Source of the DNA: Oricola indica | GTDB lineage: Bacteria; Pseudomonadota; Alphaproteobacteria; Rhizobiales; Rhizobiaceae | Direction: 5' to 3' | Assembly (NCBI RefSeq): GCF_019966595.1 | Contig: NZ_JAINFJ010000008.1 | Coordinates: 62,001-126,000 of the forward strand | Length of the DNA stretch: 64,000 nucleotides | Shown: piece after piece, positions 1 through 64,000 of the stretch | Numbering within the stretch: position 1 is the stretch's first letter | How the letters are laid out: each line of letters begins with the position of its first letter | Program-made: the position numbers and the translations under genes | The notes under the pieces: model-generated | Databases searched by the model: none | What the model saw: the letters and a program-made list of their open reading frames with translations, nothing else | Told to the model about the DNA's origin: nothing

Positions 1-102
1 TTTGGGAAATTACGGGTGTTCGCAAAGCGCGTAGGCTTCGAGGCGGGATGGGTATTTTGATTCTCCGCTTCACGTGCGGAGCAGCGCGAAGGGAATCGCT
101 CA

Positions 103-777
103 ATGAAGAAGTACCTCACCTGTACAGCAGCGACAGTCGGCCTGCTGTTTTCTTCGGCCGGCCTGGCGACCGCAGCGGATGAAATCGGCTATCCGTCCTA
201 TGGGCTCTATGCGAGCCTCCACGGCGGCTGGTACCTGCCGCAGGAGCCGACCGCCACGTTCGAAGTCGGTCCGGACACGGTGCTCGGCGGTATCAATGTC
301 GATAATGGCTACCGCATCGGCGGCGCGATCGGGTACGACTTAACCCGCAATTTCGCTGTGGAATTCGAAACGTCCTTTGCGCGCGCGAACGTCAACTCGA
401 TCGATGTCGGCCCCCCGGTGAATGCAACCCAGCCGGCGCCGGGCTACGGCACGCTTCTGACCCTGATGGGCAACGCGATCGTCGGCGAGGATTACGGCAA
501 GTGGCGGCCCTATGTCGGCGCCGGTATCGGTGGCGCGCTCGTCACGCTCAATGTCGATTTCATGTCCGGGCTCGACGACAGTGACTGGGCGCTCGCCGGA
601 CAGGTCTTCGCCGGTATCGACTATGCGATCAGCGACAACGTCTCGGTGGGTGCGCGTTATCGCTACCAGCATGTCGGTTCGACCAACTACTTCGACGACG
701 GCGACGAGCCCGTCGGCCTCAGCGATTTTGGCGCGCACAGCATCGAATTCGGCCTGAAGGTCAAATTCGGCGGCTAG
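103..777 (+). CDS. Outer-membrane beta-barrel protein (opacity/OmpA-like porin family)
   Basis: The 224-residue product begins with a classical signal peptide (MKKYLTC, hydrophobic stretch, cleavage near ATAA-D at about residue 24). The mature part alternates short amphipathic strands rich in Gly and aromatic residues (GLYASLHGGWY, VEFETSF, WRPYVGAGIGGAL, VGARYRYQHV, IEFGLKVKF), the pattern of a small eight-stranded barrel. An AAGGGAA ribosome site precedes the ATG. It is expected in the outer membrane as a structural or surface protein; no catalytic motif is visible. The extreme C-terminus ends in FGG rather than the usual terminal aromatic residue. Family assignment is by overall pattern, and ligand or role is unknown. 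Confidence 0.8.
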   Translation: MKKYLTCTAATVGLLFSSAGLATAADEIGYPSYGLYASLHGGWYLPQEPTATFEVGPDTVLGGINVDNGYRIGGAIGYDLTRNFAVEFETSFARANVNSIDVGPPVNATQPAPGYGTLLTLMGNAIVGEDYGKWRPYVGAGIGGALVTLNVDFMSGLDDSDWALAGQVFAGIDYAISDNVSVGARYRYQHVGSTNYFDDGDEPVGLSDFGAHSIEFGLKVKFGG

Positions 778-884
778 GCCTTCGAGAAGACCATCGCGCT
801 GACAGGGACGGGCGCGGCGCGTGTTGCGCCGCGCAAACGGCAAGGCTATAGCGGGCGAAAGCGAATGATCTCCCGGAGAATTCC

Positions 885-1172
885 ATGTCCGTCGACCTTG
901 CCACCGTCAAGCGCGTCGCCAAACTCGCCCGCATCGCCGTTACCGAAGAGGAAGCGGCGAAGATGGAGGGTGAACTCAACACAATCCTCGGCTTCGTCGA
1001 GCAACTGAACGAAGTCGATGTCTCGGGTGTCGAGCCGATGACTTCGGTGACGCCGATGGAGATGAAGAAGCGCATCGACGTGGTGACCGACGGCGACAAG
1101 GCCGAGGATATCGTTGCCAACGCGCCTGCTTCGGAAGACAATTTCTTCCTCGTGCCCAAGGTGGTGGAGTAG
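885..1172 (+). CDS. gatC: Asp-tRNA(Asn)/Glu-tRNA(Gln) amidotransferase subunit C
   Basis: The 95-residue protein has the typical GatC length and opening ([19 protein letters not shown]) and the conserved region around [10 protein letters not shown] followed by [17 protein letters not shown] at the end. GatC is the small belt subunit that holds GatA and GatB together. The GatCAB complex converts mischarged Glu-tRNA(Gln) and Asp-tRNA(Asn) into the correctly amidated forms, replacing glutaminyl- or asparaginyl-tRNA synthetase. It is the first gene of a tight rightward unit gatC - GNAT - gatA, with 6 bp to the next gene. Confidence 0.96.
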
Positions 1173-1178
1173 GCGCTC

Positions 1179-1649
1179 ATGGCGATCGCAATCACCCGCG
1201 AGACGCCTTTGCAGGATGACGTGCGCGGCCTGGTCGCCGCGCTCAATGATCATCTCATCCCGCTGTCGCCACGCGAGTTCCAGTTCCAGATGACCGTCGA
1301 GCAGATGGCCGGTCCGGAGACCGTGCTGTTTGTCGCCCGCGACGAGAGCGGCAAGGCGGTCGGAATTGGCGCGCTGAAGGTGCATGACGGGACCTTCGGC
1401 GAGGTCAAGCGCATGTATACGGATCCCGCCGTGCGCGGCTCCGGCGTGGGCCGGAAGCTCCTCGACGCAATCGAGGCCGAGGCGCGCGAGCGTGGACTGG
1501 CCGAACTGAAGCTCGAAACCGGTGGCACGCCGCCATTCGCGGACACCTGGACCGTCTATGAACGGTGCGGCTTTTCGCGCTGCGGCGTCTTCGCCGACTA
1601 TCCCGATACGCAATACAACGTCTTTTACGAAAAGAAGCTGACCGCATGA
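1179..1649 (+). CDS. GNAT family N-acetyltransferase between gatC and gatA
   Basis: The 156-residue product shows the GNAT core: [35 protein letters not shown] contains motif A with the acetyl-CoA pyrophosphate loop ([10 protein letters not shown], about residues 86-95), followed by a helix and the YERCGF motif near the C-terminus. It transfers an acetyl group from acetyl-CoA to an amine; the substrate cannot be read from sequence. It sits 6 bp after gatC and its TGA overlaps the gatA ATG (ATGA), so the three genes should be one transcript with translational coupling to gatA. A second GNAT gene follows gatB. Function in tRNA amidation is not established. Confidence 0.9.
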
Positions 1650-3127
1650 CCGACCTGACCAGCCTCACCATTGCCGAAGCGCGCGAGAAACTGCGCGGCA
1701 AGGAGGTCACCTCCGCTGAACTGACTGACGCCTATCTGGCCGCCATCGACGGCGCCAACGGCGCGCTGAACGCCTATGTGAAGGTGACGCCGGAGAAAGC
1801 GCGCGCCATGGCGAAGGCGTCCGACGAGAAGCTCGCCAAAGGCGAGGGCGGCGCGCTGGAGGGCATCCCGCTCGGTATCAAGGACCTGTTCGCCACCGAG
1901 GGCGTCCACACCCAGGCGTGCAGCCACGTGCTGGACGGTTTCGAGCCGCGTTACGAATCGACGGTCACCGCCAATCTGTTCGCCGACGGCGCGGTCATGC
2001 TCGGCAAGCTGAACATGGACGAGTTCGCCATGGGGTCGTCCAACGAGACGTCCTATTACGGCCCGGTGAAGAACCCGTGGCGCGCGAAAGGCTCCAACAA
2101 GGACCTCGTGCCCGGCGGATCGTCGGGTGGCTCGGCCTCGGCCGTCGCCGCGCATCTGTGCGCCGGCGCGACAGCCTCCGATACGGGCGGCTCGATCCGC
2201 CAGCCGGCGGCGTTCACCGGCACGGTCGGCATCAAGCCGACCTATGGCCGTTGCTCGCGCTGGGGCATCGTCGCCTTTGCCTCGTCGCTGGACCAGGCGG
2301 GCCCGATCGCGCGCGACGTGCGCGACGCCGCGATCATGCTGAAATCCATGGCCTCCGTGGACGACAAGGACACGACCTCCGTCGACCTGCCGGTGCCGGA
2401 TTTCGAAGCGGCGATCGGCCAGTCGGTGAAGGGCATGAAGATCGGCATTCCCGCCGAGTACCGAATGGACGGAATGCCCGAAGAGATCGAAGCGCTGTGG
2501 CAGCAGGGCATCGAATGGCTGAAGGACGCAGGCGCGGAGATCGTCGATATCTCCCTGCCGCATACCAAATACGCCCTGCCGGCCTATTACATCGTCGCGC
2601 CAGCGGAAGCCTCGTCCAACCTCGCGCGCTATGACGGCGTGCGCTACGGGCTGCGCGTTCCGGGCAAGGACATCATCGACATGTACGAGAAGACCCGCGC
2701 CGAAGGCTTCGGCGCCGAGGTCAAGCGCCGCATCATGATCGGCACCTATGTGCTGTCGGCCGGCTACTACGACGCCTACTACCTGAAGGCGCAGAAAGTG
2801 CGCACGCTGATCAAGCGGGACTTCGAGACGGTCTTCGACAAAGGCGTCGATGCGATCCTGACCCCGGCCACGCCCTCGGCGGCCTTCGGTATCGCCGATC
2901 AGGATATGGCGGTCGATCCGGTCAAGATGTATCTGAACGATATCTTCACGGTGACGGTGAACATGGCCGGCCTTCCTGGCATCGCCGTTCCGGCCGGTCT
3001 CGACCACCAGGGCCTGCCGCTGGGCCTCCAACTGATCGGCAAGCCCTTCGACGAGGAAACGCTGTTCCGCACGGGCCACGTGCTCGAACAGGCTGCGGGC
3101 AAGTTTTCGCCGGAGAAGTGGTGGTAG
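1646..3127 (+). CDS. gatA: Asp-tRNA(Asn)/Glu-tRNA(Gln) amidotransferase subunit A
   Basis: GatA is the amidase-signature subunit of GatCAB; it hydrolyses glutamine to release the ammonia used by GatB. At 493 residues it has the usual length. The Ser-cisSer-Lys triad is visible as Lys79 (GIKDLF), Ser159 in GGSSGGS and Ser183 in GGSIRQPA; the 24-residue gap between the serines matches known GatA proteins. An upstream in-frame start at 1565 would lie inside the GNAT gene, so the ATG overlapping the GNAT stop codon (ATGA) is preferred. It belongs to the gatC-GNAT-gatA unit. Confidence 0.97.
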
Positions 3128-3142
3128 GCTGCGTTTCGCGCC

Positions 3143-3598
3143 TTACTGCGATCCGCGCAGGGCGGTGTTTCCGCGCCAGGGTTCGATCTCGCAACGGCGC
3201 AGCAGGCGTCCGGCTTCAGCGGTCAGTGTGAAGCCGATGCCTGAGGTGGCTTCGGTGGCGTCGTTGCTTGGGCCGAGCGCCATCAGGGCGGTGTCGCGGT
3301 CGTGGCCGCCGAGATTCACGATCGCCTTGTCGAAACACTCGCAGGACAGCGTGATTTCCGCGTTGGCCTTGATGCCGGCCATCCGGTTGCCATAGGCCTC
3401 GGCGCAGGTCGCGTAGGCTTTTCCCCGACGGTAATATGAACTGTCCATCTCGCGCATCGTGTCACGCAACGAGCTTTTCGCATCGGCGACCAGCGCTTCG
3501 ACTGTGCCCAGTTGTCCGGTCGCGCTAAGATGCGAAGCGACGCCGCCAAGCGCGCCCGCAGCGAGGACTGTCGAGAAAAGGACAAGTGAAAAGCGCAA
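3143..3598 (-). CDS. Small exported protein with a C-x20-CxC-F cysteine framework
   Basis: This 151-residue protein has an N-terminal hydrophobic signal or anchor (MRFSLVLFSTVLAAGALGGV) and then a soluble part with four cysteines: YATC, SCECF and RRCEI. I do not recognise a named family. The cysteine order and flanking residues match those of the protein encoded leftward at 4017-4598 (YRIC, ACRCF, QRCDI), so the two look like distant paralogues. Export to the periplasm and disulfide formation are inferred. It is transcribed leftward towards gatA, and its start lies 142 bp from the divergent small gene at 3741. Confidence 0.7.
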   Translation of the reverse strand: MRFSLVLFSTVLAAGALGGVASHLSATGQLGTVEALVADAKSSLRDTMREMDSSYYRRGKAYATCAEAYGNRMAGIKANAEITLSCECFDKAIVNLGGHDRDTALMALGPSNDATEATSGIGFTLTAEAGRLLRRCEIEPWRGNTALRGSQ

Positions 3599-3740
3599 GA
3601 TATTTCCTTCCGGCAGTAATCCTTGTCAAAATCGCGTGAAGAAAATCTTGCAGTTTCGGTCGAGCTTTTCGAAAAGTACGGTTTTCTGGCACATTGGCGC
3701 CGCCAAATTCTCGAATGGCCAGCATTGAACGGAGATTTCC

Positions 3741-4007
3741 ATGTCCAAAGCCAACCAACTGCTGCTCGAAGCCCTCGACAGCCTGAAAGCCGGCGATTTG
3801 CGGACCGGGCCGGAATGGGAGCGCGCGCACGAGATTTGCCAGGCGCATGAAGGCGAGGCGGATTTCGACTGGATTCACGCGCTGTGCCACCGCATCGAGG
3901 GCGATGACGGGAATGCCGGCTACTGGTATCGCAGCGCCGGCCGCGCGCGGAACCGGGGCACGATTGCCGAGGAATGGGCGGCGATCCGGGGTGCCCTCGC
4001 GGGATAA
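3741..4007 (+). CDS. Small cytoplasmic protein of unknown function
   Basis: The 88-residue product (starting MSKANQLLLEALDSL) lacks a signal peptide or membrane segment and looks like a short helical protein. The motif PEWERAHEICQAHEG followed by FDWIHALCHRIEGDDGNAGYWYRSAG is conserved-looking, with many Trp, His and Cys residues. A GGAGATTTCC ribosome site precedes the ATG. I do not recognise a characterised family. It sits alone between two leftward genes for exported cysteine proteins, divergent from one and convergent with the other (9 bp apart). Confidence 0.7.
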   Translation: MSKANQLLLEALDSLKAGDLRTGPEWERAHEICQAHEGEADFDWIHALCHRIEGDDGNAGYWYRSAGRARNRGTIAEEWAAIRGALAG

Positions 4008-4016
4008 GGCCGCTTC

Positions 4017-4598
4017 CTACAATGCCGCGATGTCGCAGCGCTGGAAGAGAAGGCGCAGGCGGAACTGCATAAGGATCGATTGAAACGGACTACTCGTGAG
4101 GGGGTTCGCGGTGCCGTCCCTGGAGAACTTCATGGCATTTCGTTCGAGCTGTCCGGCGATGTCTCGCCCTTGCGCGCGGCGAACACTCTTTTCGTATCCG
4201 GATGGGCTGCCGTTGCGCGGATAGGCGGTCTGGCTCGTGAGGCGGATGCTGTCACGCACGGAGCTTTCGAACAGCCGCAGATAGATCAGCGGGACGGCGA
4301 TTTCCTGTGAAGCCGTGGTCCACGTGCCATAGGCATCGCCGAAGCACCGGCAGGCTTCCTGGCGCTTCAGCGGGGTTTTGCGCGTCATCACGCGCGAGAA
4401 GTCGCGCATGCATATGCGGTATCCGTCATTCGCACTGCGGGACGTGTTGTCGGGCGATTCGCCAAAGGCCGCGCCGTGAAGCGCCATGATCCCGGATCCG
4501 GCTGAGGAGAGGGCATCCGGATTGTGTTGAAGGTAGCTCGCTCCGGCTCCGACGACGCCGGCAAAAACGATTGCGGCGGCGATCAGTTTGACGGACAT
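4017..4598 (-). CDS. Exported protein, likely paralogue of the 3143-3598 product
   Basis: The chosen start (MSVKLIAAAIVFAG) is preceded by AAGGAACG and gives a 193-residue protein with an N-terminal signal or anchor; a longer open frame extends upstream but lacks support. Four cysteines (YRIC, ACRCF, QRCDI) reproduce the framework of the neighbouring exported protein, with 19 instead of 20 residues before CxC. The rest is rich in Ser and Arg with no recognised domain. It reads leftward and is convergent with the small gene at 3741. A periplasmic location is inferred. Confidence 0.65.
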   Translation of the reverse strand: MSVKLIAAAIVFAGVVGAGASYLQHNPDALSSAGSGIMALHGAAFGESPDNTSRSANDGYRICMRDFSRVMTRKTPLKRQEACRCFGDAYGTWTTASQEIAVPLIYLRLFESSVRDSIRLTSQTAYPRNGSPSGYEKSVRRAQGRDIAGQLERNAMKFSRDGTANPLTSSPFQSILMQFRLRLLFQRCDIAAL

Positions 4599-4812
4599 GG
4601 CGCGTTCCTTCTTCTCGACCGTGCGCGCCCTGGATCGCGCCGCCGGTCGCCAGCTCCATGCGCAACCATAGCATGCAGCCATTAACAGAATGCCCAACCC
4701 TGCCTTGCGTTTTGTATCCATGCGCATCGCTGTGCGTTTTTGCACATGTCACGCACCACCACCCGGCTACAGGTCGAGCTCCCAGCGCAATCGCAAGCAA
4801 GGAGAAGGGGTA

Positions 4813-6447
4813 ATGCGCATAATGATCCGATTGTTCATATTTCTGACTATTCTGGCCGCGGGTCCGGCCCTGGCCGCGGATCGAGCCATCATCGTGATGG
4901 ACGCTTCCGGTTCCATGTGGGGCCAGATCGCAGGCAAGACCAAGATCGAGATCGCCCGCGAAACACTCGCTGGCGTTCTGCCCGACATTCCAGGTGACAT
5001 GGAACTCGGCCTGATTGCCTATGGCCACCGCGAAAAGGGCGTATGCTCCGATATCGAGGAAATCGTTCCGCCTGCCGCCGGCACGCGCGAGCGTATCGCA
5101 GAGGCGGCCAACGGGCTCAATCCGAAGGGCAAGACGCCGCTCAGCGACGCGGTCCTGCAAGCCGCGCAGTCGCTCCGATACACCGAGGACAAGGCGACCG
5201 TCATCCTCGTCACCGACGGGATCGAGACCTGCGAGGCCGATCCCTGCGCGGTGGCGAGCGAGCTCGAAAAGGCCGGTGTCGATTTCACCGTTCATGTCGT
5301 CGGCTTCGGCCTGTCGGAGGAGGAGGGCAAGCAGGTCTCCTGCCTCGCCGAAAACACCGGCGGCCGCTACCTGCAGGCGAAGGACGCGGACGAGCTGTCC
5401 GACGCCCTGACACAGACCGTCGCGGCGACGCCGGAACCAGAACCTGAGCCAGAACCGGCAGCTATCGAAGACAATGTTACCGTGAAGGCGGTGCTTGCCG
5501 AAGGCGGTTCGGACTACGATCTCAATGGCCGCTGGGATTACTTCCCGATGGAGGGCGACAATCCGGCCGAGAAATCCGTTAAGGGCGGGTATGACACGGT
5601 CTTCACCACGACGCTCGAACCGGGCCGCTACCTGCTGCGCTACCGGAAGGACATGGTCGTCTCCGAGACGGTGGTCGAGGTGACGGAAGGCGAGGCGATC
5701 GACCGGGACCTCGTTCTCGACGCCGGTGTCGTCACCGTCCGCGTGCTGCCCGACGATGGCGCGGACGTGGATAACGCGGCTCGTTACGACCTCGAGATCG
5801 GCGATGTCCGGGATGGCGGTTACGGCGAGGGCACCAAGGTGGTTCCCGCCGGCGAAATCCGGCTGACGACCCGGCTCGGCGAAAGCAATGCCGAAGAAAG
5901 CTTCACGCTGGCTGCGGGAGAGATCGTGGAGCGCGAGGTGGTGATGGGAATCGGTATCCTCGCGATCAACGCCGAATATTCCGAGGGTGGCCCGATGGTC
6001 GAGTCTGGCAGTCTGCGGGTCGACGTGTTGTCGGGCAAGAAGTCGCTGGACGGCAAGCGCAAGGACATCGATGGCGGCTACGGACCGGGCAATGAGTTCA
6101 AGCTGCCTCCCGGAGACTATCTCGTGCGCGCCCGTCTCGACAAGGCGATTGCCGAAGCGCCTGTCACCGTGACGCGTGGCGAGATGACGGACATCACCGT
6201 CAACCTCGACGCCGGTGTCCTGTATGCCTCCGCGCCGGGCGCCTACCGGATCGATGTCTTCGAGGCGAAAGCCGACCTTCAGGGCAATCGCGACCAGATC
6301 GACGGCACCTATGGCGAGGAATACCAGATCACCCTCAATCCGGGCGACTATCTGGTTGTCGCGACGATGGGCGACGGAAATGGCGAGAAGAAGGAAGCGA
6401 CCGCCAGCGTGACGGCCGCCGAACGCAGCGAAGTCACGATCGACTAG
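4813..6447 (+). CDS. Periplasmic von Willebrand A domain protein with repeated beta modules
   Basis: The start with AAGGAGAAGGGG upstream gives 544 residues: a signal peptide ending at ALA-A (about residue 20), then a VWA domain (about 24-200). Its metal-adhesion site shows DASGS at residues 30-34 and TDGIETC further on. A short EPEPEPEPEP linker follows, and then about four modules of 75-90 residues, each with an LxPG(D/R)YL strand and most ending in a (V/L)xLDAGV-type strand. VWA domains bind ligands through Mg2+. The repeats suggest a stalk or binding platform in the periplasm or on the surface. It is monocistronic and ends at a strong terminator. Partner unknown. Confidence 0.85.
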   Translation: MRIMIRLFIFLTILAAGPALAADRAIIVMDASGSMWGQIAGKTKIEIARETLAGVLPDIPGDMELGLIAYGHREKGVCSDIEEIVPPAAGTRERIAEAANGLNPKGKTPLSDAVLQAAQSLRYTEDKATVILVTDGIETCEADPCAVASELEKAGVDFTVHVVGFGLSEEEGKQVSCLAENTGGRYLQAKDADELSDALTQTVAATPEPEPEPEPAAIEDNVTVKAVLAEGGSDYDLNGRWDYFPMEGDNPAEKSVKGGYDTVFTTTLEPGRYLLRYRKDMVVSETVVEVTEGEAIDRDLVLDAGVVTVRVLPDDGADVDNAARYDLEIGDVRDGGYGEGTKVVPAGEIRLTTRLGESNAEESFTLAAGEIVEREVVMGIGILAINAEYSEGGPMVESGSLRVDVLSGKKSLDGKRKDIDGGYGPGNEFKLPPGDYLVRARLDKAIAEAPVTVTRGEMTDITVNLDAGVLYASAPGAYRIDVFEAKADLQGNRDQIDGTYGEEYQITLNPGDYLVVATMGDGNGEKKEATASVTAAERSEVTID

Positions 6448-6476
6448 GCAGCGGCCCAAGCCCGAAAATACGCATG

Positions 6477-6512
6477 AAAAAACCCCCGGATTGTGCTCCG
6501 GGGGTTCTTTTG
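6477..6512. terminator. Bidirectional intrinsic terminator
   Basis: A perfect 10-bp inverted repeat, AACCCCCGGA (6481-6490) and TCCGGGGGTT (6497-6506), encloses a 6-nt loop. It is followed by CTTTT on the plus strand and flanked by AAAAAA on the other side, which gives a U-tract on the minus strand. It sits between the convergent VWA gene and the DUF6455 gene, so it can serve both. Confidence 0.9.
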
Positions 6513-6561
6513 TGGTTCCGGCGAGGGAGGAACAAGCTGGAGTGCCGGAACCGGGAGCCGG

Positions 6562-6849
6562 TTACGCGGTCTGCAGGGCCTCTTCGGCCTCGATCTCGTG
6601 CTTGAGACGCTCGAAGAGGTCGTGGTTCTTGCAGAAATAGGGTGTTTCGTCCGGTTGATCGTTTTCGGCCATCCAGGACTGGCAGGTATCCTCGCGGCCG
6701 CAATCGGCGCAACGCGCCTGGGCCCGCTTCATCACAGCGTCGCTGTTCGGGCGCGATTCCAGCGCGCCGCGCATGCGCAGCTTGTCGACCATGACATGGA
6801 ACAGCGAGCCGCGTCCCGGGGCTGCAAAGAAGTGGCGCATGGAAAGCAT
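6562..6849 (-). CDS. DUF6455 family protein
   Basis: The start MLSMRHFF is preceded by GGAGGGGGAA, giving 95 residues; an upstream in-frame ATG at 6912 would overlap the regulatory box and is rejected. The protein has MVDKLRMRGA, then a cysteine cluster CADCGREDTCQSW and a later YFCKNHDLFERL, features of the small DUF6455 family of alphaproteobacteria. The four cysteines could bind a metal, but no function is established. Its upstream region holds a perfect TTGAT-N4-ATCAA box, suggesting control by oxygen through an Fnr/FixK-type regulator. Confidence 0.85.
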   Translation of the reverse strand: MLSMRHFFAAPGRGSLFHVMVDKLRMRGALESRPNSDAVMKRAQARCADCGREDTCQSWMAENDQPDETPYFCKNHDLFERLKHEIEAEEALQTA

Positions 6850-6911
6850 TGGATTTCCCCCTCCAGTGATCATTTGTGGAGGCAGTTTCCCGCCCTTTGT
6901 CCGCATCGACA

Positions 6912-6925
6912 TTGATCCTGATCAA
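6912..6925. promoter_or_regulatory. Perfect FNR/FixK-type box (anaerobox)
   Basis: TTGATCCTGATCAA matches the TTGAT-N4-ATCAA consensus exactly. Its centre is about 69 bp upstream of the DUF6455 start (minus strand) and about 104 bp upstream of the microprotein gene at 7023 (plus strand). The first is the more likely target. The Crp-type regulator encoded at 34150-34842 lacks Fe-S cysteines, so the cognate Fnr or FixK is probably encoded elsewhere. Confidence 0.75.
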
Positions 6926-7022
6926 ATGGGCCAAGGCAGACAGATTTTGTTCCGTCTCCACGCCGGGCCGGAATTCCGATAGTCTCGCCATCTGAGTCGC
7001 AACCCATCAGGAAACCGCCGGA

Positions 7023-7169
7023 ATGAACCGAAATGTCCTTTATATCGTCGTCGCCGCACTCGTGGTCGCGGTCGCCGTTATCGGCTATCTCTACTATCAG
7101 GAACAGCAGAAGCCCGATGGCATCAAGATAGAACTCGGCGAGAAGGGGCTCTCCATAGAAGCCGAGTAA
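7023..7169 (+). CDS. 48-residue single-pass membrane microprotein
   Basis: The reading frame encodes 48 residues: a short basic start (MNRNV), one hydrophobic segment (about residues 5-22) and a C-terminal tail ending in GIKIELGEKGLSIEAE. The tail has an alternating charged/hydrophobic pattern suggesting a small beta hairpin. One transmembrane helix places it in the inner membrane with a short soluble tail. Coding is supported by the coherent composition and by resemblance to short proteins I recall from Rhizobiales. The ribosome site is weak. Function is unknown; it lies 120 bp upstream of gatB. Confidence 0.65.
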   Translation: MNRNVLYIVVAALVVAVAVIGYLYYQEQQKPDGIKIELGEKGLSIEAE

Positions 7170-7289
7170 TCGCGGACCGGACGGGCTGGCCGAAGGGGCC
7201 TGGTGGATACTCCGCCAAGCAAAAGCGGCTTGCAGCCATTATTGCGTTGCACTATCGAAACGGAAACATTCCGAACCGAAAAGCACCAC

Positions 7290-8789
7290 ATGACCCTCGT
7301 CGATACCCGCACACCCGAACCGAAACGCTTCATTCCCGGCGCGACCGGCGATTGGGAGATCATTATCGGCATGGAAGTCCATGCCCAGGTGATCTCCAAT
7401 TCGAAGCTGTTTTCGGGTGCCTCGACAGAGTTCGGCGCGGAGCCGAACAACAATGTCTCGCTGATCGACGCGGCGATGCCCGGCATGCTGCCGGTGATCA
7501 ACGAGGAATGCGTCAGGCAGGCGGTGCGCACCGGTCTCGGCCTGAAGGCGAAGATCAACAATCGCTCGATCTTCGATCGCAAGAACTACTTCTTCCCGGA
7601 CCTACCGCAGGGCTACCAGATTTCCCAGTTCAAGGATCCGATCGTCGGCGAAGGCAAGATCATCATTTCGGTCGGTCCGGACAAGCAAGGCAATTTCGAG
7701 GATGTCGAGATCGGTATCGAGCGGCTGCATCTCGAACAGGATGCCGGCAAGTCGATGCACGACCAGCATCCGACCATGTCCTATATCGACCTGAACCGCT
7801 CGGGCGTGGCGCTGATGGAGATCGTCTCCAAGCCGGACTTGCGCTCCTCCGACGAAGCCAAGGCCTACATGACCAAGCTGCGCTCGATCGTGCGCTATCT
7901 CGGGACGTGCGACGGCAATATGGACGAGGGCTCGATGCGCGCCGACGTCAATGTCTCCGTCCGCAAGCCGGGCGGCGAGTTCGGCACGCGCTGCGAGATC
8001 AAGAACGTCAACTCGATCCGCTTCATCGGCCAGGCGATCGAATACGAGGCGCGCCGCCAGATCGCCATTCTCGAGGATGGCGGCACGATCGATCAGGAGA
8101 CGCGTCTCTTCGATGCCGCCAAGGGCGAGACGCGCGCCATGCGCTCCAAGGAGGACGCGCATGACTACCGCTATTTCCCCGATCCGGACCTGTTGCCGCT
8201 CGAATTCGACGACGCTTTCGTCGCCGAACTGGCGAGCGATCTGCCGGAGCTTCCCGATGAGAAGAAATCGCGATTTGTCTCGCTGGGACTCTCCGCTTAT
8301 GATGCCTCCATTCTGGTCTCGGAGAAGGCAATCGCGGACTATTTCGAAAAGGTAGCGGACGGACGCGATGCCAAGGCGGCGGCGAACTGGGTGATCAACG
8401 ATCTGCTCGGCGCGCTGAACAAGGCCGGCCTGTCGATCGACGAGACGCCGGTGACGCCCGCACAGCTCGGCGGCGTGATCGACCTCATCAAGAGCGGCGA
8501 CATCTCCGGCAAGATCGCCAAGGACCTGTTCGAGATCGTCTGGAACGAAGGCGGCGACCCGGCGAAGATCGTCGAGGATCGCGGCATGAAGCAGGTCACC
8601 GACACCGGCGCCATCGAAGCCGAGGTCGACAAGATCATCGCGGCCAATCCTGACAAGGTGGAACAGGCAAAGGCGAAGCCGACGCTCGCCGGCTGGTTCG
8701 TCGGACAGGTCATGAAAGCCACCGGCGGCAAGGCTAATCCGCAGGCCGTTCAGGCGCTGGTGAAATCCAAGCTCGGCATCGAGGACTAG
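7290..8789 (+). CDS. gatB: Asp-tRNA(Asn)/Glu-tRNA(Gln) amidotransferase subunit B
   Basis: The 499-residue protein contains the GatB catalytic cradle ([75 protein letters not shown]) and a C-terminal YqeY-like tRNA-binding tail (about residue 350 onward). GatB phosphorylates the tRNA-bound Glu or Asp with ATP and then transfers ammonia delivered from GatA. The ATG at 7290 is chosen over 7203 because conserved sequence begins soon after it. gatB is separated from gatCA by about 4 kb; a GNAT gene follows 20 bp downstream. Confidence 0.97.
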
Positions 8790-8809
8790 GTCAGGGGGAG
8801 ACTGTCAGA

Positions 8810-9298
8810 ATGTGGCTACGGACAGCATCGCAGGATGATCTCGAGACCATCAGCGCCATGTTGTCCGAGACATGGCACGCCACCTATGACAGCATCTACG
8901 GCAAGGAGAAGGTCGCCGAACTGACCGAGGCCTGGCATTCCGTGCCGGCGCTCAAGCAGCGGCTGTCGAAGCCGCGCTCCGAGTTCATCGTCTGCGACGA
9001 CGGCGCGGAGATCACCGGCATGGCCTTCGTCAGCCAGATCGACTCCGAAACCTCCATGCTGCACCAGCTCTATGTGCGCCCGTCCGCGCAAGGGCAGGGC
9101 GTCGGCAAGAAACTGCTGATCGAGATGGAAGCCTGCTTCCCGGACGTCCGCAAGATCCGCCTCGAAGTCGAGGAGGCCAACGACCGCGCCATCGCCTTTT
9201 ATGAACGCGAAGGCTTCAAGAGGGTCGACACCACTCCCGATTGCGGCGTCAAGGGCTCCGGCATCCCGGCCGTGATCATGGAAAAGGTGATCTGGTAG
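8810..9298 (+). CDS. GNAT family N-acetyltransferase downstream of gatB
   Basis: The 162-residue protein has GNAT features: an N-terminal strand-helix (MWLRTASQDDLETI), the central LHQLYVRPSAQGQGVGKKLL with the acetyl-CoA loop (QGQGVGKKLL), and ANDRAIAFYEREGFKRV near the end. It acetylates an unidentified amine. A GGGGGAG ribosome site precedes the ATG, and the 20-bp gap suggests cotranscription with gatB. It closes the conserved block before the accessory segment that starts at about 9.3 kb. Confidence 0.9.
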   Translation: MWLRTASQDDLETISAMLSETWHATYDSIYGKEKVAELTEAWHSVPALKQRLSKPRSEFIVCDDGAEITGMAFVSQIDSETSMLHQLYVRPSAQGQGVGKKLLIEMEACFPDVRKIRLEVEEANDRAIAFYEREGFKRVDTTPDCGVKGSGIPAVIMEKVIW

Positions 9299-9400
9299 GC
9301 GGTTGATCGCAGAATGGGCCGAAGCGGCCCGGATTTCGGCGGTTCAGACGCGGTGGGATGTTCGCCCGGGATACGGCGAAGGACGGCTTTGAGCCCGAGA

Positions 9401-10039
9401 TCAACAAGACTGCGCTTTGCCGGCCTGTCCGCTCTGATCGGCGTGAAGTGAAGCGTGCCTCAATATTTCTTTCGCGGACTGGCCCGCGGCCGAGCGGATC
9501 TCCCTGGCCAAGTCGGAGTCCGGAAGCGCCCGCGAAAGGACCATTCCTCCAACGCAAAGGGCGCTGATCGCCTGTGCCCATTGCTTTGCCTCGTCCTTCT
9601 CCCCGGACATATTCGCCTGAAACAGAGAGACCATCGCCTCGAGCAAGACCTGCAAAGATTTTTGTGCGTCTGCTCCACCCCGGGCGATGTCGGACGGCAA
9701 AGCGATCATCGGGCACTGGCCGTCCAGATCGTTCAGGTGCTCGGGCGACAGATAGGCGTCGATCATCTGAAACGCCATCTCGGGTTTCAGATTGGTCACG
9801 TCCACGCCGGCGTCCTCGCGCCATACCGCGCCACGCCCCATCAAGAAGCTCATCACGGCTTCGCTGAACAGGTCTTCCTTGTTCTTGAAGTGGTTGTAGA
9901 ACCCGCCGCGCGTCAGCCCGGCCGCCTGCATCACCATGTCTATCGAAACACCGTTGAAGCCGTGCCGGTTGAACAACATGCGGGCTGTCTCGACAATCTT
10001 CGCGCGCGTTTTCTTTTTATGGTCAGCGCTGTACGGCAT
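9401..10039 (-). CDS. TetR family transcriptional regulator
   Basis: The 212-residue product starts at MPYSADHKKK, preceded by CGGAGGAAAAC. It has a TetR helix-turn-helix at about residues 10-57, ending in AAGLTRGGFYNHFKNKEDLF. The C-terminal region contains a Cys (SALCVGGMVLSRAL), the layout of NemR/AcuR-like TetR proteins that sense reactive compounds. It is divergent from a MAPEG gene, and a 22-bp inverted repeat in the gap is a likely operator. The expected role is repression of itself and the MAPEG gene until an inducer binds. Confidence 0.9.
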   Translation of the reverse strand: MPYSADHKKKTRAKIVETARMLFNRHGFNGVSIDMVMQAAGLTRGGFYNHFKNKEDLFSEAVMSFLMGRGAVWREDAGVDVTNLKPEMAFQMIDAYLSPEHLNDLDGQCPMIALPSDIARGGADAQKSLQVLLEAMVSLFQANMSGEKDEAKQWAQAISALCVGGMVLSRALPDSDLAREIRSAAGQSAKEILRHASLHADQSGQAGKAQSC

Positions 10040-10078
10040 GTTTTCCTCCGGTGTCCGACAGCACGGTACCACGTGCTA

Positions 10079-10100
10079 AAATATGTTCTTTATCATATTT
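10079..10100. promoter_or_regulatory. Candidate TetR operator between divergent genes
   Basis: AAATATG (10079-10085) and CATATTT (10094-10100) form perfect 7-bp arms around an 8-bp AT-rich spacer. The element lies 40 bp upstream of the TetR gene start and 51 bp upstream of the MAPEG gene start. Palindromes of this size between a TetR gene and its divergent target are typical operators. The assignment is inferred from position. Confidence 0.65.
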
Positions 10101-10150
10101 AGAAACGTGCCAATCGTGTTGTCATCGCGCAAGGCAAGGAACTCCCGCTC

Positions 10151-10540
10151 ATGGCCCCCACACTGCTCCCGGTTACATTCACCTTCATTAGCGTTCTCGC
10201 GATCTGTCTCATGCCGCTCACCGGTTGGATCGGCCTCTATCGCGGCAAGACGAATATCCTGCGTGCCGACGGCGGCGACCCGACGCTTTTCAAACGCATC
10301 CGAATTCACGGCAATCTTATGGAAAACGCACCGCTTTTTGCACTTGTCCTCGGCGCGTCCGAGACCGCCGGCCTAGGGTCGTCATGGCTCTGGCTGGCAG
10401 TGGCCACTTTTCTGGCAGGGCGTGTCCTGCACTACATGCTCTACGACAAAAAGACACGCGGCGTGGCGATGTCTGTGACATTGCTGCCGGGCTTGGTGAT
10501 GGGGTTCTGGCTTCTGTTTCAACTGCAAAGCCAGGTCTAG
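10151..10540 (+). CDS. MAPEG family membrane protein
   Basis: The 129-residue product has four hydrophobic segments and the MAPEG signature around KRIRIHGNLMENAPLFALVLG (about residues 48-68), followed by GRVLHYMLYDKKTRG. MAPEG proteins are small inner-membrane proteins, some of which are glutathione-dependent transferases or peroxidases. The divergent TetR gene suggests that it responds to a toxic electrophile or lipid peroxide. Substrate is unknown. Confidence 0.88.
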   Translation: MAPTLLPVTFTFISVLAICLMPLTGWIGLYRGKTNILRADGGDPTLFKRIRIHGNLMENAPLFALVLGASETAGLGSSWLWLAVATFLAGRVLHYMLYDKKTRGVAMSVTLLPGLVMGFWLLFQLQSQV

Positions 10541-11065
10541 ACTATCCGCATTGGGGACCGGGCTCGGGGTGACCTGAGCTGACATTCGTCGAAGTGCTTT
10601 CGTCTGGAGCGAAAGGGCAAAAGTCTCGAAGGGGACCGTCTGCGGACAGTCCGCTTCGGGCATCGAGAATGGGATAGCTGCCGCTAAGCGCGGACTGATC
10701 TCGACGGCGACTTGCGACTCCGTTGCGGCCATTTGCAATTCGAGGACCGAATGACCGCCTCTGGTCCTAAAGCGGAGATTGTCTCCACCGACGCATGGAG
10801 AAGGCCGCCTCGTCAGTTATGTAGAAAGTATTTCTCGCTATCGGTGCACGGTATCGGTAGCCTCGTTGCGGACAACTCGGCGAAGCAGTAAGGATGAGGT
10901 ATTGGCGTCAGCGAGCCGACCTTCATGTCGATAACACCGAATGGCAGCAACGAGCCCGATTCAGTCGTTTCCTCTACGGTCTTGACCGTCCGCTTCGCGA
11001 GACGCTCGTTGTGCTTGGCCGGCTCGGCACGTCGTTACACACGGGCTGTCATGCGGTTCTGCTGA
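10541..11065. other. Degenerate non-coding region between MAPEG and LysR genes
   Basis: About 525 bp hold no convincing gene. Short open frames here have no ribosome site and atypical composition. The sequence carries divergent repeat-like phrases such as GGACAGTCCGCTTC and CGAATGGCAGC (10938-10948). The latter 11-mer recurs in the non-coding stretch on the other side of the LysR/sulfotransferase pair. It looks like decayed intergenic repeat material rather than a gene. Confidence 0.5.
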
Positions 11066-12022
11066 TCAGGCCGTCATTGTGGGAAGCTCACGCTCCACCA
11101 GTCGATCTGCTTCGTTGTGAAGCTCGACATAGGTGCCGATCACGAGTTCCCTGATCCATTTCGATGCCGGATCGTTGGCGAGGCGCGATGACCAGAAGAA
11201 ACGGGTTCGAAACGGCGACGGAGTGATCTGCGGGACAAGCGGGCGCAGCCCGTATGTCTGCATGTCCCAAGCCATGAGCACGCGCGGGAACGTGCCGATG
11301 AGATCGCTGCTCGCCAGCAGCGGGCCAAGGCTCGAGAATTCCGAGATCAGGGCGCCGATGGTGCGGTCCGGCGGATCGCGGTCGGCGGGCTTGTCGAGCG
11401 GACTGGCCGACTCGTTGGCGATGTTTACCTGCACATGCGGATAGCGCGACCAGGCCGCGGGCCCCCAGTTGGAAAGCGCAGGGTGGCCGGCGCGCACGAA
11501 ACTCGTCCACTGGAAAGCCGGAACCTCGACCTCCTCGAGGCCATCGGGAAGCCGCGTCTCGCCGCCCAGATGCGCGACGTCGACCAGCCCTTCCGCCACC
11601 GCCTCGTAGACCTGCCGCGGGGCCGACAGCCATTCCAGTCGCGCGGCCGGCGCAGCCTGATGAAGCCTGTTCACGACTTCCGACAGCATCTTCCCCACGA
11701 TCGGGCAGGCCACGCGGAAAACGCGGTCGCTCGTGGCTGGAACGAATGGTTCCGGCAGGGCGAGAACGCGCTTAATGCTGCGCAGGATCGGTCGCACGTC
11801 GTCGATCAGCGTGAGGGCGAACGGGCTCGGCTGCATGCGCCCGCCGACCTTGACCAGAAGGGGATCGCCGACCTGATCGCGCAGCCGCGCCAGCGCGTGG
11901 CTGATGGCCGAGGGCGTCTTTCCAAGTTTCGCGGCGGCCGAAGCCACGCTGCCTTCCAGCATGAGCGCTTCGAAGACGACCAGCAAATTCAGGTCGATGC
12001 GGTGCAGCTGAATTTCCTTCAT
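11066..12022 (-). CDS. LysR family transcriptional regulator
   Basis: The 318-residue protein opens with the LysR winged helix (HRIDLNLLVVFEALMLEGSVASAAAKLGKTPSAISHALARLRDQVGDPLLVK, about residues 7-59) followed by a periplasmic-binding-like effector domain. The N-terminal pattern (DLNLLVVFEAL, QPSPFAL) is of the NodD/NahR-like branch. It reads away from a sulfotransferase gene whose start lies about 100 bp off, so it may control that gene. The effector is unknown. Confidence 0.92.
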   Translation of the reverse strand: MKEIQLHRIDLNLLVVFEALMLEGSVASAAAKLGKTPSAISHALARLRDQVGDPLLVKVGGRMQPSPFALTLIDDVRPILRSIKRVLALPEPFVPATSDRVFRVACPIVGKMLSEVVNRLHQAAPAARLEWLSAPRQVYEAVAEGLVDVAHLGGETRLPDGLEEVEVPAFQWTSFVRAGHPALSNWGPAAWSRYPHVQVNIANESASPLDKPADRDPPDRTIGALISEFSSLGPLLASSDLIGTFPRVLMAWDMQTYGLRPLVPQITPSPFRTRFFWSSRLANDPASKWIRELVIGTYVELHNEADRLVERELPTMTA

Positions 12023-12121
12023 GACCGCTGAAAACCTTTCGTTTGAGGCCCGGCCCGTCTTTCGCCAAGCTCACCCTACGTCAGAACTCCACTGCTAACC
12101 AACGTGAAAGGAACCCAGGCG

Positions 12122-12757
12122 ATGGGACTGAGAATTATTGGCTCCGGCTACGGCCGCACAGGCACGATGTCGACGAAGATGGCGCTGGAACAGCTCGGTT
12201 TCGGCCCCTGTCACCACATGGTCGAGGTGATGGGCAACCCGGCACAACCGCCCCATTGGACCGCGATCGCCGCCGGCGCTGAACCCGATTGGGCCGAGGT
12301 CTTCGCCGGCTATGACGCCCAGGTCGATTTTCCGGGCGCCTCCGTCTGGCACGAATTGTCCATCGCCTTTCCGGACGCGAAGGTGATCCACACGGAACGC
12401 CCGGAAGAGGAATGGTGGGCCAGCTATTCCGCGACGATCGGCAAGTTCTTCCAACATCGCGAGGGCCTGGACTTGCCGCCGCCGGTTGCTGCGGTCTTCG
12501 AGACGATGGACAAGCTGCTGGTGGAGGGAGTGTTCGGCGGACTCGATCGGGAAAGCTCTCTTTCCGCCTACCGCAGCAACAACGAAAAGGTGCGCGCCAC
12601 AATCCCGTCAGAGCGGCTGCTGGTCTTCACCCCCGCCGACGGTTGGGAGCCGCTCTGCCGCTTCCTCGACGTGCCGGTGCCTGCCGGCGAATTCCCGCGC
12701 AGCAACGCCCGCGACGAATTCTGGGCGCTGTTCGGAGGCGAACCGGAGCTGGCCTGA
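12122..12757 (+). CDS. Sulfotransferase family protein (P-loop)
   Basis: The 211-residue product begins with the sulfotransferase 5'-phosphosulfate loop GYGRTGTMSTKMAL (about residues 9-22), continues with HELSIAFPDAKVIHTERPEEEWWASY (the 3'-phosphate region) and ends with FTPADGWEPLCRFLDVPVP, typical of the short branch related to eukaryotic-like sulfotransferases. Such enzymes use PAPS to sulfate small molecules or glycans; some members of this branch are uncharacterised. AAGGAA before the ATG at 12122 supports this start over the GTG at 12104. It is divergent from the LysR gene. Confidence 0.85.
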   Translation: MGLRIIGSGYGRTGTMSTKMALEQLGFGPCHHMVEVMGNPAQPPHWTAIAAGAEPDWAEVFAGYDAQVDFPGASVWHELSIAFPDAKVIHTERPEEEWWASYSATIGKFFQHREGLDLPPPVAAVFETMDKLLVEGVFGGLDRESSLSAYRSNNEKVRATIPSERLLVFTPADGWEPLCRFLDVPVPAGEFPRSNARDEFWALFGGEPELA

Positions 12758-13122
12758 TACCGCCGGTTGCCCGCAACCTAAATCCGTTGCCGGAATGAGA
12801 GCCGCCGTTCGCGCGTCCGAAGTGAACGGCGGTGAAGTCCGTTAAGCCGACCTCAGTGGCTCCCAGTAAGAAAGCCCGCTTTCCGCCCGCAATTGACCTT
12901 CGATAAACCAGAGGCGAATGGCAGCTTCCGGGATGGCTGAAAATGACCGCTCATGGCCGAAATGCGGGCGCGAAGCTGCCGATAGCATGGTCGAGACGAA
13001 GTGCGACAAAGGTCAGTGTTGTCCGCTTCGCAAACGCCGGCGGTCGATTGATTGACCGGCGAGAATTTGCCGAAACGGTCATGTGTCCCTGGTCGTTTAA
13101 GGGATGCGCATGAAACCCCGCG
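12758..13122. other. Degenerate non-coding region after the sulfotransferase gene
   Basis: About 365 bp without a credible gene. It includes GCCCGCTTTCCGCCCGC, CGAATGGCAGC (12915-12925) and similar motifs, like the region at 10541-11065. Open frames crossing it on the minus strand continue into antisense of real genes and are shadows. Confidence 0.5.
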
Positions 13123-13536
13123 TTACCGCGTTTCGTTTCCCTCCGGGTCGTATATCTGCACCACGGAACATTCGATCACGTAGTCCCGTGCCTCCGGATC
13201 GCAGGTGGCGTCGGCGGCGTTTTGGGCGATCTGCTCGCTCGGCAGCCCGCAGATCACCTCGTGCCAGTGCAGGCCTTCCTGGTGCTGGACGAAGATATCG
13301 ACGCTCCAGCCGGCCGGCTGGCACCAGTTGGTGCGGATGCAGTCCTCGTCGCGCGCGCCCGTCTCCATGCATTGCGCGACGGCGCAGGCGAAGCCTTCCT
13401 CCGGCGTTGCGCCCATGCACACGCCGCTTCCCTGTTCCGGGGCCTGTACGAAGGCGATGCCCTTGGGCCCGTCCTGCGCGGCGGCGGGAAATGCGGCCAG
13501 CGCCGCGATGACGAGGATGTGAATGGGCCTGATCAT
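13123..13536 (-). CDS. Secreted cysteine-rich protein of unknown function
   Basis: The start MIRPIHILVIAALAAFPAAAQ, with GGGAGAG upstream, encodes a signal peptide cleaved after AAA or AAAQ (about residue 20) and a mature part of about 117 residues. It has eight cysteines (GVCMG, FACAVAQCM, EDCIRTNWCQPAGW, EVICGL, ATCDPEARDYVIECS), suggesting disulfides in the periplasm. The layout is loosely like DUF4189 proteins (GIAF, ACAVAQC, NWCQPAGW), a low-confidence suggestion. It is divergent from the DM13 operon, with 88 bp between starts. Confidence 0.7.
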   Translation of the reverse strand: MIRPIHILVIAALAAFPAAAQDGPKGIAFVQAPEQGSGVCMGATPEEGFACAVAQCMETGARDEDCIRTNWCQPAGWSVDIFVQHQEGLHWHEVICGLPSEQIAQNAADATCDPEARDYVIECSVVQIYDPEGNETR

Positions 13537-13624
13537 GAAGCTCTCCCGAACGTGACCGCCGCAGGCTAGCACGCCGCGCCAAACGGGCATACGTTTGTCG
13601 CGCTGGTCCAGGGGGAGAAGCAAG

Positions 13625-14107
13625 ATGATCCGTTTCCTGAAAATCGCCATTCCCGTTTTCATCGTCGGCTTCGTCGCGGGCAACGCCTTCTGGTATCTGG
13701 CGTCTCCGCTCTGGATCGACCGCGAGGTCAACGAGGTGCTGCCGGCCGAGTTCATGGCGACAGCCCTCAAGGAAGGCCGCTTTCGCGATGCCGATCTCGC
13801 GCACAAGGGCGAGGGCAGGGCGCAGATCATGCGCAGCGCCGCCGGCACATCGCTGGTGCGCCTGACCGAATTCACCGTCACCAACGGCCCCGATCTCGAG
13901 GTCTGGCTGGTCAAGGCGCCGGACCCGCAGTCCTCCGACGACGTCAAGCAGAGCGAGTGGGTCTCGCTCGGTCCGCTCAAGGGCAACAAGGGCGACCAGA
14001 CCTATCTCGTGCCCGATGGCACCGACATCGACGCCTATGGCTCCGTCGTCATCTGGTGCGAACAGTTCGGCGTCCTCTTTTCGCCGGCCACGCTCACCGA
14101 GGTCTGA
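13625..14107 (+). CDS. DM13 domain protein with N-terminal membrane anchor
   Basis: The start preceded by GGGGGAGAAG gives 160 residues: an N-terminal anchor (FLKIAIPVFIVGFVAGNAFWYL) and a DM13 domain from about residue 55 (GEGRAQIM, LTEFTVTNGPDLEVWLVKA, LGPLKGNKGDQTYLVPDGTD, SVVIWCEQFGVLFSPATL). The single conserved Cys in WCEQF is characteristic. DM13 domains are proposed electron-transfer or hydroxylation modules, but that is unproven. It is the first of four genes (DM13, DUF427, Tag-like, GNAT) with gaps of at most 7 bp or overlaps. Confidence 0.88.
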   Translation: MIRFLKIAIPVFIVGFVAGNAFWYLASPLWIDREVNEVLPAEFMATALKEGRFRDADLAHKGEGRAQIMRSAAGTSLVRLTEFTVTNGPDLEVWLVKAPDPQSSDDVKQSEWVSLGPLKGNKGDQTYLVPDGTDIDAYGSVVIWCEQFGVLFSPATLTEV

Positions 14108-14110
14108 TCC

Positions 14111-14497
14111 ATGTCCCGCGCAACGATCCACAATCCCGACAATGACGCCCATTTCATGCGGATCAAGCCGGTGCGCGCTGCCGTGCGCGTCGGTCGCGGT
14201 TCGACGCTGCTTGCCGAATCGCGCAACGCGCTGTGGGTGCTGGAAAACGGCCGGGACGTCTACGACCCGGTGATCTACATACCGGAGGCCGACATCGCCG
14301 GACCGCTGGAACCGGTGGCCGGAAAAACCACCCATTGCCCGCTGAAGGGCGACGCCTCCTATTTCACGCTGAACGGCGAGGAGATCGCCTGGACCTATGA
14401 CCGGCCGTTCGAATGGTCGCAGCAATTGCGCGGCCATGTCGCGTTCGATGCCGGCAAGGTGACGATCGAGGTGACCGGGACCGATGCGCTCGTTTGA
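14111..14497 (+). CDS. DUF427 domain protein
   Basis: The 128-residue product shows the DUF427 fold markers: VGRGSTLLAESRNALWVLENGRDVYDPVIYIPEADI, then THCPLKGDASYFTLNGEEIAWTYDRPFEW, with the conserved CPLKG-ASY motif. DUF427 proteins are small cytoplasmic beta-barrels of unknown biochemical role. It begins 3 bp after the DM13 gene and overlaps the Tag-like gene by 14 bp, so it is surely cotranscribed with them. Confidence 0.9.
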   Translation: MSRATIHNPDNDAHFMRIKPVRAAVRVGRGSTLLAESRNALWVLENGRDVYDPVIYIPEADIAGPLEPVAGKTTHCPLKGDASYFTLNGEEIAWTYDRPFEWSQQLRGHVAFDAGKVTIEVTGTDALV

Positions 14498-15152
14498 TGA
14501 AATCTTCGCGATCGCCGCGGAACGCAAGGGCGGCGCAGACGCCTTGAACCCTCTTCTGGAGCCGCCATCCGCCCAAGCCGATCTTGCCGCCATCCCGGAT
14601 AATCGCTGGCTCGCCCAGTCGACGAAATGCATCTTCAACGCCGGCTTCAACTGGAAGGTCGTCGAGGCGATGTGGCCGGGCTTCGAGGCGGCGTTCGAGG
14701 GATTCGATCTCGGCCGCTGCGCCATGCTGAACGACGAGGATATCGCCCGTCTGGCCTCCGATACCCGAATCGTCCGCCATGGCGGCAAGATCCGCTCCGT
14801 GCAGGAAAACGCGGTTTTCTTCGCGGGGCTGGCGAAGGAACACGGATCTGTCGGCAAATTCATCGCCGACTGGCCGGACGAGGATTATGCCGGCCTCCTG
14901 GCTTTCCTGAAGAAAAGGGGCTCGCGCCTCGGCGGCAATACCGGGCAATATTTCCTGCGCTTCATGGGCAAGGACAGCTACGTGCTGTCGCGCGACGTCG
15001 TGGCCCGGCTGATCGCCGAGGGCGTGATCGACAAGGAGCCGACCTCGAAATCGGCCATGGCCGCCGTGCAGGAGGCGTTCAACACGTGGCGCAGACAGTC
15101 CGGCCGTTCGCAAAAGGAAATCAGCCGCACGCTGGCGATGAGCATAGGGTAG
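14484..15152 (+). CDS. DNA-3-methyladenine glycosylase I (Tag)-family protein with altered active site
   Basis: The 222-residue protein matches the HhH-GPD-like Tag fold: AGFNWKVVEAMWPGFEAAFEGFD, DTRIVRHGGKIRSVQENA and LGGNTGQYFLRFMGKDSYVLSRDVVARL. Classical Tag proteins open with Cys-Gly-Trp and a His that, with a C-terminal His/Cys pair, bind zinc. Here the N-terminus (MRSFDEIFAIAAERKGG) lacks them, and the position of the E. coli Tag Glu38 before the AGxxW motif appears to be Cys (KCIFNAGFNW). Base excision is therefore uncertain. The gene overlaps DUF427 by 14 bp and precedes a GNAT gene by 7 bp. Confidence 0.85.
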   Translation: MRSFDEIFAIAAERKGGADALNPLLEPPSAQADLAAIPDNRWLAQSTKCIFNAGFNWKVVEAMWPGFEAAFEGFDLGRCAMLNDEDIARLASDTRIVRHGGKIRSVQENAVFFAGLAKEHGSVGKFIADWPDEDYAGLLAFLKKRGSRLGGNTGQYFLRFMGKDSYVLSRDVVARLIAEGVIDKEPTSKSAMAAVQEAFNTWRRQSGRSQKEISRTLAMSIG

Positions 15153-15159
15153 TGCGGCG

Positions 15160-15633
15160 ATGGACATGCCGGTTGGAAACGCTGTCATAAGGGACGCCGT
15201 GGAGGCCGACGTCGCGGCGCTTGCGGCGATCTTTGCCGCCGACGACAAGGGCGGGCATGGCGACACGGCCGATCCCTCGGCTTTGCCTGCTTATCTCGCC
15301 GCATTCCGGACAATCGAGAACAGCCCGGACAATCGGTTGTTCGTGATCGAATTCGCTGGCGAGGTCGTCGGCACGGCCCAGGTCACCTTCATCACGTCGC
15401 TTTCAGGGCGCGGCTCGACGAAGATGACGATCGAGGCCGTGCAGATTCGCGGCGACATGCGCGGCCATCGCCTTGGCGAACGGCTGATGCGGCATTGCAT
15501 CGAATTCGGCCGGGCGCGGGACGTGGCGCTGGTCGACCTGATGTCGAACGGCGTGCGCACCGACGCGCACCGCTTCTATGAGCGGCTCGGCTTCGTGAAG
15601 TCGCATGCCGGGTTCAAGATGAAACTCCGGTGA
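15160..15633 (+). CDS. GNAT family N-acetyltransferase
   Basis: The 157-residue product contains the GNAT core: EFAGEVVGTAQVTFI, MTIEAVQIRGDMRGHRLGERLMRHCIEFG with the acetyl-CoA loop (RGHRLGERLM), then VALVDLMSNGVRTDAHRFYERLGF. This resembles the branch acting on small amines or antibiotics, but the substrate cannot be predicted. Last gene of the DM13-DUF427-Tag-like operon. Confidence 0.9.
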   Translation: MDMPVGNAVIRDAVEADVAALAAIFAADDKGGHGDTADPSALPAYLAAFRTIENSPDNRLFVIEFAGEVVGTAQVTFITSLSGRGSTKMTIEAVQIRGDMRGHRLGERLMRHCIEFGRARDVALVDLMSNGVRTDAHRFYERLGFVKSHAGFKMKLR

Positions 15634-15716
15634 ACCGGCAGGCCATCTGCCCTTGCATTCGCCTTGTTGCAGCGCCATAAGCGGGGGAGCGAGAACACGC
15701 GCCGGAACAGATCACG

Positions 15717-16115
15717 ATGATGAAATTCCTCACCCGCTTCTTCACCTGGTGGAACGGCCAGACGCTCAACACGCAGTTCTATACATGGCGTAAGGGCGAG
15801 CGTGTCGGCGAGGACGAATTCGGCAATATCTACTATCAGGGCGGCAAGGACGCCGAGGGGCGCACGCGCCGCTGGGTGATCTATAACGGCTACTCGGAAG
15901 CCTCTTCCATTCCGGCCGGCTGGCACGGCTGGATGCACCACCGGACCGAGACGCCCCCTTCCAAGGAAGAATACACGCCGCGCGAATGGCAGAAGCCGCA
16001 TCGCCAGAACATGACGGGCACCGCCGGCGCATATCGTCCGCACGGCTCCATGTACAACCCGGAAAGCCGCCCTGTGGTGACCGGCGACTACGACGCCTGG
16101 ACGCCCGGCGACTGA
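15717..16115 (+). CDS. NADH:ubiquinone oxidoreductase NDUFA12-like subunit
   Basis: The 132-residue protein is the bacterial homologue of the mitochondrial complex I subunit NDUFA12/B17.2: FTWWNGQTLNTQFYTWRKGERVGEDEFGNIYYQ, RRWVIYNGYSEASSIPAGWHGWMHHRTE and a proline-rich tail. It is an accessory subunit of the peripheral arm at the membrane and occurs in alphaproteobacteria, away from the nuo operon. The start could be either ATG at 15717 or 15720. It begins the conserved block NDUFA12, DUF2155, aat. Confidence 0.93.
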   Translation: MMKFLTRFFTWWNGQTLNTQFYTWRKGERVGEDEFGNIYYQGGKDAEGRTRRWVIYNGYSEASSIPAGWHGWMHHRTETPPSKEEYTPREWQKPHRQNMTGTAGAYRPHGSMYNPESRPVVTGDYDAWTPGD

Positions 16116-16214
16116 CGGAAATTTCGCCGCCCGGGTCGAATTTTTTCCGCGCTTCTGCCACAAGTTGGGTCTAGTGATTCCATCGAGAGACGGAACCGGG
16201 ACGAAATCGGGATC

Positions 16215-16640
16215 ATGATGCGCGCATTTTTCAGAATTTCTGCAGGAGCGGCGGTGCTGGCGGCAATGCTGGCGGCTGTTCCCGCAAACGCGGAACGCGC
16301 GCAGAATCCGGTCGCGGAGTTTTCCGGCATCGACAAGATCACCGGCCGCATCATTACCTTCGACGTCTATATCGACGAGACGGTCCAGTTCGGCGCGCTG
16401 CAGGTGACGCCGCGCGTCTGCTATTCGCGCTCGGACAACGAGGCGCCCGGATCGGATTCCTTCGTCGAGGTCGACGAGATCACGCTGGACCGCAAGATCC
16501 GCCGCATCTTTACCGGCTGGATGTATGCCGACAGCCCCGGTCTCAACGCCGTCGAACACGCGGTCTATGACGTCTGGCTGAAAAGCTGCAAGGCCAACTC
16601 CGACGTCCCGCCGCCGGACACGAGCGCTGGCGCCAACTGA
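16215..16640 (+). CDS. DUF2155 domain exported protein
   Basis: The 141-residue product has a signal peptide (cleavage near ANA-E, about residue 27) and the DUF2155 core: FSGIDKITGRIITFDVYIDETVQFGALQVTPRVCYSR, EVDEITLDRKIRRIFTGWMYADSPGLNAVEHAVYDVWLKSC. Two conserved cysteines (VCYSR, KSCK) likely form a disulfide. The family is restricted to alphaproteobacteria and its role is unknown. It is convergent with aat, with 3 bp between them. Confidence 0.92.
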   Translation: MMRAFFRISAGAAVLAAMLAAVPANAERAQNPVAEFSGIDKITGRIITFDVYIDETVQFGALQVTPRVCYSRSDNEAPGSDSFVEVDEITLDRKIRRIFTGWMYADSPGLNAVEHAVYDVWLKSCKANSDVPPPDTSAGAN

Positions 16641-16643
16641 TCC

Positions 16644-17261
16644 TCAGTCGAATTCGGCTTCGCCCGCAAGCGCGTCGGCCAGCATGTCCTCATATTCGTC
16701 ATGCGGCACGTCGATCGCGCCGAAACGCTTCAGGTGTTCGGTCGTGAACTGCGTGTCCAGCAGCACAAAACCACGCTCTCTTAGCCGTTCGACAAGATGG
16801 ACGAGGCAAATCTTGGACGCGTCGGTCTTTCGCGAGAACATGCTCTCGCCGAAGAAGGCGCGGCCCAGCGTGACCCCGTAGAGCCCGCCGACGAGCTGGT
16901 CGTCGTCCCATGCCTCGACCGAGTGCGCGTGCCCCATACCGTGCAATTGGCAATAGAGGTCCCGTATCGTCCGGTTGATCCATGTGCGTTCGCGGTCGGT
17001 CGTCGTCTCCGCGCAGGCGCCGATGACCTGCCGGAACGCCGTGTTGATACGGATGTCGAAGGGCGCCTGTCGCACCTTCTTGGCGAGGCTTTTCGGGATG
17101 TGGAAGGCATCGAGCGGCAGCACGCCGCGCATTTCCGGCTGGACCCAGAAGATTTCCGGATCATCCGCATCGTCGGCCATCGGAAAGATGCCGGCCGCAT
17201 AGGCCCGCAGCAGGATCTGCGGTGTCAGGCCGCGCTTTCCACCATCGTCGCTACGTGTCAT
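16644..17261 (-). CDS. aat: Leucyl/phenylalanyl-tRNA--protein transferase
   Basis: Aat adds Leu or Phe from aminoacyl-tRNA to N-terminal Arg or Lys of proteins, marking them for ClpAPS. The 205-residue protein has the family motifs: [89 protein letters not shown] and [17 protein letters not shown]. It is the last gene of a leftward cluster, 36 bp after accC. Confidence 0.96.
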
Positions 17262-17297
17262 TGCGCCGGCGCTCCCGCGCGCGGACGCCGCCCGGCG

Positions 17298-18647
17298 TTA
17301 CGGGGCGGACGATGCCGCAAGGTACTTTTCCAGCCAGTGAATATCGTAATCGCCATTGGCGATGTCGATGTTCTGCACGAGGTCCTGGAACAACGGCAAC
17401 GTCGACTTGATGCCATCTACCACGAACTCGTCGAGACAGCGCCGCAGACGCATCATGCATTCGACGCGGTTGCGGCCATGCACGATCAGCTTGCCGATCA
17501 GGCTGTCGTAATAGGGCGGGATGCGGTAGCCGGCATAGACGCCTGAATCGACGCGCACGCCCAGCCCGCCGGGCGTGTGGTAGTGGGTGATCGTGCCGGG
17601 GGAGGGCATAAAGGTCCGCGCATCCTCGGCATTGATGCGGCACTCGATCGCGTGACCCTCGAAGGTGATCTCGCTCTGGCGCACCGACAGGCCCGCACCG
17701 GCTGCCACGCGCAACTGCTCATGCACGAGGTCGATGCCGGTAATCGCTTCGGTGACCGGATGTTCGACCTGAAGGCGGGTGTTCATCTCGATGAAATAGA
17801 ACTCGCCATTCTCGTAGAGGAATTCGACCGTGCCCGCGCCGCGATAGCCCATTTCGGCGACCGCATTGGCGCAGATCTCGCCGATTTCCTTGCGCTGCTT
17901 GGCGTTGAGGGCCGGTGAATTGGCTTCTTCCCAGACCTTCTGGTGGCGGCGCTGCAGCGAACAGTCGCGTTCGCCGAGATGGACGCCCGCGCCCTTGCCG
18001 TCGCCGACGACCTGCACCTCGATGTGGCGCGGCTTGCCGAGGAACTTCTCGATATAGACCTCGTCATTGCCGAAGGCCGCACCGGCTTCCGAACGCGCGG
18101 TCTGGAGCGCGACCACGAGGTCGTCCTCCGTGCGCGCGACTTTCATGCCGCGTCCACCGCCGCCGGCCGTCGCCTTGATGATGACCGGATAGCCGATATC
18201 GGCGGCGATACGTTTCGCTTCGCGCTCGTCGCTGACGCCGCCTTCCGAACCGGGGACGACCGGGATGCCGAGCCTTGCGGCCGTGCGCTTCGCCTCGATC
18301 TTGTCGCCCATTATCGAGATGTGCTGGGCGGTCGGGCCGATGAAGGTGATTTCGTGGGCTTCGAGAATCTCGGCGAATTTCGCGTTCTCGGACAGGAAGC
18401 CGTAGCCCGGATGCACGGCATCCGCGCCGGTGATCTCGCAGGCCGCGACGATCTGGTGGATGTTGAGATAGCTGTCGCGCGAAGGCGGCGGTCCGATGCA
18501 GACGCTCTCATCGGCGAGCTTCACATGCATCGCCGATTCGTCGGCCGTCGAATGGACCGCGACGGTCGCGATGCCGAGTTCCTTGCAGGCGCGTAGGACC
18601 CGGAGCGCGATTTCTCCGCGATTGGCGATGAGGACCTTGTTGAACAT
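17298..18647 (-). CDS. accC: Acetyl-CoA carboxylase biotin carboxylase subunit
   Basis: AccC carboxylates the biotin on AccB using ATP and bicarbonate, the first step of fatty-acid synthesis. The 449-residue protein has the family length, the start MFNKVLIANRGEIALRVLRAC, the ATP-grasp glycine loop (KATAGGGGRGMK, about residues 159-170), EKFLGKPRHIEVQVV and FIEMNTRLQVEHPVTE with catalytic glutamate and arginine residues. It follows accB by 18 bp in the leftward unit. Confidence 0.98.
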   Translation of the reverse strand: MFNKVLIANRGEIALRVLRACKELGIATVAVHSTADESAMHVKLADESVCIGPPPSRDSYLNIHQIVAACEITGADAVHPGYGFLSENAKFAEILEAHEITFIGPTAQHISIMGDKIEAKRTAARLGIPVVPGSEGGVSDEREAKRIAADIGYPVIIKATAGGGGRGMKVARTEDDLVVALQTARSEAGAAFGNDEVYIEKFLGKPRHIEVQVVGDGKGAGVHLGERDCSLQRRHQKVWEEANSPALNAKQRKEIGEICANAVAEMGYRGAGTVEFLYENGEFYFIEMNTRLQVEHPVTEAITGIDLVHEQLRVAAGAGLSVRQSEITFEGHAIECRINAEDARTFMPSPGTITHYHTPGGLGVRVDSGVYAGYRIPPYYDSLIGKLIVHGRNRVECMMRLRRCLDEFVVDGIKSTLPLFQDLVQNIDIANGDYDIHWLEKYLAASSAP

Positions 18648-18665
18648 GGGACTTTCCGCTCCGCG

Positions 18666-19145
18666 TTACGCGATGACGACGAGCGGCTGGCCGTATTCCA
18701 CGGGCTCCGAATCGGTGACGAGAATCTCGGTGATCGTGCCCGATTGGGGCGACGGGATCTGGTTCATCGTCTTCATCGCCTCGATAATCAGCAGCGTCTG
18801 GCCTTCCTTGACGGTCTGGCCGACCTTGATGAACGGGTCCGAGCCGGGGGCCGGCGAGAGATAGGCCGTGCCGACCATCGGGGAGGGCACGTCGTTGCCG
18901 GTTTTGGCGGGCGCCGCTGCCGGCGCGTCCGGCTGGGGAGTCGCGGCTTGCGGCGCGGCCGGGGCCGCGGGTGCCGCAGGAGCCGGCGCAGCGGCCTGGA
19001 TGTAGGACGGTGCCGACACTTCGCGCGAGACGCGGATGCGCAGCTCGCCCTGTTCGATTTCGATCTCGGTGAGGTCGGTCTCCGTCAGAATGGCTGCCAG
19101 ATCCTTCACGAGCCCCGTGTCTATCGCCGGCTTATGTTCACCCAT
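18666..19145 (-). CDS. accB: Acetyl-CoA carboxylase biotin carboxyl carrier protein
   Basis: The 159-residue protein has the typical N-terminal helix, an Ala/Pro-rich linker (about residues 50-80) and a C-terminal biotinyl domain with the acceptor Lys125 in EAMKTMN. AccB shuttles carboxybiotin between AccC and the AccAD carboxyltransferase. It lies between aroQ (33 bp) and accC (18 bp), the usual alphaproteobacterial order. Confidence 0.97.
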   Translation of the reverse strand: MGEHKPAIDTGLVKDLAAILTETDLTEIEIEQGELRIRVSREVSAPSYIQAAAPAPAAPAAPAAPQAATPQPDAPAAAPAKTGNDVPSPMVGTAYLSPAPGSDPFIKVGQTVKEGQTLLIIEAMKTMNQIPSPQSGTITEILVTDSEPVEYGQPLVVIA

Positions 19146-19178
19146 GTTGTGCCTCGAAAAATACCTGTCTCATGTCCG

Positions 19179-19619
19179 TCAACGTTTCATATGAACGGCG
19201 AGGGCGCGTATCGCAAGCAAATAGCCCTCCGTCCCCAGTCCGCAAATCATTCCCTTCGCCACTGGCGTGATGTGGGAATGATGGCGGAAACGCTCACGTG
19301 CGTGAATGTTGGAAATATGCACCTCGACAACGAGTGCGCCCGAGCCCGAAATGGCGTCGCGCAGCGCGATCGAGGTGTGTGAATAGGCGCCGGGATTGAA
19401 CACGACGCCCGTAGCTTCCCTGCCGGCTTCCTGGATCTTGTCGACGAGCGCACCTTCGTGGTTCGACTGGAATGTCGATACCTCGAAGCCGAGTTCGGCG
19501 CCAAGGCGCTCGCAGGTGGCTTCCACATCGCTCAGGGTCTCCGAACCATAGGTCGCCGGCTCGCGCGTGCCGAGCAGGTTGAGATTCGGTCCGTTGAGGA
19601 TGAGGATGCGATCGGTCAT
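19179..19619 (-). CDS. aroQ: Type II 3-dehydroquinate dehydratase
   Basis: AroQ dehydrates 3-dehydroquinate to 3-dehydroshikimate in the shikimate pathway. The 146-residue length is typical. It shows NGPNLNLLGTREPATYG with the catalytic Arg and Tyr25, QSNHEGALVDKIQEA, and NPGAYSHTSIALRDA followed by VEVHISNIHARERFRHHS. It is upstream of accB, as in many Rhizobiales. Confidence 0.97.
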   Translation of the reverse strand: MTDRILILNGPNLNLLGTREPATYGSETLSDVEATCERLGAELGFEVSTFQSNHEGALVDKIQEAGREATGVVFNPGAYSHTSIALRDAISGSGALVVEVHISNIHARERFRHHSHITPVAKGMICGLGTEGYLLAIRALAVHMKR

Positions 19620-19779
19620 CGCGGGTCGTGCCGTCCCTTGCTGTTCATGCGGAAAGCCGTCGCGCTTCGGTAGAGGCTGTGACGCCCGCCGACAAGGGGA
19701 AAGGCGGGAAATTGCCCGCGAAGCCCCTGTTTCCGCACATTTTTCTTCTCAAAACAGCGTTTTTTGCGCGTTTGCCGCC

Positions 19780-20610
19780 TCAGCAGACCGTCGAGCCGCA
19801 TTCGCGGACATTGGCCACCTTGGTCATCAGGACTTGCTCGCCGAGCGCGCCGGAGACGACCTCGTCGCCGATCACATAGGCCGGCGTGCCGGTGATGCCG
19901 AGTTCGTTGGCGAGTGCGTATGTGGCGCGGATGCGTTCCGAGATGCTCGGGTCTTCCATGCGTGCGCGCAGTTCGGCCTCGTCCGCGCCGAGATCGGTGG
20001 CGATCATCATGGCCGATTCCTCGCTCGCGCGGCCGTCGAAGCCGAGCAGCCGCAGGTGAAATTCCGGGTATTTTTCGGGCATGATATCGGAGAAGGCGAG
20101 CGCGACGCGATGCGACGCCTCCGAATCCGGCCCGAGAATGGGGAATTCCTTGAGGACGAATTTCAGTTCGGGGTCGTTTTCCATCATCGCGATCATGTCC
20201 GACATGGCGCGCTTGCAGTAACCGCAATTGTAGTCGAAGAACTCGACAACGGCGATGTCGCCGTCGGGATTGCCGAGAACCGGATCAGACATGTTGTCGA
20301 AGATGTTGGTCTTCTGCGCCGCGATGGCCTCGCCCTGCTGTTCGCGCTGCGCGACCATCTGCTTTTCCTGAAGGGCGTCCTGCACTTCCAGCATGATTTC
20401 CGGGTTTTCCAGCAGGAACTCGCGAATCGCGGCGTTGATCGCGACCTTGTCGAGAGCCGGAGCGGGCGCAGGCTCGGCGGCGGTTTCCTCCACGACCTCG
20501 ACCGGCATGACCTGCTCGGCAGGCTGCGATGCGAAATAGGTGGCGAAGCCGAGGCCGCCCGCAAAGGCGACGGCTACGGGAAGAACAAGTTTCCAATCCA
20601 GGGCGGGCAT
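19780..20610 (-). CDS. DsbA family disulfide oxidoreductase (ScsC/Com1-like)
   Basis: The 276-residue protein has an N-terminal signal or anchor (LVLPVAVAFAGGLGFATYF), an acidic Ala/Pro stretch, a helical segment (AINAAIREFLLENPEIMLEVQDAL) like the N-terminal domain of ScsC, and a thioredoxin fold with CGYC at Cys129-Cys132 and the cis-proline loop TGTPAYVI. It should act in the periplasm as an oxidase or isomerase of disulfides; the N-terminal helix suggests oligomerisation and isomerase activity. It starts 30 bp after the M48 protease gene. The 160 bp to aroQ hold a weak hairpin but no gene. Confidence 0.92.
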   Translation of the reverse strand: MPALDWKLVLPVAVAFAGGLGFATYFASQPAEQVMPVEVVEETAAEPAPAPALDKVAINAAIREFLLENPEIMLEVQDALQEKQMVAQREQQGEAIAAQKTNIFDNMSDPVLGNPDGDIAVVEFFDYNCGYCKRAMSDMIAMMENDPELKFVLKEFPILGPDSEASHRVALAFSDIMPEKYPEFHLRLLGFDGRASEESAMMIATDLGADEAELRARMEDPSISERIRATYALANELGITGTPAYVIGDEVVSGALGEQVLMTKVANVRECGSTVC

Positions 20611-20640
20611 GATTTATCCTCTCAGGCGGTTCGCGCCGGC

Positions 20641-21987
20641 TTAGCGGCGATTTCTCGGAATTTCAAAGCGTTGTATGTCATCGGCGCGCAGCCATTGCGG
20701 CGTGTTCGGCGGAAAGCGGCGCTTGGCGCGCGCCGCGAAGACCTTGGCTTCCTTATAGCGGCCGGAATGAAAATTCTGTTCGGCCGTGGCGAGATCGGCG
20801 CTGCCGACATCGCCGAGCCGGCCATAGGCCATGGCAAGAAAGCGATATCCCTCGGCGTTGACCGGATCGAGCGACAGCGCGACTTCGAGTTCGCCGACCG
20901 CGCGACGCAGGCTTTGCGGGTCGCCCTGCAAAACCAGTGCGTGGCCAAGTGCGCTCTGGATCAGGCTGGAGCCTCCCTTTTCGAGCCGCGCGGCCTTGTC
21001 GAAAGCGTCCGCCGCACCGCGCGCATTGCCCGCCTTGAGCTGGATTTCGCCTTTTATCTCATAGAGGTAGGGGTTAGACGGGTCGCGCGCGATCAACTTG
21101 TCGATCATCGGCAGCGCGGCGCGCGGGGAGCCGTGCAGGAATTTCGTGATCGTGCGCGCATATTGCGCGGCCTTGCTGCTCTTCGTCTTGCGCGCAAAGC
21201 CTTCCGCCGCCGAGGGGCCGTTGGAATAGGCAAGTATCTTCGCACGCGCCATTTCATGGCGTTCGACGAGGCTCGCCGGATCGGTCTTGTCGAAATAGGG
21301 GCTCTTGCGCGCGGCGGTTTCCAGCGCCGTTATGCGCTCGCGGGGCAGGGGGTGGCTGATCTTGTAGGGGTTGATCCGATCGTTGATCAGGGAGATGCCG
21401 CGGTCGAGCCGCGCGAACGTGGTCAACATGCCCTTCGCCGACTGCCGGGTCTTGTTCAGATAGTCGACCGCCGCACGGTCCGCCGTGAGTTCCTCGCTGC
21501 GCTGATAGGTCAGGAGGCCACGCCGTGCCGCTTCCTGTCCGCCCATCATGATGCCGCTGCCCGCGCCGACGCCGGCGCTGTTTCCGCTGCGCCCCGCCGC
21601 GACCGCGGCCGACACGCCGAGAATGGTCGTCACAGTGGCTATCGTCTGCGCGCGGTCGAGCTGCTGGCGCAGCCGGTCCTGGTGGCCGCCGGCCAGATGC
21701 GCGATTTCATGCGCGAGAACGCCGATCACCTCGTTCGGCGTCTCCGCGAGCGCGATGGTGCCCGTGTTGACGAAGATCTTGGTGCCGGAAACGAACGCGT
21801 TGAAGGAGGGCGAATTGACGAGCACGACATCCGTGCGGTCGGAGCGCAGGCCTGCCGCCTTGAGCAGCGGGCGCGCATAGTCGACCAGCAATTTCTCGAT
21901 TTCTGCGTCACGGACGATCGGCGTGCGCGATTGCGCCGAAGCCGGCAGAACCGCGGCAATCACAAGCGTCGCCGTCGCTATCCACAT
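20641..21987 (-). CDS. M48 family periplasmic metalloprotease with C-terminal TPR-like region (BepA-like)
   Basis: From the ATG at 21987 the protein has 448 residues. A TTG at 22005 would add ARK-like basic residues and a better signal peptide, so that start is possible. The zinc motif HEIAH is at residues 93-97, with the third ligand Glu in the downstream ELTADRAAVDYL motif. The C-terminal half has repeated helical units (YLYEIKGEIQLKAGNARGAADAFDKA, and similar), as in BepA, which degrades misassembled outer-membrane proteins. It heads the leftward cluster with the Dsb-like gene, fitting envelope quality control. Confidence 0.9.
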   Translation of the reverse strand: MWIATATLVIAAVLPASAQSRTPIVRDAEIEKLLVDYARPLLKAAGLRSDRTDVVLVNSPSFNAFVSGTKIFVNTGTIALAETPNEVIGVLAHEIAHLAGGHQDRLRQQLDRAQTIATVTTILGVSAAVAAGRSGNSAGVGAGSGIMMGGQEAARRGLLTYQRSEELTADRAAVDYLNKTRQSAKGMLTTFARLDRGISLINDRINPYKISHPLPRERITALETAARKSPYFDKTDPASLVERHEMARAKILAYSNGPSAAEGFARKTKSSKAAQYARTITKFLHGSPRAALPMIDKLIARDPSNPYLYEIKGEIQLKAGNARGAADAFDKAARLEKGGSSLIQSALGHALVLQGDPQSLRRAVGELEVALSLDPVNAEGYRFLAMAYGRLGDVGSADLATAEQNFHSGRYKEAKVFAARAKRRFPPNTPQWLRADDIQRFEIPRNRR

Positions 21988-22142
21988 CGCCAGTTTGCGC
22001 GCCAATTGGCAAAACTCCGTCGTCTGTGCTTTTAGAGCGCTCACGGTCAGGTGGGCTAGCGCGATTTGCCCGCCAATCATAGCGAAAACAAGGCCCGCAC
22101 ACCGTATCGTGATGGCGGGCCGTGACGCGGGAGCGTGTTGGA

Positions 22143-23297
22143 ATGACGATCTTGTCGGCGCGGGGAGCGGTCGAGCCGTTCTACGCCATGGATGTTTTGC
22201 GCGAGGCCAACGCATTGGCGGACGCCGGGCACGACATTTTGTCGCTGGCGGTGGGCCAGCCCTCCCATTCCGCGCCGAAAGGCGTTCTCGAAGCTGCCGA
22301 GAAGGCGCTGCGCGAGGCCAAGCTCGGTTACACCGACGCGCTGGGCCGCATGGAGACCCGTCGTGCCATCGCCGCGCATTATGCCGAACGCTATGGCGTG
22401 GAGGTGCCGGTCGGGCGGATCGCGGTAACGACGGGGTCGTCGGCCGGATTCTCGCTTGCGTTCCTGGCGGTCACCGATCCGGGAGGCCGGGTCGCGATCA
22501 CCGCGCCCGGTTATCCGGCCTATCGCAACATCATCAAGGCGTTGTCGCTCGAGGCCGTCGAGATCGAGACCGACATGGCCGAGGATCACATGCTGAGCGT
22601 CGACGCGCTGCAGGCCGCGCATCGCGAGAAGCGCATCGACTCGCTGCTGATCGCCAGCCCGGCCAACCCCACGGGAGCCGTGACCGACCGCCACCATCTC
22701 GCCGCGCTGATGGATTTCTGCCGCGACGAGAACATCGCTTTCATCTCCGATGAGATCTATCACGGCCTGCGCTACACCGGCGACGACCGCACGGCGCTGT
22801 CGCATACTGACGACGCGATCGTCATCAATTCCTTTTCAAAATACTACTGCATGACCGGCTGGCGCATCGGCTGGATGGTGCTGCCGGAAGATCTCGTTCG
22901 TCCGGTCGAGCGGCTTGCGCAGAGCCTCTATATCTCCGCGCCGGACCTGTCGCAGCTCGCTGCGCCGGCCGCATTCGGCTGTACGGACGAACTGGAGGCG
23001 ATCAAGGACGGCTACCGCGCGAACCGCGCATTGCTGATGGAACGGTTGCCAGCGATGGGCATATCATTCGCCGCGCCGCCGGATGGCGCGTTTTACGCCT
23101 GGTGCGATGTCAGCGCACACACCAATGATTCCATGGATTTCGCGAAGCGGATGCTCGAGGAAATCCATGTCGCCGCCGCGCCCGGCCTCGATTTTGACCC
23201 GGTGAACGGCCCGCGCTACATGCGTTTTTCCTATGCGGGATCGACGGAGACCATCGCCCGCGCGCTCGACCGCATGGACGGGTGGCTGACAAGCTAA
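22143..23297 (+). CDS. Class I/II pyridoxal-phosphate aminotransferase
   Basis: The 384-residue product has fold type I features: GLxY-like LGYTDALGRMETRRAIAAHY, TTGSSAGF for phosphate binding, ASPANPTGAV, ISDEIYHGLRY with the Asp that contacts the pyridine nitrogen, and the Schiff-base Lys233 in NSFSKYYCMTGWRIGW. It transfers amino groups between an amino acid and a 2-oxoacid; the substrate is uncertain (aspartate or aromatic/alanine type). A GTG at 22122 is possible, but GGGAG precedes the ATG at 22143. It is divergent from the M48 gene. Confidence 0.92.
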   Translation: MTILSARGAVEPFYAMDVLREANALADAGHDILSLAVGQPSHSAPKGVLEAAEKALREAKLGYTDALGRMETRRAIAAHYAERYGVEVPVGRIAVTTGSSAGFSLAFLAVTDPGGRVAITAPGYPAYRNIIKALSLEAVEIETDMAEDHMLSVDALQAAHREKRIDSLLIASPANPTGAVTDRHHLAALMDFCRDENIAFISDEIYHGLRYTGDDRTALSHTDDAIVINSFSKYYCMTGWRIGWMVLPEDLVRPVERLAQSLYISAPDLSQLAAPAAFGCTDELEAIKDGYRANRALLMERLPAMGISFAAPPDGAFYAWCDVSAHTNDSMDFAKRMLEEIHVAAAPGLDFDPVNGPRYMRFSYAGSTETIARALDRMDGWLTS

Positions 23298-23830
23298 TTG
23301 ACCGCTCGCGCCATCTCGGCGAGCTTGTGGACGGTGTTCAGGTTGCGCGCCGTCTTGTCCGCCTTGATGAAGCGGTCGAGCTTCTGTGCAATCACCGAGC
23401 GGCCGAAGCCGTCCGGCGTGTAGACGTAGAGAATGTTGCCCCTGATCTCCGCCGCCTCGTTGTCGGGTGCGATCGCGCGCAATTCGTCAAGATCGGCGTC
23501 CGCCGGCGTGCTGTCCAGAAAGATCAGGTGGAGCGCCTTGCCCGCATCGGCGGGAAAGGGATTGGCCTCGAGCGCCGCTTCGAGATGCTCCAGGGTCAGG
23601 GCGAAAACCGACGGCCTGAACCCGAATTCCCCTTCGATAGAACCGGCGACCGCCTGCGCGACTTTGCCGGCGTCGGTCTCATCCGAGCCGAACACGCAAT
23701 TGCCGCTTTGAATATAGGTCTGAACGCTCGAAAAACCTGATTCCTCAAGCAGTTCGCGCAATCTCTTCATGGGGACGATGTGCTTGTCGCCGACATTGAT
23801 CCCACGCAAGAGAACGATCCAAACGGTCAT
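23294..23830 (-). CDS. DUF1697 domain protein
   Basis: The start MTVWIVLLRGINVGDKHIVPMKRLRELLEESGF is the hallmark DUF1697 N-terminus, followed by YIQSGNCVF and EGEFGFRPSVFALTLEHLEAAL; 178 residues fits the family. The function is unknown. Its stop overlaps the convergent aminotransferase stop by 4 bp. The gene lies downstream of the rne terminator. Confidence 0.92.
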   Translation of the reverse strand: MTVWIVLLRGINVGDKHIVPMKRLRELLEESGFSSVQTYIQSGNCVFGSDETDAGKVAQAVAGSIEGEFGFRPSVFALTLEHLEAALEANPFPADAGKALHLIFLDSTPADADLDELRAIAPDNEAAEIRGNILYVYTPDGFGRSVIAQKLDRFIKADKTARNLNTVHKLAEMARAVN

Positions 23831-23852
23831 GGGCGACAGTCCCCGGAAAGAA

Positions 23853-23877
23853 GAAAGGCGGGACAAGCCCGCCTTTC
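23853..23877 (-). terminator. Intrinsic terminator of rne
   Basis: A perfect 10-bp stem, GAAAGGCGGG and CCCGCCTTTC with a 5-nt loop, lies just downstream of the rne stop on the minus strand and is followed by a short U-rich run (TTCTTT). Confidence 0.75.
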
Positions 23878-23885
23878 AAATCGTC

Positions 23886-26747
23886 TTAGAAGAAGCCCTT
23901 GCGGGACCACCAACCGGTGCGCTTGGGCTTTTCTTCCGCGGCGCTTCCCTCGGATGTCACGACGGGCTCCGCGTTCAGATCGAGCGTTTCCGCGGTCGCG
24001 CGCCGGCGCGCCGGTTTCTCGCTCTCGTCCTGCTCCTCCGTCTCGGTCTCTGCGTTGTCGTTGGCGACAGCAGAGTCCGCCACAGCGGGCTCTTCGGCCG
24101 TATCCGTGTTCTCGTTTGCAGCTTCGGTCGCGACCGGTTCCGCCTGAGGGGTTTCGGCTTCCGCAGTCTCGACGGCCTCGGCCGCCTTCGCCTGTTCCGC
24201 CGCGGCCTGTTCCTCGGCTGCCTTTGCGGCTTCCTCCGCCTTGCGGCGGTTCTCGGCTTCCTGCTCGGCGGCTTCCGCCGCGATCATCTCGGCCAGCGGT
24301 CCGACCGGTTCGGCGTCGGGCAGGCGGAAGTTCCGCCGGTCCCGGCCACCGCGACGTCCGCGCGACCGTCTGCGCTTCTTGTTGCCGCGAGCGTTTCGGG
24401 ATTCGCCGTTATCGTCGCCGTCATCGCTGTCGTCGCCGGAATTGTCCGACTGTGCCTCGGAATCCGACGTATCGTTGCCATCCCGGTTCTTGCCGCCGCG
24501 ACGACGCCGACGACGCCGTTTGCGGTTGCGGCCGTCATCCTCGTCCTCGCCGCCGTCTCCGCCGTCGTTGGTTTCCGCATTGTCCTCGGTCTCTTCCTCG
24601 ATGACCGGGATATCGTCGTCCTCGTCCTCATCACCGTAATCGGGCCTGATCGGCTGGACGCGCGGCAGGTCGGAAATCTCGCCCTTGTCGAAGGCGAAGA
24701 TCTCGGTGCCGATGAACGGATCGGTCACGATCTCGATATGCAGGCCGAAGCGGCCTTCCATCTCGGTCAGCGTGTCGCGCTTGTGGTTGAGAATGTAGAG
24801 CGCCGTGTCGGCATCGGTGCGCACCGTGATGTGGTGCTTGCCGTTGCGCATCAGATAGTCTTCCAGCGACCGGATGACGTGCAACGCCACCGATTGCTGC
24901 GAGCGGATATGCCCGGCGCCGCCGCAATGCGGGCAGGGCTGCATGGTGCTTTCGAGCACGCTGGCGCGCATGCGCTGGCGGCTCATCTCCATGAGGCCGA
25001 AATGCGAGATACGGCCGACCTGGATGCGGGCGCGGTCGTTCTTCAGGCAATCCTTCAGTTTTTTCTCGACCGCCCGGTTGTTCCGGTTCTCCTCCATGTC
25101 GATGAAGTCGATCACGATCAGGCCGGCAAGGTCGCGCAGACGCAACTGGCGTGCGACCTCCTCGGCCGCCTCCAGGTTGGTCTGCAGCGCGGTATCCTCG
25201 ATGGAATGCTCGCGCGTGGACTTGCCGGAGTTGACGTCGATGGCGACGAGCGCCTCGGTCTGGTTGATGATGATGTAGCCGCCGGATTTCAACCGGACGC
25301 TTGGCTGGATCAGCCCGTCGAGTTGCGCCTCGATGCCCGTCTTGGCGAAGATTGGCTGCGACTCGCGCCACGGCTGAACCATCTTGGCGTGGCTCGGCAT
25401 CAGCATGCGCATGAAGTCCTTGGCCTCGCGATAACCTTCCTCGCCGGCGACAAGGATCTCGCTGATGTCCTTGTTGTAGAGGTCGCGGATGGAGCGCTTG
25501 ATCAGGCTGCCTTCCTCATAGACCAGCGTCGGCGCGGTCGAGGCGAGCGTCAGTTCGCGCACGCTGTCCCACATGCGCATCAGATATTCGTAGTCGCGCT
25601 TGATTTCCGGCTTGGTGCGGTTCGCGCCGGCGGTGCGCAGGATCACGCCCATGCCCTGCGGAACCTGCAGTTCCTTGACGACTTCCTTCAGCCGCTTGCG
25701 GTCGGATGCATTGGTGATCTTGCGCGAAATGCCGCCGCCGCGCGCCGTGTTCGGCATCAGCACCGAATAGCGGCCGGCCAGCGACATGTAGGTGGTCAGC
25801 GCAGCGCCCTTGTTGCCGCGCTCTTCCTTGACGACCTGCACGAGGATGATCTGGCGGCGCTTGATGACCTCCTGGATCTTGTACTGGCGGCGCAGCGCGC
25901 GCTGGCGCGGGCGGGCCTCTTCCATCGCGTCGTCGCTGCCGACAGTGTCGATCTCGTCATCTTCACTGTCGTCGTCGTCATCGTCCGAATCGTCGCGGTC
26001 GCTGTTGTTGCCGCGGCGTCCACGTCCGCTCGACCGGCCGCGACGGCGGCGTCCGCGCGAACGGCGGTTGTCGTCATCGTCGCTATCGTCATCGGAGGAA
26101 TCGTCGTCGTCGTTGTCGTCGTCATCGGAGTCGTCCGACGCATCCGTTTCCGGCGCTTCGGAAATCACGTTTCCGTCGTCTTCGGCGCGCGCGGCGATGG
26201 TTTCCGGGCCGTTGTCCTCATTGCGGGAATCGCCGGCTTCGGTGTCGTCGCTGTCGGCGTCCTCGGCTTCGGCGGCCTGGCGGGCTTCCCAGTCGGCCAG
26301 GATCGCATCCATCGCGACGGGTTCGGCGTCCGGGACCGACGGTCCGCGCCTGTTGCGGCCGGACGTCTCGCGTTTGCCGTTTTTGGTCTTGCGTCCGCCG
26401 CGGCGGCGGCGGGAGCGGCGATTGTCGCTGGCTTCCTGCTCGTCGTCTTCCTGCTCGGCAAGCATCGCTTCCTCGGCGAGGAGCGCCTGACGATCGGCAA
26501 GCGGGATCTGGTAATAGTCGGGATGAATTTCGCTGAAGGCGAGAAAGCCGTGGCGATTGCCGCCATAGTCCACGAACGCCGCCTGGAGAGACGGTTCGAC
26601 CCGCGTGACCTTGGCAAGGTAGATGTTGCCGCGGATCTGTTTCTTGTGTTCGGATTCGAAATCGAAGTCTTCTAGGCGGTTACCTTTGACTACAACAACT
26701 CGGGTTTCCTCCCGATGGGAGGCATCGATCAGCATTTTGTTTGACAT
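23886..26747 (-). CDS. rne: Ribonuclease E
   Basis: RNase E is the main endonuclease of mRNA decay and rRNA/tRNA processing and scaffolds the degradosome at the membrane. The 953-residue protein begins MSNKMLIDASHREETRVVVV. The S1 domain (about residues 37-300) is interrupted by an insert of about 190 residues rich in Asp, Arg, Glu and Ser. It then has the RNase H-like and DNase I-like catalytic parts (KSGGYIIINQTEALVAIDVNSG, GLIVIDFIDMEENRNN), the Zn-link Cys605-Pro-His-Cys608 and a long acidic/basic/Ala-rich C-terminal tail. It has a long 5' leader and a 3' terminator. Confidence 0.97.
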   Translation of the reverse strand: MSNKMLIDASHREETRVVVVKGNRLEDFDFESEHKKQIRGNIYLAKVTRVEPSLQAAFVDYGGNRHGFLAFSEIHPDYYQIPLADRQALLAEEAMLAEQEDDEQEASDNRRSRRRRGGRKTKNGKRETSGRNRRGPSVPDAEPVAMDAILADWEARQAAEAEDADSDDTEAGDSRNEDNGPETIAARAEDDGNVISEAPETDASDDSDDDDNDDDDSSDDDSDDDDNRRSRGRRRRGRSSGRGRRGNNSDRDDSDDDDDDSEDDEIDTVGSDDAMEEARPRQRALRRQYKIQEVIKRRQIILVQVVKEERGNKGAALTTYMSLAGRYSVLMPNTARGGGISRKITNASDRKRLKEVVKELQVPQGMGVILRTAGANRTKPEIKRDYEYLMRMWDSVRELTLASTAPTLVYEEGSLIKRSIRDLYNKDISEILVAGEEGYREAKDFMRMLMPSHAKMVQPWRESQPIFAKTGIEAQLDGLIQPSVRLKSGGYIIINQTEALVAIDVNSGKSTREHSIEDTALQTNLEAAEEVARQLRLRDLAGLIVIDFIDMEENRNNRAVEKKLKDCLKNDRARIQVGRISHFGLMEMSRQRMRASVLESTMQPCPHCGGAGHIRSQQSVALHVIRSLEDYLMRNGKHHITVRTDADTALYILNHKRDTLTEMEGRFGLHIEIVTDPFIGTEIFAFDKGEISDLPRVQPIRPDYGDEDEDDDIPVIEEETEDNAETNDGGDGGEDEDDGRNRKRRRRRRRGGKNRDGNDTSDSEAQSDNSGDDSDDGDDNGESRNARGNKKRRRSRGRRGGRDRRNFRLPDAEPVGPLAEMIAAEAAEQEAENRRKAEEAAKAAEEQAAAEQAKAAEAVETAEAETPQAEPVATEAANENTDTAEEPAVADSAVANDNAETETEEQDESEKPARRRATAETLDLNAEPVVTSEGSAAEEKPKRTGWWSRKGFF

Positions 26748-27218
26748 TGATTCTTGTTCCGGCAGCCGCGCAATCGCCCGGAGGTTGCGACCGGTGGCGC
26801 GCCGCCGGACGTCTTGCCGGCGGGATTGTGCTGCTCATTGTATGTTTTGCCGGCACGCGCGACGCCACGGCGAGAAAGGGTTTTTCTCGTGTCTGCCGTG
26901 TCTCAACGTCTGCCTTGGTCGAAATAAACGCCATGAAAAGGGCCAACAAAAACGACTGCATTGGGGCTCCCGAAAGGAAGCCGGTTGATTTGCTCTTCTC
27001 GAGAGCCGGGCCCATTTTTTGAGGGCCCGTTGGAAAATGCCGCCAGTCTACAACCGAACTGGCAGGCGAAACCTTCGAAACTGACAGGGTGCGGATTGAC
27101 GCTCCACTGCACTTGCAATTTAGAATTTTGCTAAACCGGCTGCAAGCGTTTTAATTCCGCATGCCAAGATGCTGGGGCCTGACAATGCTTGACTTCTGCG
27201 CGCCGGGTAAAGATCCGG
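26748..27218 (-). promoter_or_regulatory. Long non-coding leader/promoter region of rne
   Basis: About 470 bp without a gene separate rne from the divergent amidase gene. Two hairpins lie on the rne side: CGAGAAA/TTTCTCG (26871-26889) and CGGGCCC/GGGCCCG (27007-27029, 9-nt AU-rich loop). RNase E genes in other bacteria have long structured 5' leaders through which the enzyme cleaves its own message. The same is plausible here, but no described rne leader motif is recognised. Confidence 0.45.
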
Positions 27219-27226
27219 TTAACCAT
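27219..27226 (+). promoter_or_regulatory. CtrA-like binding motif upstream of the amidase gene
   Basis: TTAACCAT is the core half-site motif reported for CtrA in rhizobia. It is preceded 8 bp upstream by GTAA, close to the TTAA-N7-TTAA arrangement. It overlaps the first ATG codons (27225, 27228) of the open amidase frame, which argues that translation starts further downstream. CtrA control of a cell-division amidase is biologically sensible, but the site is short. Confidence 0.45.
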
Positions 27227-27269
27227 GATGGCATATCCAGACCTGTGTGGCGATGTAGCCTGGAGAATG

Positions 27270-28547
27270 CGGTGCCGCCGCGCAAACGGGGTGTTTGGCG
27301 TGATTGACCGGAAATTTCCGCGAGCCTTGATCGGTCGGGCAGGGGTTCTCATCCTTGCGGCGGTCATGCTGTGCGCCGCCCAGGCCTCCGCCTCCAACAG
27401 GGCGCCGGTCGCGCTCGACATGCGCATCGTGGGCGACGATGCGGTGACGCGCATCGTCATCGAGTTCGACAAACCCGTCGACGTATCCCACCAGCTTCTC
27501 GACCGGCCATGGCGCCTGGTCCTCGATTTCAACAAAATCGGCTACGGATTCGACGAAAAGTCGGTCAACAAGTCGGGCCTCGTGTCGGGCATGCGCTATG
27601 GCGACATGGGCGGAAACCACTCGCGGCTGATATTCCGCACGAGCAGGCCTTTCAGCGTGGCCGCCCTTCGTTCGCGCGAGGACCAGCAAACCGGACGTCA
27701 TAATTTGGTGATCGATCTCGAAGTGGCCGGCGAGGACGAATTCGCCCGTGCCCTCGACCGCTCGATCACGACCAGCGCGGTGGTCAATACGGCCCAGAAG
27801 CAGGATCGCATCGGCGCGGTGCATACCGATGACAAGCCGTTCACGATCGTCATCGATCCGGGACATGGCGGCATCGACAACGGCGCGATAGGGGTGCGCG
27901 GCACGCAGGAGAAGGATGTCACGCTCGCCTTCTCGCGGACGCTGCGCGACCGGCTTTCGCGTTTCAAGGGCGCGCAGGTGTTCATGACCCGCGATTCGGA
28001 TGTCTTTGTCGCGCTGGCCGACCGGACCGGCTTCGCGCGGCAGCATCAGGCCGATCTGTTCATCTCCATACACGCGGATTCGCTGCGCCAGCACGGGGTG
28101 CGCGGCGCGACCATCTACACGATCTCGGAAAAGGCGTCCGACCAGGTGGCGGCAAGCGTCGCCGCCAACGAAAACCTGGCCGATTCGGTCGCCGGCGTGG
28201 AACTGCCGAGCGAGGACACCGCCGTCTCAGACATTCTCGTCGATCTGGCCCGGCGCGAGACGCTTGGATTTTCCGTGCAGTTCGCCCGTCTTGCGATTTC
28301 GGACATGAAGGGCTTCGCGCGCCTGATCAAGAACCCGCACCGCTACGCCGGCTTCCGCGTTCTCAAGGCGCCGGACGTGCCGTCGGTGCTTATCGAGCTC
28401 GGCTACCTGTCCAACAAGGACGACGAGGCCCTGCTCAACCAGACGGAATGGCAAAACGGGCTTGCCGACAGGCTGGCCAACGCCATCTCGAAGTTTGCCA
28501 GCCTCTCGTCGCGCGACATCGAGACGAACGTGGCGGCCGACCGATGA
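27270..28547 (+). CDS. amiC: N-acetylmuramoyl-L-alanine amidase (AmiC type, AMIN plus Amidase_3)
   Basis: The enzyme cleaves the amide bond between N-acetylmuramic acid and L-Ala, separating daughter-cell peptidoglycan. After a signal peptide (RAGVLILAAVMLCAAQASA) comes an AMIN domain (APVALDMRIVGDDAVTRIVIEFDKP) and a C-terminal Amidase_3 domain with the zinc ligands in VIDPGHGG, the Glu in GTQEKDVTLAFS, ISIHADSL and LIELGYLSNKDDE. The start is uncertain: ATG at 27225/27228, ATG 27270 or GTG 27300. The upstream ones coincide with the CtrA-like motif. A terminator follows. Confidence 0.93.
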   Translation, partial: RCRRANGVFGVIDRKFPRALIGRAGVLILAAVMLCAAQASASNRAPVALDMRIVGDDAVTRIVIEFDKPVDVSHQLLDRPWRLVLDFNKIGYGFDEKSVNKSGLVSGMRYGDMGGNHSRLIFRTSRPFSVAALRSREDQQTGRHNLVIDLEVAGEDEFARALDRSITTSAVVNTAQKQDRIGAVHTDDKPFTIVIDPGHGGIDNGAIGVRGTQEKDVTLAFSRTLRDRLSRFKGAQVFMTRDSDVFVALADRTGFARQHQADLFISIHADSLRQHGVRGATIYTISEKASDQVAASVAANENLADSVAGVELPSEDTAVSDILVDLARRETLGFSVQFARLAISDMKGFARLIKNPHRYAGFRVLKAPDVPSVLIELGYLSNKDDEALLNQTEWQNGLADRLANAISKFASLSSRDIETNVAADR

Positions 28548-28562
28548 CGTCGATTGCCCCGG

Positions 28563-28589
28563 ACCGTTGCCGATTGGGCACGGTTTTTT
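28563..28589 (+). terminator. Intrinsic terminator after the amidase gene
   Basis: ACCGT and ACGGT arms plus GCC/GGC (one bulged T) enclose a 5-nt loop and are followed by six T. It separates the amidase gene from mrcA. Confidence 0.8.
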
Positions 28590-28720
28590 GCATCAATGTC
28601 ATGGTGCGGTCCAATTTGGGATGAAAGGCATGTTTCAAGCGTTGCGCGACTCTAGTAGTTTGCGCGATACGCTCCTGATCGCGGCTCCAGCGCGCGTGGA
28701 ATGCGACTGAAAGAGAACAA

Positions 28721-31168
28721 ATGCTTCGTCTACTTGGATATTTCTTCGGAATCGGAACAATCGGGTTCCTGCTGGTGGCCGCCGCGATCGTCGTCTATGT
28801 CGGCGACCTGACCAAGGACCTGCCGGATTACGAGGTGCTCGCCAGTTACGAGCCCCCGGTGACGACCCGCGTCCATTCCAGTGACGGCCAGCTGATGGGC
28901 GAGTTCGCCCGCCAGCGCCGTCTCTATATTCCGATCCAGGCCGTGCCCGACCGCGTCAAGGCGGCGTTCCTGTCGGCTGAGGACAAGAACTTCTACCATC
29001 ACCATGGCGTGGACATGCTGGCGCTGGCGCGAGCTGTCGTGACCAACCTGGAAAACCTGCGCAACGGACGCCGGCTGGTCGGCGCGTCGACGATCACCCA
29101 GCAGGTCGCCAAGAACTTCCTGCTGACGAATGACCGCACCGTGGACCGCAAGATCCGCGAGGCGGTGCTCTCGTTCCGTATCGAGCAGGCCTATTCCAAG
29201 GATCGCATCCTCGAACTCTATCTCAACGAGATCTTCTTCGGGTCCGGCGCCTACGGGATCGCCGGCGCGGCGCTGACCTATTTCGGCAAGTCGGTGAACG
29301 AGCTGAACCTTCAGGAAGCCGCCTATCTGGCCGCGCTGCCCAAGGCGCCGTCCAACTACCATCCCTTCGACGATACCGAAGCGGCCACCGAGCGCCGCAA
29401 CTGGATCATCGACCGGATGACGGAGAACGGCTACGTCGCCAGCGAGGAAGCCGAAGCGGCCAAGAAGCAGCCACTCGGCGTGAATTTCCGCCGTTCGGGC
29501 GATTATGTCTTCGCCGCCGAGTATTTCACCGAGGAAGTGCGCCGCCAGGTCATCGACCGCTACGGACAGGACGCGCTTTACGAAGGCGGGTTGTCGGTGC
29601 GGACCACGCTCGACCCGAAGCTTCAGAAAATGGCGCGCACCGCGCTTCAGCACGGATTGATCAAGTATGATCGCGGGCGTGGCTATCGCGGTCCGGTCAC
29701 CACGATCGATGTTTCGGGCGATTGGGGCGTTTCGCTCGCCGAGGTCGATCGGCTCAGCGACGTGCCGGAATGGAAGCTCGGCGTTGTCCTTTCCGTCGGC
29801 GATGACGGAGCCGAGGTGGGATTGCGTCCCGAACGCGAAATTTCCGGCGACATGTCTTCGAACCGCGAGACGGTGAAGCTCGCCGCCGCGGGCATCGAAT
29901 GGGCGAAGACCCGGCGCGCCGACGGCCGCACGTCCAAGGTCAAGAGCATCAGTGGCGTGCTCTCCGTTGGCGATGTCATCTATATCGAGAACAAGGAAGA
30001 CGGCTACGAACTGCAGCAGGTCCCCGAGGTTTCGGGCGCTCTGGTGTCCATGGACCCGAATACCGGCCGCGTGCTGGCGATGATCGGCGGGTTTTCCTAT
30101 TCTCAGTCGCAGTTCAACCGCGCCACGCAGGCCTATCGCCAGCCCGGTTCCTCGTTCAAGCCCTTCGTTTACGCCGCTGCGCTGGACAATGGCTACACGC
30201 CGGCATCCGTGGTGCTGGACGCGCCGATTCAGCTCGTCTCCGGCGGCGAGGTCTGGCAGCCGAAGAACTATGGCGGCGGCTTTGCCGGCCCGTCCACGCT
30301 GCGCCTCGGCATCGAGCGCTCGCGAAACCTGATGACGGTTCGCCTCGCCAAGGACATGGGCATGCAGCTCGTCGCGGAATATGCCGAGCGATTCGGCATC
30401 TATGACGACATGCCGCCGCTTCTCGCCATGGCGCTCGGCTCCGGCGAAACGACGGTGCTGCGCATGGTGTCGGCCTATTCGGTCATCGCCAATGGCGGTC
30501 GCTCGATCGAGCCGTCCTTCATCGACCGCGTGCAGGACCGCTACGGGCGCACCATCTACAAGCACGACCAGCGCGAATGCGTCGGCTGCAATGCCGAACG
30601 CTGGTCCGGCCAGGAAGAGCCGCAGCTGATCGACAATCGCGACCAGGTTCTCGATCCGATGACCGCCTACCAGATCACTTCGATGATGGAAGGCGTCGTG
30701 CAGCGCGGTACGGCCACGCTGATGCGCGAACTCGGACGCCCGCTCGCCGGCAAGACTGGAACGACCAACGAGGAAAAGGACGCCTGGTTCATCGGCTTCA
30801 CGCCGAACCTGGTGACCGGAGTCTATATCGGTTTCGATCAGCCGGAACCGATGGGACGCGGCTCGACGGGTGGCGGCCTGGCCGCACCGGTGGTCAAGGA
30901 ATATCTGACCGCCGCGCTCAAGGACGTGCCGATCGCCGATTTCCGGCTGCCCGAGGGCATGAATATCGTCGAAATCGACCGCAAGACCGGCATGCGCGCG
31001 CAGGGCGGTCCCGACACGATCCTCGAAGCCTTCAAGCCCGGCACCGGACCGGCCGACTCCTATCAGGTCATCGGCATCGAGACGGTCGCGGTCCAGATCG
31101 AGGAGCAGCGCAAGATTTCGCCACGCGCCCAGGAAGCGATCCAGAGCGGGCAGGGTGGTCTCTTCTAG
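28721..31168 (+). CDS. mrcA: Penicillin-binding protein 1A (bifunctional transglycosylase/transpeptidase)
   Basis: The 815-residue inner-membrane enzyme polymerises glycan strands and cross-links peptides. It has one N-terminal membrane segment (about residues 8-30), a GT51 domain with catalytic Glu87 in SAEDKNFYHHHGVD and GASTITQQVAKNFLL, an inserted OB-like domain (about 305-430), and a transpeptidase with Ser477-x-x-Lys480 (PGSSFKPF), a predicted SxN and Lys678-Thr-Gly (GKTGTT). Length and order are typical of alphaproteobacterial PBP1A. It lies between an amidase gene and prfB. Confidence 0.97.
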   Translation: MLRLLGYFFGIGTIGFLLVAAAIVVYVGDLTKDLPDYEVLASYEPPVTTRVHSSDGQLMGEFARQRRLYIPIQAVPDRVKAAFLSAEDKNFYHHHGVDMLALARAVVTNLENLRNGRRLVGASTITQQVAKNFLLTNDRTVDRKIREAVLSFRIEQAYSKDRILELYLNEIFFGSGAYGIAGAALTYFGKSVNELNLQEAAYLAALPKAPSNYHPFDDTEAATERRNWIIDRMTENGYVASEEAEAAKKQPLGVNFRRSGDYVFAAEYFTEEVRRQVIDRYGQDALYEGGLSVRTTLDPKLQKMARTALQHGLIKYDRGRGYRGPVTTIDVSGDWGVSLAEVDRLSDVPEWKLGVVLSVGDDGAEVGLRPEREISGDMSSNRETVKLAAAGIEWAKTRRADGRTSKVKSISGVLSVGDVIYIENKEDGYELQQVPEVSGALVSMDPNTGRVLAMIGGFSYSQSQFNRATQAYRQPGSSFKPFVYAAALDNGYTPASVVLDAPIQLVSGGEVWQPKNYGGGFAGPSTLRLGIERSRNLMTVRLAKDMGMQLVAEYAERFGIYDDMPPLLAMALGSGETTVLRMVSAYSVIANGGRSIEPSFIDRVQDRYGRTIYKHDQRECVGCNAERWSGQEEPQLIDNRDQVLDPMTAYQITSMMEGVVQRGTATLMRELGRPLAGKTGTTNEEKDAWFIGFTPNLVTGVYIGFDQPEPMGRGSTGGGLAAPVVKEYLTAALKDVPIADFRLPEGMNIVEIDRKTGMRAQGGPDTILEAFKPGTGPADSYQVIGIETVAVQIEEQRKISPRAQEAIQSGQGGLF

Positions 31169-31186
31169 CCTCGCCCTTTACACGGC

Positions 31187-31213
31187 GGCGCCGGGTGCCT
31201 AAAACCCGGCGCC
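31187..31213 (+). terminator. GC-rich hairpin between mrcA and prfB
   Basis: GGCGCCGGGT (31187-31196) and ACCCGGCGCC (31204-31213) form a perfect 10-bp stem with a 7-nt loop. No U-tract follows directly, so it may be a weak terminator or an mRNA 3'-end stabiliser. Confidence 0.55.
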
Positions 31214-31247
31214 TGAACGACATTTTCACGAATCCGGGGAACAGGAC

Positions 31248-32376
31248 ATGCGCGCCGAAACCGCGACGCTCGTCGACGACATCAAGCAGGCCATAAGCCT
31301 GCTGAGGAGGCATCTTTGACTGGGACGAGTCCGTCAAACGCCTGGAATATCTGAACGCACGCGCCGAGGATCCCGACCTCTGGAACGACGCCGCCGAAGC
31401 GCAGAAGCTCATGCAGGAGCGCCAGCGCCTCGAGGACATGATCAGCGCCATTCGCGATTTCGACCAGATCCTTGAAGACAGCGTCGAACTCATCGCCATG
31501 GGCGAGGAGGAAGACGACCAGGAAACCATCGGCGAGGCCGAACAGGCAATCCGTGACCTGCAGGGCGCGATCGACAAGCGGTCGGTCGAGGCGCTGCTGT
31601 CCGGCGAGGCCGATTCGAACGATACCTTCATGGAAATCCATTCCGGTGCCGGCGGTACGGAGAGTCAGGACTGGGCGTCGATGCTGTTGCGCATGTACAC
31701 GCGCTGGGCCGAGCGCCGCGGCTTCAAGGTCGAGGTCGTCGAAGTCCAGGCCGGCGAGGAAGCGGGCATCAAGTCGGCGACGATCCAGGTGAAAGGCCAC
31801 AACGCCTATGGCTGGATGAAGACGGAATCGGGCGTCCACCGGCTGGTGCGCATCTCGCCCTACGATTCCAACGCGCGCCGTCACACCTCCTTCGCCTCGG
31901 CTTGGGTCTATCCCGTGATCGACGACTCGATCGACATCGAAGTCGCCGAAAGCGATTGCCGCATCGACACCTATCGCGCCTCAGGCGCAGGCGGCCAGCA
32001 CGTCAACACGACCGACTCGGCCGTGCGTATCACGCACATTCCGAGCGGCATCGTCGTGCAGTGCCAGGCCGAACGCTCGCAGCACAAGAACCGGGCGAGG
32101 GCCTGGGACATGCTGCGCGCGCGCCTGTACGAGGAAGAGCTGAAGCGGCGCGAGGCCGAGGCCAATGCGACCGAGGCCACCAAGACCGAGATCGGCTGGG
32201 GCCACCAGATTCGCTCATACGTTCTCCAGCCCTACCAGCTCGTGAAGGATCTGCGCACCGGCGTGGAATCGACGGCGCCCTCGGACGTGCTCGACGGCGA
32301 CCTCGACGAGTTCATGGAAGCAGCGCTCGCGCACCGGGTTCATGGCGGCGATATCGAAGTCGAGGATGTCGAGTAG
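31248..32376 (+). CDS. prfB: Peptide chain release factor 2 (programmed +1 frameshift)
   Basis: RF2 recognises UGA and UAA and triggers peptide release. The first 23 codons (MRAETATLVDDIKQAISLLRR...) end at an in-frame TGA (31317-31319). After a +1 shift at CTT-TGA the frame continues with DWDESVKRLEYLNARAED to 32376, giving about 375 residues, the normal length. The GGQ motif is at residues 248-250. The stop-codon tripeptide is SPY (residues 203-205) instead of the SPF of E. coli, as in other alphaproteobacteria. A single uninterrupted open frame exists only from 31411, so automatic callers truncate it. Confidence 0.96.
31305..31320 (+). promoter_or_regulatory. RF2 programmed frameshift site
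   Basis: AGGAGG (31305-31310), a 3-nt spacer CAT, then CTT TGA C (31314-31320). The internal Shine-Dalgarno at this spacing and the slippery CUU before UGA reproduce the autoregulatory frameshift known from E. coli prfB: low RF2 lets ribosomes shift +1 and make more RF2. Confidence 0.95.
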
Positions 32377-32378
32377 GA

Positions 32379-32822
32379 TCAGGCGACCGCCTGATCCGAT
32401 TTCTCGATCAGGTCCGGCCATTCGCCGATCATCCCGGCGAAGGCCGCGTCGTCCATATGGTCGATATAGCGCTCGCCGGCCGGACCCAGCGCCTGCATGT
32501 CGTAGCTGACGATCACGTCGGTCGAACCGGGGCCGCGCGCCCGGCAGCGCACCTCGACGAAGGCCGCCCGATTGCCGGGCGTCAGCCGAAAATAGCGCAC
32601 GTGATGGCTTTCCGGCTCCCATTCGAGGCAGGTCCACCATGTCCGCTCATCGCCATTGCCGGTTGCAAACAGCATGTCTTTCCGGGTCTCGCCGCTGTCC
32701 GGTGCGAAATAATCCGGCTTCCAGCCCGGAACCCATTCTTCTTCACCCTTGGGGGTGAACAGGGGGAAGGCGTCGCCGACCGCGCGTTCGACCACGAATT
32801 CATGGCTGAAAGCCTTTCTCAC
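32379..32822 (-). CDS. SRPBCC-like protein coupled to an RHH-like gene
   Basis: From the GTG at 32822, which overlaps the stop of the upstream gene (GTGA) and is preceded by GGAGGAAG, the protein has 147 residues. It has the SRPBCC/polyketide-cyclase-like pattern HEFVVERAVGDAFPLFTPKGEEEWVPGWKPDYF, then EVRCRARGPGSTDVIVSYDMQALGPAGERYI. SRPBCC proteins form a hydrophobic pocket for lipids or small ligands. The ligand is unknown. Tight coupling to the RHH-like protein suggests a shared role, possibly sensing. Confidence 0.8.
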   Translation of the reverse strand: MRKAFSHEFVVERAVGDAFPLFTPKGEEEWVPGWKPDYFAPDSGETRKDMLFATGNGDERTWWTCLEWEPESHHVRYFRLTPGNRAAFVEVRCRARGPGSTDVIVSYDMQALGPAGERYIDHMDDAAFAGMIGEWPDLIEKSDQAVA

Positions 32823-33076
32823 CGGTCTTCCTCCGACAGTTTGTGCGCATCGGCTGCGGTCATCCGGCATTCATAGACATCCCGCAGCTTTTCGATCGCG
32901 GCCAGCGTCTCCTCCGAGAAGGGCTGCTTGCCCTCGAAGGCATGCAACACGATCCCTTCCAGAAGGTCTCCGAGGCTCATTTCCTTGTATTCGGCGAGAC
33001 CCTTCAGGACTTTCAGAAGCGGTGACGCGATGCGGACACCGGTCTGTGTCCGCTCGATTTTCTCAGGTGTTACCAT
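32819..33076 (-). CDS. Ribbon-helix-helix-like small protein
   Basis: The 85-residue product has a short beta-strand-like segment (QTGVRIASP) followed by two helices (LLKVLKGLAEYKE and SLGDLLEGIVLHAFEG), the layout of the RHH/CopG DNA-binding fold, then a C-terminal helix. The assignment is by pattern, not by a recognised signature. The ATG sits in the centre of a 16-bp palindrome, and a near-consensus promoter places the transcription start at or next to the A of the ATG, so the mRNA is probably leaderless and self-regulated. Its stop overlaps the start of the SRPBCC-like gene. Confidence 0.75.
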   Translation of the reverse strand: MVTPEKIERTQTGVRIASPLLKVLKGLAEYKEMSLGDLLEGIVLHAFEGKQPFSEETLAAIEKLRDVYECRMTAADAHKLSEEDR

Positions 33077-33083
33077 GGTAACA
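33068..33083. promoter_or_regulatory. 16-bp perfect palindrome over the RHH-like start codon
   Basis: TGTTACCATGGTAACA reads the same on both strands and contains the ATG (minus strand, 33074-33076). Its outer edge touches the -10 hexamer. A bound repressor would block the start site directly, so it is a strong candidate for the RHH-like protein's own operator. Confidence 0.7.
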
Positions 33084-33110
33084 TTATAGCGAACTGCTGA
33101 AAGTTCTCAA
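33083..33110 (-). promoter_or_regulatory. Sigma70-type promoter giving a leaderless transcript
   Basis: On the minus strand, TTGAGA (33105-33110) and TATAAT (33083-33088) are separated by 16 bp. The -10 hexamer ends 6 nt before the ATG at 33076, which puts the expected transcription start on the A of the start codon. No Shine-Dalgarno fits between them. Confidence 0.75.
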
Positions 33111-33261
33111 GTGCCGAAACGAACCGGTTTTGTGTTCCTCGATGGGTGGCGACCCCGGAAAATTCTTTGGAAATCAGGGATGAATCGCCTGTGACGCAAC
33201 GCACAGCGATGGAACCGACCTGCGGGTAGGTTCGTTTCAAATCCTGACAAGGAGCAAAACA

Positions 33262-33582
33262 ATGGAACCGATCGTTGCTGTAATGCTGATACTTGGTTGC
33301 GACCACTCGATGATGGTCTGCCGCCAGGCCGACCAGCCGGTTCACTATGCCTCCGTCGAAAGCTGCGAAGCAGACAGGGACCTGCGCGTGCGCTTAGTCG
33401 ACAAATATCCGATGGCCGTCGCGGAGTGCATCGAGGTCCCGGAACTGGGATCCGACCGCAAGGTCGTCATCGACTGGCGCGTGGACGCTGCCGGAGGCCT
33501 TCTCGCCGAGGCGCGCCTGCGCGATGTCGGCCCGCTGACCGCGAAAGCGGAACTGCGCACCACCGCCGCCGGCGGCGTGTGA
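33262..33582 (+). CDS. Small conserved-looking protein of unknown function
   Basis: The 106-residue product starts MEPIVAVMLILGCDHSMMVCRQ with an AAGGAGC ribosome site before the ATG. The N-terminus is weakly hydrophobic, and three early cysteines (GCDH, VCRQ, ESCEA) plus ECIEV could form disulfides if exported. No recognised domain. It is a single-gene unit ending at a strong terminator. Confidence 0.75.
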   Translation: MEPIVAVMLILGCDHSMMVCRQADQPVHYASVESCEADRDLRVRLVDKYPMAVAECIEVPELGSDRKVVIDWRVDAAGGLLAEARLRDVGPLTAKAELRTTAAGGV

Positions 33583-33608
33583 TCGCAAGATACTCCCAAC
33601 TCCATCAA

Positions 33609-33640
33609 AACGGCGCGGCACACTCTGCCGCGCCGTTTTT
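33609..33640 (+). terminator. Strong intrinsic terminator
   Basis: A perfect 12-bp stem, AACGGCGCGGCA (33609-33620) and TGCCGCGCCGTT (33626-33637), with a 5-nt loop and a run of T. It ends the 33262-33582 gene. Confidence 0.92.
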
Positions 33641-33711
33641 GCGTTCTGCCTTGTTTCGCGGTTGCGTTGGGTCTTTGATGGGATGTCAGCCGACGAACGA
33701 GGATGCGGGCG

Positions 33712-34146
33712 ATGCGGGATTTCGCGAATTCATGGCAATTCTGGGCGCTTCTCGCGGCTGCATTCGCAGCACTGACCGCCATTTTCGCCAAGGTTGGCAT
33801 CAGCGGCGTCAACTCCAACTTCGCGACCCTGTTTCGCACGCTGGTCGTGGTGGCCGCGCTTGCGCCATTGCTTTGGTTCACCGGGGAGTATCAGAGCCTG
33901 TCCACGCTGTCGGCGAAGACGGTCACGTTTCTCGTCCTGTCCGGGCTCGCGACCGGCGCATCATGGCTTTGCTATTTCCGGGCGCTGCAACTGGGGCAGG
34001 CGGGACAGGTCGCGCCCGTCGATAAGCTCAGCGTCGTCTTCGTCGCGATCATTGGAGCCCTGTTCCTGGGCGAACGGCTCTCCCTGACGGGTTGGAGCGG
34101 TGTCGCGCTCATCGCTGGCGGGGCCATTCTGGTTGCCGTGGGGTGA
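33712..34146 (+). CDS. Single-domain EamA-like membrane transporter
   Basis: The 144-residue protein has about five hydrophobic segments and the EamA pattern: FWALLAAAFAALTAIFAKVGI, SGLATGASWLCYFRALQLGQAGQVAPVDKLSVVFVAIIGALFLGERL and GAILVAVG. Most drug/metabolite transporters have two EamA domains; this one has a single domain and probably acts as a dimer. GAGG lies 9 nt before the ATG at 33712, favoured over 33703. Substrate unknown. Convergent with the Crp-type gene. Confidence 0.88.
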   Translation: MRDFANSWQFWALLAAAFAALTAIFAKVGISGVNSNFATLFRTLVVVAALAPLLWFTGEYQSLSTLSAKTVTFLVLSGLATGASWLCYFRALQLGQAGQVAPVDKLSVVFVAIIGALFLGERLSLTGWSGVALIAGGAILVAVG

Positions 34147-34149
34147 CGG

Positions 34150-34842
34150 TCAGTCGCTGCCGGCGTTCCATCCTTCGGAAAGGCGGCGATTGAGTTCGTT
34201 CATGTCGGCCAGGATCAGGCCGCCGCGCGAACGCTCGACGATATTCTCGCGCTCCATCTTCGCGATCTCGCGGCTGACGACTTCGCGCCTGCAGCCGATG
34301 CGCTCTGCCAGTTCAAGCTGGATTGGCGGCGGCGAGACGATCCGCTGTCCGTCGTGCCCCTTGCGCGGCCGGGACAGCCTTATCAGTTCGGAATAGAGCC
34401 GATACTTGGCCGGAAGGAAGGCATGTTCGGCAAGGCGTGTGTTGAGCGACCGGATCAAGATCGACATCGAGCGCATCAGTTGCAGGGCGACATCCGGCGA
34501 ATCGCGCAGGATCGCCAGGAAAACCGATTGCGGCACGGTGATCACGCGGGTGCGCGTCATTGCGGTGACGTTGGCCGAACGCGTGGTGCCGTCGATCGCG
34601 GCCAGTTCTCCGAAAAACTCCCCATCGGCGAATTCGCCGAGGATGACCTCGCGCCCGGTGGCGATCCGCAGGATGACCCTGACGCGGCCCGACTGGATGA
34701 GGAAAACACTATGGCTGGAATCGTCGAAATCGAGCACCAGCTCGTTGGCGCCGTAGTCACCCGAACGCACCATCGCGGAGAAGCGCTGGTCCTGCTCGTC
34801 GGTGAGTGTCTCAAACAGCGAAAACGACTTCAGGGAAACCAT
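34150..34842 (-). CDS. Crp/Fnr family transcriptional regulator (Crp-like)
   Basis: The 230-residue protein has a cyclic-nucleotide-binding domain (about residues 5-120) with FGELAAIDGTTRSANVTA, close to the cAMP pocket of CRP, and a C-terminal helix-turn-helix LAERIGCRREVVSREIAKMERE (about 187-208). It lacks the N-terminal cysteine cluster of Fnr, so it is not an Fe-S oxygen sensor. The expected role is activation or repression in response to a cyclic nucleotide or a similar ligand. It lies downstream of the BA14K gene on the same strand, separated by a hairpin. Confidence 0.92.
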   Translation of the reverse strand: MVSLKSFSLFETLTDEQDQRFSAMVRSGDYGANELVLDFDDSSHSVFLIQSGRVRVILRIATGREVILGEFADGEFFGELAAIDGTTRSANVTAMTRTRVITVPQSVFLAILRDSPDVALQLMRSMSILIRSLNTRLAEHAFLPAKYRLYSELIRLSRPRKGHDGQRIVSPPPIQLELAERIGCRREVVSREIAKMERENIVERSRGGLILADMNELNRRLSEGWNAGSD

Positions 34843-34916
34843 AGCAGTGTCCGGAAGGAAGTTGCGAAACGGAGGCCGTCATATGGTTGCATGTTTGCCA
34901 CGCGAGTCAAGCCGAA

Positions 34917-34943
34917 CCCCGGAAGCCTGTGAGGCTTCCGGGG
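34917..34943 (-). terminator. Hairpin terminator of the BA14K gene
   Basis: CCCCGGAAGCC and GGCTTCCGGGG form a perfect 11-bp stem with a 5-nt loop. On the minus strand it is followed by TTCGGCTT, a weak U-tract. It separates the BA14K gene from the Crp-type gene. Confidence 0.75.
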
Positions 34944-35000
34944 CGGGAACGGGAGACGTCGGGCGGGGCATTGACCGTCGTCTCCCCGGAGCGGATTGCC

Positions 35001-35441
35001 TTAGTAGTAAGGCGAGATGCAGGGCTTGCGGTAGCCGGAGTTGGACATGAAGGAGTTGTCCTCCATCCGGTAGGTCTTGTACTTCGCGAAGCACCAGTTG
35101 TAGTGCGCGTTGGCGCTTCCGGTCGCCTGGTTCTTCTTGTTGGCGTTGGCAAGCGCGGCGCCGGCGATGAGGCCGCCCACAATGCCGATGGCAGCGGCCG
35201 TTCCGGCGTTCATGCCCTTGGGACCGGGAGCCGGCGGAACCGGCTTCGCCGGGGGCGCCTTGAAATTGCCGGGCTTGCAGAGCCACGGTTTCGTTGCGCA
35301 GATGCCCGGGCCCTGCGGGTTGAACACGAGGTTCTTCGGCGGCTGGGCGTTGGCGGTGGTGACCGGCACGATGCCGCTGACCAGAAGCGTTGCGGCGGTT
35401 GCGACAGAGGCGACGGTGTTCTTGAGCGAGATGGTTTTCAT
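35001..35441 (-). CDS. BA14K family exported protein
   Basis: From the ATG with GGAAGAAG upstream the protein has 146 residues: a signal peptide ending at ANA-Q (about residue 32), a Pro-rich stretch, a Gly/Ala hydrophobic segment (AAAIGIVGGLIAGAALA) and the BA14K C-terminus NWCFAKYKTYRMEDNSFMSNSGYRKPCISPYY with its conserved cysteines. BA14K is an immunoreactive lectin-like protein of Brucella. Here an envelope or surface role is expected. Confidence 0.9.
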   Translation of the reverse strand: MKTISLKNTVASVATAATLLVSGIVPVTTANAQPPKNLVFNPQGPGICATKPWLCKPGNFKAPPAKPVPPAPGPKGMNAGTAAAIGIVGGLIAGAALANANKKNQATGSANAHYNWCFAKYKTYRMEDNSFMSNSGYRKPCISPYY

Positions 35442-35541
35442 GATCTTCTTCCCTTTGCGGTGCCGCTGTGTTGCGGCGTTGGGAAGAAGGTAGGCGATCC
35501 CGCAAAATACGTGTGTGCGATCGGTCACAAGGTGTGACAGG

Positions 35542-36468
35542 TCACGGTTTTCCGGACTTCTGCGCATGCGCGACCGCGATTTTCGCGGCAAGGCGCGCAT
35601 TGTTCTCGACCAAGGCGATATTGGTTTTCAGGCTGCGCCCGTCGGTGATTTCGAGGATGCGCGCGAGAAGCCAGGGCGTGACCGCCTTGCCGCCGATGCC
35701 GGCATCCGCCGCCTCGGAAATGCCGCGCTCGATGAATGTCGCCATCTCCGTCAGCGGGATCTCGTCGGATTCGGGAACCGGATTGGCGACGAGCACGCCG
35801 CCATGGCCGAAACCCGAAAGCCGCGCGCGCATGACCATGAAGTCGGCGATCGCTGCCGCATCATCGAGCCGAAGCGTGGCGGTGAGGCCGGAATCGCGGG
35901 ACCAGAAGGCCGGAAATGCGTCCTGCCCATAGGCGATGACGGGCACGCCGCGCGTCTCCAGTACCTCGAGCGTCTTCGGCAGATCGAGAATGGCTTTCGC
36001 GCCCGCGCAGACGACCGTGACCGGCGTACGCGCCAGTTCGTCGAGATCGGCGGAGATGTCGAAACTGGTCTCCGCGCCGCGGTGGACGCCGCCAATGCCG
36101 CCGGTGGCGAAGACCGGGATGCCCGCCGTGTGCGCGGCCATCATCGTGGCGGCGACGGTGGTTCCGCCGGTCAGCCTGCGCGCCATGGCAAAGGCGAGGT
36201 CGGCGCGCGACAGTTTCAGCGGGTCCTTCGCCCGGGCAAGCGCTTCGGCCTGCTCTTCGGTGAGCCCGACATGGAGCACGCCGCCGATCACCGCGATCGT
36301 CGCCGGGACCGCGCCGTTGTCGCGGATCAGCGTTTCGACCGAACGGGCCATGGCGAGATTGTCCGGATAGGGCATGCCATGCGTGATGATGGTCGATTCC
36401 AGCGCGACGACCGGCTGCCCGGTTTCGAGCGCTTGTGCGACCTCTTGCGACGGGATGATGGGGATCAC
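35542..36468 (-). CDS. psuG: Pseudouridine-5'-phosphate glycosidase
   Basis: PsuG splits pseudouridine 5'-phosphate into uracil and ribose 5-phosphate. The 308-residue product has the family core: VVALESTIITHGMPYPDNLAMA, PATIAVIGGVLHVGL, SRADLAFAMARRLTGGTTVAATMMAAHTAGIPVFATGGIGGVHRG, VCAGAKAILDLPKTLEVLETRGVPV and LVANPVP. It starts at a GTG that overlaps the kinase stop (GTGA), so the pair is translationally coupled. With psuK it forms a complete pseudouridine salvage pathway. Confidence 0.95.
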   Translation of the reverse strand: MIPIIPSQEVAQALETGQPVVALESTIITHGMPYPDNLAMARSVETLIRDNGAVPATIAVIGGVLHVGLTEEQAEALARAKDPLKLSRADLAFAMARRLTGGTTVAATMMAAHTAGIPVFATGGIGGVHRGAETSFDISADLDELARTPVTVVCAGAKAILDLPKTLEVLETRGVPVIAYGQDAFPAFWSRDSGLTATLRLDDAAAIADFMVMRARLSGFGHGGVLVANPVPESDEIPLTEMATFIERGISEAADAGIGGKAVTPWLLARILEITDGRSLKTNIALVENNARLAAKIAVAHAQKSGKP

Positions 36469-37445
36469 GCGTTTGCTTCCTTTTCCAGTGTTTCGAGTTC
36501 GCGGACAGTGGTGGCCGCGCGGATGGCGTCGAATTCCGCGCCCGTGAGCGCCTGTGCGATCGGACCTTCGACGCGAAGTGTCAATTGCGCCGCGGCTACG
36601 CCGGACCGGACCGCCTCCGCGAGGCCGGAAATGTTGTCTTTCGAAAGCGCCGCCAGCGTGGCGCCGGCCAATGCGTCTCCGGCGCCGGTCACGTCGGCGA
36701 CCTTCGCCGCGGGGGGCGGAATGACAGCCCGGCGGGCTTCGCCATCCAGCACGAGCACCGCGCGCGACCCGTCGGTGATCACCGCGCGGGAAAAGCCGAG
36801 CGCAGCGAGACCGTCGAGGCACTGCCGGGCGTCATCGCGACCGGTGAGGGCCTTTGCCTCGCGCCTGTTCATGAAGACCGTGTGGATGCGTGATGCGATC
36901 GCGGTGAGCCGTGGCGCTTTTGCGGGCGAGATCGCGATTGCGAAGATCGGACCGGCCGCGCGCTCTGCCACCGCGCGCAGCGCGGCTTCGGGAAGATTGG
37001 CATCGACGAGAATCGCACGTGCGTTCGAGAGCGCCTCGCGCAATGCTTTCCGGCGCAATTGGCGGGGAAGGGCGGTTTCATAGATCGCCATGTCGGCCAG
37101 TCCGGCGATCTGCTCGCCGTCGCCGGAGAGGATCGCGGTGTAGCTCGCGGTGCGGCGATCGAGGAAGACGGCCGACAGGTCGGCGATCCCGGCGTTTTCG
37201 ATCGTCTCGGCGAGAATCGCACCATCGTGGTCGCCGCCGCGCGCCGAGATCAGTGCCGCCGGCGCCGTGCCGCGCAGCACGGCGTTGCGAAGCGCGTTCA
37301 GCGCCCCGCCGCCGACCGAGGTGACGAGGCGGCCGGGATTGGACGCGCCGGCATGAAAGACGCCGCTCACATGGCCGATTCGGTCCATATGCGCGCCGCC
37401 GACGCCGAGAAGCGCCCATCCTTCATGATCGTCTTCGCCGTTCAC
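36465..37445 (-). CDS. psuK: PfkB family carbohydrate kinase, probable pseudouridine kinase
   Basis: The 326-residue protein (GTG start at 37445; a TTG at 37475 is possible) has PfkB features: LGVGGAHMDRIG, SVGGGALNALRNAVLRG, NRREAKAL and the anion-hole/catalytic motif DVTGAGDALAGATLAAL. PfkB kinases phosphorylate sugars and nucleosides; the coupled psuG gene indicates pseudouridine as substrate, giving pseudouridine 5'-phosphate. The gene reads away from recA. Confidence 0.88.
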   Translation of the reverse strand: MNGEDDHEGWALLGVGGAHMDRIGHVSGVFHAGASNPGRLVTSVGGGALNALRNAVLRGTAPAALISARGGDHDGAILAETIENAGIADLSAVFLDRRTASYTAILSGDGEQIAGLADMAIYETALPRQLRRKALREALSNARAILVDANLPEAALRAVAERAAGPIFAIAISPAKAPRLTAIASRIHTVFMNRREAKALTGRDDARQCLDGLAALGFSRAVITDGSRAVLVLDGEARRAVIPPPAAKVADVTGAGDALAGATLAALSKDNISGLAEAVRSGVAAAQLTLRVEGPIAQALTGAEFDAIRAATTVRELETLEKEANA

Positions 37446-37612
37446 CGCTCGTCTGTCTCCGAAAACACTGGTCAATGAATGAAGAATCAGGTCAGCGTCA
37501 ATCGCACACCACCCGCATCGGACACCTCGAGGACCGGCATCCGGAAAGGGTGCAGGGGGAACATAAACAAAACAAAATCCGGTTTTCTAAATTTATCAAT
37601 AAGTTATACGAT

Positions 37613-37641
37613 TTGCAAAAAAGGAACAAATCGCGTACAAA
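37613..37641 (+). promoter_or_regulatory. recA promoter with overlapping SOS (LexA) box
   Basis: TTGCAA (37613-37618) and TACAAA (37636-37641) are separated by 17 bp. Within this promoter GAACAAATCGCGTAC (37624-37638) fits the alphaproteobacterial SOS box GAAC-N7-GAAC with one mismatch, spanning the spacer and -10, the expected place for LexA repression. A poorer match, GAAC-N7-AAAC, lies at 37559-37573. Confidence 0.7.
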
Positions 37642-37697
37642 CAAACTTGAGATTTTACAGTCTGCGCGGTTGCGGCGATAACCCAAGGGTGAGAAAC

Positions 37698-38777
<1,080 letters not shown>

Positions 38778-38821
38778 CGCAGCGGCCGGATCGCTCCGGC
38801 CCGCTACCGAAAGACATGGGC

Positions 38822-38856
38822 AAGGCCCGGTGTGCTTCTGGCGCTCCGGGCCTTTC
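38822..38856 (+). terminator. Probable terminator of recA
   Basis: AAGGCCCGG (38822-38830) and CCGGGCCTT (38846-38854) form a 9-bp stem with a 15-nt loop, followed by TTCGCTT. It separates recA from alaS. Confidence 0.7.
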
Positions 38857-38964
38857 GCTTGATTGATCCGGCCGCCTGACCGATATGCTGGACAGAGCCG
38901 GGTCCGATTGAGTAAGGCAATGGCCTTTCCGGAGCTTTCCCGCGCTCCTTGCAGGCAGGATTTC

Positions 38965-41625
<2,661 letters not shown>

Positions 41626-41631
41626 AAGCGT

Positions 41632-42237
41632 CTACTCGGCCTTCGCTTTTATCCTGCGTAGCCGAACCAGCAACTGCCAGCCGAGGATCAGCGTGATAAC
41701 ACCCGCGCCGATCATCCATGCCGCGTTGGCGACGATATCCGCCAATTCGGCGATCGACTGGGCAAAGACGGCGCCGAGCGAAAGATAGCCGCCGATCCAG
41801 ACGATTTCTCCGGCGATATCGGCCATGGAGAAGCGGTGCATGGGATGCGAGGACAGGCCGCTCGTCAGGTTGACATAGGGCCCGAGCGGACTGAACAGCC
41901 AGCGGCTGAGGAAGATCGAGCCGTCGCCCCATTTGCGCGTGAAGGCTTCCGCCTTGAGCAATTGCTTCTGCGCCGCCGGCCAACGGCCGATGCGGTCTCG
42001 TATGGCTGAGGCCGCGAAACGCCCGATCAGGTAACCGACATGGTCGCCGGCAACCGCGCCGGCCAGCCCCCACGCAAAAAGCTGCCAGAAGGACAGGTCG
42101 CCATCCGCCTGCAGGGCGCCGGCCGTCAGCAGCAGGATGGATGTCGGCAGGGGTATCCCGAATTGACCCGCCGCCACGATCGCGAAAAGAGCCGGAGCCC
42201 CGTAGACGGAAAAGACCGAAAGGATCGTCTCGGTCAT
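41632..42237 (-). CDS. DedA family membrane protein
   Basis: The 201-residue product has several hydrophobic helices with DedA/VTT features: FGIPLPTSILLLTAGALQADGDL, WGLAGAVAGDHVGYLIGRF, RKWGDGSIFLSRWLFSPLGPYVNLTSGL. DedA proteins act as proton-coupled transporters or lipid scramblases important for envelope homeostasis. Its ATG overlaps the stop of the upstream small membrane-protein gene by 4 bp (ATGA), so the two are coupled. Convergent with alaS. Confidence 0.9.
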   Translation of the reverse strand: MTETILSVFSVYGAPALFAIVAAGQFGIPLPTSILLLTAGALQADGDLSFWQLFAWGLAGAVAGDHVGYLIGRFAASAIRDRIGRWPAAQKQLLKAEAFTRKWGDGSIFLSRWLFSPLGPYVNLTSGLSSHPMHRFSMADIAGEIVWIGGYLSLGAVFAQSIAELADIVANAAWMIGAGVITLILGWQLLVRLRRIKAKAE

Positions 42238-42590
42238 TGCCCGTCTGTCGCCTCGTCGGCGCGGGCCTCGCGCAGCGCCGCGTTGACGCGGCCGATCAGC
42301 TCGTCGACCGGCACGCCGCGATCGGCGGCGATCCTCGCGATCGGCCGGCGGTCGCGGTCCTGTGGATCGAGGCCGAGAGCCTCGCGCACGGTTTCGATCT
42401 CGACGCGGTAGGATTTTGCGACATAGCCGGCCGGCATCCATCCGGCCACCGGCACGTCCTGATGGGCGGACCAGTAGATGAAGAACGCGGTCGTTCGGAC
42501 GCCGAAGACGATCGTGAGGGAAAGGGCGATCGCGAAGGCGATCACCAGGAGCCTGTTGTGTTGCCAGAGGGTGCGGATCGTTTTGTTCAA
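42234..42590 (-). CDS. Small single-pass membrane protein coupled to dedA-like gene
   Basis: The 118-residue product has a basic N-terminus, one membrane helix (LLVIAFAIALSLTIVFGV), a short extracytoplasmic or amphipathic region (YWSAHQDVPVAGWMPAGYVAKSY) and a C-terminal segment (VEIETVREALGLDPQDRDRRPIARIAADRGVPVDELIGRVNAAL) that looks helical, similar to the small hypothetical proteins often found beside DedA in this order. Not recognised beyond that. It lies 29 bp after icd and overlaps the dedA-like start. Confidence 0.8.
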   Translation of the reverse strand: MNKTIRTLWQHNRLLVIAFAIALSLTIVFGVRTTAFFIYWSAHQDVPVAGWMPAGYVAKSYRVEIETVREALGLDPQDRDRRPIARIAADRGVPVDELIGRVNAALREARADEATDGQ

Positions 42591-42619
42591 ACCGCCCCTC
42601 CGGCGTCAGGTTTCAAAGG

Positions 42620-43831
42620 TCAGGCCATGGCCTTCTGAAGGTTCTCGTCGATCTTGTCGAGGAACCCGGTCGTGGACAGCCAGGGCTGATCCGGACCGAT
42701 GAGCAGGGCGAGATCCTTGGTCATGTGGCCGGATTCGACCGTATCGACGCAGACCTTTTCGAGCGTCGTGGCGAACCGCGCCAGCTCGGCATTGTCGTCG
42801 AGCTTGGCGCGGTGTGCGAGACCGCGCGTCCAGGCGAAAATCGAGGCGATCGAGTTCGTCGAGGTTTCCTGGCCGGCCTCGTGCTGGCGGAAGTGGCGTG
42901 TGACCGTGCCGTGCGCGGCTTCGGCCTCGACGGTCTTGCCGTCCGGCGTCATCAGGACCGAAGTCATCAGGCCGAGCGAACCGAAGCCCTGCGCGACCGT
43001 GTCGGACTGGACGTCGCCATCGTAGTTCTTGCAGGCCCACACATAGCCGCCGGACCATTTCAGGGCCGCTGCCACCATGTCGTCGATCAGACGGTGTTCG
43101 TACCAGATCTTGGCTTCCTCGAACTTGGCCTTGAACTCGGATTCGTAGATCTGCTGGAAGATGTCCTTGAAGCGCCCGTCATAGACCTTGAGGATTGTGT
43201 TCTTGGTCGACAGATAGACCGGCACCTTGCGCTGCAGGCCGTAATTGAGCGAGGCACGCGCGAAATCGGTGATGGAGTCGTCGAGGTTGTACATGCCCAT
43301 GGCGACGCCGGCGGATGGCGCGTCGAAGACCTCGCGTTCGATTTCGGTGCCGTCTTCGCCGACGAATTTCATCGTCAGCTTGCCCTTGCCGGGGAAATGG
43401 AAGTCGGTGGCGCGGTACTGGTCGCCGAAGGCATGGCGGCCCACGATGATCGGCTGCGTCCAGCCTGGCACGAGGCGCGGGACGTTCTTGGCGATGATCG
43501 GCTCGCGGAAGATCACACCACCGAGGATGTTGCGGATCGTGCCGTTGGGCGAGCGATACATGCGCTTCAGGCCGAATTCCTCGACGCGCGCTTCGTCCGG
43601 CGTGATCGTCGCGCATTTCACGCCGACGCCGTATTCCTTGATGGCATTGGCCGCATCGACGGTGATCTGGTCGTCGGTCTCGTCGCGCTTCTCGATGCCA
43701 AGATCGTAATATTTGAGGTCGATATCGAGATAGGGGTGGATCAGCTTGTCCTTGATGAACTGCCAGATGATGCGGGTCATCTCGTCGCCGTCGAGCTCAA
43801 CGACCGGATTGTCGACCTTGATCTTTGCCAT
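42620..43831 (-). CDS. icd: NADP-dependent isocitrate dehydrogenase
   Basis: Icd oxidatively decarboxylates isocitrate to 2-oxoglutarate in the TCA cycle. The 403-residue protein is of the eukaryotic-like dimeric subfamily: [77 protein letters not shown] and [14 protein letters not shown], typical of alphaproteobacteria. The start follows a short upstream frame. The small membrane protein and dedA-like gene lie downstream on the same strand. Confidence 0.97.
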
Positions 43832-44036
43832 GGGTTTCCTCGGTTGATTGTGCGCCGCAAACGCGGCTGTGGAGAGTGGCGTGGCTATAGCAAAGCCGTT
43901 TGTCGCGTGCAAACGGTGCCATCGTCGAAAACGACGCACTGGACAAGCAACCGACGCGCTGTTTCTGCACCGGGGATATTTCCATGTCGGCCCGGTTGTG
44001 GCAGGTGCGTGTTTTCCGGATCAGCGAACGGACATC

Positions 44037-44900
44037 ATGGCGGGAACGGACAGAAAACGCGGCATGATCGCGGAGGGACCGGCGATCGTGCTGGTCGAGC
44101 CGCAGCTCGGCGAGAATATCGGCATGGTCGCGCGCGCGATGGCCAATTTCGGCCTTGCGGAATTGCGCCTCGTCAGCCCGCGCGACGGCTGGCCCAATCC
44201 GAAGGCCGAAGCAGCGGCGAGCGGTGCGATCCACGTGCTTGAAGGCGCGCGCCTGTTCGACAGCGTGGCCGAAGCGCTGACCGACTGTTCCTATGTCGTT
44301 GCGACGACCGCGCGCCAGCGCGAAGGTTTCAAGACCGTGCTCGGTCCGATGCAGGCGGCGGAAAACCTGCGCGCGCATTTCGGCGTCGGCAGCCGGACGG
44401 CAATCCTGTTCGGACGCGAACGCTTTGGCCTCGACAACGAGGAAGTCGGGCTTGCCGACGATATCGTGACGTTTCCCGTCAATCCGGCCTTCGCCTCGCT
44501 CAACCTGGCGCAGGCCGTGCTGCTGATGAGCTATGAATGGATGAAGTCCGGCATGAAGGACGCCGAAGACCTTCCTTTCGCCGGACCGGAATTCGCCATC
44601 GCGCCCAAGCAGGAACTCTTCGGCCTGTTCGACCAGATGGAGCAGGCGCTGGAGAGCCGCGGCTATTTCAGGCCGCCGGAGCGCAAACCCGTGCAGGTGG
44701 AGAACTACCGCGCGGTGCTGACGCGGGCCGGCTTTTCATCCGAGGAAATCCGGCTGCTGAGGGGTATCATCTCCAGCCTCGACAGGTTCTCGCCCTCCGC
44801 GCCGCGCGGCTCGGGCTCTCCCGGCGACGATCCGCGTCGCGCCTCGACCGGCGGAAAGCGCTCGAAGCGCAAGCCCGCGCCGGAGCGCTCCGATGACTGA
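44037..44900 (+). CDS. trmJ: TrmH-family RNA methyltransferase, group 1 (TrmJ-like)
   Basis: The 287-residue product has a SPOUT-fold methyltransferase domain: [73 protein letters not shown], and [23 protein letters not shown], which form the knotted AdoMet site. TrmJ methylates the 2'-O of nucleotide 32 in tRNA. The C-terminal tail is basic. ttcA, at 50.8 kb, encodes an enzyme acting on the same tRNA position. The gene overlaps murI by 8 bp. Confidence 0.88.
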
Positions 44901-45693
44901 CCAGCGGCAGCGCACGGCGCTGTTCTTCGACAGCGGCATCGGCGGATTGTCGGTTCTTCGCGAGGCGCGCGTGCTGATGCCGGATTGGCGGTATGTCTAT
45001 GTCGCCGACGACGCGGCCTTTCCCTATGGCGCGTGGGAGGAGGACGCTTTGCGCGAGCATATGACGGCGCTGTTCGCGCGGCTGCTCGACGACTACTCTC
45101 CCGCGCTCTCGGTGATCGCCTGCAACACAGCTTCCACGCTCGCCATCGACCATCTGCGCGCGGTCTTTCCCGGCGAAACCTTTGTCGGCACCGTGCCGGC
45201 GATCAAGCCCGCCGCGGAGCGTACGCGCTCCGGCATGGTTTCGGTTCTGGCGACGCCGGGTACAGTCAAGCGGCAATATACGCGTGAACTGATTCGCCAA
45301 TATGCGCAGAAATGCCATGTCCGATTGGTTGGAAGCGACAATCTCGCCGCGATGGCGGAAACCTATGTGCGTGGCGAGATGGTGGACGAAGAGGCGGTAA
45401 GGCGCGAAATCGCGCCCTGTTTTCGCGAAGAGGATGGCCGGCGCACCGACATCGTGGTGCTCGCATGCACCCATTATCCGTTCCTGGTGAACCGGTTCAG
45501 AAAGATGGCGCCCTGGCCGGTCGACTGGATCGATACATCCGAGGCGATCGCGCGGCGCGCCCAGTCGCTTGCCGATACGATGGACACGCAGCCCGGACGG
45601 CCGGAAGGGCCCGATCTGGCGGTGTTTACCTCCGGCAAACCCACGCCGGAACTTGGCCGTCTGATGCAGGGCTTCGGCCTCACGATAGCCTAG
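44893..45693 (+). CDS. murI: Glutamate racemase
   Basis: MurI converts L-Glu to D-Glu for peptidoglycan. The 266-residue product has [15 protein letters not shown] and the two catalytic cysteines, Cys77 in IACNTAST and Cys192 in [10 protein letters not shown], with YPYG-like FPYGAWEE for substrate binding. It overlaps the TrmJ-like gene by 8 bp, so both are cotranscribed. Confidence 0.96.
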
Positions 45694-45863
45694 GGCCGCC
45701 GCAGCTTGATTTTTGCGTGCCTTCGCTTAGTCTCGCTGATGGTGCCGCGGGGCGCCGCCCGGTCCACGGAGAGGCTTCATTGCCGCCCGCCTGACATGAC
45801 TGACAGCCATTCGGCTTTCCTTTTCCCGATCAGTGGACCACGGGAGATGCGAGGGAAAGACCG

Positions 45864-47426
45864 ATGACACGATCATCCGAAATATCCAATGAACCGGCAC
45901 GCCTGGCGAGCTACCGCAAGGCGGCCAAGTCCCTGAAGCGCGCAGTACGCAACGGCGAGGGCGAGGCGCTGGCGCGCATAGCCATGACCGGTAAGCCCGC
46001 GTCGGCAATCCGCCATGCCGACTGCCTCCACGCAATCGCCCGCGAGGCGGGATATGGAAGCTGGCCGGCGTTGAAATTCGACATCGAGACCCGGGCGCTC
46101 GACCGGGAAGGCCGCCAGCGGCGGCTGGCGCAGGCGCTTTTCGAGGGCTGGAAACCGCAGGCCGAACGGTTGCTCGAAAGCGATCCGTCGCTTGCCGGCG
46201 GGCATCTCGGCCTGAAGGCGGCGCTCTATGACCGGCAGGCCGTGGCGGCCATACTCGAAAGAGACCCCGATGCGGCGACGCGACGGTTCGGAAGCCGTTC
46301 GCCTATCCTGTTCCTGACATTTTCGCGTTACTGGCGGATGTGGCCGGAAAGCGCTGATGACGCGATCGCCGTCGCCGATCTTCTGATCGAAAGCGGCGCG
46401 GACATCGACGACACGATGCCGGCCGATCCGCGCGAACCCGAGGGATTCAAGCTCTCCGCGCTCTATGGAGCGCTCGGCCATTCCGGACATGTGAAGCTGG
46501 CGCGACATCTGCTGGAGCGGGGGGCGACCCCGAACGACAACGAGTCCTTCTATCATGCGTGCGAACTCGGCCATCTCGACGGCATTCGCCTGCTGATGGA
46601 GCATGGTGCGACGCTCGACGGCACCAATGCCTTCTTCCGCATGCTCGATTTCGACAATCTGGAAGGCGCGCGGATGATGCTCGACTATGGCGCGGACCCG
46701 AACGAATGCCCGACCCAGTGGATGGTCGCGCATCGAAGCGAACGGGGCAATTCGCTCCATCACGCCATCAGGCGGGGCAGGGATGGCCGTTTCGTCGATC
46801 TCCTGCTGGATGCCGGCGCCGACCCTTCCGCGCTATATCTTGGTCATACCGCCTACGCGCTCGCCCGGATCTACGGCAACCGGGACGCCGCACGGGCGCT
46901 TGAGGAGAGGGGAGCGGCGTCGCCGCTTGCCGAGAATGAGCGATTCCTGGCGGCGGCAGTGGATGGGGATATGGCGGCTGTAGATGCTTTCAGGCACCGC
47001 TCGCGCGAACTGATCGCATCGCTGCATCCGGAGGAACAGGCGCTTCATATAGAAGTCGCGCGCATGGCCGGAGGTCTCGAACGTCTGAAGGCGCTTGTGG
47101 CTGCCGGCTTCGATCCCGACTATCGCGACCGGCAAGAGAACATCACGGCGCTTCACGGGGCCGCTTGGTTCGGGTTGGCGGATCATGTCGCTTTCCTGCT
47201 GCAATTTCCGCAGGATCTGGAACATCGCAACGTCCATGGAGCGAACGCACTTGGCACGGCGATCCACGGTTCGACGAATTGTCCGGAAGCGGCGGCCGGT
47301 GATTACGAGCGCACGGTCGAATTGCTGATCGAAGCGGGATGCTCGATCAATCCGGATCGCGGTGACCTGCTGATGGGAAGCGAAGCGGTTACGGCATTTA
47401 TCGAGGCGGCACTGGCCGAAACGTGA
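45864..47426 (+). CDS. Ankyrin-repeat protein
   Basis: The 520-residue protein has an N-terminal helical part (MTRSSEISNEPARLASYRKAAKSLKRAVRNGEG) and many ankyrin-like units from about residue 90: VADLLIESGADIDDT, KLARHLLERGATPND, GIRLLMEHGATLDGT, GARMMLDYGADPNE, FVDLLLDAGADPSAL, LHGAAWFGLADHVAFLL and VELLIEAGCSINPD. Ankyrin repeats mediate protein binding. No signal peptide or catalytic domain is seen, so it is probably cytoplasmic, with unknown partners. A short frame of 23 codons overlaps its start (ATGA). Confidence 0.88.
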   Translation: MTRSSEISNEPARLASYRKAAKSLKRAVRNGEGEALARIAMTGKPASAIRHADCLHAIAREAGYGSWPALKFDIETRALDREGRQRRLAQALFEGWKPQAERLLESDPSLAGGHLGLKAALYDRQAVAAILERDPDAATRRFGSRSPILFLTFSRYWRMWPESADDAIAVADLLIESGADIDDTMPADPREPEGFKLSALYGALGHSGHVKLARHLLERGATPNDNESFYHACELGHLDGIRLLMEHGATLDGTNAFFRMLDFDNLEGARMMLDYGADPNECPTQWMVAHRSERGNSLHHAIRRGRDGRFVDLLLDAGADPSALYLGHTAYALARIYGNRDAARALEERGAASPLAENERFLAAAVDGDMAAVDAFRHRSRELIASLHPEEQALHIEVARMAGGLERLKALVAAGFDPDYRDRQENITALHGAAWFGLADHVAFLLQFPQDLEHRNVHGANALGTAIHGSTNCPEAAAGDYERTVELLIEAGCSINPDRGDLLMGSEAVTAFIEAALAET

Positions 47427-47439
47427 CGGTCGCGCGGCA

Positions 47440-48189
47440 TCAGCTGATGCCGCGCACCCACGAAAAGGCGCGGCGGATCTCCGCCTCGCCGTCCTGCTCG
47501 AACCACTTGCCGTGCGCGATGACGACCTTGTCCGGATGACAGTCGATCATCCACTCGATAACGGGGCGCAGCCTGTCATGATGCCCGGCGAAGGTGGCGC
47601 GCATGTCGCGCGGCGCGCGCCCGTTCGGCGCCATCACGCCGATCAACTTGTACATGAACCGTGCGAGCCATCCGTGCAGGCGCTTGTCCTCGAAGTTTTC
47701 GATCAGGTCGGTCAGGATCAGCACCCGGGACGCCTTGTGGAAGAAGACGACTTCTTCGAGAACTTTGCTGCCGCGCGCGATGCGCTGATCGATTACCGGG
47801 GCCCAGTCGTCCGGGGGCAAATCGGAGAGATCGTCGGTGAAGGCCACCTCAGAGCGTTTGCGCACGTTTGGAGAGGCCCAGACCTTCGCGTCCGGAAACC
47901 GCTCCGCCCAGGCGCCGATCGATACGTGATGTATCGCGTTGGGCGAGACGAGATGCCTGACCGGCCCCAGGGCCTCGACCGCAGCCAGCAGGCTTTCGTC
48001 GGGGTGCGTTGGCGAATGCAGCCACAATCCGCCATCGGGCAGGCGGACGATCGTCATGCGGGTGGGGAAGGGCCATTTGACCGGAATGCCGTATCCCCAT
48101 TGCAAAACCGGCCCGTTCACGATCCATATGTCGGGGCCGATCGCGATCGGTGTGTTCAGGGGCTCGTAGGGATCGTAGCTGCCGACCAT
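47440..48189 (-). CDS. DUF4336 domain protein
   Basis: The 249-residue product carries the DUF4336 pattern: [93 protein letters not shown], and [17 protein letters not shown]. The region HSPTHPDE and NAIHH resembles the metal site of metallo-beta-lactamase-fold hydrolases. Substrate unknown. It is divergent from rpsD and convergent with the ankyrin gene. Confidence 0.9.
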
Positions 48190-48281
48190 GCGATGTTCCT
48201 CTTAGCGGGATTCGTCGCCGGAAATTTGCATGCGCGGGCAAGGTCTGTCGACAGCGCCTGGATCCGAAAAAACCGCAAAGC

Positions 48282-48347
48282 TTGACTATCCGCCGATTGC
48301 TTTATAAAGACCCGGCAGTGCAGGGCTTTCGGCCCTGCATTTTATTT
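48282..48347 (+). promoter_or_regulatory. rpsD promoter followed by a terminator-like hairpin
   Basis: TTGACT (48282-48287) and TATAAA (48303-48308), 15 bp apart (or TAAAGA, 17 bp), form a promoter. Directly after the expected transcript start lies TGCAGGGC/GCCCTGCA (48319-48326, 48332-48339) with a 5-nt loop and TTTTATTT. This is a textbook intrinsic terminator at +5 to +35 of the rpsD transcript, some 135 bp upstream of the rpsD ATG. It may attenuate transcription or cap the 5' end. A second hairpin (GTCCGG/CCGGAC) lies nearer the gene. Confidence 0.7.
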
Positions 48348-48482
48348 GACGTATCCCGTGGACAGTATCGCAATGCGTGCGTGGGCTGTCCTGTCAGTCG
48401 GCGAAAAAGGCCGGCAGAGGAGGGTGCGTTTCCTTCGGTCCGGGACGTTGGTTCCGGACACAACCGTTTGAAAGGAAATGCG

Positions 48483-49100
48483 ATGAGCAAGCGCGAATCG
48501 TCCAAGTACAAAATCGACCGCCGCATGGGCGAAAACATCTGGGGCCGTCCGAAGTCCCCGGTCAACCGCCGTGAATACGGCCCCGGCCAGCACGGCCAGC
48601 GCCGCAAGGGCAAGCTGTCCGATTTCGGCGTTCAGCTGCGCGCCAAGCAGAAGCTCAAGGGCTACTACGGCGACATCTCCGAAAAGCAGTTCCGCAAGGT
48701 CTATGAGGAAGCATCGCGTCGCAAGGGCGATACGCCGGAGCTTCTGATCGGCCTCCTGGAAAGCCGCCTCGACGCCATCGTCTACCGTGCGAAATTCGTT
48801 CCGACGATCTTCGCCGCGCGCCAGTTCGTCAATCACGGCCATGTCTTGGTCAACGGCACGCGCACGAATATCCCGTCTTTCCGCTGCCGCGTGGGTGACG
48901 TGATCGAAATCCGCGAGAAGTCGAAGCAGATGGCACTCGTTCTCGAAGCGACCCAGCTCGCCGAACGCGACGTGCCGGACTATATCGACGCCGACCACAA
49001 CAAGATGGTCGCGACCTTCGCGCGCGTTCCCGCGCTCGGCGACGTACCGTATCCGGTGCAGATGGAACCGAACCTCGTGGTCGAGTTCTACTCGCGATAA
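48483..49100 (+). CDS. rpsD: 30S ribosomal protein S4
   Basis: S4 nucleates 16S rRNA folding in 30S assembly and in many bacteria represses its own operon. The 205-residue protein starts [21 protein letters not shown] and has [31 protein letters not shown] and an S4 RNA-binding domain ([34 protein letters not shown]). The ATG at 48483 has GAAAGGAAA upstream. It is monocistronic, with a hairpin leader upstream and a strong terminator downstream, unlike the alpha operon location of E. coli. Confidence 0.97.
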
Positions 49101-49128
49101 GCCCGACGGCCATCGCGGACATCATTCG

Positions 49129-49157
49129 AACGGGACGGCATTCGCTGTCCCGTTTTT
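49129..49157 (+). terminator. Intrinsic terminator of rpsD
   Basis: AACGGGAC (49129-49136) and GTCCCGTT (49147-49154) with a 10-nt loop, followed by TTT. It ends the rpsD transcript. Confidence 0.88.
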
Positions 49158-49250
49158 GCTTTGGGTGGGGCAGCTTCGCCATTTGCGCGACTGCGCATTT
49201 CATATGATCGACAACGCGTGTCTGATACGTGGAACCGGAGGAGTGGGGAT

Positions 49251-50747
49251 ATGACATCGGAATTGAAGCCGTCCCATGCGCGCGTCCCGCTGCTGGCTTA
49301 CGCGCTCCTGTTTGCGATTTTCCTGTTCTGGACTGCTTACGGCCAGTGGTCCCAATACAATCTCGACCAGTTCGCGGACATGGTCGAGAACCACGCATGG
49401 GGCATTCGCTGGCAACTCGGAAACGTAAACCATCCGCCGCTCTTCGGCTGGATCACGGCCGCATGGTTCAAGATATTCCCGCGCACCGATCTTGCGTATC
49501 GCTTCCTCGCCGCGGCAAATATCGCCGTCAGCTTTCTCGTGATGCTGCACATCGCCAAGCGGTTCCTGAATTCGCGACAGATTGTCGTCGCCCTGGCAGT
49601 GGCGCTCGCGCTTCCTCTCCTTGGCTTCATGTCCCTGACTTACAACGCCAATTCGGCGATGTTGCCGTTCTGGGCGCTGTCATTTCTTGCCTATCTGCGG
49701 ATCCTCGAAAAAGGACGGATCCCCGACGCATTGCAGTTGGGGCTCTGGACAGCCCTCGCCATGCTTTCGAAGTATCTTTCGGCGGTCTTGCTGCTCGCGA
49801 TCCTTGTGCATTCGCTTGCCGATCCCTCCGCGCGTCGCCTGTGGCGGAGTGCCTTGCCAGTCGCTGCGGCTGCTGTCTTCGGCGTCGTGCTCATGCCGCA
49901 TCTTGTCTGGCTGTATAGAAACGATTTCACCTCATTCGAATTCGCGGTCGCCAAGCAGGGCGCGCGTACCGCGTCGAATATCCTTGGGAGCCAAGTCGAG
50001 TTCTTTTTCGCGCAGGTGCTGTACGCCCTTCCGGGTTTCGGCGTGGCCGCGCTTCACCGGCGTTGGCGCGACGGGCAACCGTTGTTCGCCATGCACCAGT
50101 TCATGGCGCTGACCGAAACCGCACGCGGGCGCGCCTTGCTTTCGGTCGGGCTGCTGCCAATTCCCCTTACCATGCTGCTCGGGCTCGTCGTCTGGGCGCC
50201 GCTCACCAGCAACTGGTCGGTCCCGTTCTTCATTTTCGCGCCGATCCTCATCGTTTTGCAGTTGCCCGCGCCGCTTGTCGATCGGCATCCGAGGACGGCG
50301 CCGGTGTTCATCATAGGGTTCATTGCGTGCCTGCTGGCGCTGTCGCCTTTCATTCGCAGTATAGTGCTCTCGCAGGGACGCGCGAATTCGGACTTGCCGG
50401 TGGCGGATATCATTCACGAAGCGGACGACGTCTGGTTCGACATCACCGGCGCGCCGCTGATGTATACGAATGGCGACCGGATTCTCGCCTTCGGCGCAAC
50501 GTTCTATTCGCGTTTCAAGCCCATGGCGTTCAACGAAAACGCACTCGTGCGGGGCGACTGGATCACGCGCGACGATATCGCCGAGCACGGATACATGATC
50601 CTGTGCCTGAGTGAGAGCTGTGCGGACAGGCCGGATTTCGAGGACAGGGGTGAGATCAAGCGGGTTCTGACCGTTCCGCCTCCCAAGGGGGCGTCTCGGA
50701 AAAGCGATTACGCCATCACCGTCTTTATTCGGCCGCCCGAGGGTTGA
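49251..50747 (+). CDS. Glycosyltransferase family 39-like (ArnT/Pmt type) membrane protein
   Basis: The 498-residue product has about eleven hydrophobic helices, beginning VPLLAYALLFAIFLFWTAYG, with the GT-C-type first loop LDQFADMVENHAWGIRWQLGNVNHPPLFGWITAAWFKIFP, including NHPPL as in ArnT-like enzymes. The C-terminal part is a soluble, presumably periplasmic region (from about residue 410). Such enzymes use polyprenyl-phosphate sugars to glycosylate lipids or proteins. Substrate unknown. GGAGGAG precedes the ATG at 49251. Confidence 0.85.
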   Translation: MTSELKPSHARVPLLAYALLFAIFLFWTAYGQWSQYNLDQFADMVENHAWGIRWQLGNVNHPPLFGWITAAWFKIFPRTDLAYRFLAAANIAVSFLVMLHIAKRFLNSRQIVVALAVALALPLLGFMSLTYNANSAMLPFWALSFLAYLRILEKGRIPDALQLGLWTALAMLSKYLSAVLLLAILVHSLADPSARRLWRSALPVAAAAVFGVVLMPHLVWLYRNDFTSFEFAVAKQGARTASNILGSQVEFFFAQVLYALPGFGVAALHRRWRDGQPLFAMHQFMALTETARGRALLSVGLLPIPLTMLLGLVVWAPLTSNWSVPFFIFAPILIVLQLPAPLVDRHPRTAPVFIIGFIACLLALSPFIRSIVLSQGRANSDLPVADIIHEADDVWFDITGAPLMYTNGDRILAFGATFYSRFKPMAFNENALVRGDWITRDDIAEHGYMILCLSESCADRPDFEDRGEIKRVLTVPPPKGASRKSDYAITVFIRPPEG

Positions 50748-50807
50748 CGGCGATAGCGCCATGCGCACGAATCCAGACACTTCGAAGGCATCCCGGGAGC
50801 ACATGAA

Positions 50808-51701
50808 ATGAACCTGCAGACACCGGTCGCAGCGCCGATGCAACCGACCTCCGACGATCCGTCCGCGCCGGTGCATCCGCTCTTTGCGGATACGCCGGGG
50901 TCTGTCGAGTTCCGAAAACTCAGAAAACGCCTGCTGCGCAACATGCGCCAGGCGATCGACGATTTCGCGATGGTGAAGCCGGGCGACCGCTGGCTCGTCG
51001 GTCTCTCTGGCGGAAAGGACTCCTTCGGGCTTCTCGCGCTGCTGCTCGACCTGAAATGGCGCGGACTTCTGCCGGTCGACCTGCTGGCCTGCAATCTCGA
51101 TCAGGGCCAGCCGAGTTTCCCAAAACACATCCTGCCAGACTGGCTGGCGAAATACGGGATCGAACATCGCATCGAGTATCAGGACACCTATTCGGTCGTC
51201 ACGGACAAGATCCCGGAAAACCGGACCTATTGCTCGCTATGCTCCCGTCTGCGCCGCGGCCATCTCTACCGGGTTGCGCGCGAGGAGGGGTGCTCGGCGC
51301 TTATCCTGGGGCATCACCGGGAAGATATCCTCGAAACCTTCTTCATGAACCTGTTCCATGGCGGTCGGCTCGCCGCCATGCCGCCGAAGCTGCTCAATGA
51401 TGAAGGCGACGTGATGGTGATGCGGCCGCTGTCCTACTGCGCCGAGGCCGACCTCGAGAAATTCGCTGCCGGCATGCGGTTCCCGATCATACCCTGCGAT
51501 CTGTGCGGATCGCAGGACGGCCTCCAGCGCAACGCGATGAAGGCGATGCTCGCGGATATCGAGAAGCGCATGCCCGGCCGCAAGGATACGATGATCCGGG
51601 CCATGACGACTGTCCGTCCGAGCCATCTGCTGGACCGTTCGCTGTTCGATTTCGCATCCCTGTCGACGAACAACGGCGGTGGCCAGTCGAACGATCAGTG
51701 A
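50808..51701 (+). CDS. ttcA: tRNA 2-thiocytidine(32) biosynthesis protein TtcA
   Basis: TtcA thiolates cytidine 32 in tRNA using a [4Fe-4S] cluster and ATP. The 297-residue protein has the PP-loop SGGKDS at residues 67-72 and two CxxC pairs, Cys142/Cys145 (YCSLC) and Cys230/Cys233 (CDLCGSQ); three of these would coordinate the cluster. [19 protein letters not shown] is conserved. A rightward gene that converges on the MFS exporter with a 7-bp overlap. Confidence 0.95.
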
Positions 51702-52948
51702 GAGGGCGCGTCACCCGGATTGCTGAAAAGCTTTCCCTTTTCCGCGACGAGCACCAGCAAGAGCGTGATGAACGACATCAAGGCGCTGCCCGCGATCAGG
51801 GGCAGGGCCGTCCCGTCGAATGCCTGACCGATGGCCGCGCCGGCGAGGCCTCCGCCGACAGTCTGCGTGAACCCGAGCACCGATGAGGCCGTTCCCGCGA
51901 CTTTCCCAAGCGGTTCCATGGCGATGGAATTGAAATTCGCGCCGATGAGGCCGAACAGCGGCATGATCACGATCAGGACGGTCATGAAAAGCCAGAGCGG
52001 CACGTCGTGGGTGAAAAACCAGAGCGATGCGATGGTGGACAGGACGAGGTGGGCGATGAGCGCGCCATGCGACAGGCGGCGCATGCCGATCCGTTGAACG
52101 ATCCGCGCATTGAGGAAGGATGCGGCCGACATGAACGCCGCGCCGACCGCCATCGCCAGCGGGAAATAGGCGTGCAGGCCGTAGACTTCCCCGAGAATCG
52201 GCTGCGCCAGATTCAGGAATGCGAACAGCGACCCGAAGAAGAATGCCGTTCCCACCGTGTAGAACAGCGAAATCCGGTTGGAGACGACGAGTTGGAAGCC
52301 CCTGAGAACCGGGCCGACCGCGAGCTCCCTGCGGTTTTCCGGATTGAGCGTTTCCGGCATGCGCATCGCGGTCCACACCGTCATGGCCACGGCGAGCAGC
52401 GCCATGAACCAGAAGATGTGTTGCCAAGGGCCGATCATGATGATTCCCTGACCGACAAACGGTGCGATGATCGGGACGACCATGAATACCATCATCACAA
52501 GCGACATGGTGGAAGCCATGGTCCGGCCGGAATGCGTGTCGCGCACCATGGCCAGCGCGATCACCCGCGTTGCCGCTGCTCCGAGCCCCTGGACGAAGCG
52601 AAAGACGAGGACGAGTTCGAATGTCGGCGCGAATGACCCGGCAATCGCGCAGGCGATATAGATCGCAAGCCCGATGAACAGCGGTATACGCCGGCCGAAG
52701 CGGTCTGAGATCGGGCCGAAGAACAACTGCGCCGAGCCGAAACCCAGCACGTAAGACAGCAGCAGATACTGAACGCTGTTGCCGTCGATCGAATAGGCCG
52801 ATGCAATATTCGGAAATGCCGGGAGAAGAATGTCGATCGCCAGCGCGTTGAGCGCCATCAGTCCCGCGACGATGGCGATGAATTCGACTCGCGGCACGCG
52901 CATGTCCGCGAGTTGCTCCGTAACGGGCCCGGTGGATTTTTCCTGCAT
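51695..52948 (-). CDS. MFS transporter of the Bcr/CflA drug-export family
   Basis: The 417-residue protein has twelve hydrophobic helices and Bcr/CflA features: [51 protein letters not shown] with the MFS motif A loop, [22 protein letters not shown] and [12 protein letters not shown] with a C-terminal proton-antiport motif C-like stretch. It probably exports drugs or metabolites by proton antiport. It follows ytoQ by 10 bp, so both share a transcript. Confidence 0.93.
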
Positions 52949-52958
52949 GGGGTCGTGC

Positions 52959-53441
52959 CTATTCCGCCGCAGCGGCCTGTTCGGTGTAGCCGGCGAGTTC
53001 GCCGTTCAAGACGTAGCGGAGAATCTCGACGACCTGTTCGGGGGTCTTCGTCACAGCGAGCGCGGCGGCGTCGACTTCCTTGAGCGCATGGGCGTGTTCG
53101 TCCTGATGCATGACGATAAGCGGCTTGCCCAATGCACTCGCATAGCCAGCGTCGAATGCCGCGTTCCACTGCTTGTATTTCTCGCCGAACCGCACGACGA
53201 CGACATCGGCTTTCCCGATCAGCGTGCGCGTGCGTATCGCGTTGACCTGGGCGCCCTTGTGATCGTGCCAGAACTTGTTCGGCTCTGCGCCAAGAATGGC
53301 GACGCCGCAGTCGTCGGATGCCTCGTGGTGCGTGACCGGGCCGGTCAGGGTTACGGGCAGGCCCGCATCCTTCACGCCCTTTTCGATCTGCGCGCGCCAG
53401 TCTGTGTGGATTTCACCGGATAGGTAGACGGTCCAGGTCAT
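52959..53441 (-). CDS. ytoQ: YtoQ family protein
   Basis: The 160-residue product starts MTWTVYLSGEIHTDWR with AAGGAGC upstream, and contains TLTGPVTHHEASDDCGVAILG, FWHDHKGAQVNAIRTRTLIGKADVVVVRFGEKYKQWNAAFDAGYASALGKPLIVMH, the pattern of the YtoQ family, whose fold is related to nucleoside 2-deoxyribosyltransferases. Catalytic activity has not been shown for the family. It is cotranscribed with the MFS gene. Confidence 0.9.
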   Translation of the reverse strand: MTWTVYLSGEIHTDWRAQIEKGVKDAGLPVTLTGPVTHHEASDDCGVAILGAEPNKFWHDHKGAQVNAIRTRTLIGKADVVVVRFGEKYKQWNAAFDAGYASALGKPLIVMHQDEHAHALKEVDAAALAVTKTPEQVVEILRYVLNGELAGYTEQAAAAE

Positions 53442-53553
53442 CGTCGTGCTCCTTCGCCCGTGGAATAAGGCCAATGGCATCCGCCTGTCCATCGCCGGGC
53501 GCGATTATTTCCCGAGATGGATCGTTTCCGAATAAGCGACAGCGGACAGAGCG

Positions 53554-54630
53554 TCAGCCGGCAGGCGCCCAGTCGATCCAGCGCCCGTGATAGTCGCCCC
53601 GGCCTAGGGGCAATGTCTCGCCGTCTGCGCTATCGCCGTTCCACAGCGTCACGGAAAGTGCGGCGCCGTCCGGTTTCCCGTCGGGCTCGAAGCGAAGCCA
53701 TGCGAGCGGCGCGTAGGCTGTTGCGCGTGTGCCGGCATCTTTGATGAGCGCCGCCACCGCACCCTGTTCGGCCGCCGGCATGTACTGCCACATGATGGTG
53801 TGGAAGATCACGTGGAGATGTCCCGTCCGTGGCATATTCAGCCGTCCTGCGAGGAAGCGCCCGGCGTCCGCCGTTTCGACCTGCGGCGGGAAATCCTTGG
53901 CGATTCGAAGCGCGCCGTTCAGCCGGTCGAGACGGGTGGTCTGGTCTGCCCAGACATAGGAGCGCAACCGAAGACGATCCTCTTCGCGGTCGATCGGGAT
54001 CGGCGCGATATCGCAGCCGGCACTTTCTGCGACAGTGACCGGAACCGGGGCAGGAGGCGTTCCGCCGCGCCATTCGCAAGGCAGCACGACCGGCGAATTC
54101 TCATCGCCCCATGTCCAGCTTCCGTAGTCGTAGCGGTAGCGGTGCCAGTTCTGGTTCAGGCCGGCGCTCGACCCTATCTCCGAGACCGCGAGCGGCAGCC
54201 CGCAACGCTTCGCGAGCCAAAGAAAGGCGGGCAGCAGGACTGCCGAACGAGCTGTCTCGTTGGTTTGCGGCGGGCTGTCGAGAAACTGTGCGATAAATTC
54301 GCCGTGTCGCGTCACGGCGCCGAACACTGCTTCGGCAAGCACATCTTTCGCCGCCTCGGTGGGCGGGTAGACGGCGGCCAATTCCGGGTCACGGCCTTCC
54401 AGCACCAGAGAATGCAGTGCCCCGGTCAGGCGCAGCGGCAACGCGTCGCCGACAGGGGCGAGATTGCCGCTCCAGCCGGCGAGCCGGTCATGAACCGGGC
54501 CGTGAGGTAGGCCCTTGGCCGTGATCAGCCCGCAAAGCGCTGCCGTGAAGGGCGATCCGAGCCGCTCACATGATTTTTCCTGTTTCGCAAATGAACCGGC
54601 GACCCCTTCCGGGAGCGGCATGGGAGGCAT
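53554..54630 (-). CDS. DUF2332 domain protein
   Basis: The 358-residue product has the DUF2332 features: AKQEKSCERLGSPFTAALCGLIT at the N-terminus, NETARSAVLLPAFLWLA, ELGSSAGLNQNWHRYRYDYG-like SEIGSSAGLNQNWHRYRYDYG and VIFHTIMWQYMPAAEQ near the C-terminus. The GSSAGL segment resembles the AdoMet site of methyltransferases, but activity is untested. The gene follows grxD by 23 bp. Confidence 0.88.
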   Translation of the reverse strand: MPPMPLPEGVAGSFAKQEKSCERLGSPFTAALCGLITAKGLPHGPVHDRLAGWSGNLAPVGDALPLRLTGALHSLVLEGRDPELAAVYPPTEAAKDVLAEAVFGAVTRHGEFIAQFLDSPPQTNETARSAVLLPAFLWLAKRCGLPLAVSEIGSSAGLNQNWHRYRYDYGSWTWGDENSPVVLPCEWRGGTPPAPVPVTVAESAGCDIAPIPIDREEDRLRLRSYVWADQTTRLDRLNGALRIAKDFPPQVETADAGRFLAGRLNMPRTGHLHVIFHTIMWQYMPAAEQGAVAALIKDAGTRATAYAPLAWLRFEPDGKPDGAALSVTLWNGDSADGETLPLGRGDYHGRWIDWAPAG

Positions 54631-54653
54631 GTCGCCATGCCCACCGGTTCCGG

Positions 54654-54989
54654 TCAGGCCGCACCCTTTGAGGCGACGCCTTTTTCTTGGAAGTGACCCT
54701 GCAATTCACCGGCCTGGAACATTTCGCGGATGATGTCGCAACCGCCGACGAATTCGCCCTTCACGTAGAGCTGCGGAATGGTCGGCCAGTTGGAATAATC
54801 CTTGATTCCCTGGCGAATATCGTCGTCCGCGAGCACGTTGATGCCCTTGTAGTCGACGCCGAGGTAATCGAGGATCTGGACAACCTGTCCGGAAAAACCG
54901 CATTGCGGGAAGCCCGGCGTGCCCTTCATGAAAAGGACGACGTCGTTGGATTTGACTTCCTGGTCGATGAAGTCGTTGATTCCGCTCAT
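54654..54989 (-). CDS. grxD: Monothiol glutaredoxin (Grx4 type)
   Basis: The 111-residue protein has the CGFS active site starting at Cys30 (GFPQCGFSG), the glutathione-binding motif around [23 protein letters not shown], and typical length. CGFS glutaredoxins bind [2Fe-2S] clusters with glutathione and pair with BolA proteins in Fe-S and iron homeostasis. The bolA gene lies 147 bp upstream on the same strand, in line with partnership. Confidence 0.96.
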
Positions 54990-55136
54990 AATCTCATCCT
55001 TTGTCTCACCGGATGCGAGATCCGGTCGATTTTCGGTTTGTTCTATATATTGCGGCTGCGCTTTATTTCACAACCCGGATGCATCTTTACCGATGCGGGC
55101 GGGCGGCGCTGCGGCAACCGGCGGCTTCAGCCGAGC

Positions 55137-55370
55137 CTATTCAGGCGCACTCGTCTGCAGCGCAAGCGCGTGGAGAACACCGCCCATGTTTCCCTCGAGC
55201 GCCTGATAGACCATCTGGTGCTGCTGCACGCGCGACTTGCCGCGAAAACTCTCGGACACGACTTCGGCCGCATAGTGATCGCCATCGCCCGCGAGATCGC
55301 GGATCGTCACGGTGGCGTCCGGAATTCCGGCCTTGATCATTTTCTCGATGTCCGAGGCGTTCATGGGCAT
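55137..55370 (-). CDS. bolA: BolA family protein
   Basis: The 77-residue protein shows the small BolA fold: ASDIEKMIKAGIPDATVTIRDLAGDGDHYAAEVVSESFRGKSRVQQHQMVYQALEGNMGGVLHALALQT, with the conserved RVQQHQMVY helix and a His (GDHY) that, with grxD, can bind a [2Fe-2S] cluster. It is separated from purL by 12 bp and is likely cotranscribed with it. Confidence 0.95.
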   Translation of the reverse strand: MPMNASDIEKMIKAGIPDATVTIRDLAGDGDHYAAEVVSESFRGKSRVQQHQMVYQALEGNMGGVLHALALQTSAPE

Positions 55371-55382
55371 CAGTGCGGTCTC

Positions 55383-57620
<2,238 letters not shown>

Positions 57621-57739
57621 GTGGGCGATCGTCTCGCGAGGTTCGGGCTTGAGGCACGTGCTATCACTCCGCCCGCACGCAGGACAAGCGGTCGCGCCGC
57701 TTTGGATGCGGACAGATGTGGATTGCGGGACGCGGGCCG

Positions 57740-59173
57740 CTATTCGAGCGAGTCGAAGTTCAGCGACGGCGAGGACAGCAGGTCGGCGAGGGCGGTTATC
57801 CCGCGTTCCATCTTCGCGTCGCTGAGCGGGCCGGTCAGCGAGATGCGGATATTCGGGCAGGGGTAGTTGATCGCGCCGATCTTGTATTCATCCGCGCCAT
57901 CGACCACGACACCCGCTTCCCGTGCCGCCTTGCCGAAGGTTCCTGGCAGCCATGGATCGGGCAGGGTGAGCCAGATGAACGGGCAGTCCGGATCGCTGCG
58001 GACTTCGACATCGGGATTGGCGTTGGAGAGCAGGTCGTCCGCCATGCGGGTTCGCCGCGCGATGATCTGGCGCACGCGCGAGCGGATCCTCGCCGCCTCG
58101 CCGGACAGCACCAGACGCGCCGCGGTCTCCTTGAGCAGGAAGGGCGCGCCGCCCGTCAGCAGGCGATGCGCATTGACGACCCGGGTCAGCGTGCCGGGCG
58201 GGCATGAGATCCAGCCGGAGCGCAGCCCCGCCGACACGGATTTGGAAAGACCGTTGAGGTGGAACGTCCGTTCCGGCGCCATCGAGGCGAGCGGCGTCGG
58301 CGCGTCGTCCTTCATGCCGCCATAGATGTTGTCCTCGATGATCCAGACATTGTACCTGCGCGCGATTTCGACGATGCGCACGCGATTTTCCTCGGAAACG
58401 GTTCCGAGCGTCGGATTGTTCAGCGTTGCCACCAGCACAATCGCCTTGGGGTGCTGTTGCGCGCAGACATGTTCGAAATCTTCCGGGTCGATGCCGTCGG
58501 GCGTCGATTTGAGCCGGGCGACGCGTCGTCCGGACATGGAGACGGCGCGAGGCGTTGCGGGGTAGCACAATTCCTCGAAGGCGATCCGGTCGCCGATGGT
58601 CGAGATGGCGGCGATCGCGGCCATGATGCCGGCATGCACGCCGAGTGTCGGGATGACGAGCAAGGGGTCTGGCGACCATCCGCCATGGCCGAGCCAGAGG
58701 CTGCCGGCTTCCTGCCAGGAGCGCGGTACCGACCGGATGTAATCAATGCCGGCATAGCCGCTCTCGACACTCGTCTTGCCGATGATCTCGCCGATAAGGC
58801 CGCCTTGGCCGACATCCGCGGCCGCGGTCGATGTCATCGCGATCGCGGCGTCGGGAAGCTGGAGCCTGTCGCCAGTCGGCGCGGCGGGCACGTGCCGCAC
58901 TGTCGTGGCGGGGCGGATTTCATCGTCGGGTCGTTCGAGCACATAGGTGCCGCGCCCGACCTCGCCGGAGACAAGGCCGCGCTCGCGTACCATGGAATAG
59001 GCGCGGCTGACCGTGCCGACCGTGACGCCGAGGTCGAAGGCGAGGTTGCGTTGCGGCGGCAGCTTCGCGCCGGAGGGAAGATCGCCGGTCTCGATCGCGT
59101 CTTCAATACGCCCCGCGAGCCGCACATAGAGCGGACCGTCACCGCTTTTGAGATCTGGAAGCCAAGTTGTCAT
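57740..59173 (-). CDS. MocR family regulator (GntR winged helix fused to aminotransferase)
   Basis: The 477-residue protein has an N-terminal GntR-type winged helix ([55 protein letters not shown], about residues 15-68) and an aminotransferase-like domain with PLP-binding Lys311 ([11 protein letters not shown]). MocR proteins use PLP and amino acids as effectors. The divergent DUF1127 gene is a likely target. Direct repeats and a palindrome lie between and near the two starts. Confidence 0.93.
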
Positions 59174-59176
59174 GGT

Positions 59177-59202
59177 GACAATTTATAGGTTGAGAGACAA
59201 TT
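59177..59202. promoter_or_regulatory. Direct repeats in the MocR-DUF1127 gap
   Basis: GACAATT occurs at 59177-59183 and again at 59196-59202, a 19-bp period, immediately before the MocR start. MocR regulators usually bind direct repeats, so this is a candidate operator. Confidence 0.5.
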
Positions 59203-59256
59203 CGAGTCAATGTACCCCAACGACAGTTTCAACCTCCCACTGAAAGGGTCAGTACA

Positions 59257-59511
59257 ATGGTATCAATTGATACAATCGTGCCGCACAATGGCCCTGTACG
59301 CATCGGCTACAGGACATATGCCGGCATTGGCGCGGTGCCTCTGCAGGAATGGTTCAAGGTTCTCGTAGCGATCATGCGCGCGCGTTATACGAAACAGCGC
59401 ACCCGCCGACACCTGCGCGATCTCACCGATGATCAGTTGCGCGACATCGGCATCACGCGCAGCCAGGCGCAGTGGGAAGCGGACCGGCCGTCCTGGTGGT
59501 ACCGTAAATAA
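59257..59511 (+). CDS. DUF1127 domain small protein
   Basis: The 84-residue product has the DUF1127 C-terminal signature TRRHLRDLTDDQLRDIGITRSQAQWEADRPSWW. The first 35 residues are variable and the true start could be a later ATG, near MRARYTKQ, giving about 45 residues. DUF1127 proteins are small, basic and Arg-rich and act post-transcriptionally in some alphaproteobacteria; the function here is inferred. It is divergent from a MocR regulator. Confidence 0.85.
   Translation: MVSIDTIVPHNGPVRIGYRTYAGIGAVPLQEWFKVLVAIMRARYTKQRTRRHLRDLTDDQLRDIGITRSQAQWEADRPSWWYRK
59260..59273. promoter_or_regulatory. Palindrome at the start of the DUF1127 gene
   Basis: GTATCAATTGATAC is a perfect 14-bp palindrome directly after the ATG at 59257. 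GntR-type operators have a similar form. It could be a binding site, which would favour a downstream start for DUF1127, or be chance. Confidence 0.45.
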
Positions 59512-59532
59512 CAGAAATACGGGCGCCTGCCG

Positions 59533-59934
59533 TCAGCAGGCGCTTCGTCCGCCCGACCAGGCGATGACATCGTCATTGATCCGCGCCGAAACCGGCTCGG
59601 ACGCCAGCGGGCCAAAGGTGGTGATCTTCACCGGATCGCCACTTGCCTCGATCACGAGTTTCGGCAGCCCAGTCGACTTGCCTCTCTCCACCACAAGCAG
59701 TCGCGGGTTGCCGATCCTCGTGTCGAGTTCCGGAATGACCGCGAGACCGCGGAATGCCCGGTCGCCTGACCGGAACCAGCATTTCTGCGCATTCTCGTTG
59801 ATCACGGAAAGGGCCTCGACAGACTTGTCGGCAGTGATCTCGATATTCAGAACGCCGCCAGCGCGTTCGCCGGTGCAGCCGACGACGAGGAGGCTGGCGG
59901 CCAGCGCGAGATGGGCCCGGCCGCGTCCGGGCAT
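59533..59934 (-). CDS. Small lipoprotein coupled to purQ
   Basis: The 133-residue product has a lipoprotein signal peptide with a lipobox at LVVGC (Cys20), then a small soluble region of no recognised family (AGGVLNIEITADKSVEALSVI, CWFRSGDRAF, ending WSGGRSAC). It should be anchored in the membrane after diacylation of the Cys. Its ATG overlaps the purQ stop (TGATG), so it is translated from the purQ transcript. Confidence 0.75.
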   Translation of the reverse strand: MPGRGRAHLALAASLLVVGCTGERAGGVLNIEITADKSVEALSVINENAQKCWFRSGDRAFRGLAVIPELDTRIGNPRLLVVERGKSTGLPKLVIEASGDPVKITTFGPLASEPVSARINDDVIAWSGGRSAC

Positions 59935-60614
59935 CAGGCGGCTGCCTTCCCGGTAATCCCCAGCGCACTTTCGAACAGACCGCGCCCGTCGGAGCCGCCA
60001 TGGGCGGCCTCGATCAGGTTTTCGGGATGCGGCATCATGCCGAGCACATTGCCGGCCTCGTTGACGATGCCCGCGATATCCTCGATGGAGCCGTTCGGAT
60101 TGGTGCCTTCGGCATAGCGGAAGACGACCTGGCCGTTGCCGTTCAGCCGCTCCAGCGTTTCCGCGTCGGCGAAATAATTGCCGTCATGATGGGCGACGGG
60201 GCAGCGGATGACCTGGCCCTGCGCATAGGCGGAAGTGAAGGCGGTCTCGGCGTTCGTCACCTCGAGCTTCACTTCACGGCAGACGAATTTCAGCGAGGCG
60301 TTGCGCATCAGCGCGCCCGGCAGAAGGCCCGCCTCCAGCAGGATCTGGAAACCGTTGCAAACGCCGAGAACCTTCACACCGGCCTCGGCCTTGCGCCTGA
60401 GAGCGCCCATGACCGGCATGCGCGCCGCGATCGCGCCGCAGCGCAGGTAATCGCCATAGGAAAAGCCGCCGGGAACAACGATCAGATCGACATCGGGAAT
60501 GTCCGTATCCGTCTGCCAGACCGTAACCGGCGGCGTGCCGGAAATCTTCGTGATCGCCGCGATCATGTCGCGGTCGCGGTTGAGACCGGGCAGGAGGAGG
60601 ACGGCGGTTTTCAT
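59934..60614 (-). CDS. purQ: Phosphoribosylformylglycinamidine synthase subunit PurQ
   Basis: PurQ is the glutaminase of FGAM synthase that supplies ammonia to PurL. The 226-residue protein is a class I glutamine amidotransferase with nucleophile Cys86 in [26 protein letters not shown] and PHPENL near the C-terminus. It starts 2 bp after purS and overlaps the lipoprotein gene at its end. Confidence 0.97.
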
Positions 60615-60616
60615 CG

Positions 60617-60859
60617 TCAGACGATCTCCACCGCGTAGTCCTCGATCACGGTGTTGGCGAGGAGCTTCTCGCACATCGCCTTCAGGTCGGCTTCCGCCTT
60701 TGCGCGGTCGGAGGTATCGAGTTCGACGTCGAACACCTTGCCCTGACGGACCTTGGCGACCTCTGAGAAGTCCAGTGCGTGCAGGGCGCCTTCGATGGCC
60801 TTTCCCTGCGGGTCGAGGACGCCGCTCTTCAATGTAACCGTGACGCGTGCCTTGATCAT
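60617..60859 (-). CDS. purS: Phosphoribosylformylglycinamidine synthase subunit PurS
   Basis: The 80-residue protein is the PurS subunit: [41 protein letters not shown] and an [12 protein letters not shown]-terminus. It bridges PurQ and PurL in the three-part complex. It lies 17 bp after purC and 2 bp before purQ, in the conserved purC-purS-purQ operon. Confidence 0.97.
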
Positions 60860-60876
60860 TTTTTCTTCCGGGTCGC

Positions 60877-61641
60877 TTATTTCACCAGAACCGGGCCCTT
60901 GGGGCGCGACTGTTCTGTCTCGTTCATGATGCCCAGCCGGCGGGCAACTTCCTGATAGGCCTCGACGAGCCCACCGATGTCTCGGCGGAAGCGGTCCTTG
61001 TCCAGCTTCTCGTTGGTCTTGACGTCCCACAGCCGGCAGGAATCGGGGGAAATCTCGTCGGCGACGACGATGCGCATCATGTCGCCCTCATAGAGCCGCC
61101 CGCACTCGATCTTGAAGTCGACGAGCTGGATGCCGATGCCGAGGAAGAGGCCGGTCAGGAAATCGTTGACGCGGATGGCCAGCGCCATGATGTCGTCGAT
61201 TTCCTGCGGGCTCGCCCAGCCGAAGGCGGTGACGTGTTCCTCGGTGACCATCGGATCATCGAGAGCGTCGGCCTTGTAATAGAATTCGATGACCGAGCGC
61301 GGCAGCACCGTGCCTTCCTCGATACCGAGGCGCTTGGAAATCGAGCCGGCCGCGATGTTGCGGACGACGACCTCGAGCGGGATGATCTCGACTTCGCGGA
61401 TCAGCTGCTCGCGCATGTTCAGGCGCTTGATGAAATGCGTCGGAATGCCGATCCGGTTCAGATTGGTGAAGATATGCTCGGAAATCCGGTTGTTGAGGAC
61501 GCCCTTGCCCTCAATGACGTCGTGCTTCTTCTTGTTGAAGGCGGTCGCGTCGTCCTTAAAAAACTGAACCAGGGTGCCGGGCTCGGGGCCTTCGTAAAGG
61601 ATCTTGGCCTTGCCTTCGTAGATGCGGCGGCGTTGTTTCAT
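60877..61641 (-). CDS. purC: Phosphoribosylaminoimidazole-succinocarboxamide synthase
   Basis: PurC joins aspartate to CAIR with ATP in purine synthesis. From [19 protein letters not shown] (start at 61641; 61659 and 61695 also possible) the protein has the usual 254 residues and motifs: [52 protein letters not shown] and [14 protein letters not shown]. First gene of purC-purS-purQ, divergent from the zeta subunit gene. Confidence 0.97.
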
Positions 61642-61886
61642 GAAATTCGTGCTCTGCATTGAAAAATGGCTGCCGCGGCCGAACCGCGATGTCATTTGCG
61701 CCGTTTACTCCAAACGTCGCGTAAGCACAAACGTAGCCTTCGCCTATCCAGTCATTTTCCTCATGCGACCAATGGGCGGACGCAATCGAGTTGATATTTT
61801 GCCGGCCATTTGATTTAGACGTGCCAACACCCATCTGACCGGCACGGGAATCGCGCCGTAAAGACCTTTCAATGGAGACGATCGCC

Positions 61887-62204
61887 ATGTCGATGAAAGA
61901 CCGTGAGGACGCTTACGAGAACAAGTTCGCCCATGACCAGGAACTGCGGTTCAAGGCAATGGCGCGTCGCAACAAGCTGCTCGGCCTCTGGGCGGCCGAA
62001 AAACTCGGCAAGAGCGGAGCCGAGGCGGAAGCCTATGCGAAGGAAGTGATCATCGCGGACCTCGAAGAGGCCGGCGACGAGGACGTCTTCCGCAAGATCC
62101 GCGGTGATTTCGATGCCGCAAGCGTCGATCAGTCGGACCACCAGATCCGCCGCACCATGGAAGAACTGCTCGCCGAGGCGGTCAAGCAGGTCCAGAGCGA
62201 CTGA
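61887..62204 (+). CDS. DUF1476 protein, F1-ATPase zeta inhibitor homologue
   Basis: The 105-residue product starts MSMKDREDAYENKFAHDQELRFKAMARRNKLLGLWAAEKLG and has the characteristic C-terminal VIIADLEEAGDEDVFRKIRGDF helix. It is the zeta subunit family that inhibits F1-ATPase in Paracoccus denitrificans. GGAG lies 9 nt before the ATG at 61887, favouring it over 61872. It is the usual neighbour of purC in Rhizobiales. Confidence 0.9.
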   Translation: MSMKDREDAYENKFAHDQELRFKAMARRNKLLGLWAAEKLGKSGAEAEAYAKEVIIADLEEAGDEDVFRKIRGDFDAASVDQSDHQIRRTMEELLAEAVKQVQSD

Positions 62205-62217
62205 TCCGGCGCCCGAC

Positions 62218-62991
62218 ATGACCCATGACTATTCCCTCGCGGACCGGCTGAGCGCCGGCGAGACGGTGTTTACCGTCTGGTCGTCGCTTCCCGATCTCGG
62301 CCTCATCGAAGTGTTCGCGCAGGGCCCGTTCGGCGCCGTCACGCTGGACATGCAACATGGCGCGCATCACGTCGAAAGCGTCGCGCGGGGGCTTTCTCCG
62401 GTCATTACAGGCGGAAAACCGGCGGTTGTGCGTATCGCCCAGGGCGATTTCGGCATGGCGTCGCGTGCGCTCGACATGGGCGCGGATGCGGTGATCGCAC
62501 CGATGATCAATTCCATCGAGGACGCGAAAGCGTTTCGCGATGCGATGAAGTATCCACCCGTTGGCGGGCGGTCCTGGGGGCCGACGCGCGCGCTCAAGCT
62601 GCGCGGGTTGGCCGGCGGAAACGACCATCTCTCGACAGCCAACAGGAAGACGCTGGCCTTCGCGATGATCGAGACCCGTGAGGCCTACGCGATCGCCGCC
62701 GATATCGCCGCGCTGGACGGGATCGACGGCCTGTTTGTCGGGCCTTCGGATTTCTCGATTGCATGGTCGAACGGCGCGGCGGTGAACCCGGCGTCGGAGG
62801 ACATGCAGGAAGCGGTGGCGAATGTCGCGCGCATCGCCCGCGACTCCGGAAAGCATGCGGCGATTTTCGCAGCGGCACCGTCCGCTGCGCCAAGTTACAT
62901 CGAACTCGGCTATCGTTTCATCGCGCTTGGCCTGGATACGGTGATGCTCGATGCCGGGCAGAAAGCGATCCTGGCGGCCGCCGAAGCATAA
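62218..62991 (+). CDS. HpcH/HpaI family aldolase
   Basis: The 257-residue product has the HpaI-type class II aldolase pattern: SLADRLSAGETVFTVWSSLPDLGLIEVFAQGPFGAVTLDMQHGAHH, then DMGADAVIAPMINSIEDAKAF, KYPPVGGRSWGP and LFVGPSDFSIAWS. The metal/catalytic region DMQHG replaces the DxEHG motif of many members. Such enzymes make or cleave 4-hydroxy-2-oxoacids. It begins 13 bp after the zeta gene. Substrate unknown. Confidence 0.85.
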   Translation: MTHDYSLADRLSAGETVFTVWSSLPDLGLIEVFAQGPFGAVTLDMQHGAHHVESVARGLSPVITGGKPAVVRIAQGDFGMASRALDMGADAVIAPMINSIEDAKAFRDAMKYPPVGGRSWGPTRALKLRGLAGGNDHLSTANRKTLAFAMIETREAYAIAADIAALDGIDGLFVGPSDFSIAWSNGAAVNPASEDMQEAVANVARIARDSGKHAAIFAAAPSAAPSYIELGYRFIALGLDTVMLDAGQKAILAAAEA

Positions 62992-63001
62992 ATCGGCGGC
63001 G

Positions 63002-63550
63002 CTAAAGCCGTTTCATGAATTCCGAGAAGACCATCAAACCTTCAGGCCAGGGCCCGTGTCCCGATTCGGCGTTGATGTGGCCGGATTCGCCCGCATCGAC
63101 GAGGAACGAGCCCCACGCATCGGCGATATCGTCGGCCTCCTCGTAACTGGAGAACGGGTCGTTTCGGCTGGCCACCACGAAAGAGGGGAAGGGCAGCGGG
63201 TCGCGCGGATAGGGGCCAAAGGTCATCAGGTGCTTCGGCCGGACATCCGGATTGGCGACGTCGGGCGGCGCAACAAAGAACCCGCCGCGGACGTTCTCGG
63301 CTCCGTCCCGGATCGCGTGCACGGCCGCCGCGACTCCCAGAGAATGCGCCACGAGAACGACCGGCCTTTCCGCACGATCGATTTCCTCGCGCACACGCGC
63401 GATCCAGTCCTCGCGTACCGGCTTCGACCACTCGGCCTGTTCAACGCGGCGCGCGGACGGCATGCCGCTTTGCCACCGGCTTTGCCAATGATCGGGCCCG
63501 GAATTGGTGTAGCCGGGGATGATGAGGATTTCTGCGTCCTTGATCTTCAT
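63002..63550 (-). CDS. RBBP9/YdeN family alpha/beta hydrolase
   Basis: The 182-residue product starts MKIKDAEILIIPGYTNSGPDHWQSRW and has the nucleophile elbow AHSLG (in PVVLVAHSLGVAAAVHAI) and a catalytic His near SGHINAESGHGPWPEG. The family (RBBP9/YdeN) are small serine hydrolases of unknown bacterial substrate. It is convergent with the HpaI-like gene. Confidence 0.9.
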   Translation of the reverse strand: MKIKDAEILIIPGYTNSGPDHWQSRWQSGMPSARRVEQAEWSKPVREDWIARVREEIDRAERPVVLVAHSLGVAAAVHAIRDGAENVRGGFFVAPPDVANPDVRPKHLMTFGPYPRDPLPFPSFVVASRNDPFSSYEEADDIADAWGSFLVDAGESGHINAESGHGPWPEGLMVFSEFMKRL

Positions 63551-63617
63551 GCGTCGGAGGTCGGCATTCCGCCGCCATTTGTCAATCCGGCGCATGAAGA
63601 GTTTTCGAGGCAGGGCG

Positions 63618-63842
63618 TTACTGAGCCGCCGGCACGGTATCCGAGATCGCCGGGGCCGTGACGGCGGGGGCGGTCACTTCGGTGTCGATGTTCCCGGTTC
63701 CGCCAGACATGAAGAAAATGCCGACGATCATGAGGGCGATGACGCCCAAGGCGATCATCGGGCCGGTCGAACTGGCTTTTCCGGTGTCCTGATAGGGATA
63801 CATGCCGGATCGGGTGTCGAAGTCGTCGCGATAGTCCACCAT
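63618..63842 (-). CDS. Small single-pass membrane protein
   Basis: The 74-residue product has AAAGGAG before the ATG, a hydrophilic N-terminus (MVDYRDDFDTRSGMYPYQDTG), one transmembrane helix (MIALGVIALMIVGIFFM) and a short Thr/Ala/Pro-rich extracytoplasmic tail. No known family. Its own upstream region is near the window end. Confidence 0.7.
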   Translation of the reverse strand: MVDYRDDFDTRSGMYPYQDTGKASSTGPMIALGVIALMIVGIFFMSGGTGNIDTEVTAPAVTAPAISDTVPAAQ

Positions 63843-64000
63843 TTAAGGTCTCCTTTCATCCGATTGCGGATGAGAGAAACCTGGCGGTTGAAAATGGTGA
63901 TTTCCGAGCCGATCGGTTCACATGGCGTTTCGGTTCGAAAGGAATCGCGTTCCATTCGGGTCTGGCCGGAAAATGAAAGAAAATACAGATCGTTAGAGAT

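Follow-up and report, generated by a model that had tools for sequence, protein, structure and literature searches.

Two overlapping genes lie on the minus strand near the middle of the window, the whole 64-kb stretch of DNA that was analysed. The first encodes an 85-residue protein of predicted ribbon-helix-helix (RHH) fold and the second a 147-residue SRPBCC-like protein. The features of this unit are the following.

32819..33076, minus strand: RHH-like gene, 85 aa, predicted autorepressor (ORF list, AlphaFold2 model, ranking of solved chains, relatives)
32379..32822, minus strand: SRPBCC-like partner gene, 147 aa, GTG start (reading frame, Polyketide_cyc2 profile)
33105..33110, minus strand: -35 element TTGAGA, 16-nt spacer to the -10 (promoter scan)
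33083..33088, minus strand: -10 element TATAAT, inside operator box 1
32829..32834, minus strand: ribosome-binding site GGAGGA of the SRPBCC gene, six bases before the GTG (read from the sequence)
33068..33083, both strands: perfect 16-bp palindrome TGTTACCATGGTAACA, lying across boxes 2 and 3
33083..33090, minus strand: predicted operator box 1, GCTATAAT, containing TATAAT (register from relatives)
33075..33082, minus strand: predicted operator box 2, GTTACCAT, whose last two bases open the start codon
33067..33074, minus strand: predicted operator box 3, GGTAACAC, which begins with the G of the start codon

The promoter, the ATG, the palindrome, the overlap and a ribosome site of the second gene had all been described in an initial annotation, and each of these features was found on the minus strand. 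The GTG of the SRPBCC-like gene (32822-32820) overlaps the TGA stop of the RHH gene (32821-32819) by 4 nt; the program-made ORF list opens this frame at an upstream ATG rather than at the GTG. The bases GTTACC separate the -10 TATAAT from the ATG at 33076-33074, which is the sole in-frame ATG, GTG or TTG from the upstream stop as far as the conserved QTG, and reading of the sequence before this ATG revealed no Shine-Dalgarno sequence. The ATG contributes its A and T as the two central bases of TGTTACCATGGTAACA. A promoter scan over 2 kb returned a single site, with 11 of 12 matches, at a shuffle mean of 0.4.

A divergent ORF of 106 aa (33262-33582, plus strand) adjoins the unit; it has no Pfam or NCBIfam match, resembles the sequence before the related locus L002, and carries around its start an 18-nt direct repeat that is 83% identical (33201-33218 and 33254-33271). 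The plus-strand gene at 31248-32376, which we take to be prfB, encoding release factor 2, contains a +1 programmed frameshift (AGGAGG and then CTTTGAC near 31314-31320, where the first frame ends). This frameshift is a classic known mechanism.

The RHH protein and its relatives

The 85-residue protein is matched by no model of Pfam or NCBIfam. Its AlphaFold2 model, built with 80 sequences, reached a pLDDT of 89.2 and contains helices at residues 18-30, 35-47 and 55-67, the first two following a non-helical stretch. DSSP assigned no strand, and its absence from the monomer model is ascribed to the missing second monomer. The predicted monomer agrees with the strand-helix-helix order of the RHH superfamily; the initial annotation had staked its assignment on the outcome of structure prediction, and an RHH monomer was indeed predicted. 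When 301 Foldseek chains were ranked with VIA-align, CopG came first (Z 4.8, 1.1 A, 42 of 42 residues) and Arc and antitoxin chains occupied most of the top rows, all with Z below 5. Foldseek itself gave no significant match for the model (best E 1.7), and a search for solved relatives by sequence gave none (best E 0.72). Among 80 relatives the profile RHH_4 matched 12 (E up to 0.01, best 0.0023), HTH_26 six, MetOD2 four and Tnp_DNA_bind one; no curated RHH model scored above its cut-off, RHH_4 reaching 17.2 bits where 25 are required.

Conservation falls into two groups of residues. Q11, T12, G13 and R15, located in the expected strand, are invariant in 80 aligned sequences, and so are E40, H45, Y68 and H78, whatever the partner gene; in locus L012, outside the 80, Q replaces H78. 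The tail of the protein (Y68 and H78, 80/80) is constant regardless of the partner and also in loci that have none, and no residue was found that cleanly tracks the partner class.

Of 121 related genomes (from the genus, family and order), 12 contain the RHH gene, as do 8 of 299 drawn from the phylum, the own genome being included in both counts. A one-genome-per-species scan unveiled at least 505 relatives, the best 80 of which belong, judging from record titles, to Proteobacteria, Actinobacteria, Acidobacteria and Desulfobacterota.

Mobility was assessed by searches that used one or two proteins as queries. None of 50,697 phage records matched the RHH protein, one of 72,556 plasmid records did (this record measures 11.85 Mb), and IMG/VR yielded one partial match of 50 residues. 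The spread on plasmids and phages that marks type II toxin-antitoxin systems was not seen in the sampled records, and PADLOC returned no match for three proteins.

An operator of 8-bp boxes and the start codon within it

For the comparison of upstream regions, 98 loci were assembled, 19 from genome searches and 79 from the one-genome-per-species scan, the latter drawn from the best 80 of the at least 505 relatives. Two duplicates were removed (L093, the same locus as L001, and L013, the same as L003). The pairs L005/L087, L052/L054 and L060/L062, which have identical RHH rows, were kept, and the 98 loci are accordingly not independent but comprise 95 distinct rows. Within the 110 bases before the QTGVR-type motif, 82 of the 98 loci contain GKTAMCNTGKTAMC with no more than 2 mismatches, and 39 contain a perfect copy. 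The motif was read off the very loci that were later counted; this circularity is countered by distant and shuffled controls, with a match in 1 of 92 stretches lying 600 bases upstream (a perfect one) and in 31 of 1960 dinucleotide shuffles. The site accompanies all types of locus, being present in 27 of 30 with an SRPBCC partner, 38 of 45 with a helical partner and 17 of 23 with no adjacent partner.

Half-sites are most often 8 bp apart (116 pairs), with a second peak at 16 bp (45 pairs); the 92 control stretches have 1 and 0 such pairs. These peaks indicate an operator made up of 8-bp boxes, two adjacent ones of which form the palindrome. At least two boxes follow each other in 78 of 98 loci, and with its fixed period of 8 bp the array has the tandem-repeat character of a MetJ/omega type operator. 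The palindrome by itself is unremarkable, as the window holds four perfect palindromes of at least 16 bp against a mean of 2.2 in mononucleotide shuffles. The longest of all in the window is a perfect 24-bp palindrome, GCGCGGCATCAGCTGATGCCGCGC, at 47432-47455. With up to 2 mismatches GKTAMCNTGKTAMC matches the window twice (one site, read on both strands) against 2.24 expected; the 16-mer with up to 3 mismatches, a pattern derived from the site itself, matches once against 0.04 expected. It is conservation in relatives, and not the palindrome, that sets the site apart from chance. Of the palindromic operator first proposed, the palindrome stands, but the single palindrome gives way to tandem boxes of which it is a pair.

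More than 2 mismatches were counted in 16 of the 98 loci, and gene order accounts for L084 alone. In this locus (L084:4497-5252) the order is reversed; the RHH gene is preceded by no site (4 mismatches), and the partner gene, which is the first of the unit, has three perfect boxes in tandem directly ahead of it. The boxes hence mark the head of the unit and not the RHH gene as such. The second reversed locus, L057 (about 4460-5258), has a weak site with 3 mismatches before its partner gene.

In the 5.09-Mb own genome a perfect GTTACCNNGGTAAC occurs once, which together with the 82 of 98 loci upholds the earlier view of an operator at the head of the unit. Allowing 2 mismatches gave 60 genomic sites versus 171 for the reversed control, so that no wider GTTACCNNGGTAAC regulon is apparent, and regulation is read from these counts as local self-control. 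As a candidate for a wider regulon, a lone site with 1 mismatch elsewhere in the genome was considered and rejected, for it is not kept in the congeners G003 and G001; the gene downstream of it is presumably a luciferase-like monooxygenase.

The register of the boxes gives a -10 without a specific -35: among 80 loci, 11 were counted at phase 2 and 8-11 at phases 1 and 3-6. A common -35 in register with the boxes was rejected because the -35 is not register-specific, and a count requiring TA at the start of the hexamer was discarded because it favours the -10 register by construction.

Start codons inside the operator were collected by a script that took in-frame start codons flanked by two boxes, TTG being allowed as well. 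It reported 25 loci, 20 with an SRPBCC partner, four with a helical partner and one without an adjacent partner, the last five all having further candidate starts downstream. L052 shares the layout though it falls outside the script, which brings the arrangement to 21 of the 30 SRPBCC loci. In seven of these 21 (the window, L002, L060, L065, L071, L085 and L090) the operator start is the sole candidate. Another candidate lies downstream, before the QTG, in eight (in six of them GTG only) and upstream in seven, L052 having both; L003 and L082 are doubtful members since an ATG after GGAG follows downstream. The base at the start junction is A in 18 and G in 3 loci and never T, in a set selected for a start codon at this place; eight bases upstream of it stands T in 19 and A in 2. 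The hexamer that ends six bases before the start reads TANNNT in 19 of 21 loci, a -10-like pattern supplied by the box itself. Such loci range from alphaproteobacteria (window, L002), Hyphomicrobiales among them, to actinobacteria (Planobispora, Microbispora). With a -10 that ends 6 nt before the only ATG, the geometry in the window fits a messenger without leader, and the RHH mRNA is likely leaderless. The leaderless geometry already pointed out by the initial annotation recurs in relatives, in the 21 of 30 SRPBCC loci including the two doubtful ones.

Partner genes

Three classes of locus can be distinguished by the adjacent partner: SRPBCC in 30 of the 98, a helical protein with an HxxH motif in 45, and none in 23. 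The SRPBCC class comprises 28 loci obtained by clustering, L060 added by profile and L057, where the partner precedes the RHH gene; the helical class comprises 44 loci and L084, again with the partner in front. L075, whose helical gene lies about 2.3 kb away on the opposite strand, is counted as partnerless. Among the 75 loci whose partner is adjacent, only L057 and L084 do not open with the RHH gene. The 4-nt overlap with the RHH stop is found in 22 of 28 SRPBCC loci and in 35 of 44 helical-partner loci that were counted, and the two-gene unit suggested for the window is in this respect conserved among relatives. In the search for conserved linkage that the initial annotation had recommended, the operator is conserved and an SRPBCC gene adjoins the RHH gene in 30 of 98 loci, the remainder having a helical partner or none.

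Among the 12 RHH genomes of the 121 related ones, the partner is SRPBCC in four, helical in six, neither in two and both in none. The SRPBCC subfamily was detected in five of the 121 genomes and adjoins the RHH gene in four; the helical partner was detected in ten (two of them weak) and adjoins it in six. The genomes G018, G017 and G091 contain partner copies and have no RHH match.

The SRPBCC protein of the window matches Polyketide_cyc2 with E 0.0092 and 16.7 bits, under the curated cut-off of 27.4. Of the 22 proteins in the partner alignment, 13 match PF10604 at E 0.01 or lower (best 7.5e-9) and three match AHSA1, and these profile matches assign the partner family to SRPBCC/START (PF10604). 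All 22 aligned sequences share F21, E26, W29, W33, P35 and F51. No solved relative was found by sequence (best E 0.11).

The model of the helical partner has a pLDDT of 93.1, and two histidines (HxxH) are invariant in 29 aligned sequences (L045:5258-5665 is an example); the protein may bind metal. Pfam (E up to 0.01) has no match for 30 of 31 members, and the searches for a fold match and for a solved sequence relative gave nothing convincing (best Z 4.1) and nothing at all (best E 0.63), respectively. As there is no convincing fold match, no family is named here.

The tree of RHH proteins, built on 77 columns, is poorly resolved. It requires 17 changes among the three partner states, but its strongly supported branches force only 3 partner changes per group (L075 being labelled helical); swaps of the partner are implied by this weakly resolved tree. 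Beyond the partner, conserved neighbours resemble lineage synteny only, as in Woeseiaceae.

Proposed mechanism, alternatives and known systems

The reading that is favoured here, and that we consider probable, is a local self-repressing two-gene unit headed by an array of 8-bp boxes (GKTAMCNT). Self-repression through the tandem 8-bp operator is strongly suggested by the conservation of the boxes. In the window, the -10 lies in box 1, the six-base gap in box 2 and the ATG where boxes 2 and 3 meet. RHH dimers would sit next to one another on adjacent boxes, in the manner of MetJ and omega on their repeats, and would cover the promoter together with the start point, so that the protein would shut off its own messenger. 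This messenger would begin at or beside the A of the ATG, and the overlapping SRPBCC gene would be translated from its own GGAGGA. With less certainty, a signal could release the RHH protein, perhaps through E40, H45, Y68 and H78, a putative sensing site proposed from their invariance, and the co-produced SRPBCC protein could be the output of the unit, either a carrier or a small protein that binds a ligand, and would not be needed as a co-repressor. On a broader and more tentative proposal, the RHH proteins form a plug-in family in which the same box bases serve as operator, -10, start site and start codon, sensing belongs to the RHH protein, and two partners are interchangeable.

A tuning role of the partner, in which the SRPBCC protein would sense a ligand and, by binding the RHH protein, alter how tightly the latter holds the operator, was the idea of the initial annotation and now appears rather doubtful. 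The near restriction of the SRPBCC subfamily to RHH loci, where four of its five matches in the 121 genomes lie, and the six residues invariant in its alignment would suit a sensor, but an unrelated protein takes its place beside the same operator in 45 of 98 loci, none is adjacent in 23, of which 17 keep the operator, and no RHH residue was found that cleanly follows the partner class. A type II toxin-antitoxin system, with the RHH protein as autoregulating antitoxin and the SRPBCC or helical protein as toxin, is considered unlikely. Its small overlapping genes with the RHH gene in front (reversed in L057 and L084), the patchy distribution and the conserved operator would agree with such a system, ArsR/START pairs are classed as toxin-antitoxin-like in the excerpted text of PMC2701414, and the START protein Rv0910 is reported as toxic in that of PMC2781298. 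Against it stand the RHH tail, invariant whatever the partner (Y68 and H78 in 80/80; L012 without H78), the lack of mobility in the records sampled (phages 0/50,697, plasmids 1/72,556), the 23 of 98 loci without an adjacent partner, and the finding, in the excerpt of PMC9014085, that the Rv0910 homologue MSMEG_5634 neither blocked growth nor bound its neighbour.

Two further alternatives concern the DNA site. The boxes might serve a different DNA-binding protein and the RHH gene be a bystander, which is highly improbable: the boxes accompany the RHH gene whatever the phylum or partner type, they stay at the head of the unit under the reversed order of L084, the perfect site occurs once in the own genome, and binding to short tandem repeats is a known property of RHH proteins, as with the omega heptads (PMC4803016, as excerpted). 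The ATG within the palindrome might also be a coincidence of a CCATGG centre, with a transcript that starts farther upstream. The operator consensus with its AT spacer yields an ATG on its own, many relatives with a helical partner start after the operator, often with a Shine-Dalgarno-like stretch, and eight of the 21 loci have another candidate downstream, in two of them an ATG after GGAG. We nevertheless give such a coincidence little credence, as the ATG is the only in-frame start in the window and no Shine-Dalgarno sequence precedes it, and as the junction base is A or G in 21/21 and the base one box upstream T in 19/21, in loci that were preselected and with TTG allowed. The local self-repressing unit remains the preferred reading, and it retains from the initial interpretation the RHH protein, the operator, the two-gene unit and the leaderless geometry and abandons the tuning by the SRPBCC partner.

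A widespread regulator family that is absent from Pfam and NCBIfam now has a readable operator code, which makes its DNA binding predictable and testable. Promoter, operator and start codon appear to be packed into one repeat in alphaproteobacteria as well as in actinobacteria. Two partner families, one of them without a recognisable solved fold, seem interchangeable beside one regulator, which offers a handle on what these partners do. Searches of open-licence PMC full texts, which paired the RHH fold with SRPBCC or polyketide cyclase proteins and covered leaderless RHH genes and palindromic operators, gave no description of a unit like this one.

RHH antitoxins, such as AtaR, TacA and KacA, share with the window protein the predicted fold and the gene order, and they are among the best-ranked solved chains. 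The window family differs by an invariant tail whatever the partner and by its absence from phage records, and SRPBCC and helical proteins are presumably not usual toxin folds.

Pairs with a START/SRPBCC gene provide a second comparison. A regulator followed by such a gene has a precedent in the ArsR/COG3832 pair (PMC2701414, in its excerpted part). In the mycobacterial Rv2034-Rv2035 pair, an ArsR autorepressor acts on a palindrome of its own promoter and is followed by an overlapping Polyketide_cyc2 gene (PMC3338718, as excerpted). The window unit resembles this pair in an autorepressor at its own promoter, here predicted, and an overlapping SRPBCC-type gene; the mycobacterial regulator, so far as the excerpt extends, is ArsR and not RHH, has further targets and uses one inverted repeat with a 4-bp spacer. 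Rv0909-Rv0910, a small gene with a START/SRPBCC gene, was proposed as a toxin-antitoxin system (PMC2781298, excerpt). According to the excerpt of PMC9014085, MSMEG_5634 binds acyl-AcpM, and the toxin role is contradicted both for this protein and for Rv0910 expressed in M. smegmatis. Rv0909-Rv0910 and MSMEG_5635-MSMEG_5634 are similar to the window unit in having a small gene and then a START/SRPBCC gene, and differ in that the excerpts describe no RHH protein and dispute the toxin role.

From MetJ and omega the window unit is distinguished by the lack of a sequence family match, by a -10 and a start codon within the boxes and by an apparently local target only. The MetJ operator consists of 8-bp met boxes, and the box sequence of the present operator presumably differs from the repeats of both MetJ and omega. 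MetJ is an RHH homodimer (PMC1282579, excerpt), and omega binds palindromic and non-palindromic 7-bp heptads with one dimer per heptad (PMC4803016, excerpt). With these two regulators the window unit would share the RHH fold, here predicted, and an operator of short repeats read by dimers.
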